Origin: Thermoplasmata archaeon
Lineage (GTDB): Archaea; Thermoplasmatota; Thermoplasmata; Lutacidiplasmatales; UBA184
DNA length: 57,444 nucleotides
Assembly: GCA_027365105.1 (NCBI GenBank)
Contig: DAHXNZ010000010.1
Coordinates: 1-57,444 of the forward strand
Direction: 5' to 3'
Position numbers and translations under genes: made by a program. Positions within the stretch are counted from its first letter, which is position 1, and the number at the start of each line of letters is the position of its first letter. Below the pieces are notes generated by a model. That model had not been told where the DNA came from. It did not search any database and was given only the letters and a program-made list of their open reading frames with translations. Below are positions 1 through 57,444 of this stretch, piece by piece.

Positions 1-9
1 TATAGGCCA

Positions 10-32
10 TATAGCGTCTAATAGGCGCTATA
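10..32. repeat. Short inverted repeat, TATAGCG-N9-CGCTATA
   Basis: Perfect 7-bp inverted repeat (10-16 and 26-32) in an AT-rich patch at the left edge of the window. It could be an operator or a hairpin. It lies about 160 bp ahead of the likely start of the first gene, and the window edge cuts off what is further upstream. The rest of 33-189 shows no recognisable feature. Confidence 0.35.
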
Positions 33-189
33 CTAGATGAAGTTGCCGCCAGGTCAGATCGCCGGTCATCGAGGAGAGATGGTCAGCGAAAGGTCGCCTG
101 CTGCCTATCAGGCGGGGAACTCAGGTCTGTGATGGCATGAGTGCTACTGCCCCATGGGCGGCCGCCACAGGATGTGGGCTGTTCGGGTA

Positions 190-3100
190 ATGTCCAACCT
201 TCGTGCCCGAGGAGCCGGCTCCGCCACCACGGCTTGGGGGAGGGCGGGTCAGGTCGTGGCCGCGCTCACCCTCTCGGTGGCCGTCTTCGTGATCGTGGCC
301 AACTCTGTCCTGCTCCCCTCCTCCGCCACCCAGACTCCCACCGGGCTCTTCGCCTCCCCGGGCCGGCTCGATTCTTCTCCCCGAGCGGCTCCGACCCCCT
401 CCCGGACGGCCCCGCTGGGAGGGACCTCCAGCGCTGTGGGAACGTCTCCGGACTACTTCGGGCTCTACTCCGTATCGAAAACCTTGATCCTGGCCAACAA
501 CACAACCTATCCGGGGCGGGTGAACGTGGGCTTAGATCCGGCCTACCCGCAGGAGGCGGCCTACGATCCCGTGACGAACACGACCTATGTCCTCGACTTC
601 CCCACGCTGGGGGCCTTCACCTTGGGGAGCCTCACCGCGGTCAACCTCACGCTCGGGCGCGCGGTGAGCTCGCTGAGCATTGGCGGGATGCCGGTGTCGG
701 TGGCGTATGATCCGGCCGGCCACGCCGTGGTCGTGGCGAACATGGTGACCTCCAATCTCTCGCTCATCAACACGACCACCGACACCAACATGGGATGGAT
801 TCCGGTCGGGCTCCCCCCCGTGGCGGTGACGTATGTTCCGACCGTGAATGAACTGTTGGTCCTGACGGGGAACGACACGACCTGGGCGATTGAGATCCTC
901 AATGCCACGTCCTTTCTCTGGGTCAACACCATTCCGTTGACCGAGCCCGCCACCGCCGAACTCTGGGTCCCCTCAGTCCAATCGCTGTTCATCGTCGAGG
1001 GTTCGGGCATCGGGGTCTTCTCCCCGAGCAACGACTCCTTTGTGGGATCCATCCCCTTTCCGACCGCCATTCAGGCAGTTCCGCCTTTCCCCGTGCCCCC
1101 TAGTAACGGAACTTGGCGCCCCCCTTCGATGGCCTATGATCCCGTCCACGGGCTTCTCTACGTCGCGTTTCCCTATGGGAACTACACTGGTAGCCCCTTC
1201 GTCAGTAACGTCACTCTTGGACACTGCTTCCACCTTACTGATCACTGCTTCAACTCCCTGATGGCCGTCTCGGTGACGAACTACTCCCGCATCTGGGACA
1301 TTTCGACAGTCACCCCCGGCAACTGGAACCAAACGAACGCAGCATCCCCGCTGTTCATGGGCGACATCCAGTCCCTGGTGTTCGATCAGAGCATGGGCTC
1401 GATGCTGATTGCGATGAGTGGCAACGAGAGCCTGGCCGATGGGGCGGGGTACCTGGCTGAGTGGAACCTGAATTTCACGAACACCTCCAGTCTCGAATCG
1501 ACCCGCATCTGGTTGACGGTTCCGGGAGGCGTGGGCGGCGCCGTCGCTGGCCCCCCAGGTCAACTGCTCGTGACGGACGACGTGAGGAACACATTGAACG
1601 TCATCAACGGGACCACCTCGGATACCCTCCGGGCGATTCCGACCGGTACCACGCCCCTGGGCGCCGTCTACGACCCCCAGACGAATTCGGTCTACGTCTG
1701 CGAGTATTACCAGAACGCGGTCGCGGTGGTCAACGCCACCACGATGCAGATCTCCGCCACCATCCCGGTCGGCGGAGGTCCGGTCGCCATCGCGTGGGAC
1801 CCCGTCAACGGGCAACTCGCCGTCGCCGACTCCTTCACCGGCAATGTCTCGATCCTCGACCCGCTCATCCACCAGGTGATCGCGACCGTGGCGGTCGGCG
1901 GGGCTCCGATCGGGATCGCCTATGACCCCCCGGGCCAAACCTGGCTCGTCACCAACAACGGAGATCCTCAGCTCACTGTCATCTCGGCGACCGGATACCG
2001 GTGGGTCGGCTCCGTCACCCTTCCCGGAGACGGGCCCTCCTACGCGGTCGTCGTCGACTCGGCCGCCCGAGAGGTCTTCGTGACCCAGCTCACCGAGCAG
2101 AACCTCACCGTCCTCAACGCCACCACCTACGCGGTGGTCCGGGTGATCCCCCTCGGCCGGGGACCCCTGCAGGAGGCCCTCGTCTCCTCTCGGGGCCAGC
2201 TGGTGGTCTCCTCGGTCAACTCCGGACTCCTCACGGTCCTCAACACCACCTCCCTCGATATCGTCGAGAACCTCTCCTTCCACTACCCGCCCCTCGGCAT
2301 GGTCTTTGACCCGACCACCGGACTCCTGCTCATCACCGAGCCGGACGCCGATGCCCTGGCGATCCTGGACCCGGCCAAGAACTACACCGAACTGCCCGCC
2401 GTTCGGGTCGGGGCCTCGCCCTGGGGTCTCGCCCTCGACACCGCCTCCGGCACCATCTATGTCGGCAACCAAGCGGCCGGGAGCCTGATGGAGCTCGTCC
2501 CCTACGGCCTCACCGTCACGGTCCACGAGACCGGACTTCCCCCCGGAACCCCCTGGTGGTTCAACGTCAGCGCGGTCGGCTCCTGGAGCAGTTCCACCCC
2601 CACCCTCGCCTTCGACCTCGTCAACGGCACCTACGGATACGCCGCCGCCACCACCGATCGGCTCGCCGATGCCGCCCAGGGGTTCTTCGTCCTCGCCGGG
2701 GCCCCCATCCAGGTCAACGTCAGCTTCCAGCCCTACCTGAGCCTCCTTACGTGGTCCGAGTCGGGACTCCCGCCCCACTCCACCTGGTGGGTCGACCTGA
2801 ACGGCTCGCCGACCGGACCGCCCACGGACTCGCCCACGATCTCGGTCGGCGCCCTCAACGGGACCTACCGCTCCACGATCGGCTGCAGCAACTCGAGCTG
2901 GGCGGCCTCGGGCGGAGTCGTCCGGGTGGAGGGCACCGCCCAGACCTTCTTCGTCACCTTCCATCCGGTCCTCTTCGGCTGGACCTTCACCGAAACCGGC
3001 CTGCCCAACGGATCCGCCTGGGCGGTTCGGATCGGCTCGGTCTCGTATCCCGCCCACCAACCCTCCCAGACGGTCGAACTCACCAACGGGAGCTACCGCT

Positions 3101-3546
3101 ACACCGTGATCTCCGGCAACTCGAGCGACCATGCGGCCGGAGGCCAGTTCACGGTCCACGGCTCCGACGGAGCGGTGACGATCGACTTCACTCCCGAGCT
3201 CTATGCGGTGGTCTTTGCGGAGAGCGGGCTCCCCCGCGGGACGGTCTGGTGGGTGACGGTGAACGGCGTCACGGAACGGTCGAACGGGACGGAGATCGGA
3301 GTGGAGCTGGGGAACGGGAGCTACCCCTTCTCGGCGGGCGTTGCGGGCGGGTATGACGCCACACCGTCCCAGGGGACGCTGACGGTGGCCGGGAGCGGAG
3401 GTCCGACCCAGGTCATCTCGTTCGAGAGGACCGGCGGTGTGCCCCTGGTGGTCTGGGTCGCCGGGGGAGGTCTCGCCGTGGCGGCCGGGGCGGCGGTGGG
3501 GGTCTACCTCTATCTCGGGAGCCGACGGCCCCGGCCGAAAGGGTGA
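190..3546 (+). CDS. Large secreted/anchored YVTN-type beta-propeller surface protein with four repeated C-terminal domains
   Basis: Predicted 1118-residue cell-surface protein. Residues about 20-42 are hydrophobic (signal peptide or anchor) after a short basic stretch. The body is a long series of beta-propeller repeats of the YVTN type, with recurring phrases such as YDPxTNxxYV, VVNATT and IPVGxxPxxxAYDP. From about residue 773 come four copies of a 75-80 residue domain, each starting like ETGLPPGTPWW or ESGLPxxxxWW and ending near LxNGTYxY; these recall the PEGA-like domains common in secreted Thermoplasmata proteins. A single C-terminal membrane segment (about 1085-1108) ends in a basic tail, so the protein is probably membrane-anchored and faces outward. 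Many NxT/NxS sequons suggest N-glycosylation. ATG 190 was chosen because an in-frame ATG 36 nt earlier only adds a non-conserved leader. Binding partner unknown. Confidence 0.85.
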   Translation: MSNLRARGAGSATTAWGRAGQVVAALTLSVAVFVIVANSVLLPSSATQTPTGLFASPGRLDSSPRAAPTPSRTAPLGGTSSAVGTSPDYFGLYSVSKTLILANNTTYPGRVNVGLDPAYPQEAAYDPVTNTTYVLDFPTLGAFTLGSLTAVNLTLGRAVSSLSIGGMPVSVAYDPAGHAVVVANMVTSNLSLINTTTDTNMGWIPVGLPPVAVTYVPTVNELLVLTGNDTTWAIEILNATSFLWVNTIPLTEPATAELWVPSVQSLFIVEGSGIGVFSPSNDSFVGSIPFPTAIQAVPPFPVPPSNGTWRPPSMAYDPVHGLLYVAFPYGNYTGSPFVSNVTLGHCFHLTDHCFNSLMAVSVTNYSRIWDISTVTPGNWNQTNAASPLFMGDIQSLVFDQSMGSMLIAMSGNESLADGAGYLAEWNLNFTNTSSLESTRIWLTVPGGVGGAVAGPPGQLLVTDDVRNTLNVINGTTSDTLRAIPTGTTPLGAVYDPQTNSVYVCEYYQNAVAVVNATTMQISATIPVGGGPVAIAWDPVNGQLAVADSFTGNVSILDPLIHQVIATVAVGGAPIGIAYDPPGQTWLVTNNGDPQLTVISATGYRWVGSVTLPGDGPSYAVVVDSAAREVFVTQLTEQNLTVLNATTYAVVRVIPLGRGPLQEALVSSRGQLVVSSVNSGLLTVLNTTSLDIVENLSFHYPPLGMVFDPTTGLLLITEPDADALAILDPAKNYTELPAVRVGASPWGLALDTASGTIYVGNQAAGSLMELVPYGLTVTVHETGLPPGTPWWFNVSAVGSWSSSTPTLAFDLVNGTYGYAAATTDRLADAAQGFFVLAGAPIQVNVSFQPYLSLLTWSESGLPPHSTWWVDLNGSPTGPPTDSPTISVGALNGTYRSTIGCSNSSWAASGGVVRVEGTAQTFFVTFHPVLFGWTFTETGLPNGSAWAVRIGSVSYPAHQPSQTVELTNGSYRYTVISGNSSDHAAGGQFTVHGSDGAVTIDFTPELYAVVFAESGLPRGTVWWVTVNGVTERSNGTEIGVELGNGSYPFSAGVAGGYDATPSQGTLTVAGSGGPTQVISFERTGGVPLVVWVAGGGLAVAAGAAVGVYLYLGSRRPRPKG

Positions 3547-3574
3547 GCGCCGACGAATTTTGCAAGGGAGAACC

Positions 3575-3788
3575 GGTTTGGGAAGCTGCGAATGCGACAG
3601 GAGGGCCGTAGGGTGACGCAGGAGTTCCCCCGGGGGTTGGGGTACAACCTGTGCCGGGGGGCCCAGTTCCGAAACTTGGAATGCCCCCGGCCGCTACGGG
3701 AAGGCTGCGCCTCGGGACGGAGACCGTCGCCCCTCTCCCGAGGTCGTGAGGTGGGGGTGAAACCCCGTCGAGTCGACCGAATCTCGGG
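3575..3788 (+). ncRNA. Candidate structured RNA in a convergent intergenic gap
   Basis: The gap between the surface-protein gene and rpoN has no protein-like reading frame but folds well by eye. The strand is a guess. GGTTTGG near 3580 can pair with CCGAATC near 3778 as a closing stem (two G-U pairs). Inside are a CCGGGGG/CCCCCGG stem capping a bulged CCAGTT/AACTTGG hairpin (about 3653-3692) and a CTCGGGA/TCCCGAG stem enclosing GACGG-AGA-CCGTC (about 3711-3742). An AT-rich AATTTTG at about 3556 could be a promoter. It lacks the GAGGAAAGTCC core of RNase P RNA and the GGAAG/AGCA signature of SRP RNA. It may instead be only termination structure for the two converging genes. Confidence 0.3.
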
Positions 3789-3986
3789 TTACCCGTACGG
3801 GCCGACCTCGTCGAGGAGATCGACGTGCGTGAGGAGCATCCGGCGGCAGCAGTACCGGTCGAGCCCGAGTGAGTCCATGACCGCCCGGGGGCTCTCCCCT
3901 CGGGCCAGGCGTTCCCGGTAGATGTCCCAGTGCTGGCCAATGACGGCTCCGCAGGTGAAGCAGCGGACCGGAATCATCATCGTCAT
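3789..3986 (-). CDS. rpoN: DNA-directed RNA polymerase subunit N
   Basis: RpoN (eukaryotic Rpb10), a small zinc-binding subunit that helps assemble the RpoD-RpoL platform of archaeal RNA polymerase. The N terminus reads MIPVRCFTCG followed by VIG, and a paired Cys-Cys (RYCCRRM) lies near residue 45, so the four zinc ligands of the family (CxxC...CC) are present. The length of 62-65 residues is normal. Three ATG codons lie close together (3986, 3980, 3977); family members usually begin at MIPVRC, so 3977 is the more conventional start. It is the last gene of the rpl18e-rpl13-rps9-rpoN unit, 19 nt after rps9. The rpoK and rps2 genes that often follow are absent here. Confidence 0.95.
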   Translation of the reverse strand: MTMMIPVRCFTCGAVIGQHWDIYRERLARGESPRAVMDSLGLDRYCCRRMLLTHVDLLDEVGPYG

Positions 3987-4005
3987 GGTGGTGCCTCCCC
4001 TCTCC

Positions 4006-4413
4006 CTAACGGTACGACTTCTGTCGGCGTTTGCGGGCGCCGCGACCTTCCGGCAGCTTCGGCAGCTTGCGGCGGGGATCGTTGACCAGCAGGGACCGGT
4101 CGTACTTCTTGAGGGATTCGGTCAGCGTCGGGTCCTTGATCCAAGCCACAAGGCCCCGGGCGATGGCCGTACGGGCGGCGGAGGCTTGGCCCATGATCCC
4201 GCCCCCTTGGACATCGACCTGGATATCGATGGATTTCCATCGGTCGCCGACCATCAGGAGGGGTTCGCGGATCTTGAGCCGGGCGCTCTCCGGTTCGAGG
4301 ATCTCCAAGGGTCGGTCGTTGATGCGCACGGCCCCGGTCCCCTTTCGGATGCTCGCCCGGGCCGTGGCGGTCTTTCGCTTTCCGGCCGATTGGACGACAG
4401 TAGGTGCCTTCAC
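4006..4413 (-). CDS. rps9: 30S ribosomal protein S9 (uS9)
   Basis: Small-subunit protein uS9, whose C-terminal tail reaches the decoding centre and contacts P-site tRNA. The sequence has the family opening SAGKRKTATARA, the NDRPLEI segment, the GGGIMGQASAARTAIARGL core and the terminal basic tail KRRQKSYR that ends the protein in most homologues. At 135 residues the length is normal. Its ATG overlaps the stop of rpl13 by 4 nt (ATGA), showing translational coupling within the ribosomal operon. Confidence 0.97.
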   Translation of the reverse strand: MKAPTVVQSAGKRKTATARASIRKGTGAVRINDRPLEILEPESARLKIREPLLMVGDRWKSIDIQVDVQGGGIMGQASAARTAIARGLVAWIKDPTLTESLKKYDRSLLVNDPRRKLPKLPEGRGARKRRQKSYR

Positions 4414-4856
4414 AGAAGTTTCGCCCCCAAGAGGCGGGAGATTTCCTCAAGCGTCAGGGCCGCCTCCAGCGAAGGTCGCGGCTTGGCCCGATCCAGCGAG
4501 ATGACCGAGGCCGAACGGAGGGCATCGGGGATCCCCATGTGGACCTCCAGCATCTCAAAGGCGGTTCGGCCGTGGGACTTGCGGTGGGGAAGCATCCCTC
4601 GGACAGTCCGACGGAAGATCCGGTCCGGATAGCGAGGATAATGCGGGCCGCTGCGTACCGAACCGCGGGCGCGTGCAGCCGTGTAGCGCGCCAGCACGTC
4701 CGATCGGGAACCGGTAACGACACTCTTCTCGGCGTTGACGACAATGACCTTCTGACCCTGGAGCAGGTGCTTTGCGATCAGGCTCGCCGCCCGGCCGAGC
4801 ACGAGACCGGTGGCATCAATGATCATTGGGCCCGGAGCCTGCTGGGTATCAGGCAA
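4410..4856 (-). CDS. rpl13: 50S ribosomal protein L13 (uL13)
   Basis: Large-subunit protein uL13. Recognised from MIIDATGLVLGRAASLIAK, VVNAEKSVVTG, the RGPHYPRYPDRIFRRTVRGMLP-type core and the C-terminal LEEISRLLG. The 148-residue frame starts at 4856, overlapping the end of rpl18e by 8 nt. A second ATG at residue 11 (4826) sits exactly at the conserved MIIDATG start of most archaeal L13 proteins, so the true N terminus may be ten residues shorter. Second gene of the rpl18e operon, followed by rps9 with an ATGA overlap. Confidence 0.96.
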   Translation of the reverse strand: MPDTQQAPGPMIIDATGLVLGRAASLIAKHLLQGQKVIVVNAEKSVVTGSRSDVLARYTAARARGSVRSGPHYPRYPDRIFRRTVRGMLPHRKSHGRTAFEMLEVHMGIPDALRSASVISLDRAKPRPSLEAALTLEEISRLLGAKLL

Positions 4857-5214
4857 AGATGCGTACCTCCCTTCCGTTAGGATGGGCTTTGACCAGGTCC
4901 GAAATCGTCAAGGCCTTCCCCCCGGCGGTGTGGATCTTTTCCCGGGCACCGACCGAGTACGAGAAGGCGGCTACGGTAACGGGCTTGCTGAGGGTGCCTG
5001 CCGCTAGAAGCTTGCCCGGAATGACCACCGTCGAGTTGGCGTCGACCAAGCGCTCCAAGTGCCCGACATTCACCGGGTGGGTCTGGTGACGGGCCCGTTC
5101 GAGCCGATCGGCCACCGAGTCCCAGATGGCCGCTTCGTGAGACCGGGCGGCGGCCCGGAGCTCGCGGAGGGTATGCAGAAGCACCGGATTCTGCTTATAG
5201 ACGGTTCGCCCCAT
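4849..5214 (-). CDS. rpl18e: 50S ribosomal protein L18e (eL18)
   Basis: Archaeal/eukaryotic-type large-subunit protein. Typical elements are the N-terminal KQNPVLLHTLRELRAAARS, the VNVGHLERL and TVVIPGKLLAAG segments and the C-terminal HTAGGKALTISDLVKAHPNG. The 121-residue length is standard. First gene of the rpl18e-rpl13-rps9-rpoN unit. Its ATG at 5214 lies about 27-36 nt after a TATA-like box on the same strand (5250-5241), so the transcript is probably leaderless or nearly so. A non-coding element shared with the 16S rRNA upstream region lies about 90 nt before that box. Confidence 0.96.
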   Translation of the reverse strand: MGRTVYKQNPVLLHTLRELRAAARSHEAAIWDSVADRLERARHQTHPVNVGHLERLVDANSTVVIPGKLLAAGTLSKPVTVAAFSYSVGAREKIHTAGGKALTISDLVKAHPNGREVRIFA

Positions 5215-5240
5215 GGTCGGAGGGCCCTCGACATGGGCTG

Positions 5241-5250
5241 CCGATATAAG
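5241..5250 (-). promoter_or_regulatory. TATA-like promoter of the rpl18e operon
   Basis: On the minus strand the sequence reads CTTATATCGG, an AT-rich island in GC-rich surroundings, 27-36 nt before the rpl18e start codon. That spacing is right for a leaderless archaeal transcript. Confidence 0.65.
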
Positions 5251-5339
5251 CGTTGCTTGGGCGGTTGCGACATCGGATGCACGGCCGGGGGTACTCGCTT
5301 GCTCAGCGGCCCAGCCGAACCCGACGGAAACGGCACCCC

Positions 5340-5541
5340 CCGGTCCCGGCGCGCGACCTCCCCCTCCCCAGAGGCTCTGTACCGTGCTCCCGGAGCGCGC
5401 GACTCGTCAGGTTCCTCCGGCGTCCCTCCGCTTCCTACCCCCCGCGGGCCGGGCGGCCGCGGTCTCCCCGAACCGCCGCTTTACCGTCCCGATGAGGTCG
5501 TTCTTCCCGGGCCCGTGCATGCCGTACCGCTCCGGCACGAC
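5340..5541 (-). ncRNA. Copy A of a ~200-nt conserved non-coding element upstream of a ribosomal operon
   Basis: This stretch has no protein-like frame but aligns by eye, in the same order and spacing, with plus-strand 47493-47696 upstream of the 16S rRNA gene. Shared blocks are GGCCCGGGAAG (5514-5504), a 22-nt identical hairpin containing GGCGGTTCGGGGAGACCGCG (5478-5457, stem GCGGT/ACCGC) and CGGGA-NN-ACGGT (5392-5381). Copy lengths are 202 and 204 nt. It may be an RNA gene or an upstream regulatory DNA element. No promoter of its own is evident. It does not show RNase P or SRP RNA signatures. Confidence 0.4.
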
Positions 5542-6499
5542 CCCCTCAGGGTGGCCCGGCGCCCGGCCACCCTGCCCCCCAGTCGAACTCGGCTCTCCCC
5601 GAGCTGAGATCACCCCACGACCGGACGTTCTCCCGGATCCGGCCCTTCGGTTCCGCGCCTGCCCCGTGTCCCGGCTCGCCACGGCCATTCGCGGATCTGG
5701 AACGCCAAGTCCCCAGAAACCTGGGCGCCCGGTATCTCGCCCGGTACTGGTCTTGCCTGAGCCGCCCCGGGGGGATTCGGGGGATCCTCCCCGGATGTCC
5801 ACCTCGGTCCCGATCCTTGTCTTTCGCCGCGCCCCCACCGTATCCGCCCCAGCAAGTTGCTGGCGTTACTTCGCCTCCGGTATCCCCCATTGAGGAGGAT
5901 CCCCTCCTCCCCCGCGGTCGCGGCCGTGAGGTCCGGGCGATCGGAGGCCCGGCTCATTTCCGAGCACTTCGCCATCCTCGGGCGCACCGCCAGCCCGCGG
6001 ATGCGGTGCCCGAGCGTAGGGGGTCGTCGGCGGAGGCAGTCAAGGCGAGCTGGACCCTGGTCGCCGGCTCGCTTCCCTGCCCGATATCGATGAGCTGCCT
6101 TCCGATGACGGAGGGGGAGATGCCCATGCGAAAAGAAAGGAGCGGACGGCAGGGCGGCTGGCGAGACACGGTTGGTCGTCGGATCGGATGCCGGCTCGGG
6201 GTCGGGACGGTAGGCGAAGGCTGCGGGATGGGAGCGGGAAGAGAGCCTACGGGCAGGAGGAGTGGCCACGAGCGGGGAGTGGATGGAGGCCGAAGCAAGC
6301 CCCGGGTGGAACGCTGCAGCACCGTTCCCGGCGCGGCACGCCCGTGGGACGCACTGACCGATGCCCCAGAAATCCTTGGGAAACCGTCCGAGGTCGCCGC
6401 CCCAGAAGGGGAGACCGTGCACCGACCAGCCCCCCACGAACCGCTTGGCGGCGCGTTCGATGCGCGGAGAGCCTCGGGGCTTCCCGTCCCAGCGAACGG
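5542..6499. other. Long gap without a supported protein gene; strong inverted repeats
   Basis: About 1 kb with only long, proline/arginine/serine-rich frames that match no protein family and look like GC-rich artefacts. Strong hairpins are visible: GGGTGGCC/GGCCACCC around 5548-5572, CTCGGGGAGAGCCGAG around 5588-5605, and GCACCGC/GCGGTGC with flanking CTCGG/CGAG around 5976-6014. The region lies between two divergent promoters (rpl18e operon and PRC-barrel gene). It could contain an unrecognised stable RNA; the sequence signatures I looked for (RNase P, SRP, 5S, tRNA) were not found. Confidence 0.4.
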
Positions 6500-6507
6500 T
6501 TAAATAG
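6500..6507 (+). promoter_or_regulatory. TATA-like box for the PRC-barrel gene
   Basis: TTAAATAG, 31-38 nt before the ATG at 6538. The first plausible transcribed base would leave a leader of only a few nucleotides. Confidence 0.6.
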
Positions 6508-6537
6508 CGTCCCACCCCAACGGGAGACGAGGGCGAC

Positions 6538-6780
6538 ATGCGAAAGTTCGTGACCGAGCTTCGCGGCAAGACCGTGATGACCAACGACGGTCAGATTCTG
6601 GGCTTGATCGACAATTTCGTCGTCGACACCGCCACCGGCGGGATTGCCCACGTCTTGGTCACCCCGAGCGAAGATGTCGAGGCCCGCCTGTTCCAAAACG
6701 ACAGCGTCGGCCGGCTGGTGCTCCCCTTCAAGAGCATGCGGGCCGTGAAGGATGTTGTCGTGATGGAACTTGGAAAGTAA
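6538..6780 (+). CDS. PRC-barrel domain protein
   Basis: An 80-residue stand-alone PRC-barrel protein, a small beta-barrel fold found in RNA-processing (RimM) and photosynthetic proteins and as short archaeal proteins of unknown role. Seen: an opening MRKFVTELRGKTVMTNDG, then GLIDNFVVDTATGGIAHVLV and a C-terminal LVLPFKSMRAVKDVVVM, the usual pattern of strand, DG turn and a final V(K)DV strand. The next gene starts inside its last codons, so the two are probably translated together. Possible partners include RNA or cell-division proteins, but nothing in the sequence decides this. Confidence 0.85.
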   Translation: MRKFVTELRGKTVMTNDGQILGLIDNFVVDTATGGIAHVLVTPSEDVEARLFQNDSVGRLVLPFKSMRAVKDVVVMELGK

Positions 6781-7597
6781 GCCCTCCTCCGGCCTCATCT
6801 CGGTGATCATCACCGTACGGGATGAGGAGCCCAACCTCGCCCGGCTCCTCGAAAGCCTGATTCCTCAGGAACCTCCCTTCGAGGTCCTGCTCGTGGACGC
6901 CCAGAGTCGGGACCGTACGTTCGCAATCGCTCGCGCGTTTGCCGAGCGGTATCCCGACATCATCTTCGCGTGGCAAAGCCCAGGTTCGAGGGGGCAGGGT
7001 CGGAATGCCGCGGCGGCCCGGGCCCGGGGGGAGGGCCTGGCCTTCATCGACGGAGACTGCATCGCCGACTCGGCGTGGCTCTCCCGGATCCGCCAGGGAC
7101 TCGCCCGGTCGGCGGTGGTCGGGGGTCGAACGGTTCCGATGGGGTCGTCGGCCTTCGGGGAGCTCGACCGGGTCGAGCTGTACCAGGCCGGCAATGACGT
7201 GAGCTTCCCGTCGTGCAACCTCGGGTACCGCACCGAGCTCTTCCGTCGCCTGGACGGGTTCGACCCCCGGTTCATCACCGCCGAGGATATCGACCTGAAC
7301 CTCCGCGCCGTCCGGGCGGGCGCCCAGATTCTCTATGACCCCGCGGCGATCGTGTTCCACCGGGTTCGGCCCACGGTACTCCGCTTCCTCTACCAGGCGT
7401 TCTGGAACGGGTATGGCCGAAAGCAGCTGACCGAGAAGCACGGGACCCTCTGGGGCCACTACCGGATTCGGCGCCTCCTGAGGCACCAGCACTCCGTGCT
7501 CGCGATCTTCCGGATGGCGGCCGCGCTGACCGGATACCTGACTCGGGTGGCTACCGGGGGAGATCGCCGGCTGGATCGGGCGGTTCGGTCCCGGTAG
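6770..7597 (+). CDS. Family 2 glycosyltransferase
   Basis: GT-A fold glycosyltransferase that transfers a sugar from a nucleotide- or dolichol-linked donor, probably for glycolipid, polysaccharide or surface-protein glycans. The N terminus ISVIITVRDEE is the classic family-2 start, followed by LLVDAQSRDRT and the metal-binding FIDGDC (about residue 95); ITAEDIDLNLRA matches the acceptor/catalytic ED motif. At 275 residues it is compact and has at most a weak C-terminal hydrophobic stretch. The only in-frame start before the catalytic core is TTG at 6770, which overlaps the 3' end of the PRC-barrel gene by 11 nt. Its 3' end overlaps the convergent HAD gene by 47 nt. Confidence 0.85.
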   Translation: MESKPSSGLISVIITVRDEEPNLARLLESLIPQEPPFEVLLVDAQSRDRTFAIARAFAERYPDIIFAWQSPGSRGQGRNAAAARARGEGLAFIDGDCIADSAWLSRIRQGLARSAVVGGRTVPMGSSAFGELDRVELYQAGNDVSFPSCNLGYRTELFRRLDGFDPRFITAEDIDLNLRAVRAGAQILYDPAAIVFHRVRPTVLRFLYQAFWNGYGRKQLTEKHGTLWGHYRIRRLLRHQHSVLAIFRMAAALTGYLTRVATGGDRRLDRAVRSR

Positions 7598-8354
7598 GGG
7601 CGGCGTTCCTCCCCTCCGTGGGCAGAGGGTGCCGCAGGGCATCCTCCAGCCGATCCAGCGAAAGGATGCGGTTGTCGCTCACGTGAGGCCACATCTCCCG
7701 TCGGTCGAGGAGGATCGATCGGAGTCCAGCCCGCGCGGCCGCGTGGACATCGCTCCAGAAAAGATCCCCGACATAGGCGGTCCTTCGGCGCGATGTACCG
7801 AGGGCCTCGGCCGCGCTTCGGAACGCGGCCGGGGCCGGTGGATAGGTGGTCGGGGCCCCGTCGGTCGGCAGCAGGAGCCTCCGGTCGTCGAGTTCGGCGC
7901 GGCGCAGGATCCGACGAGCCGTCTCCAAGGGCCATGGAGTGACAATCCCGATTCGAAGACCGGCCCGGATCCACGCCTCGAGCTGCGGCTTGACCTCCGG
8001 GAAGGTCTCGATCGGTCCCGACGGGTAGAAGAACCGGGCGAGCACCGCTTCGCTCTCGTCCTTCGGCAGCGGTCGGCCGGCGAGGCTGTCCAGCAGGGAG
8101 GCGAGGTGAGCGCGATGGTCCAGCGGGGTCACCGGTGGGGCCCGGCCGGTCAGTCCCGCCCAGCGACGGCGGTCCCAAGCCCTCAGGGCCCGCTTGAGGA
8201 TGGTCTGGGCATGCCCTTGGGGAAGCCGGGGGCCGTTGGGGCGCCAGGCCCACTGCCATTGAAGGACCGTGTGAACCGGGACCAGGACATCATCCAGATC
8301 GAAGAGGAGGCCCTCGACCGGGAGGTCGCCGGGCACCGGGGGTGGGGTCGGCAT
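7551..8354 (-). CDS. HAD-superfamily hydrolase
   Basis: Haloacid-dehalogenase-like phosphatase. Motif I is LLFDLDDVLVP (nucleophile Asp and +2 Asp, residues about 18-20), motif II is GIVTPWP, and motif IV is YVGDLFWSDVHAA with the acidic pair. The cap lies between motifs I and II, as in phosphoglycolate/phosphoserine-phosphatase-like members. The 267-residue protein ends in an unconserved proline-rich tail. It starts 3 nt after the stop of the coiled-coil gene and is probably its operon partner. Substrate not predictable. Confidence 0.8.
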   Translation of the reverse strand: MPTPPPVPGDLPVEGLLFDLDDVLVPVHTVLQWQWAWRPNGPRLPQGHAQTILKRALRAWDRRRWAGLTGRAPPVTPLDHRAHLASLLDSLAGRPLPKDESEAVLARFFYPSGPIETFPEVKPQLEAWIRAGLRIGIVTPWPLETARRILRRAELDDRRLLLPTDGAPTTYPPAPAAFRSAAEALGTSRRRTAYVGDLFWSDVHAAARAGLRSILLDRREMWPHVSDNRILSLDRLEDALRHPLPTEGRNAAPTGTEPPDPAGDLPR

Positions 8355-8357
8355 CGC

Positions 8358-9221
8358 TCAGTCGCGGCCGGATTTCTGAAGCTCGAGCAGGTCCTCGGTC
8401 GAGACCTTCTCGCCCTTCTTGAGCCGGGCCAGGAAGTCCTCTTCCCGCGGAGGTTCGGCATCCGACCAAGCCATGGGGGCTCGCCCACCCCGGGCCGCAT
8501 AGAGGAGTTTCTCGATATCCCGGACCTCCTCGATCGCGGCGATGTGGCCCCGGTGGGCCTGGTCGGCCTTGCCCTTGACTTCGATCAGGCGGGCCTGGAC
8601 CTCGTCGACCTGACGACGAAGGTCGTCGACCTGCTCGTAAAGGGCCACCATGGCCTCGTGCTCGCGCTGGGCCTCGTCAGCGAACTGACCGACCGCAGCG
8701 TGGTGCCGTTCCGCCTCCTCGTGCGCCTCATTCATCGCCTTGAGCGCCTGTTCGATCTCCGGGTCCTGGTGGAGCTGAGCGTCCTGCTCGCGGATCCCGG
8801 CTTCGAGCCGTTTCATCTCCTCGATGAGGCGGCGTTCAGCGTCCGGCGCCAAGGCGGTGGTCATGTGGCGGAACTCGAGCTCTTTGAGTTCCTTCTTGAG
8901 CCGCCAGACCGGGACGGCGCCGGGCCGGGGGGCGCGGGAGCGCTTGAGCTCCTGGAGCCGGTCACCGGCCTCCTGAAGTTTGTGGCTCCATTCTTCCCGA
9001 AGCCGCTTCTCTTCGCGGACGCTGGCGTTCAGCTCGTCACGGTGGCGCCGGTGCTCCTGGGCCTGGGCGCTCTTCTCACGCAGCACCTGGAGGAGCTCGG
9101 CCCGCTCGTCGGCCACGGCCCGGGCCGAGGCGTTCAATTCGTCCCGCTGGGCGCGCAGCTGATCGGCCCGCGCGTTCGACTCGGCGTGCTTCCGCTCTAG
9201 TTCTTCAGTCGCGTCGGTCAC
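8358..9221 (-). CDS. Archaeal coiled-coil protein (COG1340-like)
   Basis: A 287-residue, almost wholly charged alpha-helical protein with heptad-like stretches throughout (for example residues 3-95 and 110-240), rich in Glu, Arg, Gln and Ala with no membrane segment. Composition, length and the C-terminal EEDFLARLKKGEKVSTEDLLELQK resemble the widespread uncharacterised archaeal coiled-coil family COG1340, whose members may be structural or phosphoserine-metabolism-linked; the function here is unknown. A TATA-like box (CCTTTATATG, minus strand near 9287-9278) lies about 58 nt upstream. The HAD gene follows after 3 nt. Confidence 0.8.
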   Translation of the reverse strand: MTDATEELERKHAESNARADQLRAQRDELNASARAVADERAELLQVLREKSAQAQEHRRHRDELNASVREEKRLREEWSHKLQEAGDRLQELKRSRAPRPGAVPVWRLKKELKELEFRHMTTALAPDAERRLIEEMKRLEAGIREQDAQLHQDPEIEQALKAMNEAHEEAERHHAAVGQFADEAQREHEAMVALYEQVDDLRRQVDEVQARLIEVKGKADQAHRGHIAAIEEVRDIEKLLYAARGGRAPMAWSDAEPPREEDFLARLKKGEKVSTEDLLELQKSGRD

Positions 9222-9277
9222 TCGGACACCGCCGGGAAAGCTCCCATGCTTCGAGGCGACTTTCGAGAAAATCCCTT

Positions 9278-9287
9278 CATATAAAGG
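9278..9287 (-). promoter_or_regulatory. TATA-like box for the coiled-coil/HAD unit
   Basis: Minus-strand CCTTTATATG, about 57-66 nt before the ATG at 9221, implying a leader of roughly 30 nt. The rest of 9222-9447 holds no recognisable gene. Confidence 0.5.
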
Positions 9288-9447
9288 CTTCCGCGCCCGG
9301 GGCGTTGTGTTGGCATGGCTTCAATCGGCGGGTTGCGGTCCCCGGATGGACGCGCGTCGTTTTTCCCGCCCTCTTGACGAGGGGGCGCCGAACTCCCTTC
9401 ACCGCCCTCGAACGTAGGGTTGACTGCAGATGAGCGGACATTGATAT

Positions 9448-9918
9448 GTGGGGTTAACCACGGGCCGAGTACGTACCTCGCGACGAAGGCCAGCAAGGGC
9501 CACCCCTTCGACTCTGGGCTCGAAAATCAGCGGAGGAATAACCGATATCGCCGCCATTGTGGTTTTCCTGATGGGCCTCGCTGCCCTGGCCTGGATGCTC
9601 TCGACAACTCTTCGCCACGGCGGACGGGGCCCAACGATTTTGGAGGTGTCCCCTAAGGGGTTTCGCCTCCGCTGGGCTGATGGGTGTTGCTGGGAGAAGA
9701 CGTGGGCTTCCTTGCGATCGAAACTGACGATTCGTGACTATGGTTCCAACCCTGCGGGAGTCGGAGCGACGTGGCTCCTTAGGTCCATATCCGTGCTCGG
9801 GGCCGCCCACCTGACGCAGGAAAGCTCTGTCGCGCTCGTTGACTCCGCGAGATCTGCGGGTCTACGAGTACGCCTCTCCGAACAGTCCGATTCCGATTTC
9901 CATTCCAAGTGGTACTGA
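9448..9918 (+). CDS. Hypothetical protein with one membrane segment
   Basis: Frame of 156 residues starting at GTG 9448. A clear hydrophobic stretch (IAAIVVFLMGLAALAWML) is followed by a soluble, mixed alpha/beta-looking domain of about 100 residues with no recognised motif. The first 28 residues are basic and unconserved-looking, so the true start may be nearer the hydrophobic segment; a purine-rich GGAGG at 9531 precedes it but no good start codon follows. The base composition here is less GC-rich than the flanks, hinting at recent acquisition or relaxed constraint. It is only moderately certain that this is a real gene. Confidence 0.45.
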   Translation: MGLTTGRVRTSRRRPARATPSTLGSKISGGITDIAAIVVFLMGLAALAWMLSTTLRHGGRGPTILEVSPKGFRLRWADGCCWEKTWASLRSKLTIRDYGSNPAGVGATWLLRSISVLGAAHLTQESSVALVDSARSAGLRVRLSEQSDSDFHSKWY

Positions 9919-10101
9919 TCGATCGGCCTGGGCCTTCGAAGAGGGCATAGCACCTGCGGCTCGAGGAAGTGGCACCGGGGACCCGACCCCCTGACGTGGC
10001 TTGGCGTTCGGCCCCGGCCTGCTCCCGGGAAGCTCCTCCGCCTCCCGTCAGGGACGGAGCAGATTCCTGTACTCGATACGGTTTCCGACCCCGCGTCAGG
10101 C

Positions 10102-10107
10102 TAATAT
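10102..10107 (+). promoter_or_regulatory. TATA-like box of herA
   Basis: TAATAT, 24-29 nt before GTG 10131, the spacing expected for a leaderless message. It supports the shorter herA start. Confidence 0.6.
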
Positions 10108-10130
10108 CGGAGCCCCCCGCTCCTCGGGGT

Positions 10131-11579
10131 GTGGAGGAAGTCGGACGGATATTCGGGGACGTCGGGCTGGGCCAATTCCAGCTTTCCCTGACCCTGCCGG
10201 TCGAGCGGGGGGACTACCTGACGGTCGACGACGAACTGCACGGACCTGTGCTCTGCCAGCTCGACGACCTCCATCGGAAGAGCGATCTCAGCCTCGACCG
10301 GGCCCGCCAGTTGATCCCTTCCCAGGAAGCGACGGTGCAGGAGACGCTTCTCGGGACCGCGCGGATCATCGGGTACCGGGACGGCCAGGGACTGGTGAAA
10401 CTCCCGACGATCCCGTTCCGGTCCGGCGCCCATGTCTTCCGCGCCGAGGAGCCGCTCATCGCGTCGGTCCTCGGTCTGACCCACAAGCTCGACGCGGGCG
10501 CGTACGTCGGTCTGCTGCGCAACCATCGGCTCCGGGTCGAGCTGGACATCAACCAGCTCGTCCAGCGGCACGTGAGCGTGCTCGCCAAGACCGGCGGGGG
10601 CAAGAGCTACCTTCTCGGCGTGCTGATCGAGGAGCTGCTCCGCCACAAGGTGACCTGCCTCATCATCGACCCGCACGGCGAGTATGGCTCCCTCCGGATC
10701 CCGGCCGAGAAGAACGGTGTCCCGGCCCGGTTTGGGGTCGAGTCGCAGGGGTTCGGCCGCCAGGTCCAGGAGTATTCGCCGGATCCAACCCTGAATCCGT
10801 CCGCCAAACCGCTCACCTTCTCGCTCCGCCACATCGACCCGCGGGACCTCCTCGTCTTCATGGGGCTCACGAACGTGAAGACCTACCTTGCGCCGCTCAA
10901 GCAGATCATCGAGGCGGTCGAGACGAGCCGACCCGACTATACGATGAAGGACCTGGTCCGGGCGGCCGACTCCCTCGAGGGGGCCGCCGGGGACCAGCTG
11001 AGGGAACGGCTCGAATACCTCGAGCAGACCAAGCTGCTCGCCCCCCAGGGCACCAGCCTGAACGACCTGGTCCAGAAGGGGCAGGCGACGCTCGTGAACC
11101 TGCGGGGGGTGGCGCCCGATGTCCAGGAGCTGGTGGTCGCCCGGATCGCCACGACGCTCTTCGAGAACCGGAAGAAGGGGCGCATTCCTCCGCTCTTCCT
11201 CGTCGTCGAGGAGGCCCACAACTTTGCGCCGCAGCAGGGGACGGCCACCTGCTCCCGGATCCTCAAGAACATCGCGAGCGAGGGGCGGAAGTTCGGTCTC
11301 GGGCTCTGCGTCGTGACCCAACGGGCGGCCCGGATCGACAAGAGCGTCCTCTCGCAGTGCAATACGCAGCTGATCCTCCAGGTCACGAACCCACTCGATC
11401 TCAAGGCGATCGCTCAATCGATCGAAGGGTTGACGGCCGGGATGACCGAGATGATCCAGTCGCTGCCGGTCGGGGTCGCCCTCGTGACGGGAGGGGGCTA
11501 CCACACCCCGCTCTTCTGCGAAGTTCGGCCCCGGGCGACCCGGCACGGGGGCGAGAGCGTCCGGATCGTCGAGAACTGA
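10131..11579 (+). CDS. herA: HerA-type bipolar DNA helicase/translocase ATPase
   Basis: Hexameric HerA-FtsK ATPase that, in archaea, works with NurA in DNA end resection. Walker A is KTGGGKSYLL (about residue 152) and Walker B LFLVVEEAHN (about residue 355); the arginine-rich IASEGRKFGLGLCVVTQR sensor/finger region and C-terminal PVGVALVTGG are typical. The N-terminal HAS barrel is recognisable from VGRIFGDVG and VVxxELHGPVL-like text. GTG 10131 was chosen because the frame upstream (to 9969) is unconserved and proline-rich and a TATA box lies 24-29 nt before this GTG. No nurA, mre11 or rad50 gene is adjacent. Its 3' end converges with sepF. Confidence 0.93.
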   Translation: MEEVGRIFGDVGLGQFQLSLTLPVERGDYLTVDDELHGPVLCQLDDLHRKSDLSLDRARQLIPSQEATVQETLLGTARIIGYRDGQGLVKLPTIPFRSGAHVFRAEEPLIASVLGLTHKLDAGAYVGLLRNHRLRVELDINQLVQRHVSVLAKTGGGKSYLLGVLIEELLRHKVTCLIIDPHGEYGSLRIPAEKNGVPARFGVESQGFGRQVQEYSPDPTLNPSAKPLTFSLRHIDPRDLLVFMGLTNVKTYLAPLKQIIEAVETSRPDYTMKDLVRAADSLEGAAGDQLRERLEYLEQTKLLAPQGTSLNDLVQKGQATLVNLRGVAPDVQELVVARIATTLFENRKKGRIPPLFLVVEEAHNFAPQQGTATCSRILKNIASEGRKFGLGLCVVTQRAARIDKSVLSQCNTQLILQVTNPLDLKAIAQSIEGLTAGMTEMIQSLPVGVALVTGGGYHTPLFCEVRPRATRHGGESVRIVEN

Positions 11580-11595
11580 TGGACGGCCGGTCGGC

Positions 11596-11970
11596 TCAGA
11601 TCTGGGAGCGGAGCTTCTGGCGATCGATCCGGATCCCGGCCGGGGTCAGGCAGAGCAGGTTCTTCGCGATTCCCGCCACATCCCCGCCGGTGTCCTTCGT
11701 GATGTTTTTGAGATCGAGGCTCATCCGGCGGACCGCCACCGAGTCGTTCGAGATCGACGTGATGTCGAGGATCACGATGTCCCCCTGGTAGGTCCACTTC
11801 GCGGCCGCGTGGACGTCATCGTAGCGGAGGATCTCGGCCATGCGGACCGACGCCTTGGTGCCGGCGAATGCCTCCCCGGGATCTTCGGTGGCCCCCAGAT
11901 CGATGAAGCTGCCTTCTTCCAGGATATCCGAACTGTGGCGCCTTCGCAGCAACCCGCTCTTCCGCATCAT
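11596..11970 (-). CDS. sepF: SepF-like cell-division protein
   Basis: Archaeal SepF, the membrane anchor of FtsZ in archaea that divide with FtsZ. The 124-residue protein carries the conserved core: VRMAEILRYDDVHAAAKW, a strand GDIVILDITSI, then KNITKDTGGDVAGIAKN and the terminal LTPAGIRIDRQKL. The short N terminus (MMRKSGLLRRR) is basic and could be the membrane-binding helix, though it is not strongly amphipathic. Its ATG overlaps the nmd3 stop by 4 nt, so it is the last gene of the mcm-DUF424-nmd3-sepF run. No ftsZ gene lies in the window. Confidence 0.85.
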   Translation of the reverse strand: MMRKSGLLRRRHSSDILEEGSFIDLGATEDPGEAFAGTKASVRMAEILRYDDVHAAAKWTYQGDIVILDITSISNDSVAVRRMSLDLKNITKDTGGDVAGIAKNLLCLTPAGIRIDRQKLRSQI

Positions 11971-12809
11971 GGATCGATCGACCCGTCCTCAGGACTTCGG
12001 ACCCGGGGGCGCTTCTTAAGGGTATTGTTCCACGCGGCGGACCGACGCCCAACCGGTTTCGGGGACCCGCCGGAGCCGACGGGTCGGGGGAACCGCAGGC
12101 AGAAGGTGACGCGGTAGACGTCCTCCCCGTGCCGGCGCCCGACCAGGGTGGCCGACTCCTTGAGGTCGGCCCCGGCCCGTTGCTTCGCGAGCTTGGCCAT
12201 CGCCCGGGCGACCAGGGTGTCGGTGAAGAAAAGGTCCCAGCCCTCGGGGAGGGCCTCCCGCCAGGAGATCGCCCGGACCCAGTCCGGTCGCCCGTCCCGG
12301 GCCAGCGCGTCCCACTGGCGGGCCAGCCGCTCCCGTCGGTCCTCGGCCCGTTCGTGCCGGCCCCCTTCCTCGCTCCGGACTTGGATCACCGCGGTGTAGT
12401 AGTGGCCGGTCTTCCGGCTGCAGTCGACGCAGGGCCGTCGTTCGACCCGGACCGAAACGGGCAGCTCGGCCACCCGTTCCTGCTCCCGGAACCGGAGATG
12501 GACCCGGGCCCGGTACTCCCGCAGGGCCGGCCGGTGGGCGACCTCGGTCCACTCGATCCGCCGGACCGTCACTTCGGGGTGGATCCGAAGAAGCGGGTTG
12601 AGGTCCTCGCCGGTCAACAGCATCGGGGAGTTCTGCCGGGACCACGACGGGCCGACCTTCCGGGCCCCGCAGACCGGGCAGAGGATGACGGTCGCGGCCT
12701 CGACCGCCTCGACCGGGGTCGTCCGCTCCGCCGCGCAACGGCTGCACACCCCCTCGACCAGCGGAACCCCGGTGGCTCCGCAGACGACGCAGAACTCCCC
12801 CCCGGCCAT
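11967..12809 (-). CDS. nmd3: NMD3-family zinc-binding protein
   Basis: Archaeal homologue of NMD3, the 60S ribosome export/maturation adaptor of eukaryotes; in archaea probably a 50S assembly factor. The N terminus holds zinc-binding pairs CVVCG and CSRC (residues 6-26), then CPVCG and the central CVDCSRKTGHYYTAVIQVR motif diagnostic of the family; the C-terminal half contains DLFFTDTLVARAMAKL. The start at ATG 12809 (MAGGEF) gives 280 residues and puts the first CxxC near the N terminus as in homologues. It begins 17 nt after DUF424 and overlaps sepF by 4 nt. Confidence 0.9.
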   Translation of the reverse strand: MAGGEFCVVCGATGVPLVEGVCSRCAAERTTPVEAVEAATVILCPVCGARKVGPSWSRQNSPMLLTGEDLNPLLRIHPEVTVRRIEWTEVAHRPALREYRARVHLRFREQERVAELPVSVRVERRPCVDCSRKTGHYYTAVIQVRSEEGGRHERAEDRRERLARQWDALARDGRPDWVRAISWREALPEGWDLFFTDTLVARAMAKLAKQRAGADLKESATLVGRRHGEDVYRVTFCLRFPRPVGSGGSPKPVGRRSAAWNNTLKKRPRVRSPEDGSIDP

Positions 12810-12826
12810 CGTCCCTCCCCTCGGAA

Positions 12827-13147
12827 TCATCCCACGAGGGTCACGATTTCGGCGTGGGGGACTCCGCCGAGGCGGCCCGGCACCCCGTCCGCAATCAGCC
12901 CCATCTCGAGCGCCAGCGCGACGGTCCGCTCTCCGAGGAGGTTCGCGATCGTCGCCCGCTGGAGGGCCCACGCCACCTCCTCCCGGCCGACCGGTCGATC
13001 CCCGTAGAACTGGGGGGAGACGGTGACCGTGCGGCCCTGGTGGCCGACCGGCAGCTTCCGGCCGACCAGGTCGGCATCGCAGACCGCCACGACCGTCTCG
13101 GACCGGACCCGGTGGACCCGCATCACGAAGTCCCCCGCGCCGGCCAT
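12827..13147 (-). CDS. DUF424 family protein
   Basis: Archaea-specific conserved protein of about 100 residues and unknown function. Seen: MRVHRVRSETVVAVCDADLVGR, VSPQFYGDRPV, the very conserved ATIANLLGERTVALALEMGLI and GGVPHAEI. ATG 13147 was chosen (106 residues); the MRVHRV methionine eight codons later is an alternative start. In many archaea DUF424 lies beside translation-related genes, and here it sits between mcm and nmd3, which suggests but does not prove a link to RNA or translation. Confidence 0.9.
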   Translation of the reverse strand: MAGAGDFVMRVHRVRSETVVAVCDADLVGRKLPVGHQGRTVTVSPQFYGDRPVGREEVAWALQRATIANLLGERTVALALEMGLIADGVPGRLGGVPHAEIVTLVG

Positions 13148-13214
13148 CCCGTTTCCGCCTTCGGCCGGGTACGAACCCGACCTGTTATGAAGGCGGCGGT
13201 CGCCCGGGGCTGCC

Positions 13215-15329
13215 TCAGGCAAAGCGGATCAGCTGCCAGTTGTTCGGCCGGACCTCGACCAGCTCCCCCTGGCTCCGCAGCGAGTGGAAGAGCGACTGGA
13301 ACTGGGCGGGAGTGATCCCTTCCTGCTCCGCCTGCGCCTGGGCGTCCTCCATATGGAAGGTGCCCGCGCTGCCGCTCTGCAGACGCTGGAGGAGGGCGGT
13401 GAGCAGGCTCATCCGCTCCCGTTGGGAGTGGGAGACCCCGCTCGTGACCAGGTCGATATCGATCCGTCCCTCCGACGAGGAGACCCGCCGGAGGAAGTTC
13501 TCCATGATCTGAATCGCGCGTTGGGCGTCGGCCGGTTCGACCGCGGGCGAGAGTCGGGCCCGGGCGGCGGCCTCGCTGAGCCGGACCAGCGCCTCGAGCT
13601 GACGGGCGGTGATCGGCACCGGAGCATCCGGCTCCTCGCCCTGCTTGCGGACGCTCACGTAGTAGTCCTCGAGGGCCGTCAGGGCCCCGTCGGTCAGTAC
13701 CGGCCGGATCGTCTTTCGGGCGTAGGCGATGTATTTCTTGAGGCGATCCGGGGAGAGGGGGGCTCCGGACGAGCCCGGGCCCCCGGCCCAGAGGCGGGCC
13801 TCTCCGTCTCGGTGGGCCCGGAGGATCCGGGAGGCGAGGAACCGGTCCCGTTTCTCTTCCGGCCGGTCCATGATCGAGAAGATGACGTCGAACCGGGAAA
13901 GGAGGGTCGGCGGAAGGTCGATCTGCTCGGCAATCGACTTGTTGGAATCGAATCGGCCCCATTTCGGGTTGGCCGCGGCGAGCACCGGGCAGCGGGCGTT
14001 CAGGGTCGCCGTGATGCCGGCCTTGGCGATCGAGACGGTCTGCTGCTCGAGGACCTCGTGCATCGCCGAGCGGTCCTCGGCCGACATCTTGTCGAGTTCA
14101 TCGATGATCGCCATCCCCCCGTCGGCCAGGACCAGCATCCCGGCCTCGAGCACCCAGCGGCCACCGGCGAAGTCGTCCTTGACCGCGGCCGCGGTCAGGC
14201 CGGCGGCCGTCGCGCCCTTGCCGCTGGTGTAGATCCCCCGGGGCGCGACGTCGGTGATGTAGCGCAAAAGCTGGCTTTTCGCCACCCCCGGGTCGCCGAT
14301 CAGCAGGACGTTGATGTCGCCGCGGACCCGGATCCCGTCCTCATGGTGCTTTTCGACCCCGCCGAACAGCTGGAGGGCGATCGCCTCCTTCTCCTGCTCC
14401 ATCCCCTTGATCGTCGGGGCCAGGGAGAGCACGATCTTGTCGACGATCGTGGGATCCCCCCGGAAACTCTGGAAGAACCGTTCCTCCTCTTCGGTGATCT
14501 CGATCTCGGCGTAATCGACCTGCTTCGACTCGATCGAGTTGGCGAGGATCGACAGGTCGAACGTGGTCGCCCGCCCGCTGCCGCTGCGCCCGGGCAGGTT
14601 CCGTTGCAGGCTCTTGAGGATCCCGTTCGCGACGATCCGGTTGCCGGGGATCACCCGTCCGGTCAGGTCCTCCGTGAAGAAGACCGGGAGCCCCTGGGGG
14701 TGGGCCCCCCCCCGGAGGGTCTCGGGGCTCTCCTGGATCTCGATCCGCTGGCTGTCCACGTACGTCGATCGCTCCGGCAGGAGACGGAACCGGGTCCGAC
14801 CGGCCGGCTTGCCGCAGCCGCCCTGCGCCTCGGGGCACTCGATCGGCTCCCGCAGCGCCAGGGATCCCTCCTCCTGGACCTCGATGAACTCGGTCGAGCA
14901 GGCTGCGCACTGGAAGACCGCCTCCCGGATCTGCGGTCGGACCTCCGTCACCTTCCGGACGATCCCGTCGATCGCCACGAACCGGTTGAGGTCGGTCTCG
15001 CGGATCGAACGAATCGAGCGGTGGGCGGTCGGCGGGAGCCCGGTGATCCTCAGGCGGAAGCCGTCGGCCTCCGGGCCGGCCATCGGGAGCAGTTCGCGCA
15101 TCGCCAGCGTGCCCGCGGCCAGCACCTCCGTCGGGCGTTCGAGGAGCAGGTCGGCGAGGGGGGTGTCGATCGAATCGATGACTCCGAACCCCACCTCGAG
15201 CGACCGTTCTTCGGGGAAGTGGTCGGCGATCTCGAGCAGCCGGGGCCGGAAGCCTCCCTCCTCGAAGACGGCGGTCCAACGGCCGGTCAGTTCGGGGGGC
15301 ATCGGGACGGCTCGACGGACGGTGCTCAT
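13215..15329 (-). CDS. mcm: Replicative DNA helicase MCM
   Basis: Hexameric 3'-5' replicative helicase. The N-terminal OB domain has a zinc finger (CAACSTEF...CPEAQGGCG, about residues 141-177). The AAA+ core shows Walker A GDPGVAKSQLL (about residue 350), Walker B MAIIDELDKM, sensor 1 AAANPKWGRFD and the arginine-finger text LLSRFDVIF. A winged-helix C terminus ends FHSLRSQGELVEVRPNNWQLI. At 704 residues it is a normal single archaeal MCM; no intein is present, although inteins are common in archaeal MCMs. It follows aspS by 9 nt. Confidence 0.98.
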   Translation of the reverse strand: MSTVRRAVPMPPELTGRWTAVFEEGGFRPRLLEIADHFPEERSLEVGFGVIDSIDTPLADLLLERPTEVLAAGTLAMRELLPMAGPEADGFRLRITGLPPTAHRSIRSIRETDLNRFVAIDGIVRKVTEVRPQIREAVFQCAACSTEFIEVQEEGSLALREPIECPEAQGGCGKPAGRTRFRLLPERSTYVDSQRIEIQESPETLRGGAHPQGLPVFFTEDLTGRVIPGNRIVANGILKSLQRNLPGRSGSGRATTFDLSILANSIESKQVDYAEIEITEEEERFFQSFRGDPTIVDKIVLSLAPTIKGMEQEKEAIALQLFGGVEKHHEDGIRVRGDINVLLIGDPGVAKSQLLRYITDVAPRGIYTSGKGATAAGLTAAAVKDDFAGGRWVLEAGMLVLADGGMAIIDELDKMSAEDRSAMHEVLEQQTVSIAKAGITATLNARCPVLAAANPKWGRFDSNKSIAEQIDLPPTLLSRFDVIFSIMDRPEEKRDRFLASRILRAHRDGEARLWAGGPGSSGAPLSPDRLKKYIAYARKTIRPVLTDGALTALEDYYVSVRKQGEEPDAPVPITARQLEALVRLSEAAARARLSPAVEPADAQRAIQIMENFLRRVSSSEGRIDIDLVTSGVSHSQRERMSLLTALLQRLQSGSAGTFHMEDAQAQAEQEGITPAQFQSLFHSLRSQGELVEVRPNNWQLIRFA

Positions 15330-15338
15330 GCGTCGCCC

Positions 15339-16508
15339 CTACGGATCCAGCCGCCAGCGATCCCGGGGAAAGAGACGGGTTTCCCGGATGTTGGGGAGCC
15401 CGGTCAGGGCCTGGAGGAGCCGGTCGACACCGAGGCCCCAGCCACCATGGGGCGGCATGCCGTAGCGGAATGCCTCCAAATAGCCGGTGAACCCCGCCGG
15501 ATCGAGGCCGGCCGTCGCGAGGTTGGCGAGGAGCGGTTCGAGCCGGTGCTCGCGGGGGCCCCCGCTGGCCACCTCGAGGTGACCGAAGTAGAGATCGAAG
15601 TAGCCGGTGCGGCCCGGGTCGTCGTCCCGGCGGCGGGCGTAGAAGGTGCCCTGTTTGATCGCGGTGGGAAAATCGGTGAGGAAGAACCAGGCGCTCCGGG
15701 TCCGGTCGTGGATCGACTCGGCCAGCCGTTTCTCCTCTTCGGTCGTGAGGTCCCGCCCGGCGCCGGCCCGGCCGAACTCGGCTTCGGCCTCGGCAAACGG
15801 CACCCGGGGGAGCGGGAGGGCCGGAGGGCGCAGCGTCTCGGCCCACGGGTTGGTGATCGCCGCCAGGGCGTTGCGGGCCGACTCGATCGCCTCGCTGAGG
15901 AGGCCTTCCAGGATCCTTCGGATCTCCTCGGCGTCCTCGATCGAGGCGATCTCGGCGTCGAGGCTGGTGAATTCAGTGATGTGGCGGACCGTGTCGGACG
16001 GCTCGGCCCGGAAGGCCGGGCCGATCTCGAAGACCCGCTCGAAGCCGGCGCCCATGAGCATCTGCTTGTAGAGCTGGGGACTTTGGGCGAGGTACGCCCG
16101 CTGCCCGAAGTAATCGACCGGAAAGAGCGTCGCCCCCCCCTCGGCTCCCTGGCGGAGGAGCTTCGGGGTCTCCACTTCGATGAATCCGTGGCGGATGAAC
16201 GCCTCCCGCCAGCCGTGGAGGAGCGCCGACCGCAACTCGAAGACCTCTCGGACGGCCGGCTTCCGCAGGTCGAGGACGCGATGGTTGAGCCGGGTGTCGA
16301 GCTCGACGTGGACCCGGTCCACGACGCCCAACGGGAGCGGGGTCTCCGCCCGGGTGACCACCCGGATTGCGGTCGGATGAAACTCGATCCCCTTCGCCGC
16401 CTTCGGCGAACTCCGCGCGGACCCCTCGACCCGGACGATCGACTCGCGCGGGAGCGTGGCGAGCAGATCGAACCAAGCCGGGTCGGCGGTGCCCTTCTTC
16501 AGGATCAC
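15339..16508 (-). CDS. aspS: Aspartyl-tRNA synthetase (5' end uncertain)
   Basis: Class II synthetase charging tRNA-Asp (and perhaps tRNA-Asn in the non-discriminating form). Seen: QLYKQMLMGAGFERVFEIGPAFRAE (motif 2), TEFTSLDAE, and motif 3 GWGLGVDRLLQALTGLPNIRETRLFPRDRW. The listed GTG start at 16508 falls inside the N-terminal OB fold: the same frame continues upstream into text that looks like the rest of that domain (GWIEGHLEEYRALGG, then VAFALVRDGTG), yet it has no ATG, GTG or TTG before running into pyrG. So either the gene starts at a rarer codon (for example CTG near 16640), or a frameshift separates it from a GTG overlapping the pyrG stop (GTGA at 16624-16621). Otherwise intact. Confidence 0.9.
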   Translation of the reverse strand: MILKKGTADPAWFDLLATLPRESIVRVEGSARSSPKAAKGIEFHPTAIRVVTRAETPLPLGVVDRVHVELDTRLNHRVLDLRKPAVREVFELRSALLHGWREAFIRHGFIEVETPKLLRQGAEGGATLFPVDYFGQRAYLAQSPQLYKQMLMGAGFERVFEIGPAFRAEPSDTVRHITEFTSLDAEIASIEDAEEIRRILEGLLSEAIESARNALAAITNPWAETLRPPALPLPRVPFAEAEAEFGRAGAGRDLTTEEEKRLAESIHDRTRSAWFFLTDFPTAIKQGTFYARRRDDDPGRTGYFDLYFGHLEVASGGPREHRLEPLLANLATAGLDPAGFTGYLEAFRYGMPPHGGWGLGVDRLLQALTGLPNIRETRLFPRDRWRLDP

Positions 16509-16620
16509 CTGGGTGGTCCCGGTGCCGTCCCGGACGAGCGCAAAGGCGACCCCGCCGAGGGCCCGGTACTCCTCGAGGTGCCCTTCGATCCACCCCGGGG
16601 TGTCGGGGTGGGTGGGGAGA

Positions 16621-18261
16621 TCACGCGCCCGAAGGCGAGAGGGGGACAGGGGCCCGTACCTCCGATCGTTGGTGGGCGAGTGCGGCCTCGACGAGGCCCC
16701 GGTAGAGCGGGTGGGGGGCTTCGGGACGGGAGAGGAACTCCGGATGGAACTGGACCCCGATGAAGAACGGGTGGGACGGGACTTCGAGTGCCTCGACCCG
16801 GCCGTCGGGGCTCCGCCCGGTCACCCGGAGCCCCGCCGCCTCGAACCGGTCGAGATAGCCCGGGTGGATCTCGTAGCGGTGGCGGTGCCGCTCCCGGATC
16901 TCCGTGCGGCCGTAGATCTCGGCGATCCTCGATCCCGGTACGAGGTCGATCCTCTGGGCGCCGAGCCGCATCGTGGCCCCGAGGTGCTCGAGCCCCTTCT
17001 GCTCCTCGAGGAGGCAGACGACGGGGTCCGGAGTCTCCGGGTCGACTTCGGTACTGCTGGCCCGGGCCAGCCCGAGGCTGGTCCGGGCGAACTCGACGGC
17101 GGCCATCTGGAAGCCGTAGCAGACCCCCAGGAACGGCAGGCCGCTCGCCCGGGCCGCCCCGATCGCGAGCATCTTCCCCTCGACCCCACGGGGGCCGAAC
17201 CCCCCGGGGACGAGGAGGGCATCGGAGCGGGTCACCCGCTGGAGGAGGGCCGGGTCCTTGGTCAGCTCCTCCGAATCGTACCACGCGAGCCGGACGCCGA
17301 CGCCCAGCCGGCCCTGACAGTGGTGGAACGCCTCGGAGTGGGAGAGGTAGGCATCGCGGAGCTCGGTGTACTTGCCGACCACCGCAATCTGGACCGATCG
17401 ATCGTGATGGTGGTAGCGGTGCAGGAACTCCGACCAGACGGTGTAGTCCGGGGGGCGGTCGGGCAGTTCGAGGAGTTTCGCCAGAATCTCGCCCACGCCC
17501 TGGGCTTCGAGCACCAGCGGAACGTCGTAGACGACCCGCTGATCCGGGACTGAGATGACAGCGTGGGGCGGGACGTCGCAGAACAGGGAGATCTTGGCCT
17601 TGATTTCCGGGGCGAGGGGCACGGGGGAGCGGGCGAAGATGAGGTGGGGACGGATTCCGATCGCCCGGAGCTCCCGGACCGAGTGCTGGGTCGGCTTGGT
17701 CTTCGACTCCCCGACCGGCCCGACGACCGGGACGAGGGTCGTGTGGACGAACGCCATGCGGTGCTCGCCGAGCTCGTAGGAGAGCTCTCGAAGCGCCTCG
17801 AGGAACGGCATCGACTCGATGTCGCCGACGGTCCCCCCGACCTCGACCAGCGTGACCTCGGCGCCTTCCGACTCGGAGACCTCCCGGATCACCCGCTTGA
17901 TCTCCCCGGTGACGTGCGGGATGATCTGGACGGTATTGCCGAGGTAGTCCCCCCGCCGCTCCTTCTCGATGACCGTGCGGTAGATCTTCCCGGTCGTGAG
18001 GTTGTGTCGGCCGTTGAGCGGCTGATCGAGGAACCGCTCGTAGTTTCCGAGGTCCAGGTCGGCCTCCGTGCCGTCGTCCAGGACGAAGACCTCCCCGTGC
18101 TGGTAGGGGTTCATCGTCCCGGCGTCGACGTTGAGGTACGGGTCGATCTTCAGGATCGTGACGGCGATCCCCCGGGCCTTGAGAAGTCGGCCCAGGGAGG
18201 AGGTGGTGATCCCCTTCCCCAGGCCGGAAATCACCCCTCCGCTGACGGCAATGACCTTCAC
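16621..18261 (-). CDS. pyrG: CTP synthase
   Basis: Glutamine-dependent conversion of UTP to CTP. The N-terminal synthetase domain begins [17 protein letters not shown] (P-loop) and has [13 protein letters not shown] and [12 protein letters not shown]; the C-terminal class-I amidotransferase has PGGFGPRG, nucleophile Cys in GVCYGFQ (about residue 382) and the VQFHPEF His/Glu. At 546 residues it is full length. A TATA-like CCTTTATCG on the minus strand near 18297 suggests its own promoter downstream of pyrK. It overlaps or abuts the 5' end of aspS. Confidence 0.98.
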
Positions 18262-18357
18262 CGGTCCCTCCGGAGTTCTCAGAAGGGAGTCGGACGATAA
18301 AGGCTCTGGGTCGGCTGGAGGGTGCGGACGGTCCCGCCGCGTCGGCCGGTCGCCGGG

Positions 18358-19161
18358 TCAGGGTCGGCCGGGACCGTAGGCCTTCCGCCGTCCGGCCGGA
18401 TCCCGATACGAACGGCCGAACTCCTCCAGGTCCTTCAGCCGCTCCCAGGGGAGCAACGGCCCGTCGACGCAGACGTGGTAGGGGCCGAGCGCGCACGCGT
18501 CGCACAGCCCGAGCGCGCACTTCATCTGCCGCTCGACCGAGCAGATCACCGGGACATGGGCACGCTCGGCCCGGTCGGCGACACGTCGCATCATGACCTC
18601 GGGACCGCAGGTCCAGAGGGCATCGTACGGATTCCCCTCCAGCAGCCGGTCCGCCACGGGGGTGACGTAGCCCCGGGTCCCCTCGGACCCGTCATCGGTG
18701 GCGACCTCGACCCGGGCGCCCATCCGCTCGAACCGTTCCCGGAAGAGGAGCTCCCCCGCCGTGACGGCCCCGAGGGCGACGTCGACCGAATGGCCCTCCC
18801 TTCGGGCCGCCTCGGCGGCGGGGGCCAGGACGGCCGCCCCGGACCCGCCGGCCACGATCAGCACGCGGTGCGGGGTCAGGTCGAACGGGGTGCCGTAGGG
18901 ACCCCGGATCCCGATCCGGTCCCCCCGGCGGAGGTCCTGGATCTTCCGGCTGGTCTCGCCCATCGCCTTGACGGTCACACCCCCGAGCGGGCCCTCGGGA
19001 TAGGAGAGCGACATCGGGAGTTCATCCTCCCCCGGAATCCAGACCATGACGAACTGACCCGGCCGGGCCCCCGCCGTCCAGGGAAACCGGAGCGTGACGG
19101 TGGAGGGGGTCTCCGGGGTCACCGCCTCGATCGGAACGATGGTCCGGCTCGGAGGCGTCAA
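18358..19161 (-). CDS. pyrK: Dihydroorotate dehydrogenase electron-transfer subunit
   Basis: FAD/[2Fe-2S] partner of PyrD type 1B, passing electrons from dihydroorotate oxidation to NAD. The ferredoxin-reductase-like barrel contains RPGQFVMVWIPG and the NAD domain VLIVAGGSGAAV; the C-terminal cluster motif CALGLCDACALGPYHVC carries the four ligands. The start is TTG at 19161, whose last two bases overlap the pyrD stop (TTGA), giving 267 residues; the frame upstream only repeats pyrD in another phase. Coupled to pyrD, as in bacteria and many archaea. Confidence 0.93.
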   Translation of the reverse strand: MTPPSRTIVPIEAVTPETPSTVTLRFPWTAGARPGQFVMVWIPGEDELPMSLSYPEGPLGGVTVKAMGETSRKIQDLRRGDRIGIRGPYGTPFDLTPHRVLIVAGGSGAAVLAPAAEAARREGHSVDVALGAVTAGELLFRERFERMGARVEVATDDGSEGTRGYVTPVADRLLEGNPYDALWTCGPEVMMRRVADRAERAHVPVICSVERQMKCALGLCDACALGPYHVCVDGPLLPWERLKDLEEFGRSYRDPAGRRKAYGPGRP

Positions 19162-20144
19162 GGCGTCCCCCGGGGCTCGGCCATCCGGGAGGGGCCGGGG
19201 AAGGGGGACCGGGCGGCCGAAGGCCCCGGAGCCGGACGGTGGGCCCGGCCCACGGCCGCCTCCCATCGGTCGATCCCCAGGGCGTCGAGCCGGGCGGAGA
19301 GCTCCCGGGCGATCGTGCCGAAGAGCGCGACGCCGGGTCCGGAAAGGGCGGTGCCGATCTGCACCGCGCGGGCCCCGGCCAGGAGGTACTCGAGCGCATC
19401 TTCGGCCGACCCGATGCCGCCGATCCCGACGATGGGGATCTGCACCGCTTCATAGATCTGCCACACGCACGCGAGCCCGACCGGCTTGATCGCGGGCCCG
19501 CTGAGCCCCCCGAGCCCGTGGGCCAGGATCGGCCGGGCCAAGTCGACATCGATCGCGAGGGCCCGGACGGTATTGATGGCGCTGATCGCGTGGGCGCCCC
19601 CCCGCTCCGCCGCCCGGGCGAGCCCCGCGGGATCGGCAGTGTTCGGGGTGATCTTGGCCAGGACCGGGAGATCGACGGCGCCGACCACGCTCCGGACGAT
19701 CCGTTCGACCCGCCGGGGGTCGCGGCCGATCTCGCTCCCGAACCCGCGGGCGTGGGGGCAGCTCAGGTTGAGCTCGAGGGCGACGACCCCGGTCTCGGCC
19801 ATCCGGCGGGCGAGGGCGGCGAACTCCCGGGGGGTCGCGGCGAAGATCGATCCGATGACGGGTGCGCCGCCGGCGCGGGCGACGTCGATCTCGGCGGGGT
19901 ACTCCTCGATCCCCGGGTTCGGGAGGCCCATCGCATTCAGGAAACCGACCGGCCCGAGCGGTTCGACCGTGGGGTTCGCATAGCCGGTTCGGGGCGCGGT
20001 TCCGATCGATTTGGTCACCACCCCGCCCGCACCGGCGGCATACGCCGAGGCCATCGACGCGCCGGTCTCGCCCCAGATCCCCGAGGCGAGGAGCAGGGGG
20101 TTCCGCAGCGGGACGCCCGCCAGGTCCACGGTCAGGTCGGCCAC
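19158..20144 (-). CDS. pyrD: Dihydroorotate dehydrogenase, class 1B catalytic subunit
   Basis: FMN enzyme of pyrimidine synthesis. Seen: NPLLLASGIWGETG, LNAMGLPNPG, the active-site Cys in ELNLSCPHARG (class 1), KITPNTADP, and the FMN-phosphate loop VGIGGIGSAEDALEYLLAGA. GTG 20144 was chosen (328 residues) because a minus-strand TATA box (TTTAAGG, about 20172-20166) lies about 22-28 nt upstream and the family starts near DLTVDLAGV; the longer frame to 20228 runs through the promoter and into clpB. Overlaps pyrK by 4 nt. Confidence 0.95.
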   Translation of the reverse strand: MADLTVDLAGVPLRNPLLLASGIWGETGASMASAYAAGAGGVVTKSIGTAPRTGYANPTVEPLGPVGFLNAMGLPNPGIEEYPAEIDVARAGGAPVIGSIFAATPREFAALARRMAETGVVALELNLSCPHARGFGSEIGRDPRRVERIVRSVVGAVDLPVLAKITPNTADPAGLARAAERGGAHAISAINTVRALAIDVDLARPILAHGLGGLSGPAIKPVGLACVWQIYEAVQIPIVGIGGIGSAEDALEYLLAGARAVQIGTALSGPGVALFGTIARELSARLDALGIDRWEAAVGRAHRPAPGPSAARSPFPGPSRMAEPRGTP

Positions 20145-20163
20145 GGCCGTCGGACGGGGGCGT

Positions 20164-20174
20164 TCCTTAAATCG
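20164..20174. promoter_or_regulatory. Shared bidirectional TATA box between pyrD and clpB
   Basis: CCTTAAATCGG lies about 22-30 nt from both pyrD GTG (20144, minus) and clpB ATG (20198, plus). A single AT-rich island seems to serve two leaderless, divergent transcripts. Confidence 0.55.
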
Positions 20175-20197
20175 GCTCGCTCCGATAGAAGGCAACC

Positions 20198-22798
<2,601 letters not shown>

Positions 22799-22805
22799 GC
22801 CCCCG

Positions 22806-23750
22806 ATGACCTCGATCGTCGTGGCGTGCGTCGGGGATTCGGGCGTCGCGGCCGGGCTCGGCAAGAAGGGAGCCACTTCCGATCTTACCCTGTTCAATGC
22901 GGTCCAGGGCGACCGCCAGTATGTGTTCGTCGAGCCGACCCGGTTCCCCGAGAAGATGGTGGCCCTGACGACCGCCCTGTCGATGGCCCACCGGTGCCTG
23001 CTCGTCGTCCACGGGCTCACCCGCAGCCTGGCCGAGACGATCGCCACCGTCGATCTCTTCGACCTCCCCACCGCGATCGTCCGGGGCCCTTCGGTGGGCG
23101 ACGACGAGCTGCGTCGGGCGCTCAAGGGGACCCGGCTCGAGGCGGAGCCGATCCAGACCGAGGAGATGCCGCGCCTGCGGGAGATGGTCGGCGCCTGGGC
23201 TGCACCCGATCGGCCGGGACCGCTCCGGGTCCCGATCGATCACGCCTTCCCGGTGAAGGGGGTCGGAGCGGTCGCCTTGGGGCTCGTCGCCCAAGGTCGG
23301 CTCGAGGCCCACGCGAAGCTCCGGCTCTACCCGACCGCGCTCACCGTCGAGGTCCGGTCGATCCAGGTCCACGACGTCGACCGCGAGAGCGCCACCGTGG
23401 GGGAGCGCGTCGGCGTCGCGCTCAAGGGGATCGAGGCCAGTGAGCTGGCCCGCGGCCAGATCCTCGCCCCCGACGGCTCCCTCCCGCGGACCGAGCGCTG
23501 GCTCGGACGGGACCCGAAGCGCTGCCGCTACTACCGGGGATCGATCGTGCCGGGGGGCCGCTACCATCTGGGCGTCGGGCTCGACGCGTATCCGGTGCAG
23601 GTCGGCTCCGGCTCGGACCCGCTCGAACTCACCGTCGACCGGCCGATCTCGGCCGACCCGGGGTCGCCCGGCTACCTCCTCGATCTCTCGGCGACCACCG
23701 GCGCCCGGATCGTCGGGCGATGGAGGCTGGAACCGGCGGGACCGGTGTGA
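22806..23750 (+). CDS. SelB/EF1A-like translation factor with degenerate G domain (aSelBL-like)
   Basis: A 314-residue paralogue of the EF-Tu/SelB family. Residues about 1-120 replace the GTPase domain: the P-loop position reads GDSGVAAGLGKKG instead of GHVDHGKT, and no DxxG or NKxD motif is visible, so GTP hydrolysis is unlikely. Residues about 145-225 are a good domain 2 (HAFPVKGVGAVALGLVAQG, VRSIQVHDVDRESATVGERV, ALKGIEASELARGQIL), closest in style to SelB. A domain-3-like barrel follows. It resembles the aSelBL group described from archaea, of unknown role. It starts 7 nt after clpB and is presumably co-transcribed with it. Confidence 0.75.
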   Translation: MTSIVVACVGDSGVAAGLGKKGATSDLTLFNAVQGDRQYVFVEPTRFPEKMVALTTALSMAHRCLLVVHGLTRSLAETIATVDLFDLPTAIVRGPSVGDDELRRALKGTRLEAEPIQTEEMPRLREMVGAWAAPDRPGPLRVPIDHAFPVKGVGAVALGLVAQGRLEAHAKLRLYPTALTVEVRSIQVHDVDRESATVGERVGVALKGIEASELARGQILAPDGSLPRTERWLGRDPKRCRYYRGSIVPGGRYHLGVGLDAYPVQVGSGSDPLELTVDRPISADPGSPGYLLDLSATTGARIVGRWRLEPAGPV

Positions 23751-23763
23751 CGGCCGTCTGCCG

Positions 23764-24969
23764 TCAGGCGAACATCGTGACCGACTCCTTCCGGAGTTCT
23801 TCCTCGCCGACGACCTTCTCGACGGCGCGCTCGAAGTCCTGCAGGGTCACCTGATCGCGCTCCTCGCGGATGGCCCCCATGCCGGCCTCGGTGCAGATCG
23901 CCTTGATGTCGGCGCCGGTCACCCCGTCGCACCGTTGGGCGAGCGACTCGAAATCGATCGGTTCGCGCAGGGCCATCCCGCGGGAGTGGATCCGGAAGAT
24001 CTCGGCCCGGCCGACCTCGCCCGGCACGGGGATCTCGATGATCCGGTCGAACCGGCCGGGCCGGAGGAGCGCGTCGTCCAGGATGTCGGGCCGGTTGGTC
24101 GCCGCGATGATCTTGACGTTCGAGAGGGGTTCGAAGCCGTCCATTTCGGCGAGCAGCTGCATCAGGGTCCGCTGGACCTCACGGTCGCCGCTGGTGGCGA
24201 CCTCGAGCCGCTTGGCGCCGATCGAGTCCACCTCGTCGATGAAGATGATCGACGGGGCCTTCTCCCGGGCGAGCTGGAAGAGTTCCCGGACGAGCCGGGC
24301 CCCTTCCCCGATGTACTTCTGCACGAGCTCGCTGCCGACCAGCCGGATGAAGGTGGCGTTCGTGTGGTGGGCCACCGCCTTCGCGATCAGGGTCTTCCCG
24401 GTCCCGGGCGGGCCCAGGAGCAGGACGCCCTTCGGGGGATCGACCCCGATCTTGCGGTAGAGTTCGCTGCGGAGCAGGGGGTACTCCACCGCTTCGCGGA
24501 TCTCGCGGATCTGGTCGCCGAGGCCGCCGACGTCCTGGTAGGTGGCGGTCGGCTTCGTGACGATCTCGCTCGCGGAGACCATGGGGTCGACCGAGGCCGG
24601 GAGGACGCCCATGACGGCGAGCGTCTGCTTGTTGAGGGCCACGCGGCTCCCGATCGAGATCTTCGCGGTCTCAATCGATTCCGCGGCCGTGACGACGAAG
24701 TCGGGGCCGGTCGAGGACTTGACCACGATCCGCCCGTCGGTCAGCACATCCCGGACGTTCCCGACGATCAACGGAGGGTACCGGAGCCGGTCGAGCTCGG
24801 TCTTGAGCCGCTTGACTTCGCGCTGGAGCCGAAGGATCTCGGCCTCCATGTAGTGCCGCTCGCTCTCGATGCGCTTGATCGCGTCGGCCAACTGGTTGTT
24901 GCGGAGCTCGAGAAACGAGACGCGTTCCAGCCGGTCCGCTTCGGTGGGCGTGGCTTCCGGTTCGCTCAT
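23764..24969 (-). CDS. pan: Proteasome-activating nucleotidase PAN
   Basis: AAA+ hexamer that unfolds substrates for the 20S proteasome. An N-terminal coiled coil (about residues 15-65) leads into an OB domain, then AAA+ with Walker A GPPGTGKT (about 187), Walker B IIFIDEVDSIG and the arginine fingers in RPGRFDRII. The C terminus is VTMFA, so the proteasome-docking HbYX motif appears as hydrophobic-Phe-X rather than Tyr. ATG 24969 is preferred over 25002 because the TATA box (25012-25020) is only about 10 nt from the latter. Divergent from pantoate kinase; proteasome genes are not in the window. Confidence 0.95.
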   Translation of the reverse strand: MSEPEATPTEADRLERVSFLELRNNQLADAIKRIESERHYMEAEILRLQREVKRLKTELDRLRYPPLIVGNVRDVLTDGRIVVKSSTGPDFVVTAAESIETAKISIGSRVALNKQTLAVMGVLPASVDPMVSASEIVTKPTATYQDVGGLGDQIREIREAVEYPLLRSELYRKIGVDPPKGVLLLGPPGTGKTLIAKAVAHHTNATFIRLVGSELVQKYIGEGARLVRELFQLAREKAPSIIFIDEVDSIGAKRLEVATSGDREVQRTLMQLLAEMDGFEPLSNVKIIAATNRPDILDDALLRPGRFDRIIEIPVPGEVGRAEIFRIHSRGMALREPIDFESLAQRCDGVTGADIKAICTEAGMGAIREERDQVTLQDFERAVEKVVGEEELRKESVTMFA

Positions 24970-25011
24970 GGTGGGCGGGGCCGCTCTCCCGAAGAGAACC
25001 ATGACGCCCTG

Positions 25012-25020
25012 CCTTATAAG
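25012..25020. promoter_or_regulatory. Palindromic TATA box between pan and pantoate kinase
   Basis: CCTTATAAG contains the self-complementary TTATAA. It lies about 29-34 nt before the plus-strand ATG at 25048 and about 43-51 nt before the preferred PAN start on the minus strand, so it may drive both genes. Confidence 0.55.
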
Positions 25021-25047
25021 TAATCGTCAGTCCGAGGGGGCGGACCG

Positions 25048-26013
25048 ATGGGACCGACCCGCTGGGCGTTCGGCTGGGCGCCGGGGCATGTCACCGGGAT
25101 CTTCCTCCCGGCCGCGGAGTCCCCGGACCCGCGGGCGCGCGGGTCGATCGGGGGCGGGATCGTGCTCGATTCGGGGGTTCGGGCGGTCGCGCGATGGACC
25201 CCCGGCTCCGACGTCCGCCTTCGGGTGGTCGACGATTCGGGCCATCCCCTCCCGATCTCCCGGGAGGTCGCGGAACGGCTCCGGGGGAGCCGCCACGGTG
25301 CGCTCGATCTGGTCCTCACCCACGACTTTCCGATCGGGCAGGGCTTTGGCATGAGCGCGGCGGGCGCCGTGGCGACCGCCCTCGCGGTCGGGCGTCTGTT
25401 CGGGGCCGAACGGTCCCGCGCGATCGAAGCCGCCCATCGGGCCGACCTGTCCGGGGGCGGGGGCCTGGGCGGAGTGGCCGCGATCCTGGGCGGCGGGGTG
25501 GAGTTCAGGATCCGACCGGGAATCCCGCCGTGGGGTCGGATCGTCCACCGGCCCTGGCCCGGCCCGATCTGGGTCGGTTGGGTCGGGCGGCCGATCCCCT
25601 CCCCCCGCGCCCTCGCCGATCGAGGGCTCCACCGCCGGATCGCGACGGCGGCCCGGGACCTCCCGACCCTGCTCGACGATCCCGATCCCCGGCGGCTGTT
25701 CGAGGCCGGCGAGCGGTTCACCGACGCGCTCGCCCTGGCCCGGGGGGCCCTCGCCGGGAGGATCGACCGGCTTCGGCGGGCCGGCGCCTGGACGATGCAG
25801 ACGATGTTCGGCCGGGCCTGGCTCGCCGTCCCCCCGACCGCCCGCGTCGACCGGGCCGTCCGGAGGATCGTCGAGGCGGAGGGATGGGCGGCCCGGCGGT
25901 GCCGATCGGCGCGCCGGGGACCGCGGGCCGGGCTCCTCCCGTCCGCCCCCCGGCACCGGCCCCCGCCGTCCCTCCGTGGCTTCCGCTCCCACCGGGACCC
26001 GGTCGAACCTTAA
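25048..26013 (+). CDS. Pantoate kinase
   Basis: Archaeal GHMP-family kinase that phosphorylates pantoate in the archaeal CoA pathway (replacing the bacterial order of reactions). The N terminus FGWAPGHVTGIF and IGGGIVLDSGV match the family; the GHMP ATP-binding loop is FPIGQGFGMSAAGAVATALAVG (about residues 94-115). The C-terminal 50 residues are basic and proline-rich and not obviously conserved. The ATG at 25048 is about 30 nt from the TATA box. The partner phosphopantothenate synthetase gene is not in the window. Confidence 0.85.
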   Translation: MGPTRWAFGWAPGHVTGIFLPAAESPDPRARGSIGGGIVLDSGVRAVARWTPGSDVRLRVVDDSGHPLPISREVAERLRGSRHGALDLVLTHDFPIGQGFGMSAAGAVATALAVGRLFGAERSRAIEAAHRADLSGGGGLGGVAAILGGGVEFRIRPGIPPWGRIVHRPWPGPIWVGWVGRPIPSPRALADRGLHRRIATAARDLPTLLDDPDPRRLFEAGERFTDALALARGALAGRIDRLRRAGAWTMQTMFGRAWLAVPPTARVDRAVRRIVEAEGWAARRCRSARRGPRAGLLPSAPRHRPPPSLRGFRSHRDPVEP

Positions 26014-26054
26014 GTAGGGGCGTGCCTCGGGGCCGCGGGGGTGGCGTCCCCCGT

Positions 26055-26121
26055 CCGCGGATCCTTCCGCGGTACCCCGCCGCTCCGGCGGCCAATGACG
26101 CCTGCTTCAGAACGAGGCAGG
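26055..26121 (+). promoter_or_regulatory. Three tandem hairpins in the leader of the Ehr-like operon
   Basis: Between a TATA-like CCTTAAGTAG (about 26009-26018) and the GTG at 26126 lie three perfect stem-loops: CCGCGG-N6-CCGCGG (26055-26072), CCGCCG-CTC-CGGCGG (26077-26091) and CCTGC-N11-GCAGG (26101-26121). The leader of roughly 85 nt is unusual for this otherwise mostly leaderless genome. Confidence 0.4.
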
Positions 26122-26125
26122 GAAC

Positions 26126-27085
26126 GTGGTCGATATCGGAGCGCAGGAGATCAACCTCCTCCAAGCGGTCGTCGTGCTGCTCGGCGCTCCGCTGTGGGCC
26201 GGCCTCTACGCGCGCGGCCGGGCCTGGACCGAGTCCCGTCGGGGGCCGCCCATCCTCCAGCCGTACTACGATCTCGCGAAGCTCCTCCGCAAGGAGACGC
26301 TGCTGCCCGAAGGGAGCTCGGCGTTCTTCGTGCTGGGCCCGTTCGTGGCCTTCGGGGCGTACCTGACGATCGCGGTCATCGTGCCGGTCGTCACCCCCTA
26401 CCCGCTCCCCTATGCCGGGCTCGCCGACCTGCTCGGGGGGGGCCTGTTGTTCGGGCTGGCGGCGATCGTCGCGTCGCTCGCCGCGCTCGACTCGGGGAGC
26501 AACTACGCGGCATTGGGCGCGAGCCGGGCGACTACCTTCGGAGCCTTCGGCGAGCCGGTGCTCATCATGGTCTTCTTTGCGGTGGCGGTGATCACCGGCA
26601 CCAACAATCCCTACGTGACCACCCAGCTCCTGGCCGGCTCGGCGGCGGCCTATCTTTCCCCGACCCACCTCCTGGCGACCGGCGCCTTCTTCCTGCTCCT
26701 CCTCGCCGAGATCGGGAAGCTCCCGATCGAGAGTCCGGGCCACCTGGAATTCGGGCTCATGGGGGAAGCCCAGGCCTTCGAGCACTCCGGCCGGCTGTTC
26801 GGCGTGATCCAGTGGAACGGCTGGCTCAAGCAGTTCCTGCTCGCCGCGATCTTCCTGAACGTCTTCGCGGCCCCGTGGGGCCTCGCCGCGGCCCCCACGC
26901 TCGTCGCCGCGCTCGCGAACACCGGTCTCCTCGCGGCCAAGCTCGCCGGCCTGGCCGGTCTCCTGATCCTGGTCGAGGCCTCGATCGCCAAGATCCGGCT
27001 CTTCAAGATCCAGGACTTCCTGGTGATCGCCTTCTCGCTGGGGCTCCTGTCGGTCGTGGCCTGGCTGTGGCTGGGGGTGGGCTGA
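26126..27085 (+). CDS. Ehr-like complex, NuoH/HyfC (HycD)-type membrane subunit
   Basis: Membrane subunit linking the redox arm to the ion-pumping arm in complex-I-like enzymes. About eight hydrophobic segments; signature text includes QPYYDLAKLLRKETLLPEGSS near residue 45, GSNYAALGASR, and LLAEIGKLPIESPG with EFGLMGEAQAFEHSG near residues 192-225, the charged loop equivalent to the quinone-site region of NuoH. At 319 residues the length is normal. GTG start at 26126; stop directly abuts the next gene. First of six tightly packed genes. Confidence 0.88.
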   Translation: MVDIGAQEINLLQAVVVLLGAPLWAGLYARGRAWTESRRGPPILQPYYDLAKLLRKETLLPEGSSAFFVLGPFVAFGAYLTIAVIVPVVTPYPLPYAGLADLLGGGLLFGLAAIVASLAALDSGSNYAALGASRATTFGAFGEPVLIMVFFAVAVITGTNNPYVTTQLLAGSAAAYLSPTHLLATGAFFLLLLAEIGKLPIESPGHLEFGLMGEAQAFEHSGRLFGVIQWNGWLKQFLLAAIFLNVFAAPWGLAAAPTLVAALANTGLLAAKLAGLAGLLILVEASIAKIRLFKIQDFLVIAFSLGLLSVVAWLWLGVG

Positions 27086-27736
27086 ATGGGCGTCGACCTC
27101 CTCCAGATCACCATCCTCCTGGGCATGGCGATGCTCGTCCTCGCGCTCTACCTCCAGGCCGAGTCGTTCATCGGCCCGCAGATCCAGGGGATCGCCCTCC
27201 AGTCGCTGCTGCTGGGGGGCCTCCTCGGCCTCCTGGCCGCGGAGGAGCATAGCCTGCCCCTCGCGGCCCTCGCCGGGCTGACGGTCGGGGTCCGGGCACT
27301 CCTCCTGCCGCACATCCTCGCCCGGCAGGCCGGGGCCTACCGGGTCCCGGAGCGGGAGCTTCGGGCCGGGCGACGGGTCCGGGGCCACGCCCTGGCGGCG
27401 GTCCTGGTGGCTGTCGCGGGCGGCGGGCTCTATCTCCAGGTCCTCGGGCCGGCCCTCGCCAGCCCGGACGGGGTGATCCCCTTCCTGCTCCTCCTGGAGG
27501 GGCTCCTCCTCCTGGCGACCCGGTCGAATCCCCTGGCCCGGGTGATCGCCTACTTGGAGGAGGAGAACGCCATCGTCCTGCTCGGCGCGCTGGTGGCCGC
27601 CGGCTTCCCGCTCCTCGTCGAGAGCGTGATCCTGCTCGACCTCTTCGGGGTCGTCCTGGTCGCCGGGATTCTGGCCCTCCATCGTACCGCGGCCGGGGTG
27701 CCCGAGGAGGGCTTCGTGGAGGAGTTGACCGGATGA
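27086..27736 (+). CDS. Ehr-like complex, HyfE-type (NuoK-related) membrane subunit
   Basis: A 216-residue, six- to seven-helix membrane protein resembling hydrogenase-4 component E, which contains a NuoK-like half. Membrane segments run through ILLGMAMLVLALYLQ, the GIALQSLLLGGLLGLLAAEEH segment with its acidic pair, VRALLLPHIL, and the C-terminal YLEEENAIVLLGALVAAG with three consecutive acids. The ENAIxLLG text is typical of HyfE/HyfK. It starts immediately after the previous stop and overlaps the next gene by 4 nt. Confidence 0.85.
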   Translation: MGVDLLQITILLGMAMLVLALYLQAESFIGPQIQGIALQSLLLGGLLGLLAAEEHSLPLAALAGLTVGVRALLLPHILARQAGAYRVPERELRAGRRVRGHALAAVLVAVAGGGLYLQVLGPALASPDGVIPFLLLLEGLLLLATRSNPLARVIAYLEEENAIVLLGALVAAGFPLLVESVILLDLFGVVLVAGILALHRTAAGVPEEGFVEELTG

Positions 27737-29160
27737 GCGGCCTGGGAGAGTGGCTCTGGCTGGCGGTCCTTGCCCTCCCGACCCTCGCGGCCCTTGGGGC
27801 GGCGGTCGTCCCGCCCCGGGCCGCCGAACGGCTCTCCCGGGGAGCGAGCCTCGGGACGGTCGCCGCCGCCCTGCTGCTCCTGGTCGGCCCGTCGCAGGGC
27901 TCGGCCGGTCCGCTCCTGGGCTGGGACGCGACGAGCGACCTCTTTGCGGTCCTGGTCGCCTCGATCTATGCGCTCTCGACCTGGTACTCCGCCCTGGACC
28001 TCGCGACGGTCCGGCCTTCGGTTCTCTCCCCTTCGGTCTACTACGCGCTGCTGAGCGGGTTCGCGGCGGCGATGCTGGGGACCCTCGCGGTGTCGAACCT
28101 GGCCCTCATGTGGATCGGCCTCGAAGCGACGACCATCGTGAGCGCGCTGCTCGTGATGTACGACCGGCGGCCCGCGAGCGTGGAGGCGGCCTGGCGGTAC
28201 ACCCTGATGGCTTCGGGGGGGCTGGCCGTCGGCCTCTTCGGGCTGGCCCTCCTCTACGGCCAGACCGGCAGCCTGGACGCCTTCGCTCTTGCCGCCCACC
28301 CGCCTCCCCTGACCGCGGCGCTCGCCCTCGTCGTGGCGCTCGCCCTGGTCGGCTTCGGCACCAAGGTCGGCCTGTTCCCGATGCACGCGTGGCTCCCGGA
28401 CGCCCACTCGGAAGCGCCGGCCCCGGTCTCGGCCCTCTTCTCCGGGGTGCTGCTCCCGACCGCGCTCTACGTCTTCCTCCGGATCTTCCAGCTGCTCCCG
28501 CCGACCGGGGCCCTGGGCCTCCGGGAGCTGGTGGTCTTCGTCGGGGCCCTGACGGCGCTGGTGGCGGCATTCCTCACCCTCGCCCAGCGGTCGTACAAGC
28601 GGCTCTTCGCCTACTCGAGCATGGAGAACATGGGGATCGCCCTGGTGGGGATTGGCCTCGGGGGGATCGCACTCTACGGGGCGATCCTCCTCCTGATCGC
28701 CCATGCCTTCGCGAAGTCGTCGGCGTTCTACTGCTCCGGGACCGTCCTTCGGACGACCGGGACCTCCCGGATCGACGAGGTGCGGGGGGTCGGCCGGCGC
28801 CTTCCGAGGACCGGGCCGCTCTGGATCCTCTCGGGCCTCGCCGTCGCGGGCGCGCCGCCGTTCGGCAGCTTCGCGGCGGAGCTCGTGATCCTCACCGGGG
28901 CGTTCGCCCAGGGGTCGTTCGGAGTGGCGGCCGCCCTGGTCCTGGCGCTGGGGGTCGCGTTCGCCGGGATCAACTATCCCCTCGGCCGGATGGTCTTGTC
29001 CCGACCGGAGGGCCCCGAGCCCGGGCCGGCGGGGCCCGAGAGCTGGCTCGCCACGATCGTGCCGGGGCTCGCGCTGGGCGTGGCCCTGGCCGTCGGGCTG
29101 GGATCGATACCCTACCTGACCGACGCCCTTCGGATCGCCACCGGCGGAGCCTTCCCATGA
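27733..29160 (+). CDS. Ehr-like complex, HyfF/NuoN-type antiporter-like subunit
   Basis: A 475-residue Mrp-antiporter-like subunit, one of the proton or sodium channels of the complex. It has about 14 membrane helices; the family core is intact: MWIGLEATTIVSALLVMY (helix-5 glutamate), WRYTLMASGGLAVGL, and TKVGLFPMHAWLPDAHSEAPAPVSALFSG with the pumping Lys and His pair, then AHAFAKSSAFYCSG. This suggests a working ion channel. Overlaps neighbours by 4 nt on both sides. Confidence 0.88.
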   Translation: MSGLGEWLWLAVLALPTLAALGAAVVPPRAAERLSRGASLGTVAAALLLLVGPSQGSAGPLLGWDATSDLFAVLVASIYALSTWYSALDLATVRPSVLSPSVYYALLSGFAAAMLGTLAVSNLALMWIGLEATTIVSALLVMYDRRPASVEAAWRYTLMASGGLAVGLFGLALLYGQTGSLDAFALAAHPPPLTAALALVVALALVGFGTKVGLFPMHAWLPDAHSEAPAPVSALFSGVLLPTALYVFLRIFQLLPPTGALGLRELVVFVGALTALVAAFLTLAQRSYKRLFAYSSMENMGIALVGIGLGGIALYGAILLLIAHAFAKSSAFYCSGTVLRTTGTSRIDEVRGVGRRLPRTGPLWILSGLAVAGAPPFGSFAAELVILTGAFAQGSFGVAAALVLALGVAFAGINYPLGRMVLSRPEGPEPGPAGPESWLATIVPGLALGVALAVGLGSIPYLTDALRIATGGAFP

Positions 29161-30446
29161 CCGGCCCGATTCCTTGGACGCGGTGCGCCGGGCAGCCGCC
29201 CTCGAGCGACGCCCGGTGGATCTCCTACCTCACAGCGGACCGTCGCCTCGCGCTCGTGAGCGATCTGACCCGACCCGCGAGCTTTGTGGTCGAGGCGCCG
29301 ACCGACGAGTTCCTGGGCCGGCCGACGGCGTCCGCCGACGGCGCCTCCCCCCGGGACCCGCGGCCCCCGGGCACGCTGAGCTTCCCCTACGGCCCGGTGA
29401 CCTTCGGACTCGTCGAGGCCGGCCGGATCGACCTCGAGACCCCGGGCGAAAAGGTCGTCTCGGCGGTCCCGCGGACCGGCTACAAGCACCGGCAGATCGA
29501 CCGCTCGGTCATCGGCCGGACCCCCCGGGACGCTCTGCCCTGGATCGAGCGCCGGGTCGGGCCGTTTTCCATTGCGCACGGGGCGACCTTCCTCGCGGCG
29601 GCCGAATCGGCCGCGGGGGCGCCGGTCCTTGAGCGGGAGCTCTGGCTCCGGGCCCTCGGCGCCGAGCTCCAACGGATCCATGTCCACCTCGGGCTGATCG
29701 GTCGGAGCCTGGAGGCCGCCGCCCAGCCGGTCGGGACGGCCCAGATCGCCGCCCTCGCGGAGGAGATCCGCCGGTCGATGGGCCGTTGGGGGGGTCACCG
29801 CTGGCTCTTCGGGCTGTTGGACCCGGGCTATCCGTGGCGACGGCTCGACCGCCCGGATCTCCGTCGCCTGGCCGGGGACGTGGCCGGGATCCGCCGACGG
29901 TTCGACCGCCTCTGGGAGCTTGCCCGGGGCACCCGGATCTACATCGACCGGCTCCAGGCGACCGCGGTCCTGCCCCGGGCCTGCGCCCTGGCGCTCGGCG
30001 CGACCGGGCCGGTGGCCCGCGCGAGCGGGATCGGCTGGGACGACCGGTCGGCCGATCCGGTTCCGCCCTACGATCAACTCGAGGTGCCGCCCCGGGTCGA
30101 ATCCGAAGGGGATGCCCTGGCCCGGATCCTGGTCCGGGTCGCGGAGATCCGGCAGAGCGCCGAGCTCATCGAGCAGATCGTCGACCGCTGGCCGGGCGAA
30201 CTTCGCGAGGTGGATCCCCGGCCCGGGGTCGCTCCCGGCCGCGGCTGGGCCCGGTCGGAGAGCCCGGCCGGTGATCTCGTGTACGATGTGACGCTCACGG
30301 AGGGCCGGATCGGCGCCCTCGGGGTGCGGACCGCCAGCGCGGCGAACTGGCCGGCCTTCGCCCGCGCGCTCGAGGGCTCGGTCTTCACCGACTTCCACTT
30401 CGCATGGGAGAGCTTCGGGCTCTCCTTCGCCGAGACCGATGGGTAG
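29157..30446 (+). CDS. Ehr-like complex, large subunit homologous to NuoD/HycE but without nickel-binding cysteines
   Basis: A 429-residue relative of [NiFe]-hydrogenase large subunits and complex I NuoD. Alignable landmarks are FPYGPVTFGLVEAGRIDL, the GYKHRQIDRS segment and ERRVGPFSIAHG (residues 131-142), which stands where hydrogenases have ERxCGxCxxxH. The C terminus TDFHFAWESFGLSF stands where the second CxxC would be. The only two cysteines in the protein are isolated (residue 10 and about 276), so no Ni-Fe site can form. An N-terminal NuoC-like portion is very short. Overlaps the previous gene by ATGA and the next by 8 nt. Confidence 0.85.
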   Translation: MTGPIPWTRCAGQPPSSDARWISYLTADRRLALVSDLTRPASFVVEAPTDEFLGRPTASADGASPRDPRPPGTLSFPYGPVTFGLVEAGRIDLETPGEKVVSAVPRTGYKHRQIDRSVIGRTPRDALPWIERRVGPFSIAHGATFLAAAESAAGAPVLERELWLRALGAELQRIHVHLGLIGRSLEAAAQPVGTAQIAALAEEIRRSMGRWGGHRWLFGLLDPGYPWRRLDRPDLRRLAGDVAGIRRRFDRLWELARGTRIYIDRLQATAVLPRACALALGATGPVARASGIGWDDRSADPVPPYDQLEVPPRVESEGDALARILVRVAEIRQSAELIEQIVDRWPGELREVDPRPGVAPGRGWARSESPAGDLVYDVTLTEGRIGALGVRTASAANWPAFARALEGSVFTDFHFAWESFGLSFAETDG

Positions 30447-31200
30447 GCCGATGACGGGATGGATTGTTCAGGCGGTTCGGCGCGGGCGGCTGACGACCCG
30501 GTTCCCCCGGGCCCCCCCGGGCGAGGAGGAGCTGCCTCCGACCGCCCGGCTTCCCGTCCTCGCGCCGCTGCCCCCGACGGAGGCCCAGCGCCGGGCCGCC
30601 CGCTGCCCGACCGAGGCGATCGAGGGCACCCGGGTCGACGAAGGGCGGTGCCTCCGATGCGCGCGATGCCTGCCGGGCGAGGCGGTTGCGGACGGACCGT
30701 GGGACCACCTGGTGCCCGGCCCGGGGTCGCCCTCCGCGCCGGGCGGGGATCCGGAGGCGGAGCGATCGACGTCGATCTTTGCCGCCCCGTTCCTGAGGTC
30801 GATCCATGTCTTCCCGATCGACGTCGGGAGCTGCCAGGCGTGCAATCTGGAAGTCCTCGCCCTGGCCAACCCGTACTACGACGCCTCCCGGCTCGGCATC
30901 TTCTTCACCCCCACGCCGCGGCACGCCGATCTGCTCCTCGTGATGGGGGTCCCGACCGCCGCGATGGAGGAGCCGGTGCGTCGGACCCTCGAGGCGATGC
31001 CCTCCCCGAAGGCGATCGTCGCGGTCGGAGCGTGCGCGGTGAGTGGCGGCCTCTTCCGCTCGCTCCCCGGCCGAGGCTCGGTCGGTTCGGCCGGAGTGCC
31101 GGTCGTCTACCTCCCCGGTTGCCCTCCGAGCCCGATCCAGATCCTCGCCGCGATCCGTCGGGCGGTCGGAGTGCCCCGGGCCGCCGGGGAGCGCCCATGA
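30439..31200 (+). CDS. Ehr-like complex, small subunit (NuoB/HycG-like) fused to a degenerate ferredoxin module
   Basis: Residues about 125-245 are a NuoB-type domain with the proximal cluster ligands in SCQACN (Cys132, Cys135), VGACAVSGG (Cys199) and LPGCPPSP (Cys228). Ahead of it residues about 55-80 are a ferredoxin-like piece: RCPTEAI (Cys56) and CLRCARC (Cys71, 74, 77). In a two-cluster ferredoxin these four would bind one [4Fe-4S] cluster, while the ligands for the other are missing. So the protein probably carries two [4Fe-4S] clusters. The start may be ATG 30439 or ATG 30451. ATGA overlap with the next gene. Confidence 0.85.
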   Translation: MGRPMTGWIVQAVRRGRLTTRFPRAPPGEEELPPTARLPVLAPLPPTEAQRRAARCPTEAIEGTRVDEGRCLRCARCLPGEAVADGPWDHLVPGPGSPSAPGGDPEAERSTSIFAAPFLRSIHVFPIDVGSCQACNLEVLALANPYYDASRLGIFFTPTPRHADLLLVMGVPTAAMEEPVRRTLEAMPSPKAIVAVGACAVSGGLFRSLPGRGSVGSAGVPVVYLPGCPPSPIQILAAIRRAVGVPRAAGERP

Positions 31201-33185
31201 TCGGGACCGGCCCCTGGGCCCTGGGCGCGGGGCTCATCCTCACCGCCGGGGCGGCCCTCCTGGGACGGGCCGACCGGAGGCTCGCCTACGCGGCGCTCGG
31301 CGCCGGGGCCGCGGCGTTCGTGGTCGCCGGGCTGATCGCGGGATGGACCGGGGGCTTCGACCTGGGCCAATGGACCGGTCCGCTGGGGGAGGCCGAGTTC
31401 CTCCGGGTCGACCTCCTCTCGGCGTACTTCCTGATCGTGGTCGGGATCGTGGGGGTGGCCGTCGCCGTCTTTGCCTACGGCTACGATCGGGGGACCGGCC
31501 CGGGGCTCCCGCTCGGAACCTCGGTCCTCCTCTTCGGGATTGCGTGGGTCATCGTGGCGCCCACCTCCCTCCTCTTCCTGGTCGGATGGGAGATCATGAC
31601 CCTCGGCGCGTTCGTGGGTCTCCTCGACGGCGCCGGTCCCCGGGACCGGGTCGTTCCCGCCGCGTACACCTTCCTGATCCTGGGGGAGGGGAGCGCGCTG
31701 GCCTGGGCCATCGCCTGGGGGGCCCTCCGGGTCGCCCGAGGCGACTGGCTCCTGGCCGGAGGGCCGATCCCGGCCGAATGGGCCGGGGTCATCTTCGTCG
31801 CCGGGGCGGTCGCCGCGACGGTCAAGATGGGGGTCGTGCCGTTCCAGATCGGCGAGTGGCTGCCGTTGGTGCGGGGGTCGGCCCCGCCGACCGTGGCGGC
31901 CCTGGTCAGCGCCGGGGTCACGGTGGTCGGGGCCTACGGCCTGATCCGGCTCATTTCCCTGCTCGGGACCGGGCCGGCCTGGTGGGGCGGCCTGCTCCTC
32001 GTCGTCGGGAGCGCCTCGGTGATCGCCGGTGCCCTGTGGGCGAGCGTGAGCGACCACCCGCAGGGCCTGCTCGCCTACAGCACGATCGAAAACAACGGTC
32101 TCATCCTGGTCGCCCTGGGCGGTTCCCTCATCGCCTCGGCGTTCGGGTTCTCGGCCCTCGCGGCGCTCGCGCTGCTCGCCGCACTCTTTCAGGTCGGGGC
32201 CCACGCTGCGGCGAAGTCGGGGCTCTTCCTCTTTGCGGGGCACATCGCCCGGAGCTCGGAGTCGCCGGCGCTCGACAGCGACCGGTTCCCGAGACCCCGT
32301 TCCGGAGGGCCGGTCTGGGGGGTCTACCTGGCCGGCCTGAGCCTCGCCGCAGCGCCGCCAATGGCGGGGTTCGTCGGGGAGTGGCTGATTCTCGAGGCCC
32401 TCTTCCAGTCGTACCGTTTCCCGTCGCTCGCCTACCAGCTTCTCGGGCTGGGGGCCGGAGCGCTGCTCGCCCTCGCGGCGGGCCTCATGGTCGTCGCGAT
32501 GACCAAGTTCGTCGGCTACGGGGGGCTCTGGCGGACCCGGGCCGGCGCGGGCCGCCCCCCCGCCGTTCCGATGGGCGCGGCGATCCTCGGGATGGCGGCC
32601 CTCACCGCGGGCCTCGGGATCGCCGCCCCCGGGCTTCTCACCGTGCTCGCGCCGGTCGCCAGCGCCGTGGCCGGGCGGCCGGTCGTGGCCCCGCTCGCCA
32701 GCCTCCTCGGACTCCCGGGGGGTTGGACGATCGTCTCGGGCGCCCCGTTCGGCGCGTTCACCCCGACCGCGATCCCGATCGCCCTGGCGATCGGGGCCCT
32801 CGTGGCCGCGGGGTACGCGGCGCTGGGCGGGCCGGCCCGGATCCGCCGCGCTCCGGTCTGGATGTCGGGCAGCCGACCGGACCTGCCCGAAGAGGCCTAC
32901 GGATCGGTGGCCTTCTCGACCGGGCTCCGAACGATGCTCAAGGAGCTCCTGCCCACGGCGGCGATCGTCGGCTTTGACGACGCCCCGGATCCGCGCGAGC
33001 ATCCGGTCCACCGGGAGGCCATCGACCCGTTCGAACGGGGGTATGCGTCGGTGGCCGGCGCGATCCGGCGGCTCGGTCAGGCGGTCTCCGTCCGGCTCAT
33101 GGTGGGCCGCCTTGACCGCTATGTGGCCTACCTCCTGATTGCCGTCCTCGCGGCCGTCGCCTACATCGGGGTCGTCTACCACTGA
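31197..33185 (+). CDS. Ehr-like complex, HyfB/NuoL-type antiporter-like subunit
   Basis: A 662-residue antiporter-like membrane protein with about 15 helices; last gene of the cluster. Landmarks are LVGWEIMTLGAFVGLL (helix-5 glutamate) and VKMGVVPFQIGEWLPLVRGSAPPTVAALVSAG. The second corresponds to the PxHxWLPxAHxxAPxPVSALLSG motif of relatives, but both His residues are replaced (Gln and Val/Arg). STIENNG and AAKSGLFLFAGH match later helices. The C-terminal 90 residues (RLDRYVAYLLIAVL) resemble the HyfB tail. Start ATG 31197 overlaps the small-subunit stop (ATGA). Confidence 0.85.
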   Translation: MIGTGPWALGAGLILTAGAALLGRADRRLAYAALGAGAAAFVVAGLIAGWTGGFDLGQWTGPLGEAEFLRVDLLSAYFLIVVGIVGVAVAVFAYGYDRGTGPGLPLGTSVLLFGIAWVIVAPTSLLFLVGWEIMTLGAFVGLLDGAGPRDRVVPAAYTFLILGEGSALAWAIAWGALRVARGDWLLAGGPIPAEWAGVIFVAGAVAATVKMGVVPFQIGEWLPLVRGSAPPTVAALVSAGVTVVGAYGLIRLISLLGTGPAWWGGLLLVVGSASVIAGALWASVSDHPQGLLAYSTIENNGLILVALGGSLIASAFGFSALAALALLAALFQVGAHAAAKSGLFLFAGHIARSSESPALDSDRFPRPRSGGPVWGVYLAGLSLAAAPPMAGFVGEWLILEALFQSYRFPSLAYQLLGLGAGALLALAAGLMVVAMTKFVGYGGLWRTRAGAGRPPAVPMGAAILGMAALTAGLGIAAPGLLTVLAPVASAVAGRPVVAPLASLLGLPGGWTIVSGAPFGAFTPTAIPIALAIGALVAAGYAALGGPARIRRAPVWMSGSRPDLPEEAYGSVAFSTGLRTMLKELLPTAAIVGFDDAPDPREHPVHREAIDPFERGYASVAGAIRRLGQAVSVRLMVGRLDRYVAYLLIAVLAAVAYIGVVYH

Positions 33186-33243
33186 GGCCGGGACCCGCGG
33201 AGCGCGAACCCTCATGAGGCGGGGGACGAAGGGCCCGGCGCGG

Positions 33244-33911
33244 ATGTCGGAAGACGAAAGGGGGGCCGAAGGAGGACGGCCCGACTGGCTCCGGCACCAC
33301 GGTGACGACCTGAGCCGGCTCCTCTCCCTGAGCGACGGGGTCTTCGCCTTCGCCTTCACCCTCCTCGTCCTCCAGCTGACGGTGCCGGTGATCGACACCT
33401 CGGGCCTCTCGGACGGGCAGATCTCCCAGCGGCTCGCCGGGGCCCTCGGAGGAGAGGTGCCGGCGATCCTCGCCTTTGCGCTCGGGACGATCTTCATCGG
33501 TCTCCAGTGGGTGGTCCACCATCGCACCTTCCGCGACATCCGACGCTACGACCCGATCCTCCTCTGGCTCAACCTTGGGTTCCTCGCGACCGTCGCGATC
33601 AATCCGTTTCTCCTCGGAGTCTTCATCCGGTACCCGACGACCTCGGCCGCCGTGATGCTCTATGGGGGGGCCAGGCGGTCACCGTCGGACTGCTCGCGCT
33701 CATCTGGTGGTATGCGACCTGGGATCGGCGCCGCGTCGACGCGTCGCTGGGCTCCCGCCTGATCGACTACTACCGCTACCGGGGGCGGCTCTTCCCGGTC
33801 GCCTTCACGATCTCGGTAGGGGTGGCCTACTACTCGGCCACGTTCGGGGAGGTGAGCTGGCTCGCCGGAGTCGTCGCCGGCGGCTGGCTCTCCCGGCGCT
33901 ACCGGTCCTGA
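33244..33911 (+). pseudogene. TMEM175-like potassium channel (DUF1211) with a frameshift at a G7 tract
   Basis: The first frame (33244 to about 33665) encodes LLSLSDGVFAFAFTLLVLQLTVP, the FSDG signature of the TMEM175 family, then LQWVVHHRTFRDIRRYDPILLWLNLGFLATVAINPF. After the run of seven G at 33664-33670 that frame becomes meaningless, while the next frame continues sensibly with QAVTVGLLALIWWYATW and a final pair of membrane segments, ending at 33911. Adding one G restores one protein of about 220 residues. It may be a true mutation, a sequencing/assembly error in a homopolymer, or slippage. Its 3' end overlaps the convergent zinc-ribbon gene by 13 nt. Confidence 0.75.
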
Positions 33912-34183
33912 CCCGTGGGCACCGGGGCCCCGGGCTCCCGGGTCACGAACCGGTGGAGCCGGTCGCAGATCCCCCGGAAGTACCGGGTTCCGCCCTCGGC
34001 GTAGTCGGTCGCGAGGTGCCGGGCAATCTCCCCCTCGTCCCACGCCGGGTCGATCGACGGGGTGAACATGCAGGGAAAGACCAGGAAGCGGTTCCCTTCG
34101 AGGGTCAGGCGGGCGCTTTCGGTGGCCCCGCAGAACGGGCAGTGCTGAGCCGACGCGGAGTCGTTCGGGACGCGGGCCGCCAT
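33899..34183 (-). CDS. Small zinc-ribbon-like protein
   Basis: A 94-residue soluble protein. Near the N terminus CPFCGATES is a zinc-knuckle-like CxxC; later cysteines (FPCMF, GICDR) are single, so a full zinc site is not certain. No family recognised. It starts 5 nt after the stop of the GMP synthase gene on the same strand and is probably the last gene of the purE-guaA(B) unit. Confidence 0.6.
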   Translation of the reverse strand: MAARVPNDSASAQHCPFCGATESARLTLEGNRFLVFPCMFTPSIDPAWDEGEIARHLATDYAEGGTRYFRGICDRLHRFVTREPGAPVPTGQDR

Positions 34184-34188
34184 CGGAT

Positions 34189-35136
34189 TCACTCCCACTC
34201 GATCGTCGCCGGCGGCTTGTCGGTCAGGTCGTACAACACCCGGACCACCTGGGGGGTCAGTTCCCGGGTGATCCGCTCGGCGAGGCGAACGGCCAGCGGG
34301 TGGGGGAGGGCGGCGGCGCGGGCGGTCATCGCGTCGGTCGACTCGACCATCCGGACCGCGACCGCCTCCCCGGCGATCCGGTTGTCGCCGGTGACGCCGA
34401 CCGTGCGGGTGGAGAGGAGTACGGCAAAGTACTGCCAGGGCGCGGCGATCGCCCCGGCCGCCACCGCCCGTTCGACCTCCTCCTCCACGATCGCGTTGGC
34501 CCGCCGAAGCAGACCGACCCGCTCCCGGGTCACCGGACCGTTCACGCGAACCGCGAGGCCCGGGCCGGGAAACGGCTGCCGGTCGGAGCCGGGGATCTGG
34601 AGATGCTTCGCCACCGCCCGGACCTCATCCTTGTACAGGTCGCGGATCGGCTCGACCAGCGTGAGCCGGTTGTCGGCCGGGATCCCTCCGACATTGTGGT
34701 GGGTCTTGATCGTGTCTCGGAGCGCGCCCCCGCTCTCGATCCAGTCCGGGGCGATCGTGCCCTGGACCAGACGGTCGGTTCCCCGGGCCCGGGCCTCCTC
34801 CTCGAAGAGCCGGATGAAGGTGGCCCCGATCCGGCGCCGTTTCTCCTCCGGATCGCCGACCCCTTTGAGCGCCTCGAAGAACCGGTCGGACCCGTCCACG
34901 ACCTCCCCGCGGATTCCGGTGGCCGCCAAGATCCCCCGCACGCGATCCACCTCCCCCTCCCGGAGCAGGCCGGTGTCGACGAACAGGGCGTCCGCCCGGT
35001 CGCCGACCGCCCGGTGGGTCAGGACCGCCGCCACCGTGCTGTCGATCCCGCCCGAGGCCGCCACCACGCACCGGCCGGGGATCTGTTCCCGGAGCCGGGC
35101 GATCGCCGTAGCGCAGAAGGTCTCCGGGGAGATCAT
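34189..35136 (-). CDS. guaAB: GMP synthase, ATP-pyrophosphatase subunit B
   Basis: Converts XMP to GMP together with a separate glutaminase subunit, as in archaea with split GuaA. The ATP-pyrophosphatase P-loop is ASGGIDSTVAA (residues about 28-38); further motifs are ALFVDTGLLR, IESGGALRDTIKTHHNVGG and RQPFPGPGLAVR, with the dimerisation domain ending PPATIEWE. At 315 residues it is full length for the stand-alone B subunit. The glutaminase gene (subunit A) is not in the window. ATGA overlap with purE. Confidence 0.95.
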   Translation of the reverse strand: MISPETFCATAIARLREQIPGRCVVAASGGIDSTVAAVLTHRAVGDRADALFVDTGLLREGEVDRVRGILAATGIRGEVVDGSDRFFEALKGVGDPEEKRRRIGATFIRLFEEEARARGTDRLVQGTIAPDWIESGGALRDTIKTHHNVGGIPADNRLTLVEPIRDLYKDEVRAVAKHLQIPGSDRQPFPGPGLAVRVNGPVTRERVGLLRRANAIVEEEVERAVAAGAIAAPWQYFAVLLSTRTVGVTGDNRIAGEAVAVRMVESTDAMTARAAALPHPLAVRLAERITRELTPQVVRVLYDLTDKPPATIEWE

Positions 35137-35585
35137 CCGGGGGCTCCCGTGGGCTCCTCGTGCCAGCGGGCCCGGTACGCGGTCAGCGCCGCGACCAGCT
35201 CGGGGTCGCGGAGCGCGAGGATCTCGGTGGCGAGGAGCGCCGCGTTTTCCGCCGCGTCGAGCCCGACCGAGGCGACCGGGATCCCGGGGGGCATCTGGAC
35301 CACCGAGAGCAGGCTATCGAATCCCAGCCCGCGGTGGAGCGGAACCCCGATCACGGGTTTCAGTGTCCGGGACGCCACCACGCCGGGCAGCGCCGCCGAC
35401 AGGCCCGCCATGCAGATGAAGACGTCCGTCGCCGGGTCGCGCACCAGCCGCTCGACCTTCTCCGGGGTCCGATGGGCGGAGGCGACGTGGACCTCGCAGG
35501 GAATCTTGAACTCGGCGAGACGGCTCCGGGCCTTCTCCGCCACCTCAAGATCCGACTTGCTCCCGACCAGGATGGTCACCTTCAT
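35133..35585 (-). CDS. purE: N5-carboxyaminoimidazole ribonucleotide mutase / AIR carboxylase
   Basis: Purine biosynthesis enzyme. The N terminus VTILVGSKSDLEVAEKA and the SAHRTPEKV motif bind the ribonucleotide; ICMAGLSAALPGVVAS and PVIGVPLHRGLGFDSLLSVVQMPPGIPVASVGL complete the family core. At 150 residues it is a single-domain PurE. No purK is adjacent, so it may use CO2 directly (class II-like) or purK may lie elsewhere. ATG 35585 was chosen; CCCTTTAGTGG (minus, 35615-35606) about 21-30 nt upstream is its likely promoter. Confidence 0.95.
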   Translation of the reverse strand: MKVTILVGSKSDLEVAEKARSRLAEFKIPCEVHVASAHRTPEKVERLVRDPATDVFICMAGLSAALPGVVASRTLKPVIGVPLHRGLGFDSLLSVVQMPPGIPVASVGLDAAENAALLATEILALRDPELVAALTAYRARWHEEPTGAPG

Positions 35586-35670
35586 GGCGGTCGGAAAACC
35601 GCGGCCCACTAAAGGGTTCGGGGGGCCGGGACCCGACTCCCCGGCCGGGGGGGGCCCGGACCTGCAGCGA

Positions 35671-35709
35671 TTATAAAATCTACCTCCCCCAGGGACCAAA
35701 ACCTAAATA
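35671..35709 (+). promoter_or_regulatory. AT-rich promoter region of the small-protein unit
   Basis: TTATAAAATC (35671-35680) and CTAAATAGG (35703-35711) stand out in GC-rich surroundings. The second lies about 30 nt before GTG 35740 and is the better TATA candidate for it. Confidence 0.5.
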
Positions 35710-35739
35710 GGGAGCGCTCGTCGGCGCCCCCGGCCGGGG

Positions 35740-35922
35740 GTGTGGGAGTTGGAGGAGTTGATCTGCAATGTGGAGTTCCTTCGGGCTCGCGCCGAACTCG
35801 TGGCGCGGGTCTCCAGCGAAGCCGGGGGCGTCCGCGAGTACCGCGGCGCTGTCATCGGCTCGGTGATCGATCAGGTGATCAACGACCTCCAAGAGGAGTT
35901 CGAGTCGGCCCCGGCGGCCTAG
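35740..35922 (+). CDS. Small conserved-looking hypothetical protein
   Basis: A 60-residue acidic, helical protein (MWELEELICNVEFLRARAEL, then GAVIGSVIDQVINDLQEEF). No membrane segment and no recognised family. The start is a GTG about 30 nt downstream of a TATA-like box, and the even spread of charged and hydrophobic residues looks like real coding sequence. It precedes an Lrp-type RAM protein by 57 nt and may be co-transcribed with it. Confidence 0.6.
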   Translation: MWELEELICNVEFLRARAELVARVSSEAGGVREYRGAVIGSVIDQVINDLQEEFESAPAA

Positions 35923-35979
35923 CCCGGGTGGGACCACTCCGCCGGTTCGGCCGATTTCGGGAGACTCAGGAGACGATCG

Positions 35980-36321
35980 ATGGAGAAACCAGCCGCCGCC
36001 CGGGCGCCGGTGAGCCGCGCCGTCGAGAGCGCCTTCACCAAGGTCTGGGGCAACGAGGACGTGCTCGCGCTGATCGCGCTCAAGGTCGAGACTGCCGAGG
36101 CGGACGCGGTCGCCGCGGAGGTCAGCAAGTTCCCCGAGGTCGAGGACGTCTTCCTCGTGACCGGGGACACCGACATCTCCCTGAAAGTCCGGTTCCCGTC
36201 CTACGACGGTCTCAAGGAGTTCGTCCTCCGCCGGTTGCCGGCGGTCCGGGGCATCCGGGAAACCAAGACCCTGCTCGTGGTCACCGCCTACAAGGAAGGT
36301 ACGGAGCCGCGCCGGCCATGA
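35980..36321 (+). CDS. Stand-alone Lrp/AsnC ligand-binding (RAM) domain protein
   Basis: A 113-residue protein with the RAM fold but no helix-turn-helix. Seen: VLALIALKVETAEADAVAAEVSKFPEVEDVFLVTGDTDISLKVRF, then the second beta-alpha-beta half ending RGIRETKTLLVV. Such proteins bind amino acids and can act as co-regulators of full-length Lrp factors. The N-terminal 20 residues are unconserved-looking. Overlaps the UPF0147 gene by 4 nt (ATGA). Confidence 0.85.
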   Translation: MEKPAAARAPVSRAVESAFTKVWGNEDVLALIALKVETAEADAVAAEVSKFPEVEDVFLVTGDTDISLKVRFPSYDGLKEFVLRRLPAVRGIRETKTLLVVTAYKEGTEPRRP

Positions 36322-36632
36322 TCCCCGATGCTTCGGGCTCCGACGCCGATCTCCCGGGCACTCCGATGGGGGAACCGGTGGAGCAGGTGGCCGCGCTGGA
36401 GCGTGCCTTGGGGGCCCTGAGCCAGCTGGCCGAGGATTCGACGGTGCCCCGGAATATCCGGCGGGACGCCCAAAGCGCCCATGACTCCGTTTCCCGGTCC
36501 CGGGCCGCCTTGGACGTCCGGATCGCGAGCGCGGTCTCGGCGCTCGATGAGCTGGCCAATGCTCCCAACCTGCCGAGCCATGGGCGGACCGCGCTCTGGT
36601 CGGTCCTGTCGAGCCTGGAGAGCCTGCCGTGA
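36318..36632 (+). CDS. UPF0147 family protein
   Basis: Small archaeal conserved protein of unknown function. Seen: ALGALSQLAEDSTVPRNIRRDAQSAHDSV and ALDELANAPNLPSHGRTALWSVLSSLESL, matching the all-helical UPF0147 pattern (VPRNIRR, NDPNMPxHxR). The 104-residue product has a 25-residue N-terminal extension compared with the usual form. ATG 36318 overlaps the RAM gene stop. Confidence 0.85.
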   Translation: MIPDASGSDADLPGTPMGEPVEQVAALERALGALSQLAEDSTVPRNIRRDAQSAHDSVSRSRAALDVRIASAVSALDELANAPNLPSHGRTALWSVLSSLESLP

Positions 36633-36711
36633 GTTCCGCGGGGCGCACCCTCAAATACCCGGCCTTCGTCGCTCGCCGACGGAGCGGGTGTGGGCCCGTA
36701 GCTCAGCTAGG

Positions 36712-36742
36712 TTGGCCGTCCGGTCGGCCGGACGGCCCTAGA
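36712..36742 (+). other. Putative D-loop intron of tRNA-Lys
   Basis: About 31 nt (borders uncertain by a few bases). It contains a perfect 10-bp hairpin, GGCCGTCCGG-TCGG-CCGGACGGCC, and flanking CTAGG/CCTAG pairing at the exon border, consistent with a bulge-helix-bulge splice site for the archaeal splicing endonuclease. Confidence 0.7.
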
Positions 36743-36783
36743 CAGAGCAGCTGGCTTTTAACCAGTTGGTCGGGGGTTCGAAC

Positions 36784-36821
36784 GAGGAGTCTGTCGGGGG
36801 TCCCGGCGCTCTTCCGGCTCT
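36784..36821 (+). other. Putative T-loop intron of tRNA-Lys
   Basis: About 38 nt inserted after TTCGAAC in the T loop. Removing it joins the T stem GGGGG/CCCCC around a seven-base loop. Borders are approximate. Confidence 0.7.
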
Positions 36822-36858
36822 CCCCCCGGGCCCGTCCCTGCTTCGTTTCGAGGTCCGC

Positions 36859-37209
36859 ATGACGCCCCCCAAAACCCCCCCGAAGTCCCCCCGAACTCGA
36901 CGGAGCAAAACGAGTGCGGCCGCCGCCGCCGAGCCCCGCCCCTTTGTGGCGCACCGGATGGTCCCGCCCCACGAGGTGCTCACCGAGGAGGAGTCGGCCC
37001 AAGTCCTCGCGCAGCTCGGCACGCCGGCCGACCGGATCCCGAAGATCCTGATCGCCGATCCCGGCCTCAAGACCGATCCCAAGTTCCAGAAGATGCGGGA
37101 TGCCGGCGAGCCGCTGCTCGGCCGGCTCGTGCGCATCCGGCGCCCCTCGGCGACGGCCGGCACGGCCATCGCCTATCGGCTGATTGTCGACTCCCTGGGA
37201 GCCGACTGA
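36859..37209 (+). CDS. rpoH: DNA-directed RNA polymerase subunit H
   Basis: Archaeal homologue of the Rpb5 C-terminal assembly domain. The conserved part is HRMVPPHEVLTEEESAQVL followed by PKILIADPGL and GEPLLGRLVRIRRPSATAGTAIAYRLIV. Archaeal RpoH is usually about 78-85 residues; here an extra N-terminal stretch of about 35 residues, rich in Pro, Lys, Arg and Ala (PPKTPPKSPRTRRSK), precedes it. ATG 36859 was chosen because it is the first ATG outside the upstream tRNA gene. First of the rpoH-rpoB-rpoA1-rpoA2-rpl30e-nusA unit. Confidence 0.95.
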   Translation: MTPPKTPPKSPRTRRSKTSAAAAAEPRPFVAHRMVPPHEVLTEEESAQVLAQLGTPADRIPKILIADPGLKTDPKFQKMRDAGEPLLGRLVRIRRPSATAGTAIAYRLIVDSLGAD

Positions 37210-37218
37210 GGAATCTCC

Positions 37219-40200
37219 ATGCGCGAAGTAGTTGACGCCTTTTTCCGTGAGCGCTCCATCGTCAACCATCACCTGGCGAGTTTCAACGACTTCCTGCCCA
37301 CGAACGACAACCCCAATTCGCGGATGCAGCGGATCGTCGACGAGTCCCGGGTCAGCGAGGATACCCTGGACCGGGGCATCATCCGGCTCGACGTCCAGAA
37401 GACGAAGAGCACGATCATGGTCCGGGTCGGGCGGCGACGTGACGGCCGGTCCAACCAGATCGGATCGACCTCCGAGCCGACGATCCTGATCGGACAGCCG
37501 TTCGTCAAGGAGCCGGTCGGGTCCAAGCCGACCCTCACCCCGATGGAGGCCCGGCTCCGCAACCTGACCTACCAGGCCCCGATCTTCCTCAATGTCACCG
37601 TCGTCGAGAACGGCGTCGAACGGGCGCCCGAACGGGTCCACATCGGCGACCTTCCGATCATGGTGAAGAGCCGGCCCTGCAACCTCAACCGGGCCAACAT
37701 CGAGAAGGATTCCGGAGTCCCGATGTCCGATGAGGAGTACCGCGCCAAGCTCGTGGAGTACGGCGAGGATCCGCTCGATCCGGGCGGCTACTTCATCATC
37801 GGGGGCACCGAACGCGTCGTGATGAGCTTGGAGGATCTGGCCCCGAACCGGATCTTCGCCGAATACAACGAGCGCTACGGCACGCCCATCGAAAGCGCGA
37901 AGATCTTCAGCCAGCGGGGGGGCTACCGGTCGCTCACGGTCGTCGAGAAGAAGAAGGACGGGATTCTCCAGGTCTCGGTCCCCACCGCGAGCGGGCAGAT
38001 CCCCTTCGCCGTCCTGATGAAGGCCCTGGGGATGAAGAACGACGAGGAGATTTTCCAGGCGGTCCTCGGCGAACTGATGCCGCTGGACGAGCCGTTCGTC
38101 CACACCATGAAGCACCTCCTCAACGTCAACCTCGAGGAGTCGATCTCGAAGAAGCTCTACCCCCCTGAGGGGATCCTGACGACCGAGGACGCGCTCCTCT
38201 TCCTCGAGAAGAAGTTCGCCACCGGCCAGGCCAAGGAGTACCGTCAGCGCAAGGTCGATGGGATCCTCGACCGTTCGCTGCTCCCCCACCTCGGCGATAC
38301 GCCCGAGGACCGGCTCAAGAAGGCCCTCTACCTCGCGCGCATGGCCCGTACCGTCTTGGAGCTTCACCTCAAGGTACGGGGCGAAGACGACAAGGACCAC
38401 TACGCGAACAAGCGGCTCAAGCTCGCCGGCGACCTCATGGAGGATCTGTTCCGGGTGGCCTTTTCGCTCCTCCTGAAGGACCTCAAGTACCAGCTCGAGC
38501 GGTCCTTTGCCCGGAAGAAGGATCTGCGGATCGCGAGCGCGATCCGACCGGACCTGCTCACCCAGCGGCTCGTCCACGCGCTTGCGACCGGGAACTGGGT
38601 CGGAGGCCGGTCCGGGGTGAGCCAGGTGCTCGACCGGACCAGCCACATGTCGGCCATCAGCCACCTTCGGAGGGTCACGAGCCCGCTCACGCGGACCCAG
38701 CCGCACTTCGAGGCCCGGGATCTGCACCCCACCCAGTGGGGCCGGCTCTGCCCCAACGAAACCCCCGAAGGGCAGAACTGCGGGCTGGTGAAGAACTACG
38801 CCCTGAGCGTCGACGTCTCGGAGGGGACCGACGAGGAGGAGGTCGGCATCCTGTTGCGCGATCTCAACACCCGGGAGATCGGGCCCGAGGTCTTCGAGGA
38901 GGCCAAGGCCCCGAAGGGGCGGAGGGCCGCGCGGGTCTACCTCAACGGGAACCTCATCGGGCTGCATTCGAACCCGGTCGGGCTGGTCCGGGAGATCCGG
39001 GACCGCCGTCGCTCGGGTACCCTGTCCCCGACGCTCGGGGACCGGACCTACGAGGTCAACGTCCGCTACGATGAAGAGATGAATGAGGTCATCGTCCACT
39101 GCGACTCGGGCCGGCTGCGCCGCCCCTTGATCGTGGTCCAGGACGGTGCCTCGAAGATCACCCACTCCGACCGGGAGGAGATCGCCCGGGGGGCCCTCTC
39201 CTTCTCCGACCTGATCCGTCAGGGCAAGGTCGAGTGGATCGACGCCGAGGAGGAGGAGGACTCCCTGATCGCGATCGAACCGTTCGACGTGCCGGCCCGT
39301 TGCCCCCACTGCGAACGCGCGCTGAGCCGGCCCGATCTCCTCTTCCCGGCCGATGCCGCGGCCTCGGATCGGGGCCTGCGGTCGTGCCGGTTCTGCCAGG
39401 CCGAGATCACGACGGTCCCCCGGCTCACCCCGAAGCACACCCACCTCGAGATCGAGCCCAGCCTCATCCTCGGCGTCGCGACCGGCCTCATTCCCTTCCC
39501 CGAGAACAACGCCGCCGCGCGCAACACGCTGGGCGCGGCGATGGCGAAGCAGGCCCTGGGGGTCGAGTCGGTCAACTACCGGCGGCGACCGGACACCCGC
39601 AGCCACCTCCTCCACTACCCCCAGGCGCCGCTCCTGCGCACCGAGACGATGCGCTACGTGCACTTCACCGAGCGCCCGGCGGGCCAGAACTTCGTTGTGG
39701 CGGTGCTCTCCTACGAGGGCTACAACATGCAGGATGCTCTGGTCTTCTCGAAGGGAGCGATCGACCGCGGCCTCGGCCGCTCGTCGTTCTTCCGGACGTA
39801 CCGCGGCGAGGAGCGCAAGTATCCGGGCGGCCAGGAGGACCGCTTCGAGATCCCCCGGCCCGATGTCGCCGGCGCGCGCGTCGATACCGCGTATCGGAAC
39901 CTGGCCGAGGACGGCCTCATCTTCCCCGAGCTCGAGGTGGGGGAGGGCGACGTCATCATCGGCAAGACGAGTCCGCCGAGATTCCTCGAGGAGAAGACCG
40001 ATCTCCTCACCCCGCAGAAGCGCCGCGAAACCGGCGTCACGGTCCGGTTCGGCGAGTCCGGCTGGGTGGATAACGTGATCCTGACCGAAGGCGAAAACAT
40101 CTCGAAGCTGGTCAAGGTCAAGGTCCGCAACCAGCGGATCCCCGAACTCGGCGACAAGTTCGCGAGCCGGCACGGCCAGAAGGGGGTCATCGGACTCATC

Positions 40201-40893
40201 GTCCCCCCCGAGAACCTGCCGTTCACCCGGGAGGGCGTCACCCCGGATCTCGTGATCAACCCGCATGCGATCCCCAGCCGGATGACGGTCGCTCACGTGC
40301 TGGAGATGCTCGGAGGCAAGGTCGGTGCGCTGGAGGGCCGGCCGATCGACGGGACCGCCTTTTCCGGCGAGCGCGAGGACGCGCTCCGCCAGGGTCTGCG
40401 GGACCTGGGGTTCCACTCCTCCGGCCGCGAGACCCTCTACGACGGGATCACCGGGCGGCGGTACGACGCGGAGATCTTCATCGGGGTCATCTACTACCAG
40501 AAGCTCCACCACATGGTCGCGGGCAAGATGCACCTCCGGTCCCGCGGGCCGGTCCAGATCCTGACCCGGCAGCCGACCGAGGGTCGGTCGCGGCAGGGCG
40601 GGCTCCGGTTCGGAGAAATGGAGCGGGACTGCCTGATCGGCCACGGCGTCGCGATGGTGATCAAGGACCGCCTGCTGGATGAGTCGGACGGGACGATCCA
40701 GTACGTCTGCGGGAACCCCGAGTGCGGCCACATCGCGATCCCCGACACCCGGGCGGGCTCGTTGCGCTGCCCGAGCTGCGGGAACACCTCGTCGATCTAT
40801 CCCGTGGAGATGAGCTACTCGTTCAAGCTCCTCCTCGAGGAACTGATCAGCCTGGGCGTCATCATGCGTCTCCAGTTGGAGGAGATGCACTAG
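37219..40893 (+). CDS. rpoB: DNA-directed RNA polymerase subunit B (unsplit)
   Basis: Second-largest subunit forming half of the active-site cleft. At 1224 residues it is one continuous protein, unlike methanogens and halophiles in which RpoB is split into B' and B''. Seen: [33 protein letters not shown]-type fork text ([12 protein letters not shown]), a CPHC/CRFC zinc site near residue 695, [13 protein letters not shown] (about 980) and a C-terminal zinc ribbon CGNPECG...CPSCGN (about 1164-1187). ATG 37219 follows rpoH by 9 nt; rpoA1 starts 7 nt after the stop. Confidence 0.98.
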
Positions 40894-40900
40894 GGGATCC

Positions 40901-43684
40901 ATGCAGCAGGGATTGTCGAAGCGGATCAAGAGCCTCCAGTTCGCCTTCCTCTCGCCGGAGGAAGCCCGCCGGATGAGCGCGGTGAAGATCATCACCGCGG
41001 ACACCTACGACGACGACGGGTACCCGATCGATATGGGGCTCATGGACCTCCACCTCGGGGTCATCGAGCCGAACCTGCGCTGCCGTACCTGCGGCGCGCG
41101 GGTCAACGACTGCCCGGGGCACTTCGGGATCATCGAGCTCGCGATGCCCGTCATCCATGTGGGCTACGCGAAGGAGATCAAGCACCTCCTCCAGGCGACG
41201 TGCCGGGCCTGCGGCCGCCTGCTGCCGGACGGGCCGCCCTCTCGACCCGCCGCGGTCTATGACTCCGAGGAGGCCCCCACGGTCCGGTCGAGGGAGCCGA
41301 AGGAGGAGCGGAGCTGCCCGTTCTGCCATGAGGTCCAGCAGCGCATCCTGCTCGACAAACCGACCACCTTCCGGGAGAACGGCCACAAGATCACGCCCAA
41401 AGAGGTCCGGGCCCGCCTCGAGCGGATCCTCGACGCCGACCTTCCGTTCCTCGGCCTGAACCCGAAGTTCGGCCGGCCCGAATGGATGGTCCTGACCGTG
41501 CTGCCGGTCCCTCCGGTCCAGGTCCGCCCGTCGATCACCCTCGAGAGCGGGGAGCGGAGCGAGGACGATCTGACCCACAAGCTGGTCGACGTGCTCCGGA
41601 TCAACCAGCGGCTCCGGGAGAATCGGGACATGGGCGCCCCCCAGCTCGTGGTCGAGGACCTCTGGGAGCTGCTGCAGTACCACGTGACCACCTACTTCGA
41701 CAACCAGACGAGCGGGATTCCGCCCGCCCGCCATCGCTCCGGCCGTCCGCTCAAGACCCTGAGCCAGCGGCTCAAGGGCAAGGACGGGCGGTTCCGGTCC
41801 AACCTGTCGGGCAAGCGGGTCAATTTCTCGGCCCGTACCGTGATCAGCCCGGACCCGCTGCTCTCGATCAATGAGGTCGGCGTCCCGACCGAGATCGCCC
41901 GGGGGCTCACCGTGCCGCTCGAGGTCACCGCCCACAATCTCGAGTTCGCGAAGGATCTCGTACGGCGCGGGCCGACGCCGCCCCCGAATGTGGAGGGCCG
42001 CTACCAGGCCGGCGTGAACTATGTCATCCGGGAAGACGGCCAGCGGATCAAGGTGATGGAGAAGAACGCCGAGGCGTGCGTCGAGCTCGTCCAGCCCGGC
42101 TGCATCGTCGAACGGCAGCTCCAGGACGGCGATGTCGTTCTGTTCAACCGGCAGCCGAGCCTCCACCGGATGAGCATGATGGCCCACTTCGTGCGGGTCC
42201 TGCCCCACAAGACGTTCCGGTTCAACCTGTGCGACTGCCCGCCCTACAATGCGGATTTTGACGGCGACGAGATGAACCTGCACGTCCTCCAGAGCCAGGA
42301 GGCCCGGGCCGAGGCGAAGGTGCTCATGAAGGTCCAGGAGCACATCCTGTCGCCCCGCTACGGCGGCCCGATCATCGGGATGCTCCACGACCACATCACC
42401 GCCGCGTTCCTTCTGACCTACCAGAACCCTCGGTTCACCTTGAGCGAGGTGACCTACCTGTTCTCGAAGCTGCCCTACGACATCCCGCCCCCCGCCGGCA
42501 CCGAGCCGGACGGCGCGCCCTACTGGCTCGGGAAGCAGCTCTTCTCGCTCACCCTCCCGAAGGACCTCACGCTCGAGTTCCGGGCCAACATCTGGAACCG
42601 GTGCACCTGCGCCCCGCTCCAGTGTCCCCACGACGCCTGGGTCGTCATCCAGGACGGGATCCTCAAGGCCGGGGCGATCGACAAGAAGGCGATCGCCTAC
42701 GAAAAGGGCGCCGTCCTGGACGCCATCGCCCGGAACAACGGCATGGACCGGGCCCGGCAGTTCCTCGACGAGATGAGCCGGCTCTCGATCACCGCGATCG
42801 GGCTCAAGGGACTCTCGACCGGGATCGACGACGAGGACGTGCCCGAGGCGGCCCGCAAGGAGATCGCGGCCGGCCTGGAGGAGGTCCGGGGCCGGGTCAA
42901 CGACCTGCTCGAACAGTACCGTAAGGGCGAGCTCGAGCAGATGCCCGGTCGCTCCCTCGCCGAGACGCTCGAAGTGATGGTCCGACGCGACCTCAGCAAG
43001 GCGCGGGATCAGGCCGGGGAGATCGCGGGCCGCTACCTGGGCATGGAGAACCCGGCCGTGATCCTCGCGAAGTCCGGGGCCCGGGGATCGATGCTCAACC
43101 TCACCCAGATGGCCGGCGCCGTCGGCCAGCAGTCGGTGCGGGGGGAACGGCTCCTCCGGGGGTACTACAACCGGACCCTCCCCCACTTCGCCCGGGGCGA
43201 CCTCGGCAGCGACGCCCGAGGGTTCGTGAACTCGAGCTACAAGCGCGGTCTCTCGCCGACCGAGTACTTCTTCCACTCGATGGGAGGGCGGGAGTCGCTG
43301 GTCGATACGGCCGTGCGGACCAGCCGGTCGGGGTACATGCAACGCCGGCTCATCAACGCGCTCGAGGACCTCAAGGTCGCCCAGGATGGAACGGTCCGCA
43401 ACACCGCCGGCACGATCATCGAATTCAAGTACGGCGAGGACGGAATCGACCCGACCCGGTCGTTCCAAGGCGAGCCGGTCTCGGTCGATGAGATCCTGGC
43501 CGCGGTGCTCGGAGACCGCGCCCACCCGGTGCTCGAAGCCGGTCCCGATGCGGTCGACGGGGCTCCCGTCGTCGGGGAGGAGGAGATGGATCTCCAGGCG
43601 GAGGCCCAACTCGAAGAGGAGACCGAGGACGAGGAGACCGAGGAGACCGGCGGCGAGGAAGGCCCCGAGTTCGGAGGGGAATAG
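40901..43684 (+). CDS. rpoA1: DNA-directed RNA polymerase subunit A'
   Basis: N-terminal two thirds of the largest subunit, with the catalytic Mg-binding loop [12 protein letters not shown] (about residue 450). N-terminal zinc sites CRTCG...CPGHFG (about 61-76) and CRACG/CPFC; bridge-helix region near [23 protein letters not shown]. The last 35 residues (about 893-927) form a very acidic tail (runs of E, D and Q) that goes beyond the usual archaeal A' end. The split from A'' is at the normal place. Stop and the rpoA2 start are 2 nt apart. Confidence 0.98.
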
Positions 43685-43686
43685 GC

Positions 43687-44958
43687 ATGCCCGGTGAAAA
43701 GAAGGAAACCATGGAGACCCTCAAGGCGCGGATCGCGGAGATTGCCCGTAAGGGGGGCCAGCCCCTCCCGGACCCCTTGGTGAACACCCTCGCGGGCCGG
43801 CTCCGGCGCCTCAAGCTGAGCCCCAACGAGGTGAGCCGGGTCGTCCTTGAGGTCGCCCGGAAGTTTCAGCGCGCCGAGGTCGATCCGTACGAGTCGGTGG
43901 GCATTCTGGCCGCGCAGTCGATCGGGGAGCCCGGCACGCAGATGACGCTGCGGACGTTCCACTACGCCGGCGTCGCCGAGATGAACGTCACGCTCGGACT
44001 CCCGAGGCTGATCGAGCTGGTCGATGCTCGGCGCGTGCCGTCGACCCCGATGATGACCATCTATGTCGACCCCAAGGTCAAGGGGGATGCGGAGGCGGTC
44101 CAGCGGATCGCGCTCCGGATCGAGGTCACCAATGTGCCCGATGTCGCGACCGTCGGCACGGTCGTCGAGGAGCTCAAGGTCGTGGTGGCGCCGCAGCCGG
44201 CGCTGATGCGCGCCCGGGGCGTCACGCGCGACGAGATGGAGCAGGCCCTCCGCGAGGGACTGGATCCTCGCCTTTTCGAGATGCGGTCGGGGGCCGGATC
44301 CGGTGAGGGCCGGACCTTCGAGATCCGCGCCAAGGAGGCGGTCGCCGGAGCCGCCAAGACCAAGAAGGAGGAGTCGGTCGAGGAGATGCCGTTCAAGCAG
44401 TTGCTCCTCGCGAGCGAGTCGGCGAAGGCGGCCCGGATCAAGGGCGTGCCCGGCATCAAGCGGGCCCTCATCAAGAAGGAACCGGCGGAGTATGTGATCT
44501 ACACCGAAGGCTCGAACCTGGACGACGTGCTCTCGATCCCCGGTGTGGATGCCTCCCGCACGACGACCAATTCGGTCTTCGAGATCTCCCGGGTCCTCGG
44601 GGTCGAGGCGGCGCGCGCGGCGCTGATCCTGGAGGCCAACCGGACCCTCGCCGAGCAGGGTCTTGGCGTCGACCTCCGCCACCTCATGCTGGTCTCCGAC
44701 ATGATGACCAACGAGGGCGATGTCCGGGCGATCGGGCGCCATGGGATCTCCGGGAAGAAGACGAGCGTCCTCGCCCGGGCCGCCTTCGAGATCACCGCCG
44801 CCCACCTCCTGAGGGCCGCGATCATCGGGGAGGTCGACGAGCTCAAGGGCGTGGCCGAGAACATCATCGTCGGCCAGCCGATCACCCTGGGGACCGGGGC
44901 GGTCAACCTGGTCTACCGGCCGGGGCGGCCGGCCGCGCCGGCGACGGAGGGTGCGTAG
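43687..44958 (+). CDS. rpoA2: DNA-directed RNA polymerase subunit A''
   Basis: C-terminal third of the largest subunit, with the trigger loop and jaw. Seen: [93 protein letters not shown] and [19 protein letters not shown]. 423 residues, normal for archaea. Adjoins rpl30e directly (stop 44958, ATG 44959). Confidence 0.98.
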
Positions 44959-45249
44959 ATGGACCTCGCCCACGCGCTCAAGGTCGCGCTCGAGACCGGG
45001 ACCGTGCGGCTCGGACTCAACGAGTCCCGGGCCTCGGTCGAGGATCGGAAGGCCCGGCTCCTGATCGTCTCGCGGACCTGCCCGGACAGCGAACTGACCC
45101 GCGGACGACAGCTCGGGAACGTGCCGATCTACCACTACGAAGGGACCTCGGTCGAACTGGGCCAGGCCTGCGGCCGTCCCTACCCAATCAGCGCCCTGGC
45201 GATCCTCGACCCGGGATCGAGCGCGATCCTGACCCTGGAGTCCGCCTAG
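44959..45249 (+). CDS. rpl30e: 50S ribosomal protein L30e (eL30)
   Basis: Member of the L7Ae/L30e RNA-binding family. Seen: DLAHALKVALETGTVRLGLNES, KARLLIVSRTCPDSE, VPIYHYEGTSVELGQACGRPYPISALAILDPGSS, the usual archaeal L30e pattern at the usual length (96 residues). As in many archaea it lies between rpoA2 and nusA. Confidence 0.95.
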   Translation: MDLAHALKVALETGTVRLGLNESRASVEDRKARLLIVSRTCPDSELTRGRQLGNVPIYHYEGTSVELGQACGRPYPISALAILDPGSSAILTLESA

Positions 45250-45268
45250 GGTCGGCGGGCCGCCCCGC

Positions 45269-45694
45269 ATGGCCGATCTCAGCTTCGACACCGAGGCCCT
45301 CGGCTTCATCCGACTGTTCGAGGAGCGGACCGGCGCCCGGGTCAAGGACTGCTTCGAGTCGGAAGGCAAGCTGGTCTACCTGGTCGACCCCGGAGAGATC
45401 CCCAAGGCGGTGGGCCCCGGCGGAGTGCTCGTCGACCGGCTCAAGGGGCTCATGAAGAAGGAGATCCAGGTGGTCGAGTACTCGCCCGACCCCCCGCAGC
45501 TCGTCCTCAACATCTTCTATCTGTACCACCCGGTGGGGGTCCGCCTGGAACCGAAGGGCCGGGGGCAGCACGCGACCGTCTCGGTCGATCCGGCCTGGAA
45601 GGCCCGGGCGATCGGGACCTCCGGGAAGAACCTCAAGATCGCCCGGTCGATCCTCCTTCGCCACACCGACATCGTGTCGGTCAGCGTCGCGTGA
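45269..45694 (+). CDS. nusA: NusA-like transcription factor (KH domains)
   Basis: Archaeal NusA homologue consisting only of two KH RNA-binding domains. Seen: FIRLFEERTGARVKDCFESEGKLVYLV, the first GxxG-like loop VGPGGVLVDRLK and the second IGTSGKNLKIARSILLRHT. 141 residues, normal. The usual archaeal order continues with rps12 and rps7, which do not follow here; instead a HAD-type ORF starts 4 nt inside the nusA stop. Confidence 0.93.
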   Translation: MADLSFDTEALGFIRLFEERTGARVKDCFESEGKLVYLVDPGEIPKAVGPGGVLVDRLKGLMKKEIQVVEYSPDPPQLVLNIFYLYHPVGVRLEPKGRGQHATVSVDPAWKARAIGTSGKNLKIARSILLRHTDIVSVSVA

Positions 45695-47166
45695 TCGCTC
45701 CCGGAGCCCCCCGACTTCCGGTCCGGGCGGTCGTTTTCGATCTCGACGGGACGTTGACCGACAGCCTGGCCTTCTCCGTCTCCTCGATCGCCGAGGCGTG
45801 CCGGGAGGTCACCGGGCGGCCGGTCTCCGAACTCGAGGTCCTCTCCCGGCTCGGCCCCTCGGAGTCGGGGGTGATCCGGGCCCTGGTCGGGGTCGAGGCC
45901 CACGACGCGGCCGACCGGCGCTTCGGGGAGATCTACCGTGCCGAGCACCGACGTCGGGTCTCCGTCTTCGAGGGGATCCCCCAGCTCCTCCTCGGGCTCC
46001 GGAACCGGGGGCTTCCGACCGCGGTCGTCACCGGCAAGGGTGAGGCGACGGCCCGCTGGACGCTCGAGGCGACGGGACTGGCCGCCGCGGTGGGGCGGGT
46101 CTGGTCGGGGTCGATCGACGGGGGCTTCAAGCGGGAGAACCTCGGGCGGGCCATCGCCCAGTTCGGCCTGGCTCCCCGGGATGTCGCCTACGTCGGCGAC
46201 CAGCCCTCGGATATGGCCATCGCCCGAGAGGCGGGCGTCCGTCCGGTGGGCGCCGGTTGGGCCCCCGGCGCCGACCGGGCGTCGATGGCCCTTCAGGGAG
46301 CCGAGGTCGTCCTGCGTTCCCCGAGGGAGCTGCTCCGATGGGTCGATGGGCAGGCCCGGCCCCGGGGCCCCTCCCCGCCCACCCCGACCTCCCCCGGGGT
46401 TGGTGGGCCGGGCCCTCGGCGGTCAAGGTTAATTCGGGGCGCTCCCATGGCGAAGGACGGGGCCATGGCTCGTACGAAGGCGAGGATCGCCGCCGTCTTT
46501 TTTGACCTGGGCGGGACGCTGGTCGACGACCGGGACTTCGCCCGGTGGAGCGATGCGGCCGCCCGGCTCAACCTCGACGCCCCGGTGGAGGGGATCTCCC
46601 GGGCGTTCGCGGAGGTCGAAGAGATCGCCGACCGGGACCCTCAGATGGGCGTCCACGACTTCTGGAGGGAGACGCTCTCGCGGGCCGCGGGGGTTCCCCT
46701 GCCCCAGAGGGTCGCGGAGCGGTTCTGCGCGACCCTCCGAGAGGGGCCGTGCGCCTACCCTCTTTTCTCCGACGTGCGCCGTTGCCTGGACCTGCTGGCC
46801 CGACAGCGCCGGCGGCTGGGGATCATCTCGAACTCCGAGAGCTCGGATCGGGTCCGGGAGATCCTGCGGAACGCCGATCTGGAGGGGCGGTTCGATCCGA
46901 TCGTGAGCTCCGGCACCGAAGGGGTCCGCAAGCCCCACCCGGAGATCTTCCATCGGGCGCTCGAACTCGCCGGGATCCCGGCCCGCTCCGCCTTCTACGT
47001 CGGCAACCTCCCCGAGACCGATGCGCGCGCCGCGTCCCGGGCCGGTCTCAACTCGATCTGGCTGAACCGCAACGGGACCGGGTTTGGCGAGGATCCCCCC
47101 GAGATCACCTCCCTGCTGGAACTCCCCCTCGCGATCCGCCGCCTCGAGACCAGCGGACCGCCCTGA
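45691..47166 (+). CDS. Tandem HAD-superfamily phosphatases in one open frame
   Basis: One 491-residue frame encodes two complete HAD hydrolases. The first (about 1-225) has VVFDLDGTLTDS, VVTGKGEAT, GFKRENL and YVGDQPSDMAIA, like phosphoglycolate phosphatases. The second (about 265-485) has VFFDLGGTLVDD, GIISNSESSDRV, VRKPHPEIF and YVGNLPETDARAA. The linker is proline-rich and holds ATG codons (46447 and 46465) and a TATA-like GGTTAATTCG near 46428-46437, so the second half may also be made alone. Motif I of the second enzyme has Gly instead of the usual second Asp (DLGGT), so its activity is less sure. Confidence 0.75.
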   Translation: MIAPGAPRLPVRAVVFDLDGTLTDSLAFSVSSIAEACREVTGRPVSELEVLSRLGPSESGVIRALVGVEAHDAADRRFGEIYRAEHRRRVSVFEGIPQLLLGLRNRGLPTAVVTGKGEATARWTLEATGLAAAVGRVWSGSIDGGFKRENLGRAIAQFGLAPRDVAYVGDQPSDMAIAREAGVRPVGAGWAPGADRASMALQGAEVVLRSPRELLRWVDGQARPRGPSPPTPTSPGVGGPGPRRSRLIRGAPMAKDGAMARTKARIAAVFFDLGGTLVDDRDFARWSDAAARLNLDAPVEGISRAFAEVEEIADRDPQMGVHDFWRETLSRAAGVPLPQRVAERFCATLREGPCAYPLFSDVRRCLDLLARQRRRLGIISNSESSDRVREILRNADLEGRFDPIVSSGTEGVRKPHPEIFHRALELAGIPARSAFYVGNLPETDARAASRAGLNSIWLNRNGTGFGEDPPEITSLLELPLAIRRLETSGPP

Positions 47167-47492
47167 GCGGGCCGGGGCACGGGGCCCCGGGGGCCGGGGG
47201 GAGGCGCCGGCGCCGCTCCCGGGCCGAGAGCGGGCGAAGGAGCCCGGCCGTGGTGAGGAAGCCGAGGACCCGAGGGATCACTTCTTCCGGCAGAGCCCAT
47301 CCCCGAGGCCGTCGAGGCGACCGGGATCTCCGCGTCGGGGAGCCCAAGCGGGTCGTCATGAACCGAGGGCAGGGCCGGCCGGTTTCCGATCCTCGACCGG
47401 CTCACCCGTGGGTCGGTCAAGGGACGGAGTTCATCCACCGGACAGTGGAAGGGGAACTCCCGGTCAAGGACCCCGCCCGCCGACCCGGCCCG
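47167..47492. other. Gap upstream of the 16S unit, first part; no gene seen
   Basis: No convincing protein frame on either strand. Contains inverted repeats such as GGAGTTC/GAACTCC (47426-47432 and 47453-47459) around CCAC/GTGG. The region runs into the conserved element at 47493-47696. Confidence 0.4.
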
Positions 47493-47696
47493 GACCGAGC
47501 CGAAGCAGAACGGGAGGTGCTGGCCCGGGAAGGAGGGACGATCTCGGGCTACCCCGGCGGTTCGGGGAGACCGCGGTCTCCCGGTCCCCGGGGAGCGGAG
47601 CGAGGAGGCTGAGAGCGCCGGGAGATGCGGCCGGCTTCGGGAATACGGTGAAGTGCACCTCGGGAGGGCAGGGCCGGCGCTTCCCTGGGACGGCGG
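47493..47696 (+). ncRNA. Copy B of a ~200-nt conserved non-coding element upstream of 16S rRNA
   Basis: Aligns with minus-strand 5541-5340. Blocks in order: GGCCCGGGAAG (47522-47532), a 22-nt identical hairpin block (47555-47576), GGAGCGGAG, and CGGGA-NN-ACGGT (47638-47649). Distance from the hairpin start to the last block is 83 nt here and 86 nt in copy A. It ends 60 nt before the 16S promoter. Role unknown: stable RNA or rRNA-promoter upstream element. Confidence 0.4.
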
Positions 47697-47755
47697 GCCC
47701 CCGCCGCGCAGGCTGGACCTGGATCGGTTCGACCGAGGAAGGCCGGTCGCGCCCG

Positions 47756-47762
47756 TTAAATA
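47756..47762 (+). promoter_or_regulatory. TATA-like promoter of the 16S rRNA transcript
   Basis: TTAAATA, the only strong TATA candidate upstream. It would give a leader of about 285 nt ahead of the mature 16S 5' end. Confidence 0.55.
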
Positions 47763-48009
47763 GGTCCCCTCACTGGCCGCCCCCGCTCGCCTCGTCCACC
47801 TCGGTGGAAGGGATGAGCGACGCCGCCACGGCGGGCCGGGGATCCGTGAACCGGTCTCTTTCCAAGGCGACGCCACAGGTGGCCCGATGGGCCGTGGGGC
47901 CCCGAGAACCCCTCCCCGGAGACGGGGAGCGACCTCTCGGGTCCGACAGGGGAAGATGCGAGAAGCAATCGCGAATAGCTCAATCTAGAGCGAAGAGCAA
48001 TTCCGCCAG

Positions 48010-48033
48010 CCAGCGAGCAAACGGTCTCGACCT
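48010..48033 (+). other. 5' half of the 16S rRNA processing stem
   Basis: CCAGCGA, ACGG and TCGACCT (with GCAA and TC unpaired) are complementary to AGGTCGA, CCGT and TCGCTGG at 49561-49580 downstream of the mature 3' end. Together they close a processing stem around a 16S-only transcript. Confidence 0.75.
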
Positions 48034-48070
48034 TGACATGTATTCCGCACCGATTTCGATCGTGTGCACA

Positions 48071-49543
<1,473 letters not shown>

Positions 49544-49560
49544 GCGCGCCCTGCGCGCGC

Positions 49561-49580
49561 AGGTCGATCCGTGTCGCTGG
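49561..49580 (+). other. 3' half of the 16S rRNA processing stem
   Basis: AGGTCGATCCGTGTCGCTGG pairs with 48010-48033 with 18 Watson-Crick pairs interrupted by small internal loops. Confidence 0.75.
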
Positions 49581-49619
49581 TGGCTTCCCGCGCTTCCCTT
49601 CCATCGGGTCATCTAACCA

Positions 49620-49625
49620 TTTTTT
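49620..49625 (+). terminator. Likely T-run terminator of the 16S unit
   Basis: TTTTTT, 40 nt after the processing stem and before the ribB promoter. Archaeal RNA polymerase stops at such oligo-T runs on the non-template strand. Confidence 0.55.
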
Positions 49626-49641
49626 GGTAGTTACTCTTAGC

Positions 49642-49648
49642 TTATTAT
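49642..49648 (+). promoter_or_regulatory. TATA box of the riboflavin operon
   Basis: TTATTAT within an AT-rich patch, 21-27 nt before the ribB ATG at 49669; implies a leaderless transcript. Confidence 0.6.
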
Positions 49649-49668
49649 CCCCGGGGGGTTCCCGGGGC

Positions 49669-50391
49669 ATGGCCGTGGTTCGATCCGAGGTGGTCCCGAG
49701 TCCGGTCGCGCCGGCGATCCACGCCCTCTCCGAGGGCCGCCCGGTGCTGATCTACGATGCCGAGGATCGGGAGGGCGAGGTCGACCTGGTCTACCTCTCG
49801 GATCGGATGACTCCCGATCGGGTCCGGGAACTGCGACGCGAGGCGGGAGGGGTGATCTGTGCCGCGATCCCCGAAGAGCTGGCCCGAAGGGCCGGCCTGC
49901 CGTTCTTTACCGAGCTTCTGGCCGAGGGAGCGAGCCGCTACCCGATCGCCGGCGCGCTGATCGAGCGGCCGCGCTACGACACCCGCAGTGCCTTCGGCCT
50001 GACGGTCAACCACCGGGCGACCTTCACCGGGATTCCGGACCGGGACCGTGCCCGGACGCTGAGCGCCATCGGCCAGTGGGTGAACCGGGCCGCCCGCCAG
50101 GATGACGGGGAGGTCGCCGAGGCGTTCGTCCGGGAGTTCAGCTCCCCGGGCCACGTGCCCCTTCTCTACGCCGCCACCGGACTCTTGAAGGTTCGGCGCG
50201 GGCATACCGAGCTCAGCGTGGCGCTCGCCCGGATGGGGGGCCTCACGGAGTCGACGACGGTCTGCGAGATGCTGGGCGATGATGCGGGCCCGCTCCCCCG
50301 GGGCCTGGCCCGTCCGTATGCCGCCCGGCACGACGGCGTCTTTATCGAGGGTCGGGAGATTGCCGCCGCGTGGAGCCGATGGTCCGAGTGA
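49669..50391 (+). CDS. ribB: 3,4-dihydroxy-2-butanone 4-phosphate synthase
   Basis: Makes the four-carbon precursor of riboflavin from ribulose 5-phosphate. Seen: HALSEGRPVLIYDAEDREGEVDLVYLSDRM (acidic metal-binding DREGEVDL), REAGGVICAAI, TVNHRATFTGI and the C-terminal GHVPLLYAATGLLKVRRGHTELSVALARMGGL. 240 residues, single domain (not fused to ribA). ATG 49669 is 21-27 nt from a TATA box. First gene of ribB-ribL-ribC-ribH. Confidence 0.93.
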   Translation: MAVVRSEVVPSPVAPAIHALSEGRPVLIYDAEDREGEVDLVYLSDRMTPDRVRELRREAGGVICAAIPEELARRAGLPFFTELLAEGASRYPIAGALIERPRYDTRSAFGLTVNHRATFTGIPDRDRARTLSAIGQWVNRAARQDDGEVAEAFVREFSSPGHVPLLYAATGLLKVRRGHTELSVALARMGGLTESTTVCEMLGDDAGPLPRGLARPYAARHDGVFIEGREIAAAWSRWSE

Positions 50392-50810
50392 TGGCCACCG
50401 GGGTCTTCGACCTGCTGCACCCCGGCCACCTCTACTTCCTGGAGGAAGCGCGACGGCTCGGCGACGAGCTGGTCGTGGTGGTCGCCCGTGACCTGACGGT
50501 CCGCCGCCTCAAGGGGGAACCGTACCTTCCCGAAGAGACCCGCCGCGTGATGGTCGACGCGCTGAAGCCGGTCGACCGGGCGGTGCTTGGATCCACGACC
50601 GACATCTATGCCACGGTCGTTGAGCTCCGCCCGCAGGTCATCGCCCTCGGGTTCAACCAGCACTGGAACGACGCGGAGATCGCCGACGAGTGTGCTCGCC
50701 GCGGGGTGCCGGCCCGGGTGGTCCGCATCGGGCCCCGCCCGGGGGAGCCGTTCGCGTCACGCCGCATCGTCGACCGGATCCTCCAGCGGGCCTCGGAGTC
50801 GGCCCGATGA
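50379..50810 (+). CDS. ribL: FAD synthetase-like cytidylyl/adenylyltransferase
   Basis: Nucleotidyltransferase of the HxGH class. Seen: GVFDLLHPGHLYFLEEARRLG (HPGH), VVVARDLTVRRLKG and the C-terminal RIGPRPGEPFASRRIVDRIL (equivalent of the KMSKS-type loop). At 143 residues and in a riboflavin operon it is most likely RibL, the archaeal FAD synthase, rather than a glycerol-3-phosphate cytidylyltransferase. Start uncertain among ATG 50370, 50379 and 50391; 50379 keeps the MVRV strand before the loop. Overlaps ribB by about 13 nt and ribC by 4 nt. Confidence 0.85.
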   Translation: MVRVMATGVFDLLHPGHLYFLEEARRLGDELVVVVARDLTVRRLKGEPYLPEETRRVMVDALKPVDRAVLGSTTDIYATVVELRPQVIALGFNQHWNDAEIADECARRGVPARVVRIGPRPGEPFASRRIVDRILQRASESAR

Positions 50811-51277
50811 AGCGGATCGCGGTCGTCGACACCACCTTCGCCCGGGTGGACATGGCCGACGATGCGGTCCGCGCCCTCCGCTCGGCCGGCACGGGCTTCC
50901 GGATCCAGCGTCGGACGGTCCCCGGGATCAAGGATCTGCCGGTCGCCTGCCGCCAGGCCATCACCGAGGACGGCGCCGATCTCGTGATGGCGCTCGGGAT
51001 GCCGGGCCGTGCCGACTACGACCGGACCTGCGCCCACGAGGCCTCGCTCGGGCTCCAGCTCGCCGCGGTCCTCGAGGGCCGGCCGATCGTCGAGTGCTTC
51101 GTCTTCGAGAGCGAGGCCGACGATCCCCGGGCGCTCGAGACGCTCGCCCGGCGACGGGCCGAGGAGCACGCCCTCAACGCCTACGCCCTCCTGTTCCGGC
51201 CGGACGACCTGCGCCGACGGGCCGGCACCGGCCAGCGGCAGGGCTGGGCCGACGCGGGACGGCTGCGGCCCCGATGA
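50807..51277 (+). CDS. ribC: Riboflavin synthase, archaeal type
   Basis: Archaeal riboflavin synthase, a lumazine-synthase-fold enzyme unrelated to bacterial RibE. Seen: KRIAVVDTTFARVDMADDAVRALR, RRTVPGIKDLPVACRQAI, VMALGMPGRADYD, THxx-like CAHEASLGLQLA, and ECFVFESEADDPRALETLARRRAEEHALNAY. 156 residues. Start ATG overlaps the ribL stop (ATGA). The ribH gene follows after 42 nt with a purine-rich AAGGAAGG before it. Confidence 0.9.
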   Translation: MKRIAVVDTTFARVDMADDAVRALRSAGTGFRIQRRTVPGIKDLPVACRQAITEDGADLVMALGMPGRADYDRTCAHEASLGLQLAAVLEGRPIVECFVFESEADDPRALETLARRRAEEHALNAYALLFRPDDLRRRAGTGQRQGWADAGRLRPR

Positions 51278-51319
51278 TCCCGTCCGCTCCTTGATGAACG
51301 TTCCAAAGGAAGGAAACCC

Positions 51320-51760
51320 ATGAGTCCGAACCAAACCCCCCGTGAGAGCCTCCAGGTGGCGATCGTGGCCAGCGAGTACAACTTCGACGTGACGCTCCTC
51401 ATGCTCGAGCGCGCGAAGGAGGAGATCGCGTTCCTCGGCGCGGCGCTCGGCCCGGTCCTCAAGACCCCCGGCGTCTTCGACATGCCGCTCGCCGTGGACC
51501 AGCTCCTGAGGCGCCCGGAGGTCGACGCGCTCGTCGCCCTCGGGGCGGTGATCGAGGGCGAGACGCAGCACGATGAGGTCGTGATGCAGCAGGCGGCCCG
51601 GAAGCTCGCCGACCTCTCGGTCCAGCACGGAAAACCGGTCGGCCTCGGCATCACCGGGCCCGGCGAGACCCGGCTCCAGGCGCAGGACCGGATCGAGAAC
51701 GCGGCCCAGGCGGTCCGGGCGGTCGTGAAGATGGTCCGACGACTCCGGGATCTGGGGTAG
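51320..51760 (+). CDS. ribH: 6,7-dimethyl-8-ribityllumazine synthase
   Basis: Penultimate step of riboflavin synthesis. Seen: VAIVASEYNFDVTLLMLERAKEE, TPGVFDMPLAVDQLL, LGAVIEGETQHDEVV with the catalytic His region, KPVGLGITGPGET and the C-terminal IENAAQAVRAVVKMVRRL. 146 residues, full length. Last gene of the rib cluster; preceded by a Shine-Dalgarno-like AAGGAAGG (51307-51314), unusual among the many leaderless or overlapping starts here. Confidence 0.96.
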   Translation: MSPNQTPRESLQVAIVASEYNFDVTLLMLERAKEEIAFLGAALGPVLKTPGVFDMPLAVDQLLRRPEVDALVALGAVIEGETQHDEVVMQQAARKLADLSVQHGKPVGLGITGPGETRLQAQDRIENAAQAVRAVVKMVRRLRDLG

Positions 51761-51762
51761 CG

Positions 51763-52119
51763 CTACAGTCCGAGCCGGCCCCGGAGGAGCTCGAAGGCGG
51801 CCCGCCCCTTGGCGGTGTGGCCGGTGACCTGGGCGGCACCGGCCGGAAGCGGTCCGCCGGAGGGCCGGTCCAGCGCCTGGACCAGGTGCTGCTGGGTGAT
51901 CCGGACGGTCACGTCCGGCTGCGGGGTCGGACCGTCCTGGACCGTCAGGCGGCCGGCCCCGGTGACGGTCAGGCTCGCTGCCCCGGCTTCGGTCACGAAG
52001 AGCCAGGTCTGGGGGAGGTAGGCCTGCGCCATCTGGCCGACGAAGCCGGTCAGGCGCCGGCGGAGCTCGGGTTCCAGCCGCTCCGCCGCCCGACCCAGGG
52101 TGTCCGCGGGGTCGCTCAC
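51763..52119 (-). CDS. SCP2-like sterol-carrier domain protein
   Basis: A 118-residue protein with the SCP2 lipid-binding fold. Seen: VGQMAQAYLPQTWLFVTEAGAASLTVTGAG, then PDVTVRITQQHLVQALDRP and the typical closing G(xx)TAKGRAAFELLRGRLGL (family: GKxKxxGDxxxAxKL). It probably binds a hydrophobic ligand. Convergent with ribH (2 nt gap) and divergent from the biotin ligase. A TATA-like CCTTTACC lies about 25 nt upstream on the minus strand. Confidence 0.75.
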   Translation of the reverse strand: MSDPADTLGRAAERLEPELRRRLTGFVGQMAQAYLPQTWLFVTEAGAASLTVTGAGRLTVQDGPTPQPDVTVRITQQHLVQALDRPSGGPLPAGAAQVTGHTAKGRAAFELLRGRLGL

Positions 52120-52180
52120 GGCCCCGATCAGCCCGCCCGGGGTAAAGGGTTTCGCTCCCCGGATCGTCGGGGCCCCCGAA

Positions 52181-52190
52181 CGGTTATGGC
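52181..52190 (+). promoter_or_regulatory. Possible promoter of the biotin cluster
   Basis: CGGTTATGGC, the only AT-rich element between the SCP2 gene and GTG 52218; about 28-35 nt before the start codon. Confidence 0.4.
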
Positions 52191-52217
52191 CCCGGGCCGG
52201 CTGGGCCCGCTCCCGAG

Positions 52218-52964
52218 GTGGGCAGGCTGGCGACGCATCGCTTCGGCATGGTCGATTCGACCCAGCGGATCGCCCGGGTCCTGGCCCGGGATCCGCGGAC
52301 CGTCGGCGACCGGGTGATCGCCCGGGGCCAGACCGGCGGCCGGGGCCAGCGGGAGCAGGCGTGGGCGTCTCCGACGGGCGGCCTCTACCTCTCCCTCATC
52401 CGGAAGGCCCCTCCCGCCACCGCCGGCATCGTACCGCTCGCCCTCGGCGTCGCCCTCGCCGAGCTGCTGGAACGCCGCTGGTCGGTGCCCTCGCGGGTGC
52501 GCTGGCCGAACGACGTGATGGTCGGCCGGCCCGGCGCCCGGCCCCGCAAGATCTCGGGGATCCTCGTCGACGGGATCGAGATGAACACGCCCCGGGCCCG
52601 GTGCGTGATCGGTGTCGGGGTCAACGTCGCGCCGCTGCCCCCCTCGGTCCCACCGGAGATCCAGGGCCTCGCGACGTGCCTCGCCGACTGGGTGAGCCCG
52701 TTGCCGCCGCTCGAGGAGGTCGAGGAGGCGACGGTCGACGCCATCGACTCCGCGCTCACCGATCTCGAGCGGCCGGAAAGGGTGCCGGCCTGCCTCGCCC
52801 GGGCCCGGGCCCGGCTGGACGGCCGGGGCCAGCGGGCCCTCATCGACGGACGGCCCGCGGGGCGGATCGACACGCTCGGCGAGGAGGGTGAGCTTCTTTT
52901 GGTCGACGTGCTTGGGCCCCGCCGGATCGTCACGGGCCGGTTGACGATCCCGAACGATCCATGA
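52218..52964 (+). CDS. birA: Biotin--[carboxyl-carrier protein] ligase
   Basis: Attaches biotin to the carrier protein encoded three genes downstream. The catalytic domain starts at once (HRFGMVDSTQRIARVLA) with GRGQREQAWASPTGGLYLS (biotinyl-AMP loop) and RWPNDVMV, KISGILVDGIE, VIGVGVNV; the small C-terminal SH3-like domain ends the protein. No N-terminal DNA-binding domain is present, so it is a ligase only, not a BirA-type repressor. GTG start at 52218; overlaps the next gene by 4 nt. Confidence 0.93.
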   Translation: MGRLATHRFGMVDSTQRIARVLARDPRTVGDRVIARGQTGGRGQREQAWASPTGGLYLSLIRKAPPATAGIVPLALGVALAELLERRWSVPSRVRWPNDVMVGRPGARPRKISGILVDGIEMNTPRARCVIGVGVNVAPLPPSVPPEIQGLATCLADWVSPLPPLEEVEEATVDAIDSALTDLERPERVPACLARARARLDGRGQRALIDGRPAGRIDTLGEEGELLLVDVLGPRRIVTGRLTIPNDP

Positions 52965-54511
52965 CCGAGAACTTCGATCGCTGGAAGCAGTTGGAGGCTG
53001 CCGCGGAGGCCGGCGGGGGCGCGGCGCGGCGCGACCGGCACCAGAAGGCCGGACGGCTCGGGGCCCGGGCGCGCCTCGAGGCGTTCTTCGATCCGGGGAC
53101 CTTCCAGGAGTACGACCGGCTCGTGACCCACCGGGCGACCGCCTTCGGCCTCGCGGAGCGCCGGATCCCGGGCGACGGAGTTGTGACCGGCTGGGGTCAG
53201 GTGGACGGCCGCCCGGTCGCCGCGTTCGCGCAGGACGCGACGGTCTTCGGCGGCGCGCTCGGGGAGGCGCACGCCGGCAAGATCGTGAAGGCGATGGAGA
53301 ACGCCCGCAAGGCCGGCATCCCGATCGTCGGATTCAACGACTCGGGCGGCGCCCGGATCCAGGAGGGGGTGATGAGCCTCGGCGGCTACGGCGACGTCTT
53401 CTTCCGGAACGTCGCGCTTTCGGGCGTGGTGCCGCAGATCTCGCTGGTCCTCGGCCCGTGCGCCGGCGGCGCCGTCTACTCGCCGGCGATCACCGACTTC
53501 GTCGTGATGGTGAAGGGCACCGGCCAGATGTTCATCACCGGCCCCGACGTGGTCCGGGCGGTCACCGGGGAGGAGGTCACGATGGACGCCCTCGGCGGCG
53601 CCGACACCCACGGGTCGCGGAGCGGGGTCTCCCACCTGACGGCCGCCGACGATGCCGAGGCGGTCCGGCTCGCCCGCCACCTTTTGTCCTACCTGCCCCT
53701 CAACAATCTCGACGATCCTCCCCGGGGGGCGCCCCGGCCGCCGCCCGGTTCGGCGGCCGACGAGCTCGCCGGGATCGTCCCCGAGAGCCCCCAGCAGCCG
53801 TACGACGTCCACGCGGTCATCGACCGGATCGTCGACCTCGACTCGTTCCTGGAGATCCACGCCGGCTGGGCGACCAACATCGTCGTCGGCTTTGCCCGGT
53901 TCGACGGCCGACCGGTCGGCCTCGTTGCGAACAACCCGGCGACGCTTGCCGGCACCCTGGACATCGACGCGTCGACCAAGGCGGCCCGGTTCGTCCGCTT
54001 CCTCGACGCCTTCAACCTGCCGGTCGTCACGCTGGTCGATGTCCCCGGCTTTCTGCCGGGGACTGCCCAGGAGCACGGGGGGATCATCCGGCACGGCGCG
54101 AAGCTCCTGTACGCGTACGCCGAGGCGACGGTGCCGCTCATCACGGTCATCCTGCGCAAGGCCTACGGCGGCGCCTACGACGTCATGTGCTCGAAGCATC
54201 TCGGCGGGGACGTGAACCTCGCCTGGCCGAACGCCGAGATCGCCGTCATGGGCGCCGACGGGGCGGTGCAGATCCTCTTCCGGCGCGAGATCGGGGCGGC
54301 GCCCGAGGCCGAACGGGCCGCGCTGCGGACCCGGCTCGCCGCCGAGTACCGTCGGGAGTTCCTGAACCCGTTCCTCGCGGCGGAGCGGGGCTACCTCGAC
54401 GCGGTGATCGACCCGGCGACCACGCGCGAACGGATCGTCGCGGCCCTCGGTCTTCTCGAGGGCAAGCGGGACGACCGGCCCGCCCGCAAGCACGGGAACC
54501 TGCCGCTCTAG
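52961..54511 (+). CDS. Acyl-CoA carboxyltransferase (12S-like / PccB-like) subunit
   Basis: Crotonase-fold carboxyltransferase acting on acyl-CoA (propionyl/methylmalonyl- or acetyl/malonyl-CoA). Seen: RARLEAFFDPGTFQEYDRLV, GVVTGWGQVDGRPVAAFAQD, NDSGGARIQEGV, GPCAGGAVYSPAITDFVVMV, then C-terminal half NNPATLAGTLDIDASTKAARFVRFLDAFNLPVVTLVDVPGFLPG and LRKAYGGAYDVM. The oxyanion-hole GGxxxP-type glycines are present. 516 residues, normal for the 12S subunit of transcarboxylase and for PccB. The substrate cannot be decided from sequence alone. 9 nt before the 5S-like gene. Confidence 0.93.
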   Translation: MTENFDRWKQLEAAAEAGGGAARRDRHQKAGRLGARARLEAFFDPGTFQEYDRLVTHRATAFGLAERRIPGDGVVTGWGQVDGRPVAAFAQDATVFGGALGEAHAGKIVKAMENARKAGIPIVGFNDSGGARIQEGVMSLGGYGDVFFRNVALSGVVPQISLVLGPCAGGAVYSPAITDFVVMVKGTGQMFITGPDVVRAVTGEEVTMDALGGADTHGSRSGVSHLTAADDAEAVRLARHLLSYLPLNNLDDPPRGAPRPPPGSAADELAGIVPESPQQPYDVHAVIDRIVDLDSFLEIHAGWATNIVVGFARFDGRPVGLVANNPATLAGTLDIDASTKAARFVRFLDAFNLPVVTLVDVPGFLPGTAQEHGGIIRHGAKLLYAYAEATVPLITVILRKAYGGAYDVMCSKHLGGDVNLAWPNAEIAVMGADGAVQILFRREIGAAPEAERAALRTRLAAEYRREFLNPFLAAERGYLDAVIDPATTRERIVAALGLLEGKRDDRPARKHGNLPL

Positions 54512-54520
54512 GGAGGCGCG

Positions 54521-56056
54521 ATGGTCGAGATCACCGAGACGGTCCTGAGGGACGGCCACCAGTCGCTCATCGCCACCCGGATGCGGACCCGCGATATGCT
54601 GCCTGCGGCCGAGCGGCTCGACCGCGTCGGGTACCGTTCCCTCGAGGTCTGGGGCGGTGCGACGTTCGACGTCTGCCTGCGGTTCCTCCACGAGGATCCG
54701 TGGGAGCGGCTGCGCACCCTCAAGAAGGCGATGCCGGATACCCCGCTCCAGATGCTCCTGCGGGGGCAGAACCTGGTCGGCTACCGGCACTACGCCGACG
54801 ACATGGTCCGGGCGTTCGTCCAGGAGGCGGCCCGCCAGGGAATCGACATCTTCCGGGTCTTCGACGCGCTCAACGACCCCGGCAACATGGCGGTCGCCCT
54901 CGCCGAGGTGAAGCGGGCCGGGGCCCGCGCCCAGGCGACGATCTGCTATACCCAGAGCCCGGTCCACACCCTGGAGTCGTTCGTCGCGCTCGGCCACCGG
55001 CTCGCCGAACTCGGCGCCGACGAGCTCTGCGTCAAGGACATGGCCGGCTTCATGCCGCCGGACGAGGGGGGTCGCCTGGTCCGGGCACTGGTCCGGGAGG
55101 TAGGGCTCCCGGTCGTCGTGCACATGCACAGCGCCAGCGGCTTCTCGACGCTCACGGCGCTCGCCGTGGCCGACGCCGGGGCGACGGCGATCGACAGCGC
55201 ACTGAGCCCGTTCGCCGGCGGCGCCTCCCAGCCGCCGACCGAGACGCTGGTCGGGGCTCTCCGCGGCACGGAGCAGGCGACCGGCCTCGATCTCCCGCTC
55301 CTCTCCGATCTGGCGGAGTACTTCCACGGGGTCCTCGACCACTACAGCCCGCTCCTCAACCGGCGGGCGCTCCAGACCGACCCGGGGATCCTCCTCCACC
55401 AGGTCCCGGGCGGGATGTTCTCGAACCTCCTGAGCCAGCTCGCCGAGCAGGAGGCGACCGGCCGGCTCGCCGAGGTGCTCGCCGAGATCCCCCGGGTCCG
55501 GGCCGACCTGGGCTATCCCCCCCTCGTCACGCCGACCAGCCAGATCGTCGGGATCCAGGCGGTGATGAACGTGCTCGCGGGCGGCCGGTACCGGCAGGTC
55601 ACCAAAGAGGTCCGCGACTACGTCCGCGGCCTGTACGGGACGCCGCCCGGCCCGCTCGATCCGGCGCTCAAGACCCGGATCCTCGCGGAGACCCCCGGGA
55701 TCCAGGGCCGCCCGGCCGATTCGCTCGAGCCGGAGCTTAAGCGGGCGATCGCGGCGGTCCGCGCGCTCGTGCCCGCCGCCGACACCGCCGAGGCGCTGTC
55801 CTACGGGCTCTTCCCGGAGGTCTACCGGCGCTACCGGGAGGCCCGGGATCGGGGGATCGACGACACGGTCCTGACGACCGCCGCCCTCGGCCTCCTGGGC
55901 GCGTTCCGTCGGCCCGCGCCGGCCGCGCCCGCCGGTCCGCCGGCGGGGCCGACCGGGAGCGACGGGGGACCGACCCCCTGGGCGTTCGCCGGACGCTCCC
56001 GGCTCCAGAACCAGCGGAGGTGGCTCGATGCGGGTCGTCGTCGTTCGGGGCACTGA
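54521..56056 (+). CDS. Carboxyltransferase (5S-like / PycB / oxaloacetate decarboxylase alpha-like) subunit
   Basis: TIM-barrel carboxyltransferase moving a carboxyl group between biotin and pyruvate/oxaloacetate. Seen: TETVLRDGHQSLIATRMRT (metal-binding Asp), LEVWGGATFDVCLRFL, MLLRGQNLVGYRHYADD, VKDMAGFM (carboxylated or metal-binding Lys region) and VHMHSASGFSTLT with the HxH ligands, then QVPGGMFSNL and TPTSQIVG. The barrel plus the conserved helical tail ends at about residue 455, followed by a Pro/Ala-rich tail. There is no fused biotin domain, since the carrier is separate. Overlaps that carrier gene by 29 nt. Confidence 0.93.
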   Translation: MVEITETVLRDGHQSLIATRMRTRDMLPAAERLDRVGYRSLEVWGGATFDVCLRFLHEDPWERLRTLKKAMPDTPLQMLLRGQNLVGYRHYADDMVRAFVQEAARQGIDIFRVFDALNDPGNMAVALAEVKRAGARAQATICYTQSPVHTLESFVALGHRLAELGADELCVKDMAGFMPPDEGGRLVRALVREVGLPVVVHMHSASGFSTLTALAVADAGATAIDSALSPFAGGASQPPTETLVGALRGTEQATGLDLPLLSDLAEYFHGVLDHYSPLLNRRALQTDPGILLHQVPGGMFSNLLSQLAEQEATGRLAEVLAEIPRVRADLGYPPLVTPTSQIVGIQAVMNVLAGGRYRQVTKEVRDYVRGLYGTPPGPLDPALKTRILAETPGIQGRPADSLEPELKRAIAAVRALVPAADTAEALSYGLFPEVYRRYREARDRGIDDTVLTTAALGLLGAFRRPAPAAPAGPPAGPTGSDGGPTPWAFAGRSRLQNQRRWLDAGRRRSGH

Positions 56057-56627
56057 GCGCACGGAGGTCGAGGTCGACCTGTCGGCCCAGACCGTCTCGA
56101 TCGGGGGCCGGTCCTGGCCGTACCGGCTCACCGAGGACCGGGGCCTCCGGACCGAGCTCGAGATCGCCGGCGAACGGGTGATCGTCGAGGGGTGGCCGGG
56201 CGGGCTCGCCCGTCCGCCCGGCCCGGTCGCGGTCAACGGCGAACGATGGACCGCGGCGGCCGAGGTGGAGGCGCGTTCGGTTCCGGAGCCGGTGGCCGCT
56301 CCACCGCCCCCCGGCGCGGCGCCCCCCCCGACCCCGTCCGGCGGGCTCTCGGAGGCCGAGGCGATCCTGCCGCCGATGCCCGGGCGCATCCTCGAGGTCC
56401 GGGTGAAGGAGGGCGACCGGGTCGAGGCGGGGGCGCTCCTCCTGGTGCTCGAGGCGATGAAGATGCGCAACGAGATCGTCGCGCCCCGATCCGGTCGTAT
56501 CGCCTCGGTCCGGGTGGCCGCCGGCGCCTCGGTGCGGGCCCGGGAACCGATGCTCTACCTGGTCTCCGATGGTTCGGGGAGCCGGGAGGCCGGGTCGAGC
56601 CGGTCGGCCTCCTCGACGGGGTCGTAG
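56028..56627 (+). CDS. Biotin carboxyl carrier protein (1.3S-like)
   Basis: A 199-residue carrier. The biotinylation motif is EAMKM (Lys at about residue 145) inside a normal biotinyl barrel (LPPMPGRILEVRVKEGDRVEAG, APRSGRIASVRVAAGASV). An N-terminal 80-residue beta-rich domain (VVVRGTERTEVEVDL, INGERW-like strands) and a Pro/Ala hinge precede it. Start ATG 56028 lies inside the 5S-like gene. No biotin carboxylase gene follows; the downstream genes are convergent. Confidence 0.93.
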   Translation: MRVVVVRGTERTEVEVDLSAQTVSIGGRSWPYRLTEDRGLRTELEIAGERVIVEGWPGGLARPPGPVAVNGERWTAAAEVEARSVPEPVAAPPPPGAAPPPTPSGGLSEAEAILPPMPGRILEVRVKEGDRVEAGALLLVLEAMKMRNEIVAPRSGRIASVRVAAGASVRAREPMLYLVSDGSGSREAGSSRSASSTGS

Positions 56628-56908
56628 TCGGGATCGGCGGGCTCGGCCTCCGGGGCCGTCGAGGGGCCCGGGGTCCCCGGAGGCGCGACCTGGACACTCG
56701 CCGTCGGTCGCGCCGGCGGGACGTACGGGATCTGATGGAACTCCCAGAGGTAGAGCCCGGCGACGGCCAACGGCACGACCAGCGGCGCCAGGGCCCAGTC
56801 TCCGGGAAGGGCCCGGCTCCCGAGGTAGACCGCGGCGATGGCGAGGAGCCCGAGGATCGCCAGCATGCTGGGGAAGGGGATCCGGGCGAGCCCCCGGGGT
56901 CCGCTCAA
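56555..56908 (-). CDS. Small membrane protein, two TM segments
   Basis: A 117-residue protein starting at TTG 56908, which overlaps the upstream stop (TTGA). Hydrophobic segments are about residues 13-30 (MLAILGLLAIAAVYLG) and 37-52 (LAPLVVPLAVAGLYLW), followed by a Pro-rich and then acidic cytoplasmic or external tail. No family recognised. Its 3' end overlaps the biotin carrier gene by 73 nt in convergent orientation. Probably translated together with the zinc-ribbon membrane protein upstream. Confidence 0.6.
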   Translation of the reverse strand: MSGPRGLARIPFPSMLAILGLLAIAAVYLGSRALPGDWALAPLVVPLAVAGLYLWEFHQIPYVPPARPTASVQVAPPGTPGPSTAPEAEPADPDYDPVEEADRLDPASRLPEPSETR

Positions 56909-57249
56909 TGCCCGGCCCCCCGGGAGGTCGGGGCCGGCCGTCCGCACCCCGAACAACTGGTCGCCCCCGGCGGGTAGGCGGTCCCGCACCAGATGCAGAA
57001 TCCGAGCGGCACCGCTCCCGCCGACCCTCCGGAGGGGAGGGGGCCCGACGGAACGGCGCCCGGCGCAAACGGGGCCGGTCCGATCTGGCTCCGGGTCCGG
57101 GGATGGTAGGCGAGGGCGAGGCTCACGAACATCCAGAGGAGGAGTCCGTAGAACGCGATCGTCGAGAGGCTCGGCAGGAGGAAGTAGATCGCCAGGGCGA
57201 CCCCCAGGAGCACCAGGTTCACCAGCGTGAGCAGGAACCGGTACTGCAA
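56905..57249 (-). CDS. Membrane protein with C-terminal zinc ribbon
   Basis: Two hydrophobic helices (LLTLVNLVLLGVALAIYFLLP and IAFYGLLLWMFVSLALAY) followed by a Pro/Gly-rich linker and a zinc ribbon FCIWCGTAYPPG...CSGCGRP. Such zinc-ribbon membrane proteins are common in Thermoplasmata; the role is unknown. The start is uncertain: TTG 57249 fits the beginning of the first helix (114 residues), while an ATG at 57357 would add 36 basic residues. The last 87 nt of the window hold nothing recognisable. Confidence 0.65.
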   Translation of the reverse strand: MQYRFLLTLVNLVLLGVALAIYFLLPSLSTIAFYGLLLWMFVSLALAYHPRTRSQIGPAPFAPGAVPSGPLPSGGSAGAVPLGFCIWCGTAYPPGATSCSGCGRPAPTSRGAGH

Positions 57250-57444
57250 CGCCCCACCCTCCCCTCCGGCTGAGGCGGGGCATCTACTTGGTGTTTTGTC
57301 CCGGGCAGCCCCGGCGTCGGCTTTGGGATGAAACGAAACTCTGGGAAAGAACTCCATCCTCTGGGACGTAATTCCCTCCGCTGAAACAATATTCGAAGGG
57401 CCGGCTTGGACCCTTCCTCAACCCCTCCGGCCGAGTCCCGAAAG

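Follow-up and report, generated by a model that had tools for sequence, protein, structure and literature searches.

The window, a 57,444-nucleotide stretch of DNA from a Thermoplasmata archaeon, carries a six-gene operon whose hydrogenase-like large subunit has lost all of its nickel ligands. Judging from the sequences, we consider that the operon probably encodes a six-subunit energy-converting hydrogenase-related (Ehr) complex of a form named here type A, which derives from a group 4a hydrogenase minus its nickel site and acts as an ion-pumping ferredoxin oxidoreductase. Ehr complexes are reportedly the subject of work by Coppi in 2005 and by Marreiros et al. in 2013. Two gene arrangements emerged from a phylum-wide search and 40 gene neighbourhoods, with type A having the order hyfC-E-F-L-S-B, as in the window, and type B the order hyfB-C-E-F-L-S.

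The operon, its lost nickel motifs and its cluster sites

The six genes were located on the forward strand (+) with starts at 26126, 27086, 27733, 29157, 30439, and 31197, and neighbouring genes adjoined or shared 4-8 bp. The first gene (26126..27085, +) encodes a HyfC/NuoH-like membrane anchor of 319 aa (PF00146, 1.3e-30), whose loop and channel acids E143, E195, E202, E214, and E219 are common to E. coli HyfC/HycD. It is followed by a HyfE-like membrane subunit of 216 aa (27086..27736, +), assigned by its operon position and by a match to NF008556 (hydrogenase 4 membrane subunit) that lies under the curated cut-off (5.1e-7), and by a HyfF-like antiporter-type subunit of 475 aa (27733..29160, +; PF00361, 6.4e-54; NF005042, hydrogenase 4 subunit F, 3.6e-107) with 4-bp overlaps with its neighbours. 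The last gene (31197..33185, +) encodes a HyfB-like antiporter-type subunit of 662 aa (NF005046, hydrogenase 4 subunit B, 2.1e-84). Ion-path residues were kept in both HyfF (E131, K211, H324, K328, and E383) and HyfB (E132, K210, H336, K340, and K437). The first-pass annotation had counted three antiporter-type subunits, whereas the profiles gave two, HyfB and HyfF, together with HyfE and the NuoH-like HyfC. Compared with the nearest relative, dN/dS was 0.10-0.33 across the six genes, indicating purifying selection. A TMEM175-type potassium channel gene located 3' of the operon (33139-33911) was apparently split, with a frame change at a seven-G run near 33664-33670.

The large subunit, encoded by gene four (29157..30446, +), was read from one open frame of 429 aa with two cysteines in total. 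It matched PF00346 (2.5e-28) and no NuoC domain, and among solved sequences it was a PF00346 member closest to Mbh alpha. Its AlphaFold2 model was confident (pLDDT 89.7), and the top TM-score among the 50 matches listed was 0.83, to E. coli HycE (7z0s_E). In the alignment with true group 4 hydrogenases, the segment ERRVGPFSIAHG (29547..29582, +; residues 131-142) occupied the place of their N-terminal RxCGxC, with V134 at the first ligand position (C1) and F137 at the second (C2). The former C-terminal motif and the protein end were aligned as TDFHFAWESFGLSFAETDG (30387..30443, +; residues 411-429). Here the multi-sequence alignment placed S423 at C3 and E426 at C4, an ungapped register placed G421 and F424 there instead, and the cysteines were missing under both registers. 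The claim of the first-pass annotation that this two-cysteine protein had lost every nickel ligand was therefore borne out at V134, F137, S423, and E426. Group 4 [NiFe] hydrogenases are recognised by four Cys ligands in RxCGxC and DPCxxC, a pattern that the window protein does not have.

The loss extended to the other type-A proteins. Cysteine was counted at C1 in 1/23 type-A large subunits of the joint alignment and at C2 and C4 in 0/23 each; a CxxC pair at the N- or C-terminal end was present in 0/23, and C3 and C4 were non-Cys throughout the type-A C-termini that were compared separately. As controls, all four cysteines were found in 17/17 true group 4 hydrogenases of the same alignment, which came from the same class, the same phylum, and E. 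coli/Azospirillum. The alignments indicate that the cysteine loss is neither chance nor a sequencing error.

The residues in place of the nickel site were themselves retained. Position 418 was E in 20/23 and D in 3/23 type-A large subunits, position 426 was E in 19/23 and D in 4/23, and K110, R112, and H214 were each present in 23/23. The type-B pocket consisted of S134-G-D136, K418, and Y424. These counts were taken from the 23-protein alignment; the locus-scan set was biased at residues 410-418, which belonged to the scan motif, and was therefore set aside. Across the aligned proteins the replacement residues are conserved in a branch-specific manner and are not drifting. The complex I quinone residues were also replaced in the joint alignment, His by T82 and the residue at the Tyr position by G135.

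The small subunit (30439..31200, +; 253 aa) was NuoB-like by profile (PF01058, 8.2e-25) and by the small-subunit tree, and its nearest match was formate hydrogenlyase subunit 7. It carries a ferredoxin remnant (30601..30684, +), CPTEAI followed by CLRCARC, whose four cysteines should suffice for one [4Fe-4S] cluster. The remnant was kept in most type-A small subunits, with a variant in an A. boonei-like family. A proximal (N2-type) [4Fe-4S] site (30832..31158, +) is formed by GSCQAC, GAC, and PGCPP with the CxxC spacing of hydrogenases, as opposed to CC in the NuoB of the same genome, and this motif was complete in each small subunit recovered from the 62 named type-A loci. The window proteins thus have neither the adjacent CC of complex I, with CQAC in its place, nor the quinone His and Tyr.

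Phylogeny, spread and genomic setting of type A

The large-subunit tree was built on 72 rows, with bacterial Ehr represented by seven plasmid-borne sequences, a set that does not include the Geobacter founding sequences. Type A was monophyletic (100/100), and type A, type B, and bacterial Ehr formed a single clade (100/100), which upheld the earlier assignment to an Ehr-type complex. The window shows the features of Ehr, namely loss of both CxxC motifs, Hyf B/C/E/F genes with NuoD- and NuoB-like genes, and monophyly of the large subunit. Group 4a formate hydrogenlyase/hydrogenase-4 was sister to the Ehr clade (99/94); Mbh, Mbs, Nuo, and the other hydrogenases fell outside this pair, and the same result was obtained without the bacterial rows. 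The small-subunit tree, which had few columns, recovered type A (100/99) apart from Nuo and left the deeper order unresolved. Since Ehr lies inside the hydrogenases, placing the root on Nuo means that the nickel site was lost secondarily, and once. The first-pass description of the complex as intermediate between complex I and the group 4 hydrogenases is not supported, since its sister group is 4a and, seen from Nuo and Mbs, it falls within the hydrogenases. For the type-A branch, the missing-link picture is corrected by the direction of the loss, which started from a 4a hydrogenase and did not lead towards complex I. Placement within a clade of proven hydrogenases had been named beforehand as evidence against an Ehr-type complex, and the large subunit was only sister to such a clade. 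Two NuoD-like proteins from Aciduliprofundum-like genomes (L154 and L157) grouped with Pyrococcus Mbs (100/100), not with archaeal Nuo, and belong to candidate sulfur reductase complexes in Thermoplasmata.

A scan of named genomes identified 62 further type-A loci, nearly all in Thermoplasmata bins, with two in bins labelled Micrarchaeota, and complete type-A loci had one gene order without exception. Type A also appears to be present in cultured relatives, which we take to be Thermoplasma volcanium, Ferroplasma acidiphilum, Cuniculiplasma, and Aciduliprofundum. On bacterial plasmids, six-gene operons (Paraburkholderia, Rhizobium, Methylovirgula, Allomeiothermus, and others) had lost the same motifs, and their order was that of type B except in Rhodococcus, where the small subunit came first. 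By these comparisons type A is a separate Ehr branch in which the gene order is fixed, the NuoC domain is missing, and the small subunit carries a half-ferredoxin; the missing quinone His/Tyr and an invariant acid at the fourth-Cys position are further marks of it in the aligned sequences.

Several single loci were recorded in the course of the survey. The type-A operons in the two bins labelled Candidatus Micrarchaeota (L116 and L139) were 67% alike mutually and about 50% alike to a Thermoplasmatales copy, owing either to gene transfer or to misbinned contigs. One archaeal type-B small subunit (L055:10419-10940) had lost all proximal [4Fe-4S] ligands (SDNST, GDDAC, and PGNPP) and also had no ferredoxin part, giving a complex-I-like module that is apparently cluster-free. 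The proximal cysteines were likewise lost (GNTGLDD, GNEAIGG, and PGSPARP) from the bacterial Ehr small subunit on the Allomeiothermus silvanus plasmid pMESIL01 (L178:10275-11147), possibly independently of the archaeal case.

Three complexes of the superfamily were found in the genome, an archaeal-type Nuo (contig C33), a second Ehr (contig C179), and the window operon. The second Ehr operon (L009:225-7920), also Cys-free, had the order hyfB-C-E-F-L-S; its large subunit is a fusion with NuoC, and its small subunit is a fusion with a ferredoxin of eight cysteines. When a Ni-binding large subunit was sought elsewhere in the genome, PF00374 matched NuoD only, and PF00346 matched only Nuo, the second Ehr, and the window protein. 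A second, cysteine-bearing large subunit, which had also been named beforehand as contrary evidence, was thus found neither in the operon nor genome-wide by these two profiles. HypD was absent from the 97.5% complete assembly, so that the genome is without a gene needed for Ni-Fe cofactor synthesis, and no type-A-carrying genome of class f6 was among the HypD-positive matches listed. The operon has no maturation protease gene, and beside 29 type-A loci there was no conserved donor, acceptor, or partner dehydrogenase gene beyond the six. A haem-copper oxidase and two 2-oxoacid:ferredoxin oxidoreductase genes were present in the same genome, which makes it likely that the cell has an aerobic respiratory chain as well as a source of ferredoxin.

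Proposed mechanism and competing explanations

The conserved pocket, the intact ion path, and purifying selection together speak for a functional complex whose site has been rebuilt, and not for a relic. The donor of electrons would be soluble and of low potential, most likely ferredoxin reduced by the 2-oxoacid:ferredoxin oxidoreductases, and the electrons would pass from the small ferredoxin cluster through the proximal cluster to an acceptor in the former Ni-Fe chamber. This transfer would drive proton or sodium translocation via HyfC/E/F/B, and a reverse mode, in which the pmf drives the production of reduced ferredoxin, may also operate. The weakest step is the acceptor. Our tentative first guess is a quinone, or some other hydrophobic carrier, with a new mode of binding, and the quinone guess is weakened by T82 and G135 in place of His and Tyr. 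Two observations count against an ion-pumping ferredoxin oxidoreductase: no partner gene is conserved near the operon, and the archaeal-type Nuo and second Ehr of the same genome put the need for type A in question. A more far-reaching proposal, which we regard as doubtful, is that type A constitutes an energy-converting enzyme of its own, with the former nickel chamber rebuilt as a new active site (the acids at 418 and 426, K110, and H214) for an acceptor used by no characterised relative of complex I. The two differently rebuilt pockets, acids in type A and Lys/Tyr in type B, offer concrete residues to mutate. Ehr complexes, ion pumps within the superfamily of complex I, are widespread and have no known substrate, and the apparent cultured carriers make their function testable.

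It is conceivable, though unlikely, that no redox role is left and that the complex is a Mrp-like ion translocator or antiporter with a structural or regulatory peripheral arm. Such a role would be consistent with the charged residues kept in the membrane arm, with two wider-Ehr relatives (archaeal L055 and the A. silvanus plasmid L178) that are without even the proximal-cluster Cys, and with the remaining bacterial Ehr small subunits, which at about 170-180 aa have no ferredoxin part. However, the full proximal motif was present in all examined type-A small subunits and the ferredoxin remnant in nearly all, and clusters kept in this way are hard to account for without electron transfer. A decaying operon seems very improbable, as six intact overlapping frames, dN/dS of 0.10-0.33, a fixed order, and conserved replacement residues stand against its patchy occurrence within the genus, where several sister genomes gave no match, which would suggest a relic.

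Reduction of sulfane sulfur (polysulfide) at the proximal cluster, as in Pyrococcus MBS, is a quite improbable role for type A. MBS is likewise without the quinone His/Tyr and part of the Ni ligands, but its chemistry requires a three-Cys proximal cluster formed by a motif three residues shorter (PMC7684303). Because type A has the full hydrogenase-like CxxC motif, MBS-type sulfur chemistry is disfavoured, and Mbs was far from Ehr in the large-subunit trees, even though sulfur-rich, acidic habitats are likely. T. acidophilum and T. volcanium are both sulfur respirers, yet the T. acidophilum-like genome gave a Nuo-level match only whereas the T. volcanium-like genome carried type A. The group 4a sister, a fold near that of HycE, and acids at former Cys positions could be taken to mean that the protein is still a hydrogenase with its metal held by other residues. 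With Cys at 0/4 positions in the window protein, HypD absent, and an operon without a maturation protease, we give this explanation almost no weight.

Comparison with known systems

Ehr complexes without Ni ligands have been reported in Sulfobacillus (PMC4378227), Margulisbacteria (PMC6349859), and Nitrospira (PMC10284858), and an ehr complex in Methanomassiliicoccales (PMC6147122). Coupling of ion translocation to a redox reaction in the cytoplasm has been proposed (PMC6349859), the function has been called unknown (PMC10284858), and a demonstration of redox-ion coupling was found in neither of these two papers. In the accessible parts of two further studies, putative group 4 hydrogenases without both Ni-binding motifs were described in 2013 from acid mine drainage Thermoplasmatales (PMC3750248), and an antiporter/hydrogenase cluster, FAD_0579-0584, from Ferroplasma acidiphilum (PMC5473848). 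Both are very probably type-A orthologues, because a genome of the class that we take to be F. acidiphilum-like had a type-A-level match. The same parts of these two studies hold no subfamily definition, gene-order comparison, or pocket analysis, and neither the definition of type A nor its pocket residues were found in the accessible parts of the papers cited here by PMC number. The family is already known, and what is added here is the definition of the branch and its pocket residues.

Like other Ehr, the window has a HyfB/C/E/F-type membrane arm, a NuoB-like small subunit, and a NuoD-like large subunit with both Ni motifs lost. It differs from them in gene order (hyfC-E-F-L-S-B versus hyfB-C-E-F-L-S), in a large subunit without a NuoC domain, in the half-ferredoxin of the small subunit, and in the pocket, which is E418/E426 in the window and K418/Y424/G426 in theirs. 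Group 4a (E. coli HycE/HycG and hydrogenase-4) shares the subunit set, the fold (TM 0.83), and the proximal CxxC spacing, but has Ni ligands, a NuoC domain, HycB/HycF-type ferredoxins, and maturation genes that the window does not. The MBS of Pyrococcus furiosus, likewise an ion pump of the superfamily, is ferredoxin-fed and does not have the quinone His/Tyr of complex I. It is distant in the tree, keeps two of the four Cys, and has a three-Cys proximal cluster (PMC7684303), whereas the window has four potential ligands; the window proteins show neither a three-Cys cluster from a shortened motif nor a place in the MbsL clade. The archaeal Nuo of the same genome has homologous core subunits, but its NuoB carries the adjacent CC, its NuoD keeps both His and Tyr, and it forms a separate clade.
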